Positions 1-64,000 of a stretch of 64,000 bases of DNA are shown piece by piece. A program made the position numbers and the translations under genes. Numbering within the stretch: position 1 is the first letter of the stretch; each line of letters starts with the position of its first letter. Location of the stretch: contig MVAQ01000016.1 in assembly GCA_014825775.1 (NCBI GenBank), positions 62,001 through 126,000 of the forward strand, read 5' to 3'. Under the pieces are notes generated by a model, which was given only the letters and a program-made list of their open reading frames with translations, was not told where the DNA came from and searched no databases. This DNA comes from Krasilnikovozyma curviuscula (lineage: Eukaryota > Basidiomycota > Tremellomycetes > Cystofilobasidiales > Mrakiaceae).

Positions 1-3000
1 TATCTAGAAAATCAGTGAAAAATGAGTAAACTAGCGAAATTTTGATGTGAGCACCACTCACTTCTGCCATCGATTGAGTTCATCATCACAAGTCAAGCTG
101 ACTCCTTCTTGGAACCCCCCATCAGAATACGTAGCCCATCTCAACACCCAGTGATTCATCTGTAGTCGAAGAGCGATGTCGAAATCTTCACTGACGTGCG
201 CTTCCGACCAGATCTTCATCTTCTTGTCGTACTCGTCAATAAACGCAACTTCTTGACAGGCTGACCACCTGAGAAAAGCGTTATGGCCGACAAAAGGACA
301 GTTGTCGTTGTTAGCGACTGAGAATGAGATCGCTGTATTGACTCGTCGGGTGAAGTAACTGATGCCGTTCTCGAAGTAGTGATGAGCCACCTGCATCACC
401 GCACTGGAGTGTTGAATAATGGCGACTTCTGGGCTCTCAATCAATTCTGACGCAGCATCGAGGAAACAGTCTGTGGTGAAGAAGAGAAAGTCAGCACGCA
501 TTAACTGACAATCAAGAGCGTCACTAATATATTACCTGAAGGAACTCGAGTATCCGAGTCGATGATCAGGATGATTTCTCCAATCCTCACTTGGCCAGCA
601 GCAGCAACAGTAGTCCCATCGTGTTCCGCCAGAACTCGCTGCAAGACCTCCTCATACAGCTGCGACTCGTCTTCATCAAACCAGCCCTCATCGATACCCG
701 CGAGCTTCTTCTTCATCATTTGAGCTGCCGGCCGCATGGTGTCAAGAATCTCTTCAACACGAAGAGAGAAGGTACATGCAAAGTTAAGGTTGGAAGCCTT
801 CTTAAATCTTCCGCGTCGTTCATATCCACCGTCGCCGTGAGCCGGTCTAGCAACAAATCCCTGAACCAGCCAACATATCAGCGTCATTGACTTAACATAC
901 CCCCCGAAAAATACAGGACTCACTATTCCATTATCATGATAAAATTCTCTTCTGATCACCTTGTCCTCTTCAGAGAGCAGGTTGAATCCATCGTCACAGC
1001 AGAGAATTGACGCTGATCCACCTTGACGCTCATAAGTAGTGATGGCCTTCTTCAAGCTGTTGACCGTAGGAATGATGACAGCTTCAAGTCCTTCTTTGTA
1101 GACTGGCATTTGAATTGTGATGTGTGGGAGATCCTTTTGCTCAGTACGTTGAGGGCTGACACCAGAATAGAACTTGGTGTTTTTGTTGTATTGAGACACA
1201 GGCCCGAACATCTGAGCAAAGCAGGTGACGATGATATTGCAACAGAACTAGATAGAATTTACCGTCGAGACAAAGACAGAGTTCTTAGAGCAGAGCAGAG
1301 AAGTCAAATTTGACTTAAAACGTACCATTGAAATCGCGAAAAGGAGAGGAGAAAACAATATCAAGCAGAATCGTAATGGATTTCGATCAAGAATGAACTC
1401 CTTGACCAGAGTCCCTGCGAGGATGGGATTTTCTGTTAGCATATTAAATTCTCAAAGGAAGCTGTTGTTACTCACTGATTCCCAACGAGATTACAGCGCA
1501 AGTTGCAACCCAAAACACAGCATCGAGGATCGGGGCGGTGATGACGAGCGGCCTTGAGTCCTCATAAACCTCCTCTTGGAACGCTTCCAGATCCACGTAA
1601 GGAAGTACTTCTACCCCCACCTCCACTTCTACCTCCGGTACGTTCTCCTGATCGAACCCTAGCGTGCCCTTCTCACTTCGCCAGATCATCTCCATCAGAT
1701 CCTCCTCAATCTTTTTACACGACTCGAAGATTGTATCACAGGAATCATCCCAGACTATCAACCAGCCACCCTGACGGACGAATGCAGCGAACTAGGGAAG
1801 ACAGGCAGTTAGTGCTCTGTTTGAGCAGGTGACGAGCGAAGAAGCGATTACCCACCTGATGCTTTCGAGCGCTGCCTAGTTGAAACAGGCTGTCGAGGAT
1901 TTGGATCCTAGTATTGGAATTGATGGCAAGAGATGTCATGTGCGGCTTCACTCTGCAAATGCACCATGATAGTCAGATCACTAGGCAAGAACTGCTAGAA
2001 TATCCTACACAAACTCACACGTTGGACATGACGCTGTTGACGACTCTGCTTCTCATCTTGATAGCACATTCAGGATTCAGGACTCTCAGCCCTTCTTCCC
2101 AGCCTTTGATACCATCTTCCACATTGCCGTCCCACCTGCCCTTCTCGAACGTGCGATAGATGCCCGTCTTGACTCTGATAGATACGCCGCCTCCGCGCTT
2201 GTTGCTGAACCATTTGCAACTGCGGCCGAGCTGGTAAAGGTGATCCGCCATGATATCAATCGCGTCAAGACCGTCGTTGATGGGTACAGGGATCGAGTGG
2301 ACAGTTGAGGCGGCGAGGGAGTGTTGATCAGAGCGGTAAGAACCGTGGTCAGAGAGGGTGTGACGGCGAGACATCAGCGCTGGAGAAGGAACTGAGAGAG
2401 CTGATGGTGAAGTGTAGAATGAAGTTGAAGGAGTCGCCTCTTGTAATGAAGGGGGTGTCTCGTCACTTGGAGTAACGCCTCCCATGATTTGTGGGAGGAA
2501 AGGCTGAGATGGCAAATGAAAAGCGTTGGCAAAAGAGTGAGCTCGAGCATGATTTCGTTTTCCCATTTCGTGGTTAAAATATAGTGTGGGTCTGGGTGGT
2601 GGTGGGAGTTGGATAGAGTGTCGGAAAGAAGAAGATGCTGATGGCTGTTTTGACAAGACGAGAGCTTCGGCCGTTGGTTCAATGATGGATTTTGGTTGCT
2701 GTTGACGCTGAGGTTCCATCCAAGTTTGTGACTGGGAGCCTCTTGAACTGATTGAGTTACGGGAGGTCTTCCGGGAAGCTTTGGAGGGTCTGCGATTGTC
2801 GCTAACGCGGGATTCTGAACTAGAGTCGAGCGATGAGGTTGATGCGGAAATATCAGACCAAAAGATGATGATACAGTAGCGATAGGATACTCACTTAGAT
2901 TCTCTAGCAGAATTTCTTGAAAGATAACTTGATCCAAAACCCATTTCATCATCCTCCTCGTCGCTCCAATATGCATCGTCGGCGCCCCCATCTTCAGTCA

Positions 3001-3358
3001 CCTCCGAAGCCAAGCTGTCATTCCGCTGTATGATCCCCCAGGAATTGTTCTGACGAGCATCAGGTGAGATATTCTGAGAAAAACTCGGCTTATGCTGGTC
3101 AGAGAGTGTTGAAACTGAGCCTCTGGTGCTGGAGCCCAAAGAAGGCATGTTGATGTCGGACAGCACCAGACTGTCTTTATGTTGGATGAATGGACCAGCA
3201 TCCTCATGTGGAGCTATTCCTGAACCTCTTCTCGTCTTTCCTGACGCTGAAGCTCTACGAAAGAATGTGACTGCATTGGCTTTGACCGATTGTTCAAAGG
3301 CAGGGGAGAACGAGAATTGTTGGAAGGAAGAAGCTGCAGAAGGCTGAAAGGCTGCCAT
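1..3358 (-). CDS. Large GT2-family membrane glycosyltransferase, copy 1 (3' end outside the window)
   Basis: Membrane glycosyltransferase of family 2, of the processive hyaluronan/cellulose-synthase-like kind; substrate and product unknown. Read on the minus strand from ATG 3358. Exons are about 3358-2895, 2819-2020, 1952-1856 and 1793-1475, then smaller ones to 58; the last base triplet (1-3) opens the next exon after an intron at 4-57. The N-terminal ~400 residues are Ser/Pro-rich and low complexity. A short hydrophobic region precedes the catalytic core, which opens MPVYKEGLEAVIIPTV. Candidate catalytic residues are CCDDG, IIDSDT and SEDFD, and the family's QxxRW position reads DELNRW, so Q is replaced by E. 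It is a diverged paralogue of the gene at 4545-8499, transcribed away from it. Introns after the core VQ position and after DLHQK of the other copy are absent here. It is not a classical chitin synthase, because EDRY and QRRRW are missing. Confidence 0.8.
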
Positions 3359-4091
3359 GGAATTGAATCAAGACCGATTGAATGAAACTGGTTTATTATT
3401 GTGTATGGTTGAGTCAACGTGATGGTGAGAAAGAATGAGAGGCAGTTGGAAAAAAGAGTGTGAGGTTGGAACGAGTGTTATGAAAGATCACCAGGATCCT
3501 TTAGCTCTGAGAATATGAAGAAACTTATGAGAAACACGTTCAGGTAGCTGAAGACATAAGATGATAGACAATGAGAGATGGGTAACGGTGAAAGGGCAAA
3601 CAGAGACTTTGTTTTGACTTGCAAATCCTGACTGAGTTGCGCCCCAGCGCACGCAGTGCCATTCCTGCCCGGTTTAAGTAAACTCTACTACTCTTTTTTC
3701 CTTCCTCCTTCCTCTTCTATTGACTCCGTCGGTACGTTTTAGAGTTGGAGTGAGAGGATCTGCGAAGACAGGAGAATATGAAAAATCTGCGTGAGATCGT
3801 TGACATTTCGTCACTCTGTACGGTATCTGTTTTGACGTACGGATAATTTATTAAATGCCGTCATGAAAAACGAATGGCCGCCATCGGAAAGAATCAGACG
3901 GCATGGAAGCGATTGTTTTCCATGATCGCCGCAGCGCGCGCCACCATGTTTCCTTTACAAGAACGGGGTCCTGTCGATCGCTCAACCTGATCGGGTCGAA
4001 TGATCCTCAGCGAGGAGCACACTCGTCAAGCTGGCAGAAGATTTCCTTCTTTGCTCTCTGAACTCGGAGGTTTTCACTCCATCTCGCTGCC
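3359..4091. promoter_or_regulatory. Shared upstream region of the divergent GT2 pair
   Basis: No confident gene lies here. The stretch separates two divergently transcribed GT2 genes and must hold their promoters. It contains pyrimidine-rich tracts near 3693-3720 and a GC-rich patch near 3930-3950. An ATG at 3873 starts a reading frame of 38 codons that closes at 3987; I see no family resemblance in it. Confidence 0.4.
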
Positions 4092-4417
4092 ATGGGAGGC
4101 GATGGCTCTCGCGTGCGAGGACCGACTGGGATTTGCAGCGTGGATCGATTCCCTTGGAAAAGTCTGATGCCCAACAGCGGGTTCATCCACATCAAGAAGA
4201 TGCGACTGTAGAAGAGGCAAGAACGAGAACAGGACCTACTAATCACCTGTCTACCACATCAAAGTACAGGTTTTCTTTGGTGAACAGGAAAGCAGAGCGA
4301 AGTGGGCAGGCCGTTGGTAAGTTCTTTCGTCCTCAGAACTCTTTTCTATCTGATTTCAATACCCACTCAAATTCACACTGCGTTCCTTTCACAGACCTGG
4401 TTTTATATACCAATTGA
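4092..4417 (+). other. Spliced leader or small spliced ORF upstream of GT2 copy 2
   Basis: Two canonical introns can be seen on the plus strand: 4208-4269 (donor gtagaa, a near-perfect CTACTAATCAC branch site, acceptor tacag) and 4317-4394 (donor gtaagt, acceptor cacag). Joining 4092-4207, 4270-4316 and 4395-4417 gives an ATG-started frame of 61 codons ending TGA, with no recognisable domain. Two explanations fit: a separate small gene, or (more likely) the 5' leader of the GT2 gene whose ATG is at 4545, with 5'-UTR introns and an upstream ORF. The short opposite-strand frame at 4007-4246 lacks comparable splice support. Confidence 0.4.
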
Positions 4418-4437
4418 AGCATTACTGCGTCGTTATT

Positions 4438-4460
4438 AAAGGTAAGGGTTAGGGTAATAA
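4438..4460 (+). promoter_or_regulatory. Telomere-repeat-like motif ahead of GT2 copy 2
   Basis: GGTAAGGGTTAGGGTAATAA, about 100 bp before the ATG at 4545, contains TTAGGG and a near copy. TTAGGG is a telomere repeat unit and, in yeasts, a binding site for Tbf1-type factors acting at promoters. Whether it is bound here is inference. Confidence 0.3.
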
Positions 4461-4544
4461 CACGCTCTGCGCGGGTGTCAGGGCCCCCTTTTGCTGACTG
4501 GCTCCGTGATTTGTCTCTATGGTCAGCTTCCGTTATATCATCTG

Positions 4545-7500
4545 ATGACCGCCCCTACGCAGCTTCAACCCGAGTTGGAAGAAATTGGGTCACCTTCCCC
4601 CCAGCGACCTCAGCCCGCTCTCATCGTTGAACGTAATTACCGTCGACAGAGCTCGTATTTCCCGCCGCAACCTCAACCACTCGACATCAGCTTTCCAGCT
4701 AGCAGCAACAGTACAGATCATCATATTCACCAATCACCTTCGGAGTTCAGCTCTCCCAGCCTTCAAGACAGCCCGGCATTGAGTGATGTTCGAACTTCTT
4801 CCGCCGTCTATCTCAACGCATCAACATCGACTACCTCCTTCCTTCCTCATCACAACTCTCACTTCAGCACAAAATACCCCACTGACAATCCTCAGGTAAC
4901 TTTCAATGAACTGTTCTCTTCTAAATCGCCAAACTCTGTCGCTCAGATCGGTGTCTCCCATCAAAGCTTCTATCGATCTCCTGCGGCCAGCCCAGATCCC
5001 TCATCGTCGTCCCGATCATCTTTTGAATCATCGTCTGAATCTGAGACGTCTGGAGACTCCGATTTCGAGATTGATGAGAAGGGTAAAGGTCGCGAAGGCG
5101 AGCAAAGGAAGATGAGAGTGAAGGTGCCGGAGCTGAACAAGTTCGCGCTGAAGTCTTCACAGATCTATCACCTTGCTAAGAGTAAGAACTGGTTCAGAAG
5201 TGAGACTGTGTCTGGGATTGTGAGCGTCAGAGAAGAGAAGGGAATCTACGCGTAAGTCCTGATGGTTGGAGTTCGTTATAACTCTACTTCAGCGGCTTAT
5301 TTGAAAACAACCTCTTCGCAGAACCTATCCGCGACCCAAAGAGGACCTCAAAGCAGAGTCTGAAGAGATGAAAAGGTGGAAGAAAGCGGTTTCAGCTCTC
5401 AACGCGGATATCGCCGTCAAGATCTCTTCCAAACCGGTCGCCTCAATCATGTCTAGGCTGTGAGTGGCCCTCTTGACCCATAGTAGGGCAAACAGCATTG
5501 GATCTGACTTCTATATAATATCTATTCCAGTCCCTACTCAGCCCAATCGGTTGCGCTCGACACCGACACTCACATACAAGTCATCGAATCGATGCTCCAG
5601 CTGGGTTCAGCACGGACACATCAGCTAGCAGCTTTTGTGAGAAATGAAGAGTGTCTGGTGATATGGTGTGATGGGAATGTGGATGCGGTGATACAGATAG
5701 GGGTGGACTTGCATCAGAAGTGAGTTCGCTTCCAAAGAGTTCGGGAGCATGCAGTTCGATTTTAAGTGGATGATCATTGTTTCACAGGATGATCAAATAC
5801 GTCTGGTCCAAGAGGCATCAAGAGTTCGAGGATGTCGTTTCTAACGACCAAAATTCATTCCCTGAATTCATCGTCAAGTTCCCTACGACAACTAACAGCG
5901 TCCGGTTCAAGCTCGGTGAAGAGATGGGCGATGAGGAGGAGCGCTTATCAGATCTGGAATTCGATGATGATTATTCCAGCGGTGTCATTACCCCAAGAAA
6001 ATCGGCTGAATGGTCCGTCGCGTGTCGAAGGAAAGTACAGCTCTACGCTCCAATCGTTACCGGATCAGCAGTCTGTCTGAATATTGTCTTCATTGGACTT
6101 GCAATGAGTGAGTTCAGTAAACCTCTGTTCCTTTATTTGGGACTGAAGCTCAGTGTTTTCTGCTCTCCAGAAACACTCTTGTACGAATCGCTACTCGACG
6201 GCACCTACGGTCGTTGGGCGCTCCTCATCACATCCCCCTTCACCTTCATGTTGGCTCTTTTCTTCTGCATCTGTGTATGTGGGCAAGCTTGGCAAAGCTT
6301 GGGTCCAGTCAAGCACTGCCATGGTAATTCTGCCTATTTTTCTGGAGCCGCGACTGATCGAGAGGTTCTCAGAGGTAGAGAGCTGCCTCACTTCACAGTC
6401 GTGAGTACTCTTCTGGAGTCTCATGGGTGTTTCAATCTAACTGATCTGAACATTAACTCTCGTACTGTAGCAAATGCCGGTCTACAAGGAGGGACTCGAA
6501 GCTGTCATCATTCCAACAGTAACATCTCTGAAGAAGGCGATTACAACTTACGAACGTCAAGGTGGAACGTGCTCGATATTGTGTTGTGACGATGGGATGC
6601 AGCTTATCTCTGAGGAAGATGCCGCCAAACGCAGGGAGTTCTACGACAAGAACAACATCGGCTGGTGCGCGCGCCCCAAACACGGTCATAATGGCTTCCT
6701 CCGGAAAGGACGGTTCAAGAAAGCTTCCAACATGAACTTCAGCAACGCTGTGTCTCTTAGAATTGAAGAGATAATGGACGAAATCAGGCCGGTCCCCACC
6801 GAAGACGAGAAGTACGACTGGAATTGGAACGAAGACGACGAGAAAGAGATCTACGATGAAGCTCTGAGACTGACACTCGAAGAGAGTGGTGGAAGAGCAT
6901 GGGCGGCTGGAAACCTTCGCATTGGAGAGTATATTCTTATCATCGACTCAGACACCGAGGTTCCTGAAGATTGTCTACTGGACGCTGCTGCTGAGTTGGA
7001 AGCTTCTCCTGACATTGCGATCATTCAACATGAGAGTGCCGTCATGTACGTCGCTGGTCACTTCTTTGAGATGATGATTGGAAACTTGTGAGTTGCTGTT
7101 CCAGCTGTCATTAGGCGCACCGTTTGACAGCTGATTCGATATCGCCTTCCACAGCACTTTCAAAATCAACAAAGCTATCTCATTCTTTTGTGCGAATGGT
7201 GAAGTGGCTCCTTTCGTAGGTCACAACGCCTTTTTGAGATGGAACGCTGTACAGGACGCATCGTTCATCGACGAGGAGGATGGTCTTCGGAAATTTTGGT
7301 CGGAAAGTCACGTCTCTGAGGACTTTGACATGTCATTGCGGCTGCAGATGAAGGGTTGGAGTTTGCGCTGGGCTACCTACTCGAATGGTGGATTCAAGGA
7401 AGGGGTATCGCTGACCTGTGATGACGAGCTCAACCGATGGCAGAAGTGAGAGTGGTTTTCTTATACTACTTCGTTTTGCGTGGCACTACTAACCCTTCTG

Positions 7501-8499
7501 AAACCCTACTAGGTACGCATATGGATGCTCAGAGCTACTGTTCTTTCCTCTTGCTTCTTGGCTCCGAAAAGGGCCGGTCACCAAACTATTCAGAACGTTC
7601 TTATTCTGCCGCATCCCTCTTCACTCCAAAATATCTGTTATAGCTTATATTTCTTCTTACTACGCTGTTTGTCTCTTCCTTTCCCTCTGAACTTGAAGAT
7701 TTCTCACGCTGAATGCCCTCTCATTTGAATTTAGATCGCGATCGCAGTTGGCATGTCAACAGTGTAGGTCAAATCTTCTCTGTGTTTGCCTTGATGACAT
7801 TCTCCACGTGCTAAAATCCATACATATGAATAGAAACTGGTTTTTAGTAGGAGAGTGGAATCAGTCCCTGGACGCATTCTATCTTGGTGAGTACCCACTC
7901 CCAACACAACGACTTAATCAGAGACTCTGGACTGACCCTCTTCCTCCTTCAACACAGACTCTTGGAAAACATTCTTGACATGCGTATTCGTATTCAGCTT
8001 CTTTGGCAACGTGACCTTCGCACTGTTTATGTATCGATTAGGCCAAGCTGATTTCTTTGAAGGGTTGTTGGATAACTTCAAATGGATCTTTGGGTTCTTC
8101 TTCTTCTTCTCCGGGATGTCATACCATCTCACTACAGCCCTGGTTGCGCATCTAATTGGATACGACATACAATGGGGTGCAACTATCAAAGAAGTCGAGG
8201 CGTCGAACTTCTTTAAAGAAGTACCAGCGGTGCTCAAGAGGTTTTGGGTTGTCTATCTATGGAGCTTTACCAACATCCTAGCAATGGCAATGTAAGTTTG
8301 TTATTTTGTCTCTCTAATGAGAGTTCACTCTTACGGATGTTTTCATCTTTCTGTGATTCTTAGAATGGCTTCATCGCTTGTGCCAGAAGGGTACCGAATT
8401 GGCTCTGTTGCAGCGATTCTGCCTTCTGCAGTTCAAGCTGGCTGTCACATTCTCTTTCCAATCGTTCTTAACCCTTGGATGATGCGATTCCAATTCTAG
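4545..8499 (+). CDS. Large GT2-family membrane glycosyltransferase, copy 2 (complete)
   Basis: Complete paralogue of the gene at the window start, probably a polysaccharide-forming or -extending enzyme of family GT2 in a cell membrane; substrate not known. Twelve exons (4545-5251, 5322-5459, 5531-5719, 5788-6107, 6171-6400, 6471-7087, 7155-7445, 7513-7666, 7735-7763, 7834-7886, 7958-8291, 8364-8499) sum to 3198 nt, 1065 residues, with no frame break. The first ~230 residues are Ser/Pro-rich and disordered-looking. Two hydrophobic segments follow near residues 430-500, then the core with CCDDG, IIDSDTEVP and SEDFD and a DELNRW variant of QxxRW. The C-terminal third has several membrane spans (for example IAIAVGMSTV and FGFFFFFSGM). 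The donor of exon 8 (gtttgt) is weak. The start is the first in-frame ATG giving a full-length reading. Confidence 0.85.
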
Positions 8500-8924
8500 T
8501 CGTTGGTTCAAACACTGAAATTTCACCTTTAACGTCAGGGCATATAGAAATCTAGAGATGTTGTAATGATATAACTTATAGATCAACTTGAAGACTTGTC
8601 CTAAATCCAATTTCTATTCTCTTTTTTGTTAATGCTCACCTCACCTATATCTTGATCTCTGCACTCAGCGCTGCTACAGGTGACCGCGATGTTTTCCATT
8701 CACTCGCAAACTTTCTTGGTCCAGCAAACTGAGGGATACTAGAACTCTATTGGAAAGAACAAATTCCTGATGAAGAATTGATGACATGATAAGTTGGTCT
8801 TTTGGCTCCTATAATAAGATGTCTTTACCTGTATTGATGGTATTGGGATTGATCTTGCAACTGGTCTTGCATTACACCTGCAACAAGAGCTTTGAGGAGA
8901 TACTCATTGAACACCATACCAGTT
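8500..8924. other. Convergent 3' intergenic region
   Basis: AT-rich spacer between the converging GT2 copy 2 and TMA64. It must hold both 3' UTRs. I see no gene, RNA or repeat in it. Confidence 0.5.
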
Positions 8925-11001
8925 TTACTTTATTATTTGGATCCATTTCTTCGGGACACCCTTCCCTGTCAATAGATCTGTCACAACTTTCTCATGCGAT
9001 CCTTGGACTCCGACTTCAACCAATGGAGATTTGGGAGAAGCTCCATGGATAGGAGATACTGCGAATGACATTGTATAACTTTTCAATCAAGTTTCTAACC
9101 TGTAACTCGGAAGGGAAAGACAGGCAGCTCACCACTCGATGCACCAGCGCATATCTTCTTCAATTCTTGTGCGAACTCCTCTGGATCTATCAGGAAACCT
9201 TCAAGTCCAGTGACCAGAGTAACAATCTTAGCCTGTCTCTTTTTTACGGATATTGCGATGGGTTTGGGTAGTCCCTTCCTGGAAAAGCTCAGCCGCCAGG
9301 CATTAGGGCTGTCAACTAACATTAGGAACCGGGGGAACTCACTTGATAACCTCTTCTTCACCTTCCCGACGTATCGAATGAAGTCCAGTCATAGAACCCT
9401 TCAAGCGATCAAGCACTTCGTCCCTTTTCAAGATCTCCACATTCTCTCCTTTTTTAAGAACGACTTGCGAAAGCACCACGTCGAGATTGACCACTGACCT
9501 ATCCCTCGGGTGGGCCAGGTTGTGTTGAGTGATGTAAGTGTTGAGGTGCATTTTGAGAGATGCTGGCGTGTAATGTTCATCTGTCGGCAGGTTGATGGCT
9601 TCAAGCAGGGTTCTGGTTGGAAGAGTACTCGCTTTGAGATACTCGTGAACCTCAAGTTGACGATTCTTGGCTTCGGTAGCTTGAATCTTCTTCTCTTCCT
9701 TGATTTTCTTCTTCCCTACTTCAGCTTCTATTTCGCCTACTGTCTTAGATTGGAAACCTGAGAACCCAAGCACTTCAGGGTTCTTCTGATCGACAGAGAG
9801 GATAGTGACGCTGCCATCTTTCTTATTCTCCTTTATCTTCATTAGGCCGTTCTTCTCCATTGCTTTCAACCATTTTGAAAGTTTCTTGAAAGAAGAATTC
9901 TGGATCGTCATGTGCTGAGAAGATGCGTAGATGGGTCGAGATGGAAGTATGTGATTTGAATAGAATGAAGACGACGAGATTGGGAACAGACCGGCGGGCA
10001 GTAGAGTTGGAAGTGTTGAAATGCACTGGAGGAGTGATAAGTGAAAAATAACGTCCACGTCTAGAAGTAACGTCTCTGGTCAGGAACGATCTGAGAAAGC
10101 TGGGATGCAACATGCGCACCTTGAGGGCTGGGAAGTGCTGCTTCCGAACTGCCCGACGCCGCAGCATTTTCAGAAGTTTCTTGAACTGTAAGAGCACTAG
10201 TTTTTTCTGCCAAACTGTCGACTGCAGTTTGGGCTTCGATCTCTTCAAGGTCCTCTTCGGTATCATAGTCGTCGTCGTCGTCTGCTGGCACATTCAAGCC
10301 TGGTATTGATGGTTGAGTTCCAGCCATCCATAGGCTCAAGACAGGTTTCAAGTAAGAGGTGGATTCTCATTCGAGGAGAAGGAAAACAAAATCTTACTGG
10401 TCGTTCCAAACATGCAGCATTTCCACACATTTGCCTTTCCTACTCGATGCATCGAACTCCTTGGATAATCTTCCAACACCAAGGGGTATACTGCATCCTG
10501 GTATAGACACCGCAACTATCGTTCCCTTCGGTAGAGTTGCTACTTGAGCCGATGAAACGAGCCCAGCTGAGAACAAGTCTGCACCACCGATGAGTTTCCT
10601 TACGACGTGAGGGTGGGTGATGACTGTTGGAAGAAGTGTTGGTCGAACGATCATAGTGTTGACTGAAGGGTGATATGCAGCAGAGCAAAATTAGCCTTCA
10701 AATAAAGACAAAGCTGGCGTTAAGTTCACTGACCTGTGGGTATAAGCTCGCCTTCCGCTGGACCTTTCCCTTTGCTTATTCCAAACACGAACCATAGTGG
10801 ATCCCCATTCCCATTAAGATAGAGCGTGCCTCTGGTTCCTAGGTGAGTTTCTAATCTGGATTCCTTCAGAGGGTCGGGACAGAGCTCTTTTGCTTGGTCC
10901 TGTTCTAGATTGTACTGGGTACAGACTTGGCCAATGACCTGTCTCCTAGATGATGACCTAAGACTTGTGTTCGTACCGAGCGTGGGCTGCTTCTTGAACA
11001 T
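8925..11001 (-). CDS. TMA64: Translation factor eIF2D / Tma64
   Basis: eIF2D/Tma64 binds the 40S subunit, can deliver initiator tRNA without eIF2-GTP, and helps recycle 40S-bound tRNA and mRNA after termination. Read on the minus strand from ATG 11001; MFKKQPTLGTNTSLRSSSRR matches the family N-terminus. In order: DUF1947-like N-terminal domain, PUA domain (around LPKGTIVAVSIPG), an acidic linker, a SWIB/winged-helix region (FKKLSKWLKAMEKNGL) and a C-terminal SUI1/eIF1-like domain (KRQAKIVTLVTGLEGF). The last exon supplies GKGVPKKWI and the stop at 8925. Five or so short introns interrupt it. It converges on GT2 copy 2 and shares an ~820-bp upstream region with the thaumatin-like gene. Confidence 0.92.
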
Positions 11002-11821
11002 TCCTTTGACCGTCGAGGTCGGCAGCTTACCAGGTCGCGAGATTCGACTTACAACGTCTTTCCATCACCTTTTTTTTCTGAGCTGCAGAAAAGACGAAAC
11101 TAGAAGTGTGTTCTATGACTTCCAGGTAGAACGGAGAACGAATATGCTCTCACACTTCTTTTGGGTCTTGACCTCATCACATGGAGATATCTGCTTATAT
11201 CTGGAATAATGCGCTCAAAGTCGTCCAGTTTTCCACGTCAACAGCAACGTCAGACTACAGCTCAGATGATTGAGTAGATGTGGTGAAATGATGAGTGACA
11301 GTACACCTTAGGACCAACTCCTCCTCCTCAGGATGTGAGATTACGGCTCCTCTCGGAATCGTTAGACAGCACTTTGCTGCTTGAGAGTTTTAAAACAAAA
11401 TACGGCCGACAACGTCACGAACCTGATCCTCATTACAGATTCTCATATCAAATTGTAGCAAATTAAAATAAAAATAAAAATTGAGCAGAGGTGATGAGCC
11501 TCAAGAGCAGGTCCATTAGTTCGAACGCGGGGAGCCGACATCGCTAGAAATCCATCAGTGTGGTCCTCGATCAGTGCGACAGGAATTCAGTTTGGGTCAT
11601 ACTAGCTGATTAGAGGTGACATAAAATCAATAATGTCAGCATAAAGACTAAGAAATATGCTCTGGGTAAATTCTGGGGTGTATAATAAATCTTCCAAGCG
11701 TCCCTGAAACAATTCAGATATAAAAGGTGTGCCGCATCGCAATGTCCTTTACCCAACTGACAGCATCCTTGTATCAGCCTCTATAAACCCTTTTTTATTC
11801 TATATTACCACTCTTTTCATC
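11002..11821. promoter_or_regulatory. Divergent upstream region of TMA64 and the thaumatin-like gene
   Basis: No gene is supported. TATAAAAGG at 11719-11727, about 100 bp before the ATG at 11822, is a good TATA box and fits a strongly regulated secreted-protein gene. An A-rich tract of repeated AAAAT units lies at about 11462-11481. Confidence 0.5.
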
Positions 11822-12601
11822 ATGAAGGTCTCCGCTGCTCTCATTGCTGCTGCTGCTGCTTTCTTCACAATTGCAGGTGTTGCTGCTGCGCCAGCTGGTG
11901 CTTACTTTTTCCCAACCCTCGTTCTTTAATTATCAGTTGACCCCATATCCTGAATTTTGGCAGAATACAAAAGAGAGGATTCCACCTACACCATCACCGT
12001 CGTTAACAACTGTGCTGCTACCAAGAATGTTGTAGCTCTGCAACAGATCAACGGCGCCATCAACACCATCTCGAGAGCCGTCGCTCTTACCACTGGCGCT
12101 TCTACCGCCTTCACAATTCCATTCACTGACACTGGTGTCAAAATTTCTGTCCACGCTGGTGAGTTACAAACGAGCTCGTAGTCTTTCTTAAGCGGTCCAA
12201 ACTCAGAGGTGTTCCCCCCTGTCGCAATACAACAGAGTACAGCAATCAATGGCAAGTTCAGTCCCTCGCCGAATTCGGTTACGCTGCTGGATGGAGTGGT
12301 GGGCCAAGTGCTGGAACTGCTTATGATGTTTCAGTCATGACTGGCTCAATTGAGGGAGTCACCATCGTCCCAAGCGACACCTCTTGCGAGACGAAGGCTT
12401 GCCCCGATGTAAACAACTGCCCAGCCGATCAGGGGTGGACCAACGCTGACCAAGTAAGTTTATAGCTCTTCCATTGATTTATAATTAAGTCAGACAAGAG
12501 TTAATCAGCACCTGGCCTTATCAAAGGTTAACCAAGGATCTCCAGCCGACACCGTCTGTTACAATGGCGCGCCAAACTTCACCGTCACTTTCTCAGATTA
12601 A
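11822..12601 (+). CDS. Small secreted thaumatin-like protein
   Basis: Four exons (11822-11897, 11964-12158, 12236-12453, 12527-12601) sum to 564 nt, 187 residues. A signal peptide (MKVSAALIAAAAAFFTIAG, ending near AAAPA) is followed by a KR dibasic site, so Kex2 processing is possible. The mature part begins TYTITVVNNC, as thaumatin domains do. It also carries LAEFGYAAG, a cysteine-rich segment (CETKACPDVNNC) and ends CYNGAPNFTVTFSD, like the TVTC...NYRVTFCP end of thaumatin. It is much shorter than the ~200-230-residue mature plant proteins and lacks most of domain II, like the short TLP class. Roles in other fungi include cell-wall or beta-glucan interaction; the role here is unknown. The first intron donor (gtgctt) is non-consensus. 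Confidence 0.7.
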
Positions 12602-13056
12602 TGTGAAGTCTATACATATGGTTAATCAGATGTGGAGAGTGTATTCAAAGTTCCATAGTCCCGGCTTGTCACGAACATTCACACAAGCGCTGTATGCTCT
12701 TTGTCGATAATCGCACCTCAACTACCTTTTTGGTACGCTACTTGTTACCAGGATACCATACCTATCTTCAAATCAATCCCTATTATTTCTGTGATAAATG
12801 CTTCTCTTTGAGCTCGCGATGGTGAGTGAGGAGAACGAACACCGTTTTCTCCAGCAACTTTGTCACTTCCGAGTATAGATAGCTGGATAATGTACAATAG
12901 ATCAGATTCGATAATTCGCTCTCATCTTCAATTTAATGGGTGAAGTAAAAATGTGTGTTGTTACCTCCATGAGTTTCTCACCTCATAGAGGCGTCGAGGT
13001 GGGTTGGCAACCAACAGGCTCTCTCTGTTTTTGGGTATTGCAGCGTCCCTCTCGCA
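12602..13056. other. Intergenic spacer before the RING gene
   Basis: About 455 bp holding the 3' UTR of the thaumatin-like gene and the promoter of the RING gene. No further feature is visible. Confidence 0.4.
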
Positions 13057-16000
13057 ATGGAAGGGGACAGCTCGAAGTTCAAGTCTCTACCGCCCACTAA
13101 AAGCAAAAGGAAGAGGAAACTAAGCCAGGGGCCTGCCTCGAGTAGTGTCTCGAGCTGGGATCCTTCCGCTGCTGTGGTGCAGTCCTCCCCAGCCCAATAC
13201 AAGGCAGCTGCACCTAAATCCCAACAGCGATCAAGGAGAGCATCGAATACCAGCTCTGTAGAAGGCTTGGCTAGCAATGGTAAGCTAGATAAATCAAGAC
13301 CGCGTCAATATCGTGGTTCTCATCAAATTTTGTTTGTCGACTTCAATCACTTCAGAGGCTGGTCCATCCGTTCTTCCATCTCAAAGGTTTATTGCCAACC
13401 TGCCTTCAGCGTCCACTGATGTTGCTGGTGTCGCTTCATCTTGGAGCAACAAGCACAGGAAGAAGGCGGACAAGAAGAAGAGGAAGAGACTCTCAGATGC
13501 TCTTACCTCACCAGTACTGCCAGCTACAACATCATCATTGCAAACAGCAGAAGCTGTTGATGATGAAATGGATGCCGATAACTATCTGGAGCCACCTGCG
13601 CCTGCTGGTTTCGCACCCAACATTGACGTCAAGGGCAAAGGTAGGGCTGTAGATGTTGAACAGAAAGAGGATGTTAACGATGAAGAGGTAGAACGTCCCG
13701 CAAAGAAACAGAAGAGGAGCAAAAAGACGAAGATGAAGAAAACGATAAGGGAATCTACCGCCCCCGATCTGTCAACTGCGTCAGCATCAATCATGGAAGC
13801 TGCTCCTGAACTTCAACTTAAACAATCGTCATCAGACGAGTCTCACGTTGAGGAAGTAAAAGTAATGGAAATTCCAGCTTTGATGCCATCTGTTTCGTCA
13901 CAAGAAACCTCACTACCTCAGCTTCAATCAGCATCTCTCAATACGGATGCCAGCGGAAGCATCGCGCCTATCAACAGAACAGTAATAGATCTCAACGATG
14001 CTTATTCGGTGACGAAGAACCTCATTGTCGGAAACAAAGACCTTTTGCAGGTCCAACCTAGCGCTCCCAAGGCGACCCCAGATGTGCTGACTCAATTGGC
14101 AGAACGAAGAGAACGAGAGAAACTCAGAGAAGAGGTGAATAATGCGAAGAGCGAGGTGGAAACAGTGAAGAAACAGCTCAGTGTCAAAGATGAGGTGAGA
14201 TACAACCTACAGAAGCTGGTTGTATCGTATCGACTTGGCGTGCTGACTGCCCAATTTTACCACACGTTTCAGATGTTAAGTAACCATGAATCGTCTTTCA
14301 GGAAACTAAGCAATGCTTTGACGTGCCAGATCTGTCTCGAAATTCTCAATCGACCTTTCATGTAGGTCCGCTCCCTTTTGACGTTCTTTGTGCTGTACCT
14401 TCTCAAAGCTAACGGGTTATTTCCACCAGCACCCTGTGCGGCCACACTCATTGCTATGAGTGTCTGCTCAACTGGTTTTCAAATCCACCTGTTGATCCTG
14501 GAGCGGCTCTCCTACCTCCAACTCGTCGCGTCAAAACATGTCCCACTTGCCGAACTGTGGTCCTAACACCACCAGCCGAGAACTTCTTGGTCAAGACGCT
14601 CGTTCACAGCTTTAAGATCGAGTTGGAGTTGGAACAGACGATGGAGCCAAAAGATGCAGGTGACAAAGCCTTTGCTTGGGAAGGACTCTTCAGGAAGCCT
14701 GGTGAACCAGAGAGAAATGCTCCCATCAGAGATGACGACGACGGTATCTACAGATGTGGAGAATGTGGATTTGAGCTGGTGAATGGCCTCTGTGTAAGTC
14801 TATTTCCCTCTTTTAAATGTTTGTGCTGTCGGTGAGATCGATTGAGCTGACACATTCTTACATACATCTCGAATCAGACTGGATGCGGTGCTGCCTACCT
14901 CTCAGACATTGGAGATTCAGCGGCAGGGTCCAATTTAGACGAAAATTCAGCGTTCGGAGAAGTCCATGTGCTGGTTGGTTCCAGCGATGACGAAGAAAGA
15001 TCTGCGGGACACGATGTTCAGTCTGAAGACGAAGATGACGACGACGAAGTTGGTAGCTTGGCAGATTTCATTGATGATGACCAAGATGTTGCCCCAGTAT
15101 GTTGTTCCCTACCTAATCTGATGGAAGTTTAGACAACTTGCTCATGTGTTTCCGCTCTTGCTTAGGTGAATCGAAATCTTGTCAAAGTTATTGGACGAGG
15201 GGCCACTCAAGAAATGTATGAAGATTTCAAGTTACATGCTCACGATGACCACAACACTGCCCGAATTCCCCTCAACCCCGGCTCTTCTCTCCCAGGTGGC
15301 GAAATAGCAGTTGAAGACCAAACTTACGACGTTCGCCTCCCTCGACGACTTCAATTCGACGAGCTTATGGATCCCAGAGGCCATTCATATCTTCGTCGAC
15401 AGCTACGTCGAAACCATTTGAACTGGTGGACTCGCGTCAGAACATCAAGGCGACGGAGTGCTCAGATTCCCATCGTATTGAACGACGTGTTGAGTGACGA
15501 CTCTGATGCCGAGAGCGACCTCGATAACGATGAGAATCATAATAACGACCATGAAGGAGAAAATGACGACAGCGACGGCGCAGATGTGGGAAACCTGAGG
15601 CGGATGAGAGAAGACGTCCGGGCACAATTGCGTCCTTCTCAACGCTTGCGAAGACGCTATGCTGAAGACAGTGGGGATGATGATGGGAGTGGAAGTGAAG
15701 GTAGCCACAACGATGCTACCGGGGACGAAGATAGCGAAGAGAGCACTGAATCCGTTCGAGAAAGGTTAGAACCATTCATTTTTTCCCCTTCAATTCTGAA
15801 ATTTGCCGACTAATAGGGCCTCTCCACCGTCAAATCCCTTTTCTTTATCATCCCAGAGAGCTATATGGCGATGACGGGATGTCTCACAGACGACCTACTC
15901 CAAGCTCTCGCTTGACCCGACATCATGGCCCCACCGAGAGAGTCAGCCGCTACTGGGCTCAACAACAACCACGACAGCAACAGGTCTCTGGATCTCGATC

Positions 16001-16097
16001 TACCTCTACATCTGCCCTACCTTCAGCTCCAGGACCTTCAGCTTCCATCAGATCGAGTCGACGACGAATCGTGATCGAAGACAGTGACGACGAGTGA
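13057..16097 (+). CDS. RING-type E3 ubiquitin ligase with zinc ribbon and acidic tail
   Basis: Predicted nuclear E3 ubiquitin ligase. The N-terminal ~330 residues are low complexity with basic clusters (KSKRKRK, KKADKKKRKR) that look like nuclear signals, followed by a coiled coil (ERREREKLREEVNNAKSEVE). Then comes a C3HC4 RING: CQICLEILNRPF, CGHTHCYECL and CPTC, the first intron inside it being 14362-14429. A second Cys cluster, CGECGF...C-TGCG, resembles a zinc ribbon. The C-terminus is highly acidic, then Ser/Arg-rich, ending EDSDDE. The layout recalls yeast Psh1 (histone-variant E3), but that link is weak. The intron at 14195-14272 is 78 nt with no in-frame stop, so retention would add 26 residues between the coiled coil and the RING. 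Confidence 0.75.
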
Positions 16098-16482
16098 AGG
16101 AAGCGGCGCTATCCGTCGAACACTCCACCTTAACGAATTATAAACTTGAATTAAGGAAACTGTATGGATTGTTGCGTATCTACACGGCTACTCTGGGCAA
16201 GTTCTTGACCCTACTCTTGCCACACTGACCCCAGGCGTCAGGGGACCTCGGAAGCATCTATTTAACTTTTCATGACCTACCAGTTTCTGGAAGAACTCTC
16301 CGCGGAACATCTCTAGATCCTTAAGAAGAGCGTCAAATTGAAACGAGTTGAAGGTTTCACTGAAATTGGGGTGAGAGACAAAAGAGACTCTGGAATTTCA
16401 TTCTAAGTATCGCTTGCGGCTTTGGTACTTTAATATACATATTGAACGCATTGATTTCTATAGTTTGGAAGATCACCGTATC
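16098..16482. other. Convergent 3' intergenic region
   Basis: 3' UTR space between the RING gene and the auxin-efflux-carrier-type gene. Nothing else is visible. Confidence 0.4.
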
Positions 16483-18748
16483 CTACAGTCGCGAAAGAAA
16501 CAGTCCTAAGTGCGAAAATCATTCGTTAGTAAGTACAAGAAGTGGTGATTATTGCCTAGGGCAGATGTGCTTACCTAAAACCACATACGCTAGCGTCAGT
16601 GGAGGTGTGAGTATTGCATAGCTAACAAAAAACAACCAGTCAGTAAGACGACAAAAAAACTGAACCGATTTGGGATATTTTCCCACCTGATGAATATTGT
16701 CTTTGATATCAGACGTTCAAAAGCATCTCCTGATGCGGCTTGAGTAATCTGGGCAAGAGTGATAGCTGGAGGCGATGTAATGATCAGAGTTGCAGTGACG
16801 ACTGAAGTTAAACAGAAAGAGAGAGAAATTATGGACGAGTCAGCAAAAACGGGTCTTCAAAGTGGCGATAGACTGAAGTGCTGCTGCTCACTGAAAACAG
16901 GATCCTCTGCTGCTTCAAACCTACAATTTTTTTCAGGACAAAAAAGGGACAAATTAGAGTAAGAACACGATTGCAATTCAAGGTAACAGAGAAGACTCAC
17001 AAGTCGAAACGAGCACAAAGCGCCAGCATTGGCAACAGGATAAATGGAGTCAAAATCATTCTGTGATTCAGCAAGTAACAAATTAAACAATCAGCAAAGG
17101 AGGTGACAGCAGAGATTTAAAGAGAGAGATATGCGAGCTTGGCTGACCTAGCTATGATCGCAACTGCAACGGTCTTGTTTTCGCCGTGGCGGGGAGATAC
17201 ATGTGCAGCTGGTGTTTTCGCCTTTGTCCACCAAGACGAAAACCAGCCCTCAGATTTTTTCGATGTTGTGCCCGTGCTCACACCAGATTCTGCCGCCTTC
17301 GCTGCTGCTGATGAGTTGAAGTAAGCTCCTAGGACTAGAAGGGTGAGAGGGATACTACATTGTCCGAGAGACTGTGAAGAAAGATCATCAGCATCTAAAA
17401 TAAGAACTGTAGGAGGGTTATTACGGACTTTTATGGCCTCTCTGGCTGGTCGAAGAGTCGCCAATTGAGCTTGAAGTGGTGGTACCATTGCGATGAAGAT
17501 GCTGGTGAAAGCTGCCCACATACTGATCAAATCCAAGACGATTAAGAGACGTGTTGCAATACCAGAAATAAGTAATGGAAACTTACGGCATGGTCATGAA
17601 ATCATTGATAACCTTCAAGAATTTGATCACTTTGCGCGTGTTTCTCCTCCAAGCCGCCTGCCATCTCGACGAAGTCACGGATCGCCCAAAGCCAGGCCTG
17701 ATATCTGGTGCTGCACCCCAAGCCGGATCCTCTCTCACAATATCATCTCCATCCAATAGCTCATCATCATCCGCCAACGAGTCATCCGTCTCAGTATTTG
17801 CTGCGGAAATTGCTGGAGAGTACACGTTTCCAGAGAACTTTTTGGTCGGTCGAGGGCGGACGGTTATGTTTGAAACTCCTCCGCCATTTCCGTTCGAGTT
17901 AGTACTATCTCTCCATGGGTCGTTGTCGTCTGCGTTGAAATCGCCTAGACTGTGTGCAGACACGCCTTCGGTGAAGACGACCGACGGTTCTTCAGAGATA
18001 GACGAGAACCTGCGATCGTCGATTAGTGGGGTGTTAACATCAGGAACATTCAGATCCGAGTTTGCTAGTGGACGAGGCTCTTCGCTTGTTGTCGGTAGAG
18101 GGGTTGCTTCGTCATCGGCCTATTTCGTCGTAGTTCGTTCGCGAGGTGAAAAGTTGAAGCGAGTCAGGATGAGCGTCAACGAAGGCAGCTCTAGATGTAA
18201 GCAGATCAACTGACCTGTGTGAGCAAATGAACGCCATAACTCCATCGAAGGACCATACCGATCGTCGAGTACAATACCAGATACGTCAATGCTCTTCCCA
18301 CCATAGCGTCCGGCGTATCATCCTCCTCCCACTTCAAGCCCGGCACTTCGACGATAAGAGATTGCATGAGAGCAATCGGTAAAGAGTTTGAGTTCATGAA
18401 CATGGCGCCTGCCATGGCGAACGATCTCTGAGATTTCTTGAGTCGAAAGACATGCGACAGACTCCAAGCTACCAAAGTCGATGTTCCCGTCACCACGACG
18501 AAGGCTATTGGTATGATGAGGAGCTCTTTGAGTTTTGAAGGAGTGAGAGTAAATGCGACCTTTGAGAACAAGAGGGATGGTGTGAAGATCGAGATGTTAA
18601 GACGGTTGATTTTCCGTTGGAGGGTCTTGTCGATGATCGCTGCTCTTGAGAGGGCGTAGCCAGTAAGGCAGACGACGACGACTTCGAAGATGGATTCGAG
18701 GACTGTCTTGAGAAGTTCGCTCACATCAATGTTGGTCGAATCTGACAT
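16483..18748 (-). CDS. Auxin-efflux-carrier (AEC/PIN-like, Mem_trans) family membrane transporter
   Basis: Integral membrane protein of the AEC family, which includes fungal Ecm3-like proteins; substrate unknown. Read on the minus strand from ATG 18748. The N-terminal half has about five hydrophobic spans (FEVVVVCLTGYALSRAAII, LLIIPIAFVVVTGTSTLVAW) with the typical MNSNSLPIALMQS segment. A long charged central loop of roughly 230 residues (acidic, Ser-rich) follows. The C-terminal half has further spans, including MILTPFILLPMLALCARFDL and ATLIITSPPAITLAQ. The last exons are very short and end GLFLSRL with the stop at 16483. The two-bundle layout split by a hydrophilic loop is the family's usual one. 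It is divergent from the RidA gene. Confidence 0.85.
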
Positions 18749-19218
18749 TGCTGCTGCTTTTCATTTAGTGGACACAAGGACGACGAAGCCACAGCTAACT
18801 CAGCAACGAGCGAGTGCGAGATAACTGCTGGTTCAAGGTAGATGGATCCACATACCTAGTTGTCTATCGACCTATCTAACTGTGATCAGCCAGGGATGGG
18901 GTTTGCGACCACTACCTCTGCTGTGGGAATAAGGTCAAGACTTTCGTCAGCAAAAGGACTGTGCAGCCAAGCGAAGGACGAGTGGCTTTACCTCAGCTTT
19001 TGTATATATCAGTATATGTACCACCCTAGTTCGAGCCCTAGCTTACTATTGATGAGCCGTTGTGGTTGATGGGGAGAAATCAGAGGGCAGGAGCATTTCG
19101 CCTTTTATCTCGATTTCAAATGCAGAGCTGCACGGGCAAAACTGGCGCGCGAAAAAAAGGGCTCCTTCCACCTATCACCATCTCCCATCTCATCTACATC
19201 GCCTCTCAATCTACTACC
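18749..19218. promoter_or_regulatory. Divergent promoter region (AEC gene / RidA)
   Basis: About 470 bp between divergent start codons. A TATA-like stretch (TATATATCAGTATATG) lies at about 19001-19016. No gene is visible. Confidence 0.4.
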
Positions 19219-20335
19219 ATGTCTGTTCCAAACAAAGTTGCCGTCACCAGTGTCAACGCGCCAGCTCCAGCGCCTTTCCTCAGCTCAGCCCTGGTGGTCG
19301 GTGCGTCCATCGACTCGCCCCAGACTCATACGCTTCTCGCTGACCTTGAAAATGCAATGCTTTGTATGCTTTTTGTCTAAAGGTGATTTGGTCTTTGTAT
19401 CTGGTGCGACTGGATCAAAGGTCAGTGTTAGATTTGCCTGCGTTGTTGACCGCCCTTTGCTCGGCTGGACGCTGCTGACTGGATCCGTTTCTCCTTGCTT
19501 TTTTTCTGGCAGGATGGCAAGTTCGTCGAAGGAACAGTCTCTGACAGGCAAGCCCGTTCACATTTAATTCACAACTCATCTGTATCTTGTCACTTTGATT
19601 AATTTTCTCTTCTCCTTCTTCGCCTATCTCCTCTCGTCCGTGTCCTTACCGACGGCGACTCAACGGACCTATTCTTTTGCCGCTTACAGAACTGTTCAAG
19701 CTTTGAAGAACATTGAAGCTTTGCTTGCCGAGACTGGTTTGGATCTTGGTGATGGTGAGTACTGTTCTCTTATCTCTGCTGAGTTTGATGTTGTCCAATA
19801 GAAACTGACCATCTCTTCGTCATCTTTTTCGCCAGTCGTTCAAGTTACCGTAAGCCTTAGATCAGATTGGAGAATACTCTTACATGTGCAAATATCTAAC
19901 TCTCGTCTCTTTGACGGTGGGAATTCGCTTTCAGATCTACCTTGGGTGAGATTCTTGGTGTCTTCGTCCCATTCTGGCCCCCTGCCTGTCTGATCACGCT
20001 GTATTTCTGTTTCGTTCAAATCAGTTTCTACACCAAGGACTTTACTCCAGAGTTCAACGCTGCTTATAAGAGCATGTTCCCAACAAACGTCCCTTTGCCC
20101 ACAAGGACTTGCATCGGAGTCGCCAGCTTGCCTGGTAAGCTTACTTTCTATCTATCTGATATCCTGTGTACTTCGGATGTCGTCAAAAATAACTATTTAC
20201 GACTCCTTCTCCTTCACCTCCCAAAATAACCGTTCACCCCCACCTATCATCGCTACATCGTCTTCCCCGGCAACAGGAAACACTGATGTTGAAATCACCG
20301 TAGTAGCTGCGAAGAGAACTTCTGCTAAACTCTAA
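19219..20335 (+). CDS. RidA/Hmf1/Mmf1-family reactive-intermediate deaminase
   Basis: YjgF/YER057c/UK114 family; hydrolyses reactive 2-aminoacrylate/imine intermediates made by PLP enzymes. Eight exons: 19219-19300, 19383-19420, 19513-19547, 19690-19754, 19836-19849, 19935-19945, 20025-20134 and 20277-20335. They sum to 414 nt, 137 residues, usual for the family. Motifs are GDLVFVSGATG, the TVQALKNIEALL helix and PTRTCIGVASLPG, whose Arg matches the conserved substrate-binding Arg. Exons 5 and 6 are only 14 and 11 nt and encode the VVQVTIYLG strand. The third intron (from 19548) starts with GC (AG|GCAAGC), a GC-AG intron; the only frame-compatible GT reading loses the match. No clear mitochondrial presequence is visible, so a cytosolic (Hmf1-like) form is likelier. 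Confidence 0.9.
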
Positions 20336-20762
20336 TAGAGTCATACTGGGGTTCGGGGGTCACGCCATCAAATACCTTACCTACAAAAACTGTACTATTG
20401 ATTTTGAGTTTGCCGGAACAAGCTTGCGATACAAGAATAGCCTGTGGGTGGTCCTCGAGAGGGAATGTGAGATGTCTCCGTCCCACGGTTTGCCGGAGAT
20501 GCAAGCGTATGCCCCATAAACGGTATGGGAAAAAATTCTCTCCATACTGAGCCCATCCTTTCGACAGAAAAAACCTCATAGTTCTCAAAAAGGAATTGAT
20601 AGTTTACAAAGCAAAGTGTGCTGATTTATGAACCAAAGACACCCCTTCCTTACAACTTCTGCATAGCTTGGATATCGGTTGATTGAACGCTACACGCAGA
20701 GAGCGACAACATCAGATGAGACAATTCAACAACGAGCAGAGAGGCATTTTAGAAAGAACTCA
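20336..20762. other. Convergent 3' intergenic region
   Basis: 3' ends of RidA and EFB1 face each other here. No other feature is recognisable. Confidence 0.4.
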
Positions 20763-22027
20763 CTAGTCCTCGAACTCGGCAATGTCTTCTTGGAGTTGGT
20801 CCAAAGAAACGTCCTGTAAACCGATGTGAGGTCAGTTTTGAGTACCGAACAAGATAAAAACCAGTATGTCTACTTACATCAGTGATAACCAAGGTGATTT
20901 GAAGCTTCTTGACACCGTAACCAATGGCAACAAGCTAGGAGAAAGGGGGAGGGTAGCAAAGTCAGCAACGGCAAAATTTGCTCCATCTCGCCTCAAAAAA
21001 CAGATCCGTACCTTAGAAGCACCCCACAAGAGACCCTCCTTCTCAATGGATCTAACAGAAGCTTCCAATTCAGCCATATCGGTCTCGTCGTCCCATGGCT
21101 TGACGTCCAAGGTGCTAAGGCAGGCGACAGAGAACAGTCAGCACGAGAAAACGATAGTCACCGGCGTCCTCCTTTCAACAGTAGGAGATAGACAGCTTCT
21201 TTTACTTACACAACAGACTTTCCGACGGCAGCTGGGCCCTTGGCGGCCTTTCTCTCGTTGTAGGCGGCGACACGCTCAGCCTTGATCCTCTCAGCCTCCT
21301 CATCGACTTCCTCGTCGTCAGAGCCGAAAAGATCAATGTCTTCGTCATCCTCTTCTTCAGCAGCTGGAGCAGCAGAGGAAGAAGCACCTCCGAAAAGGGA
21401 CTTGGAAGCGGCAGAATCACCTGGCAAGGTGGCGTGCTCCTTTTCCCAGGAGGTGATGTGGGAGAACCATCTGGCAGCGTGTGGGTACTCAGCAGCAGTT
21501 GGTGGGGAAGCCTTCACAGACTCGTAGACACCAACATCGGCCTGGGATGGCTCGAAACTGGATTTTTTTCCGAGCGCAAAAAAAAAAAAAGGCGAAGTTT
21601 CTAGTCAGTAAAAGATTTTGATGTTTGGGACTTGTATTTAAGTAGAGAGGAGAAATCATGAAGATAGCATGATATAAGGAAGGGATTGGAGAGGTCAGAG
21701 GGCTTGGAAAAGTTAGGTAGTTTCTTCAATGTTATAAGGCGTGAGGTCTTAAGTCACTGAACTCGGAAACACGGACCAAAGCGTTGAGATCATCATTCAG
21801 GTTGAAAGAGCAAGAAGCTCTCTATATTCCCGTTGGGGGAGCAACGGGACAAGACATTGGGAAAAAGAGATGCGAGGGCGGCAAGCACCATGAGAGAGTG
21901 TACTAACCCTTCGATGTAAGAGCGGGTAGAGAGGTGCTCCTCGAGTTGCTTGAGATCTGTATAACGGAGTCAGTCAGATGGTACTTTGAACAGGAAAAGA
22001 GCTGTCGTCCTCACTAGAGAAAGCCAT
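20763..22027 (-). CDS. EFB1: Translation elongation factor eEF1B alpha (EF-1-beta)
   Basis: Guanine-nucleotide exchange factor that reloads eEF1A with GTP. Read on the minus strand from ATG 22027 (MAFSS), followed by the GST-C-like N-terminal domain ([17 protein letters not shown], then [19 protein letters not shown]). The acidic linker [17 protein letters not shown] is the family signature. The exchange domain has [30 protein letters not shown] and [12 protein letters not shown], and ends IAEFED with the stop at 20763. The intron at about 21556-21909 is ~350 nt, far longer than its neighbours, and carries a U18/snR18-like snoRNA, as the yeast EFB1 intron does. Confidence 0.95.
21693..21803 (-). 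ncRNA. snR18: Intronic C/D-box snoRNA, U18/snR18-like
   Basis: Inside the long EFB1 intron, same strand. The C box ATGATGA is at 21796-21790. Nine nt on, the guide TTTGGTCCGTGTTTC (21780-21766) is the reverse complement of the conserved large-subunit rRNA stretch GAAACACGGACCAA. A degenerate D' box (CCGA, 21766-21763) follows directly, in the register known for vertebrate U18 (there CTGA). A D-box candidate CTGA is at 21698-21695, giving a ~105-nt RNA, close to yeast snR18. Known U18/snR18 guides 2'-O-methylation of 25S/28S rRNA, and snR18 sits in the yeast EFB1 intron. The C' box and terminal stem are not clear, so the ends are approximate. Confidence 0.85.
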
Positions 22028-22565
22028 TTTAACGATAAGATGCAAGATGGTGATGGAAGCGCGAAGAAGGTGCAACAAAAATTATTTTGCTGCAGCAGCA
22101 GGCGCAAAAATTCCCATAGAAGGCAATTTTTGCGGGAAACGTGTTGGGGCAAGGAACTTCCAGATGGGAAACAGGCTGATCCTCAAGAGGAATCCCTCCC
22201 TAATTGAAGTGCTGTCTTGTAAATATATATTCGAAAAGAGGAAAAAAAAAACAAATGGTGGCAATAGCCGACAGGAACGAACAGGTCATTGATGATAGCG
22301 ACGCGATCAATGGTTTGGCAGCTGTTGGTTGGGGTCAGAGATGTCCAGTAAAAAGTCGAAGGAGTTCACATTTTCTTGCGTCATTTTCAGCCTTGTCCTG
22401 GCTAATCCTGTCGGGTTATCGCCCTCAGTTTTCAGTGTTGCGTGCTTACAAAAAGGTGGAGACTCGTCTGATCGAGCGATGAGGACAGCAAAACATCATA
22501 CATTACTCTCTACAACACAGTAGCACCTTCATCACTAACTACGTTTACCCACTAAATATCTTTCA
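22028..22565. promoter_or_regulatory. EFB1 upstream region and SOF1 3' end
   Basis: Space between tandem minus-strand genes. An AT-only tract (AAATATATATT) at about 22219-22229 could act as a TATA element for EFB1. No gene is visible. Confidence 0.4.
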
Positions 22566-24623
22566 CTAGATCTCCTCCGCAATCATGACTTTGGCCCGCT
22601 CAGCTTTGGGCTTAGACTGACCAGCTTTAGTATGCTTCCTTCGGTTATCCTCCTTAGCACGTCTAGCATCAATCATGGTCCTCTTAAGTTTTGTAGCATT
22701 GTGAATAGAGACAGGAAGATGGCGACGTCTTTTATTAAGCGAAAACAAGTTTTGTTAGTTTTTCACAGAGATTGTACAGAATAAACACAATGATACGCAC
22801 TTTTCGATCCTCCTGATCTGTTCAGCTTTGCCCCACTTTTCAACCAACTTGGATCTGTACTCTCTGGATGCTCTCTCGCGAGCATCAATGACACCAAGCG
22901 AGTCCGAAGCGTTGGATTTCCATAGTCGGATGTTTCCGTCATCTGAAGCAGTCATAACGAACGATGCAGTTGGAGTGTAAGCCACATCAAAGATCCTAGT
23001 TCAACCAGCAACAGAGGTCAGAGGCATGATATCAGGCGCGATTGAAAACTGTACTCTCACCTCTGCATTCGTTTTGTGTGATAGACATCTCGACTTCTAC
23101 CTTCATCTCTCTTCCAAATTCGAATTGTCCTATCCCATCCTCCGCTGATGAATTCTTCGCCAGTAGGAGACCAATCACAGCTCATAACGGCTGCTACGTG
23201 GTCCTTATAGATTTGAGTAGGCGTTGCCAGTTGACGGATGTCGAAAGTGTACAGATTATGATCTTCTGAGGCGAGAAGGAGAACCGTTGGGAGTGTCGGA
23301 CACCAGGAAAGTGAATTGGATTTCATCTGAAGATAAACGATAAGAATATTAGAAGACAGATACTCGAATTTAGCTAGAGATTTTTTTTTCTCTACACTCA
23401 CATTCATTCTAATTCGTCGCTCGGCCTTCCCTGTCCTGATGTCGTACAAACACATTGTTCTATCCGAACCAACAGAAGCCAAGACGCTCGTTTCACTCTG
23501 GTTGAAGCGCACACTAGTGACTTCTTCTTGTGAACTACCAAAAGCAAGAGTAGACAACGGCGTAGATCTGGCACGAAGGACAAACGTATGAGCTGAGGGA
23601 GGCAGCTAGAGAAAAAAGGATGACCAACCTTGACTCATCCCAGATCTGAACACAATTAGATGCTGTTGAAAAAACAGGATCGGTTCGATGATGGTCGATT
23701 GCACTAATGGGTAGTGTTTTTTGTCAGCGCCAAGATAGCCAAAGTGCAGAAGCTGACGGCCACTTACTTGAAAGCATGCTTTCCAGCATATGAGAATAGT
23801 GGCTTCACATCCTTACCCCAAACCTTCTCTCCGTCCATGGCCATACCTTCACCATCTTCTTCATCATTCTCGTCGTCGATCCTCCTTCCTTCTGACATTT
23901 GTTCGCCAAGCGCACCCGTTCCAGAAGGTGACGCCCAGATCTTGACAGTCATATCTCTTCCGCACGATATCAAGCGACGTTGGGTAGGCTGAGTGTCGCT
24001 GAAAATCAAAACCCATGAAGAAGCATTAGGCAACGATAATGCATGCACTTCAACTTATTTTGAGATTGGAACTTACGCTGAGAAACAAAGTCCGTTGACT
24101 TGACCACGGTGAGCATTCGGAATACGAACCAACGGCCGTTGCAGAGAAAGTGAGTGAAGAATAATTTCTGTAGCGGTCACGAACGAAAATGTAAGTCCAT
24201 TGAAGTGTGTGAAGGAGTTCCGTAAGATTTAAGTAACTGACCTCCATCTCCACCACCACCTCCCACAACATCTGTTCGTCTTCCATCTCGAGCAAGAGAG
24301 TAGACTCCATCAGTGTGACCCTCCAGAGACGCTACGAAAGGTTTGGCGTGCATCCTGAACACAATCAAATTTTAGACGTGATTCTCGTAACCAGATAGGA
24401 ATCAATGATCTACAAGATAATCTTGTAACGCTTACCTCTGTACCTTAGCTGCTTGCTGGGCTCGGATAAATTCTCGTTCTCGAGCGAATGGATGAAGAGC
24501 TGGATCCAGATTCTTCTGAACCGGGGCACTGGCTCCTGAAGTTGAGGGTAAATGGGTGTCATGAGAGCGCTGGATCACATTGATTTTCTTTTCAGAAAGG
24601 GTGGAGTTGGACATGAGTTTCAT
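22566..24623 (-). CDS. SOF1: SOF1 / DCAF13, U3 snoRNP WD40 protein
   Basis: WD-repeat protein of the small-subunit processome needed for 18S rRNA maturation in the nucleolus. Read on the minus strand; the first ATG in the N-terminal exon is at 24623 (MKLMSNSTLS). The conserved start INVIQRS, then NLDPALHPFAREREFIRAQQ, joins RMHAKPFVASLEGHTDGVYS in the next exon, matching Sof1 closely. WD repeats include DRTMCLYDIRTGKAERRIRM and GWDRTIRIWKRDEGRSRDVY, the latter running into the Sof1-type YHTKRMQR motif. The C-terminal RRHLPVSIHNATKLKRTM and basic tail are also characteristic. About eight exons; the stop is at 22566. It lies downstream of, and on the same strand as, the SerRS gene. Confidence 0.93.
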
Positions 24624-24919
24624 TTCATCAAGAATTATAGGCAAGAAACTGGAGGTGGGCTCACCATGTCGGGGTTTAGACGTTTCAAGCTCAGAAAGAC
24701 CTGATTCCCTTCGATATGTTCCTATAAAGAGAGTAGAATTGTTTTCGAAGAACCCTGGTACCAGAATCGGTACGCAAAGGATTTGAGTGGGGATTCGTTA
24801 TAGGTGCTGCTTCAAGCTTGCTGGTGTGTGAGCTGCTGCACAAATTTGTGAGCGCCACCAATACCGAAAGGCTGTCAAATTGGATATTGCCTTCATCAAG
24901 CTCATTCTCTGATCCCTAA

Positions 24920-26605
24920 TTAAATCCATTCGATATTAACTACCTGAATCACCCTATGACTTCCCAGCTTGAACGAAAACTCGCCAAACTTCTCCAAATC
25001 GCCCAGCCAAAACCTTTTCAGCACACTGGGCAATCTCATCGTCTTGATATGACCATTTTCGTCCAACACCGTCCCATTTTCCATCACGGCTACGATAAGC
25101 CGGGGAATAGCGCTAGCGGTACCATTCAAGGTGTGTAGCAGTGAGCCGTTCGGCTTGTCTAAGGTGATGGCCAATCTTCGAGACTGGTAATCAGTACAAT
25201 TAGAGAGAGATGAAATCTGTCGCAAAAAGGGTGTAACCAATCAGTGTTTCGTGCATTGGGCAGATACTTTAGCACAGGAAACATTGACATACCTCTCCCC
25301 ACTCGCCACGTCCTGGCATCCACGCCTCCATGTCGTACTTCCTATACGCAGAAGCTCCCAGTTCCTCCGTCGGCATATCTAGGACTCTGAAAGAGCGTCA
25401 TTCTTAAGAAGTTAGCAAAAAAGGAACTTTATTGAGCAGCGGAGCGAATGGGAAACGATATCTTACCTCACTCTCAGGCCTAAACCTTCAAAGATCTTCT
25501 TTTGAACGCCTCGTATCTTTTCCATCTCATCCTCACTCTTTTCAGCTTCAACAACAGAAAACATTTCAACTTTCTTGAACTGATGAACTCGGTACATTCC
25601 TCTGTTAGTATGGTTCCTGGCGCCAGCCTCGGATCGATATGCAGTTCCCACGCCGACAAGTCGGACAGGTAAATTTTGTTGCGGTATCGATTGGTTAATG
25701 AACGATCCGGCCAGCGTAATTTCGGCCGTTGCGGCGAGTACCAACGTCGTCTGACTGGTCTCTTCTTTCTCTGCGATCACAGCGGAATTGGGTGGTTGGA
25801 GGTAGTAATTTTGGGTGGGTGTGTTGACGGAATCATCTCGAGGTTGGAATCCACATCGAGAGCTGATTTCTTCTCGAACGACATCAGGACCGATAGCGAC
25901 TTGGAAGCCTTCACTGACGGCGACACTCGTAGCATAGTTTTCTAGCGCCATTGATAAGACGGCTGCTGAACCAGAGATGAAGGGCCAGAAAGTACCCGTA
26001 ATGGCAGCACCTAAATGGGGTTGAATGATACCGAGTTGCTGACCGACAATCAAATGATCAAGTAGCTCGTTGGCAGGTGTTTCGTCGGGTCCATACGTTT
26101 CAAGGACAACTGCGTTAGATTCAGGACCGATGGGTGACGCTGGGTGGGTAGAGTTTGGGATTTTTAGTGAAATTTTGAGTAGCTGACTGTATGTTTCTTT
26201 GAGCTCAGTTTCTTTGTCGACTATGTGAGTTCTCATAGCCCGAGAGGATTCTCTAACTCGTTCACCTTCCGCTGGATCCTTCTTGGCAACTTCCGGATCG
26301 AACTTTGGTAGCTGAGACCTTTGATATTTCAAATCTGCCAGTTGTTTAAATTGCCTGAGGTGATTGGAATACAGCTGGACCGCTTGTTTGAACGATTCGG
26401 GTGACAAGGTAGATTTCCGCTGATGCAGCCTGAGTACGGTGGCCTCTTGGTCAGTCAAATCGGTTGTGTTGATGATTGGTGTGGGGAGATATGTTGCCAG
26501 CTTGTTTTGGTTTGCTATCTGAGTCCTGAGAGCGGCTGAGGAGACTGACGAGGAAGACCGTAGAAGGTGCGACATGGACCTGCTGGCTGGAGTGCATAAT
26601 TTCAT
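24920..26605 (-). CDS. Seryl-tRNA synthetase, probably mitochondrial
   Basis: Class II aminoacyl-tRNA synthetase that charges tRNA-Ser. Read on the minus strand from the first ATG, 26605; the N-terminus [20 protein letters not shown] is Arg/Ser-rich and amphipathic, like a mitochondrial presequence. An N-terminal coiled-coil arm spans roughly residues 30-180. Motif 2 is [20 protein letters not shown] and motif 3 is [18 protein letters not shown], preceded by the serine-site region [15 protein letters not shown]. Three exons: a long first one to about 25467, then about 25388-25293, then the C-terminal exon ending at 24920. The insertion between arm and core, and the presequence, fit the mitochondrial (Dia4-like) enzyme better than the cytosolic one. 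It shares a ~200-bp promoter region with the SPRY gene if that starts at 26811. Confidence 0.85.
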
Positions 26606-26810
26606 CCTGTTGAGTCTTTGTCCAATCTGTCTTGAGATCTGTTTAAAGTATGAGGTTTTGCAAGGCGTCAGTAGAGACGATTGATATCCACTCTTTTTTC
26701 TAGAGAACAAGGAGGTCGCTACAGACCTTTTTCTTTTAGACTTGACTCTGCCTTGGTAGAACGTCCAATTACCTATCCTTAATGTAATCCTTCCAGTAGA
26801 TGTAGATGGG

Positions 26811-29477
26811 ATGGAAGAGCCAAATCAACCTGGCTGTGGCGCACTGCCTAGGAAGGGTCGTCGTCGTCTGCAGCGAGAAATAGAAAAGTATCAATCGACT
26901 TGCTGTCGCCCGTCCGACTCCTCACGACCAGTGAAACCAAAGAGCCAAAAAAAAGAAGCGTCACCTCGAATCGGCCAATCCTCTCTCTTGATGGCATCGC
27001 CCACGAGGCAGACACCCTCCGCTCCTGGAGGGCTCTCCACGTCTTGGCTGGGAGGGGGAAGAATCGAGATTGCGTCCCGTCGCCAGTCCAACGGCCAAGC
27101 AGCAGGAACACCACAATCAGTATCTGCCAGTAATGCAAGCCCCAGCCAGCCTGCAGCCTCGTCTTTACTTGCATCAACTCCTAACCCGGAGGCTTTCGCG
27201 CCCATCCACACCAACAGTCGACGCTGGCCTCGTCCTGCAGGTAGCGGTAGCAGGGCCCTTTCTTCAGCAGGAGAATGGCAGACAGTAGGACCATCAGGCA
27301 GTGGGAGTCTCTGGATGAGCGATAACAGCCACGCTGACGATCAGGAGGACGACGGTGTGGAAAGGTTCCCCTTTCCACCCTTGTTCTCAGAGAACGAGGG
27401 CTACAATGACGAGGTTGCTCCCACATATCACGACGAACATAATGATGATAATGAAGAAGAAGAAGATGGAGATGAGGAGGACCAGGAACAAGTCGTGCTA
27501 GACTTTGGCAACATTCTTCGATCAGAACTGCCCCCCCACAGGTCTGCACCTCAATCTCCTGAAACTGCTACATCTCAAACAACCTTGCAACCGTTCATCC
27601 CACCTTACCTACAAGAATACAATCCTTCGACTTCGTTCCCAGCTTCATTCGACCGCGGCCCTTCAGCCTCGCAACTTCGACTGCTACCTTGCTCTTCCTC
27701 CTCAACCCTGAGCTGCCTTGGTTCAGATATCGAATTTTCAACTGAACCGCAACCCACGACACGACATCGTCGACGCCGTCAATCTATCAACCAATTGTCT
27801 CACACATCCTCGGCAGCAATCACCGCTGCTCTTGCCAGAACTGGTTCAACAGCTGCAGCTATCCGATCTCACATTCCAATTTTGAAACGAGGTCGCCCAT
27901 CAGGTATTCCAGTGTACTACTATGAGGTCAAAATCCTCTCAGCGGGATTGAGCGATGCGATGTACATCGCCGTGGGATTCGTAGATGGAAGGTTCAGCAA
28001 CGCAAATTTACCAGGATGGACCGATCAGGTACGTTCAGAGTCACTTAATTTGTTCTAGCTCCTATTTCGTGACGACGAAGCTCTCCACGTGGGGTATTCA
28101 CGAAGCTAGGGTCGTGTTCGTCTTTTAACTTCCGCTCATAATCTTCCTTGTTCCTTTTTCGCCAGTCAATCGCTCTTCATTCAGATGATGGCTGTATTTT
28201 TGAAGGCTATCAAGATAACGGACGTAAAATAGGGCCTGTCATGGAAGTCGGCGATGTCGTTGGCGCTGGAATCGACTTTGCGACCAATCAGTTTTTCTTT
28301 ACAAAGAACGGAGTTCATATAGGCGAAGGTAAAAAGAAGTTGTCTATTGATTTATGGCTAAAGGTCTTTCCTTGTGTTGGAATGAGGACTCCAGGAGAAC
28401 GAGTCAAGGTTAACTTTGGACAAGAAGAGTTCATATTCGACTTGAAGAAATACGTTGTTAGTGCCAGGAGTTGTGCCAATCCCTTTCCTTCTCATCTGAC
28501 TGATACATTGTGAGATTCGTTAGCTGAGTTGTAAAGCGCGCGCCTTGAATCACATTATGAACTCTCCTCTCTCGCCGTCACGGTCTGTAATAATCAACGA
28601 CGAATCTAATCTTCTTTCGACGACACACGCCGTTTTTCGTCAATCCCATGATCCAATTCAACGTGCCATGGACAAGATTGTCCTCGATTTCCTCCTTCAA
28701 AACGGCTATACTACCACTGCGAGTCTTTTGCTGAAAAGACCAACATCGAAGCTTTCCAAACGACCGACAGCCGATGCTACATCGGCCGCCGTGCAGAAGG
28801 ACGAAATTACACCATATTCGCTTTCACGTTTCATGCCAATTTCAAGTGCCGATTTGGCCCAGGCCGAAGGCAGACTCTCCATCGCCCTGAAGACCAAACG
28901 CCTCGTTTCAGCGATCACCACCGCAGAGTTCATTTCAGCTCTTTCTCTCCTCGACGCCCTCGATGACCACATGGTGGACAAGTCAAATATCTCGCTCAAA
29001 AGGGTGCTATCATTTCAATTGAAATGCTGTCGATTCGCTCAGCTTTTAGAAACAGCTTCAAAGATCGAAGTCACAGAATCCACTAATTTGGATGGTAGCA
29101 GAACTAGGCGGTCTTTAAAACGAAAGGGCTCAAGTGAGCTACCAAGAACAGCCAAAATTGGAGGAGACCGACGGGAACAACCTGCTTCTTCTCCTCAACC
29201 TTCCTCACCTGACACTCTTGCTTGGAAACAGAGTGAGGAGGCTTTGACATACGGTAGAGGTCTTCAACGGGAAGTCGAACGAATGCCTTCTTTATACAAA
29301 GAAAATCTCTCTGGCCTATTAAGGAGGGTATTCCATCTTTTGGCGTATAAGGATCTTGCCGGTTCAACTTATCTAGCAGATGTCGTTGGCCAAGACGCGT
29401 TAGTGAGACTCACTGAGGATGTGAAGAACTTTGTTCTGAGTAAATCAAATTTCTATTTTCTAGATGTTCAGTGGTAG
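26811..29477 (+). CDS. SPRY-LisH-CRA protein, Vid30/Gid1/RanBPM type
   Basis: Likely scaffold of the GID/CTLH ubiquitin ligase that in yeast degrades gluconeogenic enzymes. Three exons: 26811-28028, 28167-28471 and 28524-29477. The N-terminal ~350 residues are Ser/Pro-rich with an acidic run (DDNEEEEDGDEEDQEQ). The SPRY domain spans the first intron (IPVYYYEVKILSAG, YIAVGFVDGRF, then GCIFEGYQDNGRKIGPVMEV and GAGIDFATNQFFFTKNG). A LisH-like helix pair follows (MDKIVLDFLLQNGYTTTASL), then a CTLH/CRA-like end (LLRRVFHLLAYKDLAGS). The second intron donor (gttagt) and its 52-nt size are marginal. The start is uncertain: ATG 26811 is the first in frame, but ATG 26992 (MASPTRQTPSAPGG) would leave a more normal 5' UTR. 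Confidence 0.82.
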
Positions 29478-29987
29478 TTGCCAAAAACTGATTCGTTCAT
29501 TCACTCTCCCTTGGCAGCTTCGACGTACACGTATTCTAGCTCGTATCTTGAGCGAACGTACCAGCACTCTGTGGTCATTCACACAGAAGTTCAGTCCCGT
29601 GACTTGGCTCCTTTTTTGGATGCCGCACCTTCTTCAATAGTTACGCGAGAGCATTGCTTTTTGTGATGACTTTTCCTTTGATTGCTCGGGCAGCCCATCT
29701 ACTTTGTATGAATCCACTTCGTTATTCCTGTCGCTCTTCAAGCGTATTTCAATCTGCCAAACTCTGACGAAAACATTAATTTGAACACTCTCTATACTAC
29801 CTCCCTTTGCGAACGCAAAATTTTCTTCTACCAATAGGGAACCGTCAAAGCAATGAGATAAAAGTGTCGTTCGCGACTAAAGCAAGTTGGTAGGTAATAT
29901 AGTATATCGATCAATGTATTCTTTTCAGTGTTGTCGCGTCCAAATGAAGACAACCCCTGCAAGATATCTACTGACGCAGTCGTTTCA
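29478..29987. other. Convergent 3' intergenic region
   Basis: About 510 bp between the converging SPRY gene and the AGC kinase. It must contain both 3' UTRs; no gene, RNA or repeat is visible. Confidence 0.4.
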
Positions 29988-32900
29988 CTAATCGTCGTAT
30001 CTTTTGGTCACGCTCGTAAATTCCAAAAAAGGATTGATTTCTTCTTCTCGTGAGGTCCCTTCTCCCGAAAGAAGCTCAGTCGGGGTAGCTATACCGGGTG
30101 TACCTGGCGCACCTGGTGAGGGTGGATGGCCGGCTGTTCCACGAATGAGCTGAGACTGTGGTGCACAGGGAGCGAAAGCAATAATATTATGTGGAATGAA
30201 CAAACGCTCCATCAGTCGTTGAAAATAGATTTGGAAAAATTCCGCTCACCGATGGGATTGGAACATGGTCATCGAAGTCTAGGGATTGACTGTCCCTCAT
30301 ATGACGGAAATTGATTGCATCCACTCCATTAGAATTAGCAGGCACGATCTAGTTCCAATAAAGAAATAAATAAACGTGATTAGTTTTTCAAAGAGCTTTC
30401 ACATGTCAAAATAGTGTTGCTACTAACAGGTGGTCGTTGATTCCTAAGAAGGCCCCAGTTGATTGGGGCGAACCACTTGTGCCCTTTCACTTCACTTGCA
30501 CCACTCACAGAGCCCAACCGGCGATTCTCGTCCTTACACAAGAGCTTCTTGACCACGGATTTGCAGAGACTGTCGAATCACCACATGTAAGGATGGTCAG
30601 CCTGACTTCAATACTAACACACCAGACGCTAAGAAAAGAAAAATGAAAATGAAAATCTTACCTGGAAACCGCAGGATTTTCTGGAAAAGTAACATCGTGT
30701 TTCAGAACGTTTGCAAATGTCGCATTTCGATTTGGACCTTTGAAGGGAGTGGTCGCAAACTTAGCGATAGAGTGAAAAAACCCCAAACTCAAGTCAGTCC
30801 ACGTCAATGAGGCTGAAAGTAACGGACATACTATCATTTCGTAAACCAATATCCCCAATGTCCACCAATCAACAGCTGATGTATGTCCGGTGCCTCTGAT
30901 GACCTCGGGGCAGATATACTCTTCCGTACCAACAAAGGAGTTGGTCCTGAAGTCTGCTATACAAGACCGAGTATCGACCATTGGCATCTAAAACAGACTT
31001 AGAAGTCAACAGTGAAGGTCGGGGAAGGAAAACACATGTCAAGACGACTCACTCCTGTCACAGACGATGTCATCATGAGAGCTGGTGCACCTCCGGGTTC
31101 GCCAGATTGTTTTGACAGATCAAAATCGGAGAGCATTATATGACCAGACTGATGAAGTAGTATATCTACAAAGATTCGATAATAGATGAGATCAGCTTCC
31201 CAAGGACAAAAGGACAGAACAAGAAGTGGGTTATGAAATGCAAGACTCACTTTCAGGCTTTAGATCCCTGTAGATATAACCCATTAAATGTAGGTACTCC
31301 AAAGCCGCGCAAACTTCTGCGGCATAAAACCTAGCATCCTCCTCGGGCAGACATTTTCCAGGTCGAGTTTGAAGAGCTCTGAAGAATTCACCACCAATAC
31401 AGTACTCCATGCAGAAGTACAGGTAATCTGAGGATTGAAACGAGTGATGCAGCGTTACAATAAAAGGATGGTTTGAGGTAGCAAGAATTTCCTGATAGTT
31501 TCAGAGAAAAAATGTCAATGTCGAATGTAAAACGAACTACCAAGAGGAGACAGTCCTTCACCTGCTCAGCCAACGCGCGTTTGATCTTGTTTCTCTTGAT
31601 CATTTCTTTCTTCGAAAGGACTATGGCACGACCAACAGAGATCAGCAGCCGAATATCGTATGAAAGATTCGTAGTGAGAGCACAGTGTAAGAAAGTAACC
31701 TCTCACCTTTCATTGCGAACAACTTGTCAGTCTTCTTTTCCCTCACAAGGTAGACTTTTCCTACATCTCCTTTACCGAGCAACTTGACCTTAGTAAAGCT
31801 AGCGGGGGTAACCTCAACCTTCGTGACGACAACGAGAAAGAAGGTCAGCTTGATGACAATATTAAGGAAATGAATCTCGGACTTACTGTTCTCAACTTGA
31901 TCGAGTTACTACTGTAGGTTCTTTGAAAAGCAGCACCCCCATTGGGGAGACTGATACCATCACTGCTTACACTACTCCCTCCATTGGTCATACTAGATCC
32001 ACCCAAAACGCCTAAGTGACCTCTGGCATCGCTTTGCTTCTTGGACGAGGCAACCATTCCTGCTGAACCAGACCTAGAGCGGCCGGTACTCGGCGAACCT
32101 GACGACGGGCTTAAGAATTGAGACTTGGAGCTATTAGGGCTGTTAAATTTGGGCGTGGAAGAAGTCGGGGATGGGAGTATTTTAGGTAACGGGGGGAGTG
32201 GATGATCAGTGTCGTTGCTGCTGCCAATGTTAGTGAAAAGCGCTTTTGTGGATGGAGCAGAAGCTACTCGTCGTAAAAACCTAGAGGTTTTCGTACCGGC
32301 ATTAGTAGAAGAGGCCGGCGGCAAAGATGGTTGATGTTTAGGACTTGGCCTGATGGAGCTCGCCGAGTGCTGAGTGTTGTAGGACGGCGACGTCGCCGGA
32401 CTAGAAGCGAGCCGCTGCTGTTGATGCTTCGAGAAGGATGATGGGGAGTCTGTTGAAGTTGGGGAGTGACTTCCTCCGCCGCCACCACCACTCCGACCAA
32501 GCAATCTGAACTTCTCACTGAGAGAAGGTTTGAGAGATTTTTTCGCCTGGATTTGGGGAGATTGATGTTGCTGATGTTGTTGTTGTTGTTGTTGTTGTTG
32601 TTGTAAGGTGTAAAACGAGTTCTCGTCAGAAGCCATGGACGACGAGGTGCTTTGGGAGAGATTTGACTCCTGCAGAGGAGCTTCGTGACGGTGGTGGAAA
32701 GAGGATGAAGGCGATGAAGTGTACGATTGATGTTGGTAAGAAGGTGAAGATGGGTTGCTTTCGTTGGCGTATGGACCAGTATTACTTGCGTTTCCACCTG
32801 CGACATTGATCTGCTTTTTAATGCTACCGTTTGCACCACTGTGATTCAGAGAGGAACTTCGCCCACCGTTGAAATGCGAACCAGAGCTCTTGTTATCCAG

Positions 32901-33398
32901 AGAGTCATCACCGGCCTCAAATTCGCCCGTTGAAGAGCTGAATGATCTAGCAGAGGGAGTCCAGTCAATTCCATGAGACAATGAGTTTGGAATATTGAGT
33001 GGGAGGGGCGGTAGCGAAGGTGGATTCAAGCTAATAGGGGAATCTGTCATGAAGGATGATGTTGATGACTCGAAAGCCAGGGTTGAGCTCGGTATAGTTG
33101 GTGGGCCACCGTTGGATGAGTAAAAGGTTGCTGTCGAACCGCCGCCGGACGAAGTCGTCGGTCCTCCTCCAGATGGGGACTTCAAAGAAAGGCCTGTATT
33201 CGTCCTGATTGGTTCCTGTCTGTCTAAAAAGGCATTGTCCTTGGTGTTGCTGGTACGGCTGGCCTGCTTTCTGTCTGTATTCTTGATGGTGTTGGACTTG
33301 GCCAGTTTTGACAGCATTTTCGAGAGGTTTTTGTTGGTATTGCTAGTCGTAGACGATTGAGTGGATATGCTAGACTGAGTAGAAGACTGAACCAGCAT
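29988..33398 (-). CDS. AGC protein kinase of the Fpk1/Kin82/Nrc-2 type
   Basis: Ser/Thr kinase related to yeast Fpk1, which activates P4-ATPase lipid flippases, and to Neurospora NRC-2. Minus strand from ATG 33398. The first ~500 residues are disordered and Ser-rich, with a glutamine run (nine Q, about 32579-32605) and a glycine run. The kinase follows in short exons: [52 protein letters not shown] and YIYRDLKPE. The magnesium loop reads [13 protein letters not shown] in place of DFG, which is characteristic of this subfamily. A long activation-loop insert leads to [18 protein letters not shown]. The hydrophobic tail contains [15 protein letters not shown] at the end, with the stop at 29988. 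Divergent from PRP4. Confidence 0.9.
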
Positions 33399-34055
33399 GG
33401 AGGGAGGAGTTTCGCCAACAAGTACGTACGTAGGTCGATTGGGAGGGTGGAGAAAAGGGGGAGGGGAGGAAGGAGCAGGGATGACTTTGCGGGTTGATGG
33501 CCTGTTTATGCTGTGTGCGAGTCAGAGACACTGCCAGCAGCGAAGAAGAGAGAGAAGGAGCTTTTCCTGTTCTCTCCCTTTGTAATTGTCGGACGGTCTC
33601 TTTAGATGTTAGAGGTAAGCCAGTCAAAACGGACAGAGGGGAGGGACAAGGACGCAGGGGCGACTTCACATTAGTCAGGCCAACCAGGCAAACTTTTTTT
33701 ATGATGTGGTTGGCCTGAAAAATCGGGGGTTTTCTGCTGTTGCTTATTCTCCTTTCTATGCTTTGTATATGTTCTGGCTCTGAAGGGAAAAAATGATAGA
33801 AAAACCGGTTCGAGTATTTTCTGCGCGCCGCCGCTTCTCTCCAAACTCCCATTCATTACTTTTAGGTGCGACCTGCTGAATCCAACCTTGTACTGCTGGT
33901 ACTAATACTTGTATTCTTGTGGCTGTAATTGACTAGTCTGCATCTCTTTCGCAGTCGTCCTGGAAAGTGCGTTGAGGTGGTGTACGAGAGCCCAAAATTG
34001 CCTGTAACCAACGCTCTTTGGTCCTCCTCCTCAATCCTTCCTTTCCTCGAGCACA
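33399..34055. promoter_or_regulatory. Divergent promoter region of the AGC kinase and PRP4
   Basis: About 650 bp with strong pyrimidine/purine asymmetry near 33430-33480 and 33630-33660, as in tremellomycete 5' UTRs. No ATG-started reading frame here resembles a protein. Confidence 0.4.
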
Positions 34056-36523
<2,468 letters not shown>

Positions 36524-36963
36524 GAGGAGAATGGCGAGCTGTACTGTCGAGGTCGTGAATAGACGAGGGGGTTCTGTTGTCCTGTCATTAACATAGGTTG
36601 TGTGCTATTTTGTTTCAAATTGCGTTGGACGGTGATGTTTTACGCTATACATTCGTTGTCAATCAATGAACATATACCCACGTACTTCAGCAGTCCCTGA
36701 TCGGCCGGTAAATCGATCCGCGCAAGTAGTCGCAAATGTACGTGAGTAATGCCGACCAAGCAGCTCTTCTTTCACTGCTGACACAGCTCCTTATAGATGA
36801 TAGCCATGAACTACCTATCCAATTAAAGCAACCCAAGAATTCTGTACTGTTTTCAGATGTTTGATTGAGGATTTCCGGTGTCAATGCTTCTTTACGGTCA
36901 GCCACAGTGCAACTTGACCAGACGTTGATGGTTTAGACAAATTTAACCGTAAGATTTGCAAAA

Positions 36964-37022
36964 AGGCTGCACCAGGAACTTATTATCAGAAGCAGTTCGA
37001 GGTGCAAGTCCATTGCGCTCAA
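36964..37022 (-). repeat. Repeat copy E (right half only, inverted)
   Basis: On the minus strand it reads GACTTGCACCTCGAACTGC, then TTCTGATAATAAGTTCCTGG and TGCAG. This matches the right half of the copies at 37493, 38731 and 39098; the left half is missing or too decayed. Confidence 0.65.
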
Positions 37023-37492
37023 CCTCTGACTGTATTAGTTGAAACACAATTGCTCCAAGTAAGTTGCGGCACACAACAGCAGAATCCTCCTCAGTCGTTC
37101 AAGATTGCATTTATCTGCATAGTTACCAATTGTACCATTTTACTCTCAAATCTCAGCAGCCTCGGCACCTTCACGTTCTCTCATACAATGAAAATGGATT
37201 GTGTTTCTTAATAAGGGCTTGCATTATCTATCTTACATTGAACGCCTTTTTGAGCTAGCGAAGCAAGTTGACCACTGTCCGAACTGGTTCACAGCTGGAA
37301 GTGTACAATAAATAAATTCAAGTACTCAACGAGAGAAACCCCTCAGAGAAAAAGGGGCATGATAGTAGTGATCTGGTTGCGCCGCACAAGAATGCAAAGG
37401 CGCGTAATATTTTAGCGCAAATACAGTTTGAAGATTCTTCACCTAAGGTGAAGAGAACCCCATCTATATTTCTCTTAGTGGAACATGTTGAT

Positions 37493-37621
37493 ATTGCGTC
37501 GCAACTTGTTAAGCGCCACGACTTGTTAAGCGCCAAAGCGCACCTCCTATATAGTTGTATCTTCTGTGCACAAGACTTGCACCTCGAACTACTTCTGATA
37601 CTTAGTTAGTTCTTCGTGCAG
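37493..37621 (+). repeat. Repeat copy A, with an internal duplication
   Basis: Left core CGCAACTTGTTAAGCGCCA is immediately followed by a second version (CGACTTGTTAAGCGCCA), then AAGCGCACCTCCTATATAGT. The right core is CACAAGACTTGCACCTCGAA, CTACTTCTGATACTTAGTT. The 17-bp tandem duplication is unique to this copy. Confidence 0.75.
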
Positions 37622-38299
37622 ATGAACAATAGAACAGCCTACTGAAAAGCATTCTTTTAATCCAGCAGTAACGAAGATCCTGCGGTTTCTCTATTTATTA
37701 CGCCCAAGCGCAAAGGTCAGAATGAGAGAGTCTGAATCTTTTTGTTTCTAGGCACTATACTTGTCTGCGGACCACCATCTTAGCATTATTTAAGTGATTG
37801 TGCTAGATTCCAATGTTGTGTTGAACACTGTCTTGACGAGAAAGAATGATGATGGAAGAAGATAAAATAATGTTCAGGCTGCACCAGAAATTAGATTCCA
37901 GAATCAAAACCTGAATTTTCTGTACGCGTTTGCGACAGAAGGTTGTTCTGAAGCCTCCAGGTCACTAATATTCTCAACTAACATGACACTTCCTGCCGTA
38001 TTCAACACAGAAGTATTTTAAGGTACAGGTATGTCTATTGCGCTCTTTGTTTCAGTAACTAAATAGTTGCTCAGAAGCGGCGTTCTGTCGGTCGCGGGGC
38101 AATTACAGCAAAGTGTAGAAGATATCATTTGAGGGAGCGCCTCTCCACATGCTTTGTAAGCAGCTTGATATCACAAGCGGAGATTTTCAGCTTGAGCACG
38201 TTGATTATTTTGAACCCAATGTGTGAGAAAAGTTTACGCCGCTGATCTGAGATGCTGTCTCGTTACGGTCAGCCTTGTTGCTCTCAAAACTTTACTAGA

Positions 38300-38396
38300 A
38301 ACTTGAGCATCAGAAAGAGTCAGGGTGAAAGTATTGCGCGCAAATGAAGACACTACATGGGAGGTGCTCTTTGGCGCTTAGCAACTCGCGGTGCAA
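38300..38396 (-). repeat. Repeat copy F (inverted, diverged)
   Basis: On the minus strand it reads GCACCGCGAGTTGCTAAGCG, CCAAAGAGCACCTCCCATG, TAGTGTCTTCATTTGCGCGC, aligning to the left and middle parts of the plus-strand copies. The right half is badly decayed. Confidence 0.65.
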
Positions 38397-38730
38397 CTTC
38401 ACCTTTAATAATATCGCGGTGCAGTAAGAATAAGCACAGGACTTGTTACTGACTACAGTTATTAAATTTGCGACTGGACCTGGCTTGTTTCCCAGTCATT
38501 ATTACCTTGATTTAAAGAACTGATAGTATCATCGCCTGCAGAACGTCTCTGCTGTTTTTAGTATTCTAACTTGAAAATTAGTCGAGCCTTGTCATTCATT
38601 TCATTGATTGAAGCTAAAGGTCAAATCTTCGTCAGAAATTTGACCCAAAGATCAAAAGTTGTCATTGCGCTGCCACTTGCTTAAACCTATTGAAGATATA
38701 GCTGAGTAACGCTTGTTGGTATTATTGGTA

Positions 38731-38845
38731 TTGGGCCGCAACTTGCTAAGCGCCAAAGCGCGCCTTCTACATAGTTTACCATTTATTTGCGCACAAGACT
38801 TGCACCTCGAACTACTTCTGATGTCTAGTTCTTGGTGAAGTGCAA
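38731..38845 (+). repeat. Repeat copy B
   Basis: Contains GCCGCAACTTGCTAAGCGCC, AAAGCGCGCCTTCTACATAG, then GCGCACAAGACTTGCACCTC and GAACTACTTCTGATGTCTAG. It is preceded by GAGTAACGCTTGTTGGTATT, a flank also seen before copy C. A weaker echo (GCGCTGCCACTTGCTTAAAC) lies at about 38668-38687. Confidence 0.75.
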
Positions 38846-39061
38846 TCAACAAAAGGCTCATTCAAGTAAAACAAAACAAAAACCTAACAAATGATCTTAA
38901 AAGTATCTTTGTACTGAATCTACAAATCTACTAGAACATCTCAACAACATAATCTGTTTACTGTATCAAAAATAGCCTACTAATATGTAATATGCTTTCT
39001 TAAGACAGTTGGCTAACTAATAACAATCTAAAACAATATATGTAGACGCTGATCAGATCGC

Positions 39062-39202
39062 GAGTAACAGGGCATTTATTGTTGGTATTGTGGGTACTGC
39101 GCCGCAATTTGCTAAGCGCCAAAGCGCGCCTCCTATATAGTAGCTTCATTTGCGCACGAGACTACCTCGAACTACTTCTGATACTTAGTTCATGGTGCAG
39201 TC
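39062..39202 (+). repeat. Repeat copy C
   Basis: Contains GCGCCGCAATTTGCTAAGCG, CCAAAGCGCGCCTCCTATAT, then CTACCTCGAACTACTTCTGA and TACTTAGTTCATGGTGCAGT. It shares the GAGTAAC...TTGTTGGTATT flank with copy B, which extends the unit leftward by ~35 bp. Confidence 0.75.
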
Positions 39203-39391
39203 ATTTCAATATTTATCCTTCACTGGGTCAGCTTTCATCATATCGTCAGACTGGGACTGGAACCGCGACGGCAGGTTCCTTTTTTTCTCATGAACATCGA
39301 GGTCCATTCTTCCAGCAGCAAAGAGTAAAAGATATTGTGGCATTGGGTCACTGCTCTTAAATAATTTGAAACTGATCGTACACTGAAAAGA

Positions 39392-39510
39392 TGTTATTGC
39401 GCCGCGACTCATTAAGCGAGCGCCATAGCGCTTCAACTATATAGTCAGTTTTTGAGCACAGTGGGCCTGCACCTGGAACCGTTTTTGCTACTAAAGTTCC
39501 TGGTGGAGTC
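39392..39510 (+). repeat. Repeat copy D (diverged)
   Basis: Contains TTGCGCCGCGACTCATTAAG, a GCGAGCGCCATAGCGCTTC variant, ACTATATAGTCAG, then GCACAGTGGGCCTGCACCTG and GTTCCTGGTGGAGTC. It is the oldest-looking plus-strand copy. Confidence 0.65.
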
Positions 39511-40240
39511 TAAACTGCAGGAAATGAATCCCGATATGCCATAATTTGCGCTGGCGCCTTGTATCGGCGTGTTTACTACGTATATCATGTTCTGATACGA
39601 TCTATATCTTACCTCTCAAGAGGCTAGACATGGTGTTTTCCAACTATATTTATTCTGCCCTTTGTCGACAAACGACAGCCTGACGCTGACGAAAGTCACT
39701 GCTGAGCTGAGTGTTAGTGTTCGAGTTTTCTTGCACAACGACACTCCCTTCCTGAGGTTCTCATGAAGCTAGAATATTTATTGGTGTTAGTTTTTCTGAA
39801 TAAGCCTTCCTCTGTGTACATAAGTTTCCTGTGGCCTCTCCAGATATCTTACCAAGTTATGTTTCATCTCACCCCAAGTACAAGGCCGCAATGGTTTCAA
39901 GTCCAGCTCGAAAGCATTCCTGTTGGGTTCCACCTTATTAAGTTGCCTATGGGGCTTCTGCTCCGAATTTCTGCTCTTCGGAGCAGTGATCACAATCTTG
40001 ACGCTCCACACCAGCATCGGTTCTCTACTGAGGGTCTAGCTGACTATGACGTCTGTAAGCTTGACCGCTTAAAGCATTTTGATGCTTCTCATCCTTTCCT
40101 CATCTTTCCCTTGTAATTTTGTCTCAATTCTGTAGTGTGGTTCGCTGGGATTGCGCCACCAGCTTGCTATTTTCCTGCCAGCGAACCTGGCTCACATGAA
40201 ACACGTCCCTACCGTCCACTCGCTTCCTTACTCAGAAACG

Positions 40241-41309
40241 ATGCTGCTTCGTTCAGCTGTCCTGTTAGCTGGACTTGTGAGTCCTACCATTGCCCTTAGG
40301 TTACAGTCACCCCAGGTCAATGTCATTTCCTCAGAGGGATCGACTCTTGAATCTCACACGTAAGTTCGAAACTACTGATCCATGGACTATGAATCTATAT
40401 CAAACACACCTTTGCAGTCCTGTCTCTGACTGGGTTTTCTTTGCACTGTGTCCTTCAAAAAAATTACTACAGCCTGCAGGATTTGAAGTCTATTTCATCG
40501 CCAATCTCACTCCCAGCACTCTCCACCCTCAAGCTATCCTTCCTGGTGACAGAAGACGATAGCGGAGAGCCTGTCCAGCCCCACCAAGCCCATCTCAGTT
40601 TCGTTGATATACTCAGTGGTCAAGATTTCGTCTTTCCACTAAACGTTCGAGCAAACGGCAGAGGGAAGTTCGAGATAGTACGTGAAATCCCCTTTCACTC
40701 TTTAAGTTTAGGTTGACTCAACTCTAATTATCCATTTTATTTTTCTGTTAGGACACTGCATCCCCTCCCACCCAGCTGGCGCAGTCATCTGGGCAGCTTC
40801 AAGTTACGTTGAACGTTGGATCACTCGACGACGACAAATCGACCTCGTTCCCCTTCTTTACCATGGCACTGCCAGCTTCTTCGCTGACACTAGCTCCAAG
40901 TTAGTCCAGTGTAAACAATTTCATTCCAAGTGGACGCGCACACCTGACTGGTATATTATCTTCTTGTACAGGTCCGACCCACTCGTTTGCGCCTCAACCA
41001 GAGATTACTCACACGTTCAGAGAGGATGAAAAAATGCCCCCAGTCGCACTCTCTCTAGTTGGAACGGCGCTCTCAGTCTCTCCTTGGATCTTGCTGTCTG
41101 CATTTCTGTCGGCATTGGCACTGCCTCTGAGCACCAGCGAGCTTCACCTGAAGTCACCATTTTTCCTCTCGGTTGTCGGTCTAGAGGCTGCCATCGTTGC
41201 GTACTGGGTCAAAATCAGGATCTACCAATTCCTTCCTTTGTTCGCAGCTATAGGCGTTCTCGCGCTTGTGACTGGACGACTTGCTCTTAGTAATAGAAAC
41301 AAGAAATAG
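40241..41309 (+). CDS. SWP1: Oligosaccharyltransferase subunit Swp1 / ribophorin II
   Basis: Subunit of the ER oligosaccharyltransferase that transfers glycans to Asn in the lumen. Four exons: 40241-40359, 40473-40677, 40752-40899 and 40972-41309. Starting at ATG 40241 gives a good signal peptide (MLLRSAVLLAGLVSPTIAL); the upstream in-frame ATG at 40196 would bury it. The lumenal part has SFVDILSGQDFVFPLNV. The C-terminus has the family hallmark ITHTFREDEKMPPVALSLVG followed by three membrane spans and ends LALSNRNKK, a KKxx-like ER-retention tail (RNKK). About 269 residues, near yeast Swp1 in size. It converges on PRP28 with a 165-bp gap. Confidence 0.9.
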
Positions 41310-41473
41310 AACAGGATGCGGTGATGGCAGCAATTACAATGAACACCTTTGCTCATCAAGAGCAAGTTTACTCCTCTCCTTCCCTCTTTCTCTTTGCATG
41401 GTCCCGCGCTATCAATAAGGAAGGACGTAGCGATCAGCTCATCGGACTGGCTTCAAAATATCTTGCACTCTGA

Positions 41474-44257
41474 TCACTCACTCATTTTCTGCTGAGCACT
41501 AGGATGTCTAGCCAGCTCAGGATCAAGTTTAGAGATGGGAGACTTAGAGATCTCGTTCTTCAGATCGTACCTGGTGAGCAAGAAAGACGATAATTAGCCA
41601 GAAAAAAAACGAAAACAAACAATAATTGATGAAACTCACATGACCTCGTCGTCTTCGTGACCCAGGAAAGTGATGGCTATACCTGTTTTACCAGCACGAC
41701 CAGTTCGACCTAAGAATTCGAGCAAACCTCAGTTGAGTCAGATCGGTCATTCGAGGATCAAGTTACCAACTTACCAATCCTGTGAACATAAGCTTCAATA
41801 GTATTGGCCATTTGATAGTTGATAACAAGGGAGACATCAGGAACATCAATACCACGCCCAGCAAGGTCTGTCGCTACGAGAATGTTGACCTCGTGATTAC
41901 GCAGAGCATTCAACGCAGCTTCACGTTGCTCTTGATTTTTGCCGGAATGCAAAGTGATAGCGGACAACTGAAAGTGAAGTTAAATTAAAAAGAAGTTAAA
42001 AGGTTTAAATGACAACGCGGTACCACAAAGAAGCAAGCAAACGGCACTCACCCCTGCTCGTTGTAAGTCTTTGCACACCATGTCGGCAGTCTTTTTCTGA
42101 TTACAAAAGACAATCATAGGTGGTGGAAGGCCACATGAATGCAAAATTTGTATCATTCGTTGTCTAAGAAAGGAAACCAAGGCATTAGATAAATTTTGAC
42201 CTGAAAATCGGAAGAAATTCGAGGCGCTCACTTCTTCTGTTCGTCTCCTTTAGTAAATTCAGTTCGTTGTTCGACAGTATCAACAGCCTATAGAAAGTTT
42301 TTGCATTAATGGAACAAGCTGGCTATGGCACAAAAAGATGAGCAAACTCACTTGGCCTGCAACGCCGATGGTGACAACCGCCGGCTTGCGTAGATACTTC
42401 TTGGACAATCTCTCTACTGCAGCAGGCATAGTAGCAGAGAACAGCGTAGTCACTCTCCACGCTTTCCCTTCAGCTTGTGAGTCCATCAAAGCGTCTACCT
42501 CAATGCCTTCAGGCTTGACGTTATCCGCAGGCAGGGCATCGAGAATGTAGTTCAGCTCATCTTCGAATCCCAAGTCAACCATCCGGTCTGCTTCATCCAT
42601 CACTACGTAAGAGCATTGGCTGAGAACCAAAATATGCTTTTCCAAGATATCCCTCAGACGTCCTGGTGTTGCAATAATGATTTCAGCGCCTTCTCGCAAG
42701 TTGTATTGCTGCTCCTCAATTGCTCGACCACCGACGATGGATACACAAGTGTAACCCATCGGAGATGCAAACTTCCTCGCTTCACCTTCAATTTGTTGAG
42801 CTAGTTCACGAGTAGGAGCCATAATCAGAGCATAAGGTCCCATATGCCTGTTGTTATCGTCCAATTTGGGGAGCTTCTCTATGTAGGACAGCATGGGAAT
42901 GACAAAACTGGCTGTTTTACCAGAACCTAAGGGAACGGTCAAAATAACCGTGGATGAGCGAAAGCCATAACAAAGTACAAATTGGAAAAATGCAATCCAC
43001 CTACCAGTTTCGGCGATACCAATGAGATCTCGATACTGTAAACCAATTGGAATAGCTTGACGCTGAATCGCTGACGGCTCCTTGTAGCCGATTTCAGCAA
43101 TGACGTTCTGAATATTGCTGGGAATAGCTGATTCTTCCCAAGACCTCATTGGGTGAGGTATTTGTCCACCTCGAGCTGCGATGCTGAAGTCTTCCCTAAA
43201 AATTCTCCAGTCTCTGTCCTTCATCTCGCTCAATGGCTTATCGGTCCAATGGCGCTCATCAACTCCTGATTTGGTTGCAATCCTCCGTTCGTACTCGTCA
43301 GCATATTGATCTTGAGGTCCAGACTTAGCGCTTCCTCTACCCCAGGCATTCTGCAACCCTGCGACACTCCCTCCGAGCATCACACCACCACCACCAAAGG
43401 TTCCGATCGACGAAGCGCCGGTATCTTCCGATCCATCCCAGTCGAAAATGAACTTCTTGTCGTTCATTTTTCTGATTTTTCTTTTTTTGTCTGAAGCGAT
43501 GCCCAAGTACCTTGCCTTCACTTCTTCGAGGTCAACATCGGGATCCATCGAGTTGGGGGCGTTTGAGCGTGGCCCGGTATTGTTGGCGTTGATGCCGTTG
43601 CCACTTGAACCGTGGGGATATTTGCCATTGCTGTTGTCACCTCTTGGTCCTGGAGGGACTTGCGAGGAACGAGGTCCACTGGGCGGAGGTTGGGATCGAG
43701 AGCTGGGCCTGTCGAGGTCGTGGTATCCATTACCATGTCTTCTGTCATTCCCTATACAATAGATTATCCCATCACAAAGGCAGTCGTCAGTGCATGACCA
43801 AAAAAAGTATGAGAGAAGAAGAAAACGATGACGGCTGACCTTGGTTGTGCACCCCATTTCGACCGCCGTAACCACCACCACCTCCTCCTCCTCCTCCTCC
43901 TCCTCCATATCGACCGCCATTTCCATAAGATGAGGAAGATGAGGGCAGATTCTTCCTGCGTTCAAGCTCAGCTTTGTCCTCCAAATCTCTCCTCTCTTGG
44001 AGCGTCCTTTGTGTGCCCTCTTTCTGCTCCTCAATTTCCTTCTGCCTCTTTTCCAATGCAATCTTCTGACGTTCAGCTTTGGTCAGAAACTTGGGCTGCA
44101 GCAGGATCGAGATCGAAAAAGAAAATCAAGTCAGCATGGCGAAATGGATTCATTCGAGAGAAGAAACCGTTGGATAATTCACCTTCGAAGCCAGCGCTTG
44201 TTCTTCCTTCTGTTTTGCTACTAAAGCGTCGATGCTGATTGGCGTGGATGGAGCCAT
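41474..44257 (-). CDS. PRP28: DEAD-box ATPase Prp28 (U5-100K)
   Basis: RNA helicase that displaces U1 from the 5' splice site so U6 can pair, in the nucleus. Minus strand from ATG 44257 ([15 protein letters not shown]). The N-terminus has a charged coiled coil ([20 protein letters not shown]), a 12-residue glycine run and the Prp28-specific [13 protein letters not shown] and [18 protein letters not shown]. Helicase motifs: GSGKT (split by an intron), [48 protein letters not shown], then HRIG and RTGRAGKTG. The Prp28 tail [13 protein letters not shown] ends at 41474. The start codon is 294 bp from that of DHH1, read in the opposite direction. Confidence 0.95.
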
Positions 44258-44551
44258 CGTAGAGGAAGACTCTGGCCTTTGTTGAAATGGCAAGGAAAGA
44301 AAAGGATTCGCCAGAGAAATGCAGTTGGCAGCCAGAGCGACAGGTCGCCCGCCAACCAGCACACCCTCTTCCCTATTTTGATTATCGTTCAATTACCCCT
44401 GGAAGTCCACAAAAAGAAGCAGCAGCAGGTGCTTTCTCCAAACCAGTCCCAGTCTAATCAGTCCAGTTGAATTCTTGACCCAATCCAGCCCTTAGCGCCA
44501 TCAGAGCCTAGGGAACAGCAGCAGCAGCGAAAAAGCCATCCAGATCCAGAC

Positions 44552-46557
44552 ATGGATGCAACGACTAGGTGAGCTGATTGGCCTTAGTGTAAACTCACTA
44601 CGCAGCTGGAGTCCTGCCTTTTTAAACCTCCTGTGCCCGGGCAGAGGGTCCATACTTTCTTGGCCTGCCTCATTTTTCTCTTTTCTTCTGTCATCCTTGA
44701 TGATTGCACGTAACTTACCTCTTGTATCTTAGTTCCAACGCCAACGGTGACTGGAAGGCATCTTTAAATCTGCCTGCAAAGGACAACAGACCTCAAACTG
44801 AGGTGAGTGGATCACTTTTTCTCCATCTGTTTTGTCCCCTGGCTGGTCGCTTGAGCAAAGAGAGGGCAACAAGAAAGTAATGTGTGTTTTTTTATCTCAT
44901 GATATCTGTGGGTGATATAGGATGTCCTCAACACCAAAGGAGCGGAGTTTGAAGATTTCTACCTGAAGAGGGAACTTCTTATGGGAATCTTTGAAGCAGG
45001 CTTCGAAAGACCGAGTCCAATCCAAGAAGAAGCCATTCCTGTCGCTCTCACAGGTAGAGATATTCTCGCCAGGGTGAGTGTCTAGCTTGGAACTGAGCAG
45101 TCTGCTTTATTAGTTAACCACCTATTTATTGTTAGGCCAAAAATGGTACAGGAAAGACTGCTGCGTTCATTATCCCATCGTTAGAAAAAATCAACGCGAA
45201 AATACCAAAAATTCAAGCTCTCCTTCTTGTTCCTACCCGTGAATTGGCTCTCCAAACCTCTCAAGTCACCAAAACGCTGTCGAAGCATATGGGTATCAAC
45301 GTCATGGTTACTACTGGAGGAACGACCCTAAAGGACGACATTCTTCGTTTATCCGAGACCGTTCATGTTCTCGTCGGAACGCCAGGTAGAATCTTGGATC
45401 TTGCTGGAAAAGGGGTGGCAGATCTGAGTGCTTGTACTACATTCGTCATGGATGAAGCCGATAAGCTGCTCAGTCCGGAATTCCAACCAGTCATGGAACA
45501 ACTCTTGAGTTTCTGCCCTGCCGAGCGACAAGTGATGCTCTTTTCTGCTACTTTCCCAATCATTGTCAAAGACTTCAAGGTAAGCCCTGTGCTTATATAA
45601 CGATTTGCCGAGTGAATTGATTAATTTCTGTTTCTAAAGGACAAAAACATGGTCCAACCGCACGAAATCAACTTGATGGAGGAGCTCACTCTTCGAGGAG
45701 TCACCCAGTATTACGCTTTTGTAGAAGAGAGACAGAAAGTTCACTGTTTGAACACCCTATTTTCCAAAGTATGTCAATTAAGTCGGATCAAGGGTCCCGG
45801 TTTTCTGACGTTTCGTGGTGACTTTATAGCTCCAAATCAATCAATCAATCATTTTCTGTAACTCTACCAACAGAGTCGAGCTTTTGGCCAAAAAGATCAC
45901 CGAACTTGGATATTCTTGCTTCTATTCTCACGCCAAAATGCTTCAAGCCCACCGAAACCGAGTTTTCCATGACTTTCGATCCGGTGTTTGTCGTAACCTA
46001 GTATGTTCCGGTAAGTTGTCTCTTTCCTTTCACCTTTCTCTTTCGTGTCACTTTGTAGCTGATCAAATCTTTGTCGCCCAGATCTGTTGACTCGTGGTAT
46101 CGATATTCAAGCTGTTAATGTCGTCATCAATTTCGTAAGTTACTCAATTTCGAACTAAAAGGGTATATCTCACATCTGTTACTACTTTCGGTAGGATTTT
46201 CCTAAAACTGCTGAAACATACCTGCACCGAATCGGTCGTTCCGGTCGATTTGGTCACCTTGGTATTGCCATAAACCTGTTGACCATGGAAGATAGGTTCA
46301 ACCTGTATCGAATCGAACAAGAACTTGGAACTGAAATTCAACCTGTCCCGTCAACGATCGATGCGAGATTGTATGTCTCACCTTCCGCGATCGCCGACCA
46401 AGCCCAAGGACCGCAACAGAGGAACGTGCCCCCACCTTCTCAAGCTCAGCAGCAGCAACAACACCATGCCCATGGTGGCCATGGGGGCCAACACAGGAAT
46501 AACGGAGGTCACCAACAACAGCGTCCAGCGCAAAGGCAGCAGCAGCAACGCGCTTGA
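44552..46557 (+). CDS. DHH1: DEAD-box helicase Dhh1 / DDX6 (Vad1 in Cryptococcus)
   Basis: Cytoplasmic P-body helicase that promotes mRNA decapping and represses translation. In Cryptococcus neoformans the orthologue is VAD1, a virulence regulator. Starts ATG 44552 with a 17-nt coding exon (MDATTR), then [17 protein letters not shown] and [20 protein letters not shown]. Motifs: [17 protein letters not shown] (Q motif), [63 protein letters not shown] and [13 protein letters not shown]. The C-terminus is a Gln/His/Gly-rich low-complexity tail. Eight or so exons. It is head-to-head with PRP28 and converges on the CSC1-like gene. Confidence 0.95.
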
Positions 46558-46886
46558 TGAGTTGTTCTTGCGGTCCTAACAGAAATGCGAGGAAATGATG
46601 AGGGAAGGACTTCAATAGTACTTCATTTGTGTTGTTAGTTACGTATCGCCCTATCCCACACGTTCTTTGAAACCTCGAGCCACTCTCAAAATAACTTGCG
46701 GCGCATATCTCTGCGGAAAGAGTCGAGCTTTTATAACTGAACGGAAAACATGCCGAATAAAATTATGGCATAATAGTATAAATATATTGATCACCTGGAA
46801 AGTGTGGAGGGAAAGAAGCAGAACGCAGTGTGAACAGACTCCTAGCACGATGACAATGTGAAGTAAACGCAAGAGCAAATCTAAAT
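46558..46886. other. Convergent 3' region of DHH1 and the CSC1-like gene
   Basis: 330 bp of 3' UTR space. Nothing else is visible. Confidence 0.4.
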
Positions 46887-49800
46887 CTACTCCTCGTGGT
46901 GGGTAGTTTCTGGAGGAGGACCAGTAATATCGACTTTGCCTAAAGAAATAAAGAAGTGCAAATTTCGTATAGGAAAACAAAAGAACAAAAGACAAAAAAA
47001 AGGTGTCAATTGAAAAGCAGGAAAAAAGGGTTGTCATGTGAGGCTTACCTTTGGCATTCATCTCAGTATCCCTCATCGTGGCTCGGACTTTGGATGCCAT
47101 GAGCAGTCTGACAGCCTCTTCGGAAACACCCAAATCATCCTTTGCCAGCCAAATTACTTTCTGGTCTTCATAGGCAGCTGGATGAGAGAACGCATCATCA
47201 ATCTTTGAGTGAAGCTTATTGGTAGAGCTGGGGCCTGAAGGGGAAGAAGCACCAGTCGGTTGAAGCTCAAATCGCTCCCCTTTTTCTTCCTCGGAGTTGA
47301 CAGTCTTGAGTGGGTTCAATGGAGCCTTGTCGTGAGTTGCTGATTGTTCATCATCACCAATTACGCTGCCTTCATGTCCAGTTTCTGTTGGCATCCCGTA
47401 CGATTTATGTGCCAAGGACAGAGGAAGAGACATCTCGAGGGGGTTATAAGAATCGTTGAGAACAAGTTGGAATCCAACCTGTTTAGGTATCGAAAGATTC
47501 GTCAGTGAAACAAGTACGAAAGAAAATGTCATCTCGACGGCTGAACTTACGGTTAAGACAATGAGAACAATCATGAGAGCACCCTGTGGGATTGATTTTG
47601 CTTTTCCGTTTTGGTCTCTGGCCAAAAAGAACAGAGCGCACATACACACTTGCTGAACGTAAAGCCCACAAAAGACGTGAGTAATGGCCTTTGGGAAGAA
47701 AAGCCCGCCAGTTTCTGTAGCCGGAGGATTGTCATACACCCAGGTGAAGAGGTACTTCCAAGCCTGACAACAGATCGAAGTCAGCGCCATCGGAGCAAGT
47801 TAAAAGCGCGGAGCTGATAAACTTTACCAAGAAGAGGAGCATGAAGGAGAAACAAGCAAGTCCATTGATGACAGGGGATATCAAAGAATAGCCCAGAGTG
47901 ATGACCACCAGAAGAGTGACGTTCGGGAATGTGGTACCCCAACTAGTATTTCTCATCGTATATTTGATGTTGTAAACGGAACGAGGAGTAGAGCCGAGAA
48001 GGAACAACTTCACGTAATAAATCTGTAACCAGCGAGGGAAAGTATTAGCACGATAAGCACCATTAAGCATTGTTTGGGAGGTGGAAACATACTGCCAGAG
48101 GAACATATTGGATGAAATTGCCAGCTGCACCCGCAATACCTTGCAGCGCGACGTATGTGAGGAAGAAATTTGAGGCCAACGGCAAATTGGTGGCCAAAAT
48201 GGTAGCGACAGAGCTTGGATTGGAAGCCAATTGCGCCACGGCAGGCATGAGACCGGAAGCAAGGGTAGTAATAATGAAACCGTGCTACAATTGGAGCAAA
48301 GAATGTTAACTCAAATTCTATGACACACTGAAAACGACTCACAATGAACAGGAAGATGAAGTATCGCGTCATCAAAGAAAGCTCCAATCCAGTTCGTCTT
48401 GGAATACCTTCAAATTTGGCCAATACTGTCGAGAAGGTGGTATGAGTTGTCAGTGATAGCTAATGGCAATTACCAAAGAGATGACGCTCACATCTCAATA
48501 CGATGGGAAGCAACATAAACAAGACAGCCAACAGTACTGGGGGTAGAACACCAGAGATAATGCCGACAACAACTGATGGAAGTTTGCACAACCATTCCAT
48601 CCACGAGAACTTGGCACAGAGACCACTGACGTTGCTGACAATACCGACGAAAGCGACTTCACAGTGACAAAAGTACGTGAGAAATGCTCAAAACATGTAC
48701 GACTCGCGGGGTGTTCGAAACTTACCAGGAATGGCCCAAAAGAGAATGAGAGCAATAGTAATTGCCCAACTGATGGCAAATCTGATCTGCTGTTCGTATG
48801 AATTCATTCCAAGGTTGCCCCAAATAACATCGTCTGGTGCGAGCTCAAGGAAGCGCTTGTGCATGGTATAAGGTTGGTGGTGATTCAACGTTGCAGCAGC
48901 CATGTGAGCAGCAATCTGCTGGTTGAACAAGATGAACGCAGAATTGAGAGGAGGGTACTCGACATCTTCTGCAAGGTGAGCCGCCATTTTATCCTTGTCC
49001 AATTGAGTGCGAGAGGTGTGAAGAGCCTGGGTGCATTCTATGATCTTATCGCGACACCAGTCGATGGTGTCAACCTTCTGCCCCATAAAAGGCAAAGCGA
49101 ATGGGAACCATTTGAAAGGTGGAAGACGATGAGATGGTCTCTTCTTGGCAGGAACGAGCTTCTCAGCCAAAGTTTGGTCATTCTCAAGATTGCCGGTCGT
49201 GTTCCACTTCTCGTCCAATGGAGCAGCGTTCTTCTTTTTGGATGCCTTTTCAGCTTTCAGACGGAGCTTGGCTGCAGTTTTGGCCAAGTTGGTTTCAGCA
49301 GATTCAAGTTTGGTGCATGCTTTCAAACGCATTTCGTAGAGATCTGGCATTTCCTTGAGATTCCTGTGGGACCAAACCCGAGCAAGAGAAAGCAGTTGTT
49401 AGAAGTAGTCATGAGTAAATCTGAACTGCTCCCTGAGAAACAAACGAGGTGAACGTACCGGTTGAGCCAGATCTTTTTGATACCACCAGGTAAGTGACTA
49501 TAAAGTTGTTTGAGCTTCTCCTCATGAAGGTCTGTGTTTAAGTGAAACAGGATATAGGCGTGAGATTACTCGCGAGAAGAGAACAACCATAGCCGGAAAA
49601 GGCGGAACTCTCACTCACAGGCCGTTGGAATTCCAGTGACAAGGATGGTGCTGGCTTGTGGTAGTGAAGAGTGTTCTTCACTGATAAGGTATCTTTGACG
49701 AACAGTGACCCATTCTCGCATCTCGTCTCGGAGATTATAGAGGATCCAAGCTAAATTGATACGATCAAGTGTGGGCAAAATATTAGACCGACAGCGACGC

Positions 49801-50749
49801 TGTCTGAATCAATTCGAGAAGCTCACCAGTGAAGAGGTATGACAAGATCAGATGAGCGGCATATCTTGATTGGCTTGAAAGGCCAACGTTTGCAAAGGTA
49901 AACTTGTCAAGGCCAGAGCGGCCAGAGACGCCCGTGTTGGCTGCGTTAATTGGCATAAGAACGAGCCATGAGATGATCCAGATCGGGAAAAGGATCTTGA
50001 CGACCATTCTCAAGAATCGGACGAAGACATACGCGTCGACGCTGGATGAATGAGGGGAGAGGGGGACAGGGATGTTTTTTCGAGATCAGCAAATGACATG
50101 ACTTTTCTGTGTTGTTTTTAAGGCAAAGTACATACCCATTCTTGGCCAAAATGAGTTTCGGATCTGATTTTATCAGAGCCCATGGCCACCCTAGTAGACT
50201 TGGTGAGAGGGGAGACTCGCGGTTCCTGCGAGACGAAGGAGATAAGAAATTTGCGGGAAGTCAGTCGATGAGGCCATTGAGACGCGACCCCACTGAATTG
50301 CTTGTCCTCCAGTGAAGCCAGAACTGGTGAGATACCAGCAAGTCTTGCTTCACAGGCCAGCAGGACAAGCCCTCTTTCGGTATGATGATCGACTGACCTC
50401 TCTTCTGGGATAAACGTTCTGGGTTCATAAATAGTCTTGAACTGGCGCCTAATGAGAGTGAATGCAATGAGTTCGACACCTGCAATGATCAAATTGAGGA
50501 CCAAGGAGGTGATGAAGGTTGAGGTTGAGGCAGTCGTTGCCTGAGCTTGGGAACTGAGAGACCATCGAGACGAAAAACAAGTCGAGACGAGGAGGGGCGG
50601 ATGGCGGAAAAGATGAAACAGGATATGGAGTTTTTTTCAAGTTTCCCAAAGAGAGTGAAGACAATGAGTAGTGAGTCAACTGAGTGGACAATCACACCAA
50701 GTAAACATATACAGAGAGAGGGGAAGAGAGGAGCAACTCACGCCGACAT
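46887..50749 (-). CDS. CSC1/OSCA/TMEM63 (DUF221) stress-gated cation channel family protein
   Basis: Multi-pass plasma-membrane protein of the hyperosmolality- or stretch-gated calcium-permeable channel family. Minus strand: an 8-nt coding first exon (ATGTCGGC, 50749-50742) joins SFITSLVLNLIIAGVELIA-like span 1, then KTIYEPRTFIPEER and PSLLGWPWALIKSDPKLILA, then VFVRFLRMVVKILFPIWIIS. Cytosolic loop: LPPFKWFPFALPFMGQKVDT and SAFILFNQQIAAHMA, the usual family motif. The channel core includes RFAISWAITIALILFWAIPG, ALQGIAGAAGNFIQYVPLA and SPVINGLACFSFMLLFL. The C-terminal tail is Ser/Glu-rich and ends PPPETTHHEE at 46887. Roughly 14 exons. A ~1-kb upstream region separates it from the GT61 gene. 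Confidence 0.9.
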
Positions 50750-51760
50750 GATGGAGTCTTCAGTCGACCAGAGGGAAGAGGGATCGGGCGCTCTCTCTGT
50801 AACGAGACGGAGATAATGTACGATGAGACTTTGGTGTTCACTCCTTGTATCAAAGATAAAGAAGAAGAGAGAGAGAGAAGTGAATGGCTGTTGGAGAACA
50901 CTAAAATTATAGTCACCCCGCCGTCATGAACGAGATCGGTGGCGCAAAACAGAGGGCGAGGCTCATCTCTCGTTGCTGTGTCCTATTCCAAAGAAGAAAG
51001 CAGCAATAATCTCTCTCTGTCGGTCTCTCCCGTTTCACTATCTTTCAATGCTGAATGCACTGCTTCTCGTCGCCCAACAAATTTTCCCCTGTTGGTCCAT
51101 ACTCGCGTTCTAGCGCCCCTCCCGCGCCAGATGAACCACATATATCAGGAGCAAGGGAGCCGATTGGGGCTCAGCCACAGACACAGACACAGACACAGAC
51201 AGAAATACATACAAGCACACACCCTTCATCCAAAAGGGGGTGATCCCTGGATACATTGCAATTATGGACGGTAGGTCTCCCCGTAAACAACAGTGGCGCT
51301 GCGACGGCTTTTGGAGCGATTTGGTTCGAAGCGGGAGCAGATAATTATTCCTAGCAATATTCCATCGCAAAGTGAAAGCACAGTTCAAAATCGGTTGAAA
51401 GCATCTCAGCCTGCCTGACGGTTATCACCTGTATTATCACTTGAGAGCAATATTAGTAGAGTGATAAGAACGATATCGGAACCTGAAATGCGCAAAGCGA
51501 GCCTTCCTTCACACCGCCGAACAAGAGTGCATGTTTCCGTCAAGCGAATCGCCGTACAAAGACATCATTCAACCCCTATTCGAGTGGTCGGCGTGTCACT
51601 CAGAGTAACACGAGTTAAAGCTATAGTAGAGGGAAGACTGGCATCATGGGCGCTCTCTACCTCTTCGACATAACAAAAAAAAATAGATAAATAATGATCT
51701 CTAAATATATTCAGATACATCTTGTGCAAAATCCACTCTTTACTCCCCCCAGTCGCTTTC
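50750..51760. promoter_or_regulatory. CSC1-like gene upstream region with an ACAGAC microsatellite
   Basis: About 1 kb without a convincing gene; the open frames here start with non-ATG codons. A short perfect hexamer array (ACAGAC, four units) lies at about 51176-51202. GA-rich tracts at 50700-50730 and 50860-50880 mirror CT-rich promoters on the minus strand. Confidence 0.45.
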
Positions 51761-54700
51761 TTAGCCAGCATACGTCTTTTTACCTGCGATGATGTCCAGA
51801 AGTAATTCTTTCACGAAAGGACCGTGCAGCTAAACGCAGACGGGCAAGCAGGTGGTGAGCACTCATTCAGGTCTACTAGCAGCAGCCTCCATCACAACTC
51901 ACAGGTATCTGTCATGCGATAGAATCAAAGGCGTTGGGAACGGCAAGACACGTCAGTGCCAAGGGTAAGATAGTGAGACGGAAGAGGAAGAAGAACCAGA
52001 AAAACGAACATTCGGTCCGTGGAAGCCTTTCGGCGAAGTGACATGTCCCGTCGCTTCCCACTCTGCGCGAGTGTGCACTGTGTCATTCCACTGTAACGGC
52101 AAATAATAATAAAATAAGAAGGCAGTCAGAATGAAGCGCCTGAAGTTGATTCTCAAGACAACGACATACCACGGTGTAATAAGAATGTCCCAGCGGTTCT
52201 GGAAAGAGAGAAAATGGGTGATATGACGATCAGCGAGTTCTAAATACTTTGCTAACACATAGCGTCGCTAACCTGTGATTAATTGACTACGATTGGGTGA
52301 TGTCTTGTCAGATTAATTCAGAGCAAGAAGCACACCAGAGGCCAGTCACTCACTAATCTCGAGTAAACCCAGTAGGAAGCATCATTTCAATCACCGTTGA
52401 TCCTCGCGGCATCCACTGTAATATACTCAAAAGTCAGACAGGGCGTCTGAGGCACGCTTCCTCCTTCAACATACCAGCATATGACTGAGACCGTTTCCAT
52501 GGACTTGAAGAACGTTGTTCTGGTTAGTAAAAGAGAGCTGCATCAATTCTCTCTGTCAAACTTACCTCCAAGTAAGATCTGAGGACCAGGGAAAGGGTTG
52601 GAGTCAAATGAGCGATCCTTGAGGGAGATCAATTCACACTTACATTCGTCCGCGAGCTCAGTCCAAACTGCTCTCGCTTAATGAGCTTTTCCATTGGTGC
52701 ATCGTACACCTCTTAGCAACAGAGTATGTGGTCAGCTGAACTGCCGATCGCTCTCTACGTGATATAGGGACTCACGGGCGTGTCCCTCCAATTCTAGCTC
52801 TCGCAACGCCGTCATCAGTGACTCGTGGTCAGCATCCCTCAGCCTCCTTGGAGTACCTTGTCGGTTTACATATGTAATCACAGCTGGTAAAGTCATCAAA
52901 GCGGTGGTGAGTGACAGTATAGTATTTCAAACGGAGTGTGGCGTACGTTTGTCGGACAACGGCACATCTGGGATCTCCAGTGAAGTCATCAACGCCTTTC
53001 GGAGAGGCTCCCACCAATCCTAAGTATTCGAAGTGTTAAGTTGGTTGTGATCTCTTGAGCTAGAAGTTAAAAGTACACGACACTTACATTTGGAGCCTTC
53101 GTCTGTGCGTAGACGCTGGTAGAAAGCGCAAAGCGTATTGTGAGCTATATTGACTAGACTGCTACCAATAAAAACCAGCTCACTCTCCGTTCATCTTGTT
53201 CCATTGGTTAGCGGAAGGGTTGTGGCGATGCGATGCCCAACGCTAGATGAGTTGCCAAAGTAGGAACAGATCAGCAGGGTTACTTCTGGGGATTGGAAAG
53301 GACCTCCCTTACATCAACAATAACCACTTCATAGAAAGAAAAAAGGAATAAGGTCAGTCATAAGTCTTAGTGCAAATAAAGCGTGAATACGCTTACTAGT
53401 GTCAAAAAGGTAAACGTTCCCGCTCTTTCCTCTATCTGCCCAAGAAATGGGCTCTTCGATGGCTGCCGGAAAAGGTTAGAGCATAACCAGTTATAGTTAG
53501 TAAAAGAAAACGTCTCACCGGTAGAAGGTATCACTGTTGACAAGAACCAAGCGTTGAGTCCAGGACTACAGAGATCATATCAGAATACCACGTAGAAAAC
53601 CAAAGTGCAAATCTCCTCCTACTCACCCATCTCTCCATTTAGGATCCCTGGCGAATATCAGCCTCTCTGGTGGACTCATTTTCATTGCTGATGGGAACGC
53701 CTGAGAGGCCAACGAGCGCCATCCTCCGGAGAAGCACTCGATGACGAAATGGCTATTACAAGTCCACAAAAAACTCAAATCAACTAAATTTGTTTAAAAA
53801 CCTGTTTGAGTTGGAATTTACTCACAAGTAGTGGTCTGGCGTGAAATTCCACGGAAGTAATGGCGGTGAGTCTCAAAATAAGCTCTCAAAAGCAATTTGC
53901 GAGATCACTTACCCAAGAAACTATCTTGAGGACCATCAGCAAACAGAAGCTGCATAAGAAAATCCCTCGAATTAGCAAGGCGAGAAAGTTGGATGTCTGG
54001 ATAGGTGCCACTCAACAGTATCACCAGTCATTCTCAAGATGGTAGATCCAAAGATGGCAGAAGCTTCTTGAGGTGTAATCACCTGGAACCTGTTTTGAAG
54101 CATACAGGTTAGAGAGCAGAAGACCAGTCAGTCATGTTCTTCAATACTGAACCACTGAATTACGGTTCAAATCGCATTTGGGAAGTAAGAGCGACATACA
54201 CAGTATCATCTGCTGGGTGAGAGCCGGCATGGGAGACCTCTATGGGCATTGAAATGACTTCTGATGCAGGTGGTATTGATGTAGGATCTGAAGTAACAAC
54301 GTCTGGGTTGCAGAAAGCAAGTCGAGCCGTGAAGTAATTAGCTCTGAAATCCGGCGAATCGGACGAAGGTTATAGTTGGGAGCGGAACAACGTACAGAAG
54401 ATGCCGTTGTACGTAACTGTAAGATGGCAAGAGTCAGTTGGTGTTTGAAGAAAGATCATGGAACGGGACCAGACACTCACATAGGTTGGAAAACATGTAA
54501 TAACCGGGCACACCTGCGATGAGCTTAGTTTCCTGAGTGTCGGACAGCTGCATAAAGGCACTTCCAAACTGATACACACATTGAGAGCAAGAAGAGTGTG
54601 AGTCATGTAAGCACACGCTTATCCATTGCGGGCGACTGGGTGAACGGAGGACACTAACTGAACGTTTCTGCGGCTGCTCTGTACGTCCAAATCGGGTGGT

Positions 54701-54997
54701 GTACATTTTGGTGGAAAACTGCCTAGGAGTGGTGGTGAAGTAAAAGATAAGGAACATGGGCACTATACAAAGGAAAGAGGGTGTTTTGTGCCAGCCAGGT
54801 CAAGTGAAGAAGGGAGAGGGGAAAAAAGGCAGGCCAGAGAGAAGTTCAGACGAGCTGTGACCCGAAGAGAGAGAGGTCGACATACCTGCGAGGGCGAGCC
54901 ATATGTATCTCCTGGGTAACCTGAGTCGAGTTCTGAGACTGTATGTTGAGAACGAGGTGGGCGTCTGCCTCCTTCGAATCAGCGTGGGCGAGTACAT
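51761..54997 (-). CDS. GT61-like (DUF563) type II membrane glycosyltransferase, about 24 exons
   Basis: Probable Golgi/ER glycosyltransferase; donor and acceptor unknown. Minus strand from ATG 54997: a basic cytosolic tail (RRRQTPTSFS) then a signal anchor (YIWLALAVPMFLIFYF). GT61-type features in order are PPLLPWNFTPDHYLHFVIE (the conserved N-x-x-H-x-x-x-E/D region), RWASHRHNPSANQW, PVITYVNRQGT-like AVITYVNRQGTPRRLRD, NVLQVHGNGLSHML, WMPRGSTVIEMMLPTG and LGHSYYTVWNDTVHTRA, ending VKELLLDIIAGKKTYAG with the stop at 51761. I trace about 24 exons in 3.2 kb, some very small: 54396-54416 (21 nt), 53313-53326 (14 nt), 52273-52286 (14 nt) and 51903-51908 (6 nt). Phases stay consistent throughout. 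The donor before the 6-nt exon (gttcgt at 52009) is weak. Confidence 0.75.
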
Positions 54998-55293
54998 CTC
55001 GTCGCCCTGTTGAGTGTCGAAATCAAGCTTGCGCCGCCGCGCTGCGACCAGACCAAAGGGCGGCGACTGAACCAACCATGGAGCCGAAAAGGGAAGTATA
55101 CTCAGGATAGGATTAATTGGGTCGTAAACAATCCCTTTATCACATCTCCTTGCTACTACATATAATCCAGAAAGAAAGAAGAAGAAAAAAAAAAGAACTT
55201 GGTCGCGCGGCGCGTTTACTGCTCGCAGTCCAGCTCCAGCAGACGCCTTGGCTACCCTCACTCAAAGGATCCGATTCGACGAGTGAAGCAACA
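54998..55293. promoter_or_regulatory. Divergent promoter of the GT61-like gene and CCT8
   Basis: 296 bp between divergent ATGs. It contains GC-rich boxes near 55203-55215 and an A-rich stretch at 55176-55196. No gene is visible. Confidence 0.4.
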
Positions 55294-57719
55294 ATGTCTC
55301 TCAAGGTTCCAAAGGCTCAACAGGCCATGGGTGGCCTGTTCAAGGAAGGCTACAAGGTCAGTCTCATCTCTTCAAACCTCATGGAAGCACGCAGAAAGAA
55401 AAAAAAATGTGGAACACTCCCTTTCCCTTCGATCTCCTTTCAAGGGGAAAGACATGGACCTGGCGAAGCTGGAGCTTGGATGAATTGGGCCAATAGAGGC
55501 TGGAACTTAGCTGCAACTAACAACTAACTCCCAATTCCATTTCGCTGGCTAGCATCTCTCTGGTCTCGAAGAAGCCGTGCTCAGGAACATTGAAGCTGTA
55601 GGCGAGCTCAGTCAGATTGTTAGGACTTCATTCGGTCCAAATGGTGGGTGTTCAGACGTCACTATCAATGCTGTGTGATGTCCTGTACTAAGCTGCAATA
55701 TCTCTACTCCAATTTTGCGTTTCGCTTCGCTAGGTCGAAATAAGCTGCTCATCAATCACCTCGGAAGACTTTTTGTTACGTCAGATGCTGCAACCATCAT
55801 CAGAGAGATTGAGGTTGTTCACCCTGCTGCAAAGCTGCTGGTTGGAGCCAGTCAGGCTCAAGAATCAGAGGTAAGCATCCTCTCATAGCTACCGCGCACT
55901 GCCAGTACATTCATTGAAAAAAAGTCTATATCACTAACATTCGGTGATGCCTCTTTTTCTTGCCCTTCTGACTCTTGTAGAATGGTGATGGAACGAATTT
56001 CGTCCTTATTTTCGCTGGTGAACTCTTGAAGGTGTCTGAGCAGCTTCTCATAATGGGTCTGCATCCAACCGAAGTCAGTGACCTCCTTCTTTGACCCATG
56101 CGAATACGATGCAAAAGATGGAAGAAACTAAAACAAGCCTTTTCCACTTTCGACAGGTCATTTCAGGATTCGAATTAGCGTCCGAGAAGGCTCGACAAGA
56201 AATTGAAAACCTCACAGCTCTTTCTCTCACTTTACCACCAACCCTCTCGACACTCTCCCTTGCCATTTCTCCATCTATCGCATCCAAACAACCTGGATCG
56301 GAATTGTTCCTGTCGGAGTTGGCAGTCGAGGCAGCTTTGGCTATCATGCCCAGAAACCCTCAAGATTTCAGCGTGGACTCGGTTAGAGTCGTCAAGATTC
56401 TTGGAGGAAGTTTAGAACAGAGTCGTGTGGTGAGAGGAATGGTCTTTGGACGAGAGCCTGAAGGTGAGTTCCAGTGTTGTCCTATGCGTCTGGTTTCTCA
56501 CGCCTATCAGGTCGCAATAAATACTGACAAGATTGAACTTGACTTTTAATCAAGGCATCGTGAAGAAGGGAAAGAAGTTGAAGGTTGCAGTGTATACTTG
56601 TGGTCTTGACATCTCCCAGACTGAAACCAAAGGCACAGTGCTACTGAAGAGTGCAAATGAAATGCTGGACTTCACGAAAGGGGAGGAAAAGCAGCTCGAA
56701 AACGTGAGATTGATCTCAACCGTGTTAGGATATGCCTTATCTGACGGTCAAGTCATAATTTTTAGATCTTCAAAGAGATTGCCGACTCTGGCGTTCAGCT
56801 TATCATTGCAGGTTCTGGCATCGGCGACCTGGCACTGCACTATCTCAATAGACAAAACATCGCAGTTCTCAAAGTTCTGTCCAAATTTGAGCTTAGAAGA
56901 CTGTGTAGAGTCTGTGGTGCTACCCCTCTTGCTCGTGTGGGCGCTCCAATGGCTGAAGAAGCCGGTGCCATCGATGTTCTGGAGACCATCGAGATTGGTG
57001 GTGATCGTGTGACTGTCCTTCGTCAGGAGGCCGACGAAAAGACCAAGACTGCTACTATAGTCCTGCGTGGTGCTACATCAAACCATTTGGATGATCTTGA
57101 GAGATCGATCGACGACGGCGTCAACACTATCCGAATGCTTCTGAAGGATGGCAGGTTGGTTCCAGGCGCCGGAGCAACAGAAATTGAACTCGCTCTTCGA
57201 GTTGCAGAATACGGAGAGAAGACTCCTGGTCTGGTTCAGCACGGTATCAGGAAGTTTGCTGAAGCTCTCGAGGTTGTCCCGCGAACTCTGGCTGAAAACG
57301 CTGGTTTGGACGCAACTGAAGTGGTCAGCGCTCTCTACAAAGCCCATGGTGAAGGCAAATCAGACGTTGGTGTTGACATCGAGGTAAGTCAATGTACGAG
57401 CTATTATCGTTCGCTAATATCAGGTTTTGACTCTTGATCCTTAAACGTTCCAGGGCGACACCAATGGCACGATAGCAACAATCGGCAAATCGATCCTCGA
57501 CCCATTGATCTCCAAATCTTACGCCATCAAACTTGCGACTGATGCCGCTGTCTCAGTGCTGAGAGTTGATTCCATCATTGTAGCTAAGCAAGCTGGTATT
57601 GCGCCGTGAGTTTGTTTTTCTCTTGCTTGTTGCGTACTCTCTGTTAGGACATCCTTGTTAACTCCGCCATTTTCTGTTCCTGCAGACCCAAGCAAAACCC
57701 CAACTGGGATGAAGACTAG
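55294..57719 (+). CDS. CCT8: Chaperonin TCP-1 subunit theta (CCT8)
   Basis: Subunit of the cytosolic CCT/TRiC chaperonin that folds actin, tubulin and WD40 proteins. ATG 55294: MSLKVPKAQQAMGGLFKEGY, then LEEAVLRNIEAVGELSQIVR and TSFGPN. Family motifs are TSDAATIIREIEVVHPAAKL, NGDGTNFVLIFAGELL (GDGT ATPase motif) and GRLVPGAGATEIELALRVAE. The end is VLRVDSIIVAKQAGIAP then PKQNPNWDED, with the stop at 57717-57719. Nine exons. The length of about 550 residues is usual. The first intron (about 55357-55553, ~200 nt) is the longest and shows no clear snoRNA boxes. Confidence 0.95.
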
Positions 57720-58100
57720 TATGATGGTTGGTGATGATCGGGAGCTTGTACTTGTAACGACATGTGGTTGCAACTTGTGCTTCAGATAGAAGATTTTGGT
57801 GACGGATGAAAACAACTGTACTACGACATAGATTTTTTCTAATCTCTGATAGGGTTCTAATTTGAAAGTGAATGCAAACCAAACGATCAGGTGTTTTTCG
57901 GCGTTACATGAGCCAACAAAAAAAAAAGGCCACCGACGAGTCATACGCCCGTGATTTTCAAGCTTTGGCCGGTCGACTGACCAGAGGTTGTGTCGACAGT
58001 CAATCCCCATTCGAATACAGCAAAGCCAACCAACAAATACCACCGCGAATTCCCGTCATCCTATTGTTTACAAACCAGAGTCAGATAACTGCAGGACAAC
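57720..58100. other. CCT8 3' region and PDK upstream region
   Basis: Tandem spacer. An ATG at 57872 opens an 84-codon frame that runs past the PDK start in another frame. If the PDK transcript begins upstream this would be an overlapping upstream ORF, but it shows no protein-like conservation cue. Confidence 0.35.
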
Positions 58101-60371
58101 ATGACTTACAGGCTTTCAGGAGGTGAGGGACATGACGCTTGCTGTTTGGAACGCGAAGCTAACATTTCGCCTGCTCGCTTTGGTGAACAGCTACTATGGA
58201 TAAGATCCATCATTTTGCTTCGTTTGCCCAGACCGGAGGTCAGCTCTTCCCTCTCTGCTCAAAAACTTAGCTCTGTGAACCCCACTCTGACTCGCTTTTT
58301 CACGGCTTTCTCTTTCAATGGTCCGCTACCCAGTGTCTCTGCAACAAATGGTCCTCTTTGGTCAGAATCCATCCCAAGGCACCTTACTGAAAGCTTCTCA
58401 GTTCCTAGCTGGTGAGTGATTGGCTAGGCTAGAAGCTCCATTTACCCACCAGCTATTAGCGCTGACCTGCTCTCATTACTCCTTCAAAGAGGAGCTGCCT
58501 GTGAGGCTCGCACACCGAGTCAAAGAGTTGGACGAGCTGCCGGAGAACTTGAACAAGATGCCCTCTATCCAGAAAGTGAAAAACTGGTATGCCCAGTCGT
58601 TCGAAGTGAGCTCATCTGGTTTTTGATCACTTTCGGCCGTTCGAGCAACTGACTTGGACATCTCGCTGGTATAACCTTCAGGAACTCATCAATTTTCCTC
58701 CTCCCAAGCTTACTCCAGAACTACAGGAAGCACTGAAGAACCCGGTTCACAGCTTCTTCCCGGAAGCAACCGAAAATCCATCATTAATGGACCATCTGTA
58801 TCAGAGACCAAGTGAAGTGAAGGGAAAGATGAGGATACCTCTAGAGAAAAGGTTGGTGTCTAGCTGCAACTACAGGTCAGAACAGTTTTGTTAATTCCTT
58901 CGTTGCTTTGCAGATACTACGCCAATCCTGGCCAAATTAAGTGGCCTGGTGAGGTGCACGACTACAACGATCGGTTTACAAAATGCCTCGAAAACATCAA
59001 ACGACGTCACGATCCAACAGTTACAACAGTTGCCCAGGGTATCCTCGAATGGAAGAAATCTCAGCAAATTGGCCAGATCGGCAGCGGGATTCAGCAGTTT
59101 TTAGACAGATTCTACATGAGTCGGATTGGCATTCGATTCCTGATTGGACAACGTAAGCTTCTTTATTCAAACCCACGCCGGTCTTTTGTTTACGTTATCT
59201 TGCTGTCTTCAAGACGTCGCGCTCAACACTCTTAATCCTCATCCGGATTATGTCGGAATCATCTGTAAAAACTCGGTGAGCTCACCTAAGTTCTGGGGTG
59301 GTATCCTACTACATGCTGAATAACTTTCTGTGTCATTGATCAGAATGTGTATGACATCTGCTATGAAGCTATCGAAAACGCTCGATTTGTCTGCGAAGAA
59401 CATTACGCTTTGTACAATGGTCCTCCGATCCAGCTGGTGTGCCCTACAGACCTCACGTTCCCTTACGTACCTGGACACTTGTGAGTACTAAACTCCTATT
59501 GTAAGCTCATTGAGGCTTCTCGTTCTAAGTTTAACTTCTGCTTTAGGTCTCACATTTGCTTCGAATTGTTGAAGAACTCACTGAGAGCTATTGTGGAGCG
59601 ATACGGGCCCGATAACGAAGACAGCTTTCCGCCTATCAAAGTCGTGGTTGCTGCTGGAAAGGAAGACATTACCATCAAGATATCAGACGAAGGTGGAGGA
59701 ATCCCCAGAAGTGCTATTCCACTGTCAGTTACCTCTTTGTTACCCCTAGCTTTTGAACTGACGTGCATTTTTTGATGGGTAGTATCTGGACTTACATGTA
59801 CACTACTATGGAAAGTCAAAGCTTAGATAGCAATTTCGACTCGACTGACTTCAAAGCTCCTATGGCTGGGTTTGGTTATGGACTTCCTCTGTCGAGGCTG
59901 GTGGGTACCCTGTCCGCATTTGGGTGGTGAAAAAAATAGCGCAACCGAACTTACCGTCTTCTTTCACTACAGTATGCTCGATTTTTTGGTGGTGATTTGA
60001 AGCTGATAAGCGTGAGTGCATCCTATGGACGATGCAAAATGTTATCTATCGCTGACTAAATCCGTTCGTTTTGCAGATGGAAGGATAGTAAGTGTTGCTT
60101 AGGCTGGACCAGCTTTATTGCCGTCAACTGTTCTAACCATGTTTTCCACTTATTCACTGTAGCGGGACAGATGTATAGTAAGTTGCTTCCTGCTTTCTTG
60201 TGGTACAACTCTGCTGCGCATTCGCTGAAAAGCACCGTTTCTTCCTCTTTTGAATAGCATCCATCTCAACCGTCTTTCTTCGAGCAGAGAACCCTTGCAG
60301 GTCCGTGTTAGTCTTTCTCAGCGAGACGTCCATTGCCTCTCTTACTGACATTCTTTCTCAATCTGCAGTGA
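58101..60371 (+). CDS. Mitochondrial pyruvate dehydrogenase kinase (PDK/PKP1 family)
   Basis: Phosphorylates and inactivates the E1 alpha subunit of pyruvate dehydrogenase in the mitochondrial matrix. The first exon (MTYRLSG, 58101-58122) joins in frame to ATMDKIHHFASFAQTG. The regulatory helix bundle has LFGQNPSQGTLLKASQFLA, EELPVRLAHRVKELDELP and the H-box-like FYMSRIGIRFLIGQH. The GHKL ATPase part has ELLKNSLRAIVE (N box), ISDEGGGIP (G1) and GFGYGLPLSRLYARFFGG (G2), then YGTDVYIHLNRL. Two adjacent micro-exons (60077-60087, 11 nt; 60163-60177, 15 nt) encode MEGYGTDVY. The stop is at 60369-60371 after SSSREPLQ. The presequence is short and unconvincing. Confidence 0.92.
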
Positions 60372-60566
60372 GCAAGCGAGTCGGCACGCAGTGTAATGGC
60401 CATTGCCAGAAACCAAGTTGTAACTCTAAATACACCCTATTGTAACAATATTGTATAACATTGCATTTCTTTTTCGAATAACCACTTTGCCACCGCGTCC
60501 GTTGTTTGCTGCGCGTTCGCGAGGGGTGTCCAGCAGCATCCAGCACAATTGGTGCCCTTAAATTTT
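60372..60566. other. Short spacer between PDK and the GT71 gene
   Basis: 195 bp holding the PDK 3' UTR and the GT71 gene's promoter; nothing further can be seen. Confidence 0.3.
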
Positions 60567-62851
60567 ATGATTGTGAGAAAATCGTCGATAGCAGCCATCT
60601 GCAGTGCTGTGATCTTCACCACCTTTCTCTTTCGCTGGTTCGTTGGTCGACTCTCAGGCAGCAGCACAGAGGATGACTGGAAGATCAACGAGGAGCATTC
60701 AGCAGGAGGTTTCAAGATACTGCCCATAGATCTTGGGACACCAATGAATACCCCTGTGGGAGATCACATCTCGTTCCTTGACAAAGAAATCAAGGCTGAG
60801 AGCATGGGCGATGACATGATTCAGAATTCTCCCGGTAATGACGAGGACGACATTCGTGTGCCTCAGATGCAGCCAGCCCATTCACATCCAGCACTGATAC
60901 CGATCAGCCAAGAAGAACTCGAATCGGAACTAGAAGCCATCGACCAAATGAGGGATGAAGACGCTGGCGATCAGGAATACCCCTCGACACCCGCCTCTTC
61001 TTCAAATCCTTCCCTGATGATCAAGATCAAGGACTCACTTTCACTTCAGAAGAAGCTCTTATCATTCATCCAACGCCCAGTAGCATCACATGACGAAGCC
61101 CTCCCCCAAAATGTGCTCAAATGCCCCTTAGAAGTGCATGACAGACAGGTAAATCCAGACCAACTGAAGGGAGAGAGGGAATTTTGGGCTGGTGTGAGCA
61201 AGGAAGACATTATATCGAGAAGAAGGTCATTAGTGAGCTATCTGGAGAGGCTTAGTGCTCGAGGCGAAGATGTTGTAGCGAAATCTGGACTAGGGCATGA
61301 CGGAGGAAGGGGCATTGTCGTCGCAGGGGGAAACAGGGTGAGTTCTTTTTCCTGGAAGTGACATCCGTAAAGACGTATTTAACGGATCATTGTGCCACTA
61401 TTATAGGACACAACTCGCCGAATCCTTACGCTCCTAAGGATGTTGCGACAAACCCACAAGAGTAAACTCCCCGTACAGGTGTTCCATTTCCCAGGAGAAA
61501 TCACGGCAGAGAATGAACAAAGGGAAATAATAGAGCTGGGTGGGACTCTGCACCAGTTTCAAGGTGTTCCACAGCTGAACATCTGGAAGAATTTCCGTAA
61601 GCCTTTGCTGTCAGGTGCTATATCTCAGGCAATTTTATCCTCACATACTCATCACAAATTTTGAAACAGAAATCAAAGCTCTCTCGATACTCTCTTCCAG
61701 CTTTTCTGAAGTTCTCTATCTGGATTCTGATAATCTCCCCCTCAGAGACCCCGCCAGCCTATTCGATTCACCACTATACTTAGACGAAGGGAGAGCAGTC
61801 TTCTGGCCGGATCTTAACAAAGACCATCCTGAAAATGCCATCTTTAGAATATTGGGGGAAGAGTGTAGTCATGAAGAGTGGCAGCTCGATTCGGGTAAGA
61901 TCAGCTTCTCCTACAGCCATCTTTGACAGTTTCCCAAGCCGAGATCAAAGCATTGGCTTACTTGTAAAGCTTTCCAGGTCAAATCCTTATTGACAAACGT
62001 GGGAATGGTGGTCTCAATTTGGCTGCACTGCATATAGCTGCTAAGATGCAGGAAGATCACGAATTCTGGTAAATTAATACACGTTATACCCAAAAGAAAA
62101 CAACTTTGACCGAGTCTGATGAAACTTTTAATTCGTTCTTTTTCTCAGGGTACGTCGCTTCTATACTTTCCACCGCGCTCTTTGATAGCGGGCTGCCTTT
62201 CAGTATTTGATGGTGTTCCATTAACTCTTCGATTGCTACAGTTCAAGCTTTCTGGTGGAGACAAAGATACTTTTGTGCGTCACTCTTCTGGTACTAGTAT
62301 GGCCATTTCTGATAATTAGCTTGTCTAATGGCTCACCTTCATTTAGCGATATGCGTTCCACGTCTTGGATCTACCTTTCGCAACGTCGCCTAGGTGGCTG
62401 TCTTCCGCTGGGTCACTGGCGATGGACGGCAGATTCTGTGGTAACACCATGCTTCAGGTCAGCACGGTACATTGCTCGTATTGTTAGGTTTCGGTCCTGA
62501 CTTCGGACACATCGATGTTGCGTGCCTTGATTTTTTTTTTATCGATAGTATGGCTTGCCTCCTTTGGAGACTCCTCTCTTTTGTCATGCTAACCTTTTAA
62601 AACATGTTGCTGGTGTTGGTCGGGGTAATACTTTTACACACATCAAACGAGCCAAGAAAAATCTAGAGCACGACCCGTCGCTGGACAATGCTAGAATGTG
62701 GGTGTATCAGGGGGCCGGAAGAGGAATGTGTGTCGATGTTGAGATGATAGGCGACGAAGATGGGGTTGTGACGGAGGCGTGGGACCATGTTGCGCTGAAG
62801 GGATTTGACAGCACTTACTATGACCTTGGAGGGACCGCTGGCGGTTGGTAA
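60567..62851 (+). CDS. MNN2-type alpha-mannosyltransferase (GT71), type II membrane protein
   Basis: Golgi alpha-1,2-mannosyltransferase-like enzyme (Mnn2/Mnn5 family), adding mannose branches to glycoprotein outer chains. The first ATG, 60567, gives a signal anchor (IAAICSAVIFTTFLFRWFVG). A Ser/Glu-rich stem of ~220 residues precedes the catalytic domain: DTTRRILTLLRMLRQTHKSK, VQVFHFPGE, SSSFSEVLYLDSDNLPLRDP (DxD), FWPDLNKDHPENAIF, SGQILIDKRGNGGLNLAALH, KLSGGDKDTF, RYAFHVLDLPF and GLPPLETPLFCHANLLKH. The stop is at 62849-62851. The EDHEFW/KLSGGDKDTF region only stays in frame if a single-nucleotide exon (G at 62149) lies between introns 62069-62148 and 62150-62241. Confidence 0.88.
62149..62149 (+). 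other. Candidate single-nucleotide exon in the GT71 gene
   Basis: The upstream exon ends GAATTCTG (62068, phase 2) and the downstream exon starts TTCAAGCTT at 62242. Joined directly, the frame is lost. The G at 62149 sits between a canonical acceptor (tttctcag) and a canonical donor (gtacgt); adding it restores TGG TTC AAG and the conserved GGDKDTF motif. The 80- and 92-nt introns are of normal size. Other combinations of AG and GT in 62069-62241 either miss the phase or hit a stop. Confidence 0.6.
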
Positions 62852-63226
62852 CGTAGTGTCAACGTGATTTAGTTCTTCTTACTTCTCTGTTGGTTGATTG
62901 AAGTCAATACAAAATTACTCTAAAAATTCACTAAGCTTCTCGTTCCGCCTGACGCTCATCTGCAGTCCCTCGTCGTGCCGTCCTACAGACTTCACATCGA
63001 CCTTCCACGCCAGCTGCGTGTTCTTCAAACTTCGAAGTGAGAGAAACACCTTCTAACCTGCCGCCAACCCAGTACAGGAGCCTCCTTTGAGAAAAGGCCA
63101 GCAAAAAGTACTGCGTCGTCCTTCTGCCTACAAAGTGTCAACCAAGACTCGCCTGCCTACCTTTCTCAACGCGTTTGTACAACTCGCTTTTCATTAGGAA
63201 TATCTTGGCTGTTGATATCTTCAACG
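62852..63226. other. Spacer before the beta-adaptin gene
   Basis: 375 bp containing the GT71 3' UTR and the adaptin promoter, with CT-rich stretches near 62985-63020. No further feature is visible. Confidence 0.35.
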
Positions 63227-64000
63227 ATGAGTGGAAGACCAGGTGTTTCAAAGAAGGGGGAGAACTGGGAGCTGAGATCAGACTTGAACAGCGAATATAA
63301 GGAGAAGAGGGCAGATGCCATCAAAAGGGTCATTGCCAACATGACGGTGGGAAAGGATGTCAGTGGACTGTTCCCAGATGTGCTTAAAAATATGGTCAGT
63401 GATTCTGTCAACAGGACGAAACAGTGGTATCCATGTAGTGTAGTAGTTGCTGACGAGCTTCTCGACTGCATTTCTTCCCCTTTCTTTGCCCTTTTCCGCT
63501 ACAGCAAACTGACGATCTGGAGCAGAAGAAACTTGTATACCTGTATCTCATGAACTACGCCAAAACTCAACCAGAGCTCGTTATTTTAGCCGTCAATACT
63601 TTCGTCAAAGTGAGCGTCGACTGCGCTTGCTTAATTCGACATTTCTCCCAGCTGACGATTGATCTGTTCCAATAGGATACTTCTGATCCCAATCCTCTTG
63701 TTCGTGCTTTGGCAATCAGGACTATGGGTTGTCTCAGAGCAGAGAAGATCATCGATTACCTCTGCGACCCACTTCAAAAATGTCTTCGAGATGAGAACCC
63801 TTACGTCAGGAAAACGGCTGCTCTGGCGGTAGCGAAGCTGTATGACCTGAAGCCTGAACTAGCGATAGACTATGGATTTGTGGAACAGCTAAAGGATATG
63901 GTTGGTGACAGCAACCCAATGGTGAGTATCCCAGTCTCTGGCCACCACCCACTCCACATACTACATCGCTGATCTCGCTTTTTATGTAATCTCATCCACT
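63227..64000 (+). CDS. AP-1/AP-2 complex beta subunit (beta-adaptin), N-terminal part
   Basis: Large subunit of a clathrin adaptor complex that sorts cargo at the trans-Golgi or plasma membrane. ATG 63227 gives [24 protein letters not shown]-like helices follow: [20 protein letters not shown], then [20 protein letters not shown] and [20 protein letters not shown] and [20 protein letters not shown]. These are the invariant opening of beta-adaptins. Exons are 63227-63394, 63505-63609 and 63676-63921; the gene continues beyond the window. AP-1 (Apl2) cannot be told from AP-2 (Apl1) by this part alone, though AP-1/2 beta subunits are the closest match. Confidence 0.93.

What the first reader, a model, noticed from the sequence alone, without database searches (positions are those of the whole stretch)
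62069..62241. A single-nucleotide exon appears to be needed in an MNN2-type mannosyltransferase gene
The catalytic core of this GT71 gene is split so that TG (phase 2, ending 62068) and TTC (62242) need exactly one nucleotide between them. A lone G at 62149 lies between a perfect acceptor and a perfect donor and restores TGG TTC and the KLSGGDKDTF motif. I tried the other AG/GT pairs in the interval: joins give the wrong phase or a stop. One-nucleotide exons are almost unknown (a plant APC11 case is the one I know of). The spliceosome cannot define such an exon in the usual way, so two-step (recursive-like) intron removal with 1 nt left behind is a plausible mechanism.
Basis: partly seen in the sequence, partly recalled or inferred. 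Interest (0 to 1): 0.9.

Follow-up and report, generated by a model that had tools for sequence, protein, structure and literature searches.

The report
One-nucleotide exon in fungal mannosyltransferase gene
A yeast sugar-transferase gene very probably contains an exon of just one letter; such exons are rare but already reported in fungi and plants, so this is a well-supported new example rather than a new phenomenon.

Summary
A GT71 (MNN2-type) gene at 60567-62851 (+) needs exactly one nucleotide between 62068 and 62242. G62149, between CTCAG and GTACGT, is the only AG-N-GT there. W426 and F427 are adjacent in 24 of 24 aligned proteins. A gene finder trained on this genome without homology chose the same eight exons, the 1-nt one included; its best model without it is 8.4 nats worse. 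No shuffle of 20,000, and no other place in 608,000 strand-bases, reaches its splice-site score. Genome-wide, 26 sites fit a strong AG-G-GT pattern, three with higher scores; only this one is predicted as a 1-nt exon.

Two corrections. And 1-nt exons are not almost unknown: Cryptococcus neoformans (same class) has exons "as small as 1 bp" (2014), Fusarium CYP621A has an AG-G-GT one, plants have APC11 and VPS55; stepwise splicing was proposed in 2015. Verdict: new member of a known kind; RNA evidence is lacking.

The parts
60567..62851 (+). GT71 / MNN2-type mannosyltransferase gene, ATG to stop, 8 exons, 574 aa
   Evidence: Gene finder, translation, Pfam PF11051 E=3e-30, homologues to 64% identity
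60567..61337 (+). exon 1
61407..61596 (+). exon 2
61670..61894 (+). exon 3 (codes YLDSDN, residues 337-342)
61978..62068 (+). exon 4, ends in TG (phase 2)
62069..62148 (+). intron 4, 80 nt, GTAAAT...TCTGAT...TTTTTCTCAG; intronic part of donor at the 14th, of acceptor at the 99.8th percentile of 507 training introns
62149..62149 (+). exon 5: one nucleotide, G, third base of the Trp426 codon TGG
62150..62241 (+). intron 5, 92 nt, GTACGT...CTACAG; donor 36th, acceptor 63rd percentile
62242..62274 (+). exon 6, 33 nt, FKLSGGDKDTF
62347..62457 (+). exon 7
62549..62851 (+). exon 8 with stop codon

Best explanation
G62149 is a genuine, probably constitutive 1-nt exon of an otherwise ordinary GT71 gene of a Cystofilobasidiales-like basidiomycete yeast. 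Two normal short U2-type introns (80 and 92 nt) flank it. Because the acceptor of the first and the donor of the second lie one nucleotide apart, both introns can hardly be engaged at once; they are most likely recognised one at a time across the intron and removed in sequence. If intron 4 goes first, the G joins exon 4 and the second donor reads TGG|GTACGT (before: AGG|GTACGT). If intron 5 goes first, the first acceptor reads CTCAG|GTTC. Either way TGG (Trp426) is restored. Shown: sequence, frame, splice-site strength, protein conservation. Inferred: actual splicing, its order, constitutive use.
For: Exactly one nucleotide is needed, and W426-F427 are adjacent in 24 of 24 aligned proteins (the query plus 23 of the 120 listed homologues). 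It is the only AG-N-GT in the interval. A gene finder trained on 264 kb of this genome, no homology used, picks the identical exon; neither flanking intron was in the splice-site training set. Models without the 62148 acceptor lose 10.2 nats, models without the 62150 donor 8.4. Both introns have normal lengths (65.5 and 78.9 percentile). Chance: 0 of 20,000 shuffles; no other place in 608,000 strand-bases.
Against: No RNA data. No orthologous DNA was available. Intron 4's donor GTAAAT is weakish (14th percentile). The gene finder carries no penalty for tiny exons, so its margin overstates the odds; a prior for 1-nt exons of the order of 1e-4 (my guess) would cost about 9 nats. The gene itself lay in the training sequence, so its codons and other introns took part. 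Three of 25 other genome sites of the same pattern score higher without being predicted as 1-nt exons, so site strength alone is not proof. The candidate was picked out by a reader before testing.
Confidence: 0.9

Rival explanations
1. Assembly error: one base is missing at the exon 4 or exon 6 border, and a single ordinary 173-nt intron lies there.
For: The border has a GG run where a base could be dropped. 8% of 473 introns with both flanking exons >=60 nt are predicted at >=173 nt, though that tail probably contains prediction errors.
Against: The strong AG-G-GT would then be a coincidence (1.2e-4). Two short introns score 7.3 nats better than one of 173 nt, no penalty for the tiny exon counted. 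The rest of the gene has no frameshift.
Confidence: 0.05
2. A single non-canonical intron: TA-AG (62070-62241) or GT-CA (62069-62240). Both yield exactly the same mRNA, TTCTGGTTC.
For: Identical product follows directly from the sequence; fully spliced cDNA cannot exclude it.
Against: Such terminal dinucleotides are extremely rare for the spliceosome (recalled, not from a call); it leaves the strong internal AG-G-GT pair unexplained.
Confidence: 0.02
3. A different protein: another GT-AG join that inserts or deletes residues, e.g. intron 62069-62114 with read-through to FKLSGG, or an 88-nt exon 62115-62202.
For: These frames are open.
Against: The 62114 acceptor (ACCGAG) scores -2.55 and a 46-nt intron is below the 5th percentile of 60 nt. 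No insertion at this place in 24 of 24 aligned proteins.
Confidence: 0.02
4. A decayed gene with a frameshift here.
For: None beyond the phase mismatch.
Against: All other introns and frames are intact over 574 codons and the columns invariant in the alignment are kept.
Confidence: 0.01

Closest known systems
1-bp exons of Cryptococcus neoformans var. grubii H99 (PMC3990503; two passages and abstract start seen)
   Same: Same class (Tremellomycetes; placement recalled), intron-dense genes; [quoted passage not shown]
   Different: The passages name no gene for them; whether a GT71 gene is among them is unknown
Fusarium CYP621A one-nucleotide exon (PMC12940212; parts 1 and 2 of 3 read)
   [quoted passage not shown] 173 against 73 here)
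   Different: Ascomycete P450; supported by 18 SRA reads and found in all orthologues examined there; the G is the middle base of a Gly codon
Arabidopsis APC11 single-nucleotide exon (PMC4674806; parts 1 and 2 of 3 read)
   Same: 1-nt exon required for the frame; combined intron-definition and recursive model proposed
   Different: A, not G; plant; proven by mutation
Plant VPS55 1-nt exon (PMC8831610; passages read)
   Same: 1-nt exon with a strong donor, missed by annotation
   Different: Plant; conserved widely in land plants; alternative forms known
[D1,2] stwintrons (PMC12403724 abstract start in a listing; PMC5639578 passages)
   Same: Two adjacent U2 introns removed consecutively

Membership tests
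Single-nucleotide exon | One nucleotide bounded by AG and GT between two canonical introns | tested here: met
Single-nucleotide exon | The nucleotide is needed for the reading frame | tested here: met
   skipping gives a stop after 490 residues instead of 574
Single-nucleotide exon | Present in mature mRNA and changes when the base is mutated | not testable with these tools
Single-nucleotide exon | Conserved in orthologous genes | not testable with these tools
   no genomic DNA of fungal relatives was reached; protein joins only
[D1,2] stwintron | Inner intron splits outer donor between G and T (acceptor AG followed by TNNGT) | tested here: not met
   the acceptor is followed by GGTACGT
Zero-length exon / recursive ratchet site | AG directly followed by GT, nothing retained | tested here: not met
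   one G lies between and the frame needs it
GT71 (Pfam PF11051) | Match over the curated cut-off | tested here: met
   106 bits against 22
GT71 (Pfam PF11051) | alpha-1,2-mannosyltransferase activity (MNN2) | not testable with these tools
   inferred from family and homologue names only

The most novel reading that the evidence does not exclude
The adjoining splice sites make a checkpoint: skipping the G, keeping intron 4, or keeping intron 5 each produces a premature stop (after 490, 426 and 437 residues), so full-length enzyme requires ordered two-step splicing. If the exon is kept across Cystofilobasidiales, it would be a conserved one-nucleotide on/off switch for a GT71 mannosyltransferase.
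Probability: 0.1. Interest if true: 0.65.

Novelty: new member of a known kind. Interest (0 to 1): 0.4.

Why it matters
[quoted passage not shown] It shows that a plain gene finder without a minimum exon length can find one without homology. It offers a compact substrate for asking in which order two introns with adjoining sites are removed. It is also a warning: annotation pipelines can miss such exons, and cDNA alone can leave them unproven.

Tried and rejected
Paralogue: a second GT71 match (L001, contig C307) was found and translated in three frames, then left; whether it has an intron at this place was not examined. Duplication origin: introns 4 and 5 are not similar (local score 12; 90% of 1000 shuffles as good), so a recent tandem duplication is not supported. 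Genome-wide abundance: the strong AG-G-GT pattern is not enriched (26 against 49 for the reversed pattern; AG-H-GT 94 against 149), so 1-nt exons do not look common here; the reversed control does not keep dinucleotides. Of the 26 sites the 25 others were cut out (1.2 kb each, one 819 bases) and scored: 14 lie outside predicted genes, 9 serve as ordinary donors, 1 lies in an intron and 1 inside an exon; none was predicted as a 1-nt exon. In short pieces with little coding signal a true one could be missed. The 94 AG-H-GT sites were not scored. GC donors were not enumerated. Text finds in PMC5851062 and PMC8022950 gave no statement on 1-nt exons; passages of PMC11913375 were read and not used. 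PMC5587772 (single-nucleotide intron shift) is not held; I saw it only in a reference list.

Full report
What is there. Near the window's end, at 60567-62851 (+), a gene codes for a 574-aa GT71 protein (Pfam PF11051, 106 bits; translation checked). The best homologues are from Phaffia rhodozyma (64% over the searched part) and Mrakia frigida (63%), so the genome (22.4 Mb in 387 contigs) is probably that of a Cystofilobasidiales-like tremellomycete (inference). [quoted passage not shown] Eight exons are joined by GT-AG introns.

The phase problem is real. Exon 4 ends in TG at 62068 and exon 6 begins TTC at 62242. Joining them directly shifts the frame and stops after 490 residues; with G62149 the frame is open for 574 codons. 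In a 24-row alignment (the query and 23 of the 120 listed homologues, of 128 found) all rows have a residue on both sides of the join, in adjacent columns. Of the 120 listed homologues, 106 carry GDKD[TA][FY]. Counted back from that motif, the positions of W426-F427 hold WF in 47, YY in 22, YF in 17 and WY in 4. Of the other 16, 14 have a loop two residues shorter but still WF before SGGDKD, and two have FY or VY. So the protein wants two neighbouring aromatic residues there, with nothing between.

Independent gene finding. I wrote a small Viterbi gene finder and let it train itself on 264 kb of this genome (the window plus 200 kb). It was given no homology. It returned exactly the exons above, 62149-62149 included. 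It was the only 1-nt exon of 519 internal exons there; over 304 kb it was 1 of 597 in models with CDS of at least 300 nt. Neither flanking intron entered the splice-site training, though the rest of the gene did. Forbidding the acceptor at 62148 or the donor at 62069 costs 10.2 nats, forbidding the donor at 62150 8.4; the alternatives are truncated genes. The finder has no penalty for tiny exons, so these margins are upper bounds.

Chance. The AG-G-GT at 62147-62151 is the only AG-N-GT in the interval. Its summed score of 12.76 is reached in 0 of 20,000 dinucleotide shuffles of the interval and nowhere else in 608,000 strand-bases. Weaker pairs are common (6% of shuffles have one with a positive score), so the motif alone would prove little; its strength, with the frame and the protein, does. 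In the whole genome the pattern YYYYNYAGGGTRNGT occurs 26 times, against 49 for the reversed control. I cut out and scored the 25 others: 14 outside predicted genes, 9 ordinary donors, 1 in an intron, 1 inside an exon, none a 1-nt exon. Three of them have a higher AG-GT score than this one (L031, L033, L035).

(a) Some other joins are open: ten single GT-AG introns within the limits scanned, and one 88-nt internal exon. Protein conservation and site strength, not phase, speak against them. (b) TTCTG+G+TTC is also produced by one TA-AG intron (62070-62241) or one GT-CA intron (62069-62240). The proposed cDNA test therefore cannot decide; half-spliced RNAs or a G62149 mutant can.

How it works. 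Inference: the two sites are one nucleotide apart, so the two introns can hardly be committed at the same time. Each is of normal length (80 and 92 nt; median 73), so each can be recognised across the intron, one after the other. This is the scheme that Guo and Liu proposed for APC11 (PMC4674806); they also cite potato invertase, where the second intron leaves first. Here intron 4 has a very strong acceptor (99.8th percentile) and a weak donor (14th), intron 5 middling sites (36th and 63rd). Removing intron 4 changes the second donor's exon side from AGG to TGG, which does not improve it by the donor frequencies. The order is open. Each failure tested (skip, retention of intron 4, of intron 5, of both) gives a premature stop.

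Known or new. C. [quoted passage not shown] Fusarium CYP621A: AG-G-GT, supported by SRA reads (PMC12940212), whose authors call it the first fungal case. Plants: APC11 and VPS55. Five searches on micro or one-nucleotide exons (listings, of which I opened only the papers named here) and one joining 'mannosyltransferase' with 'microexon' (one unrelated paper) showed no report of one in a GT71 gene; most subscription papers are not held. This is a new, computationally strong member of a known kind.

Noticed in passing
L005 9466, L015 7217, L022 9361, L026 3461 (all +); L014 8858 and L023 5641 (counted on the reverse strand): The gene finder predicts six zero-length exons (AG directly followed by GT), i.e. 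possible back-to-back introns or ratchet sites; each could equally be one longer intron.
   Followed up: no
L001 (G000 contig C307, 1436-1888, minus strand): A second GT71-type match in the same genome, with one in-frame TGA in the match, perhaps intronic.
   Followed up: partly
whole genome G000: AG-N-GT with strong flanks is about half as frequent as its reversed control (26 against 49; 94 against 149), perhaps because such adjoining sites are selected against, perhaps from base composition.
   Followed up: no
63227-64000 (+): Another gene begins here and runs out of the window; its exon at 63676-63921 matches Cnd1 (97 bits) and Adaptin_N (79 bits) in Pfam, so probably an adaptin.
   Followed up: partly
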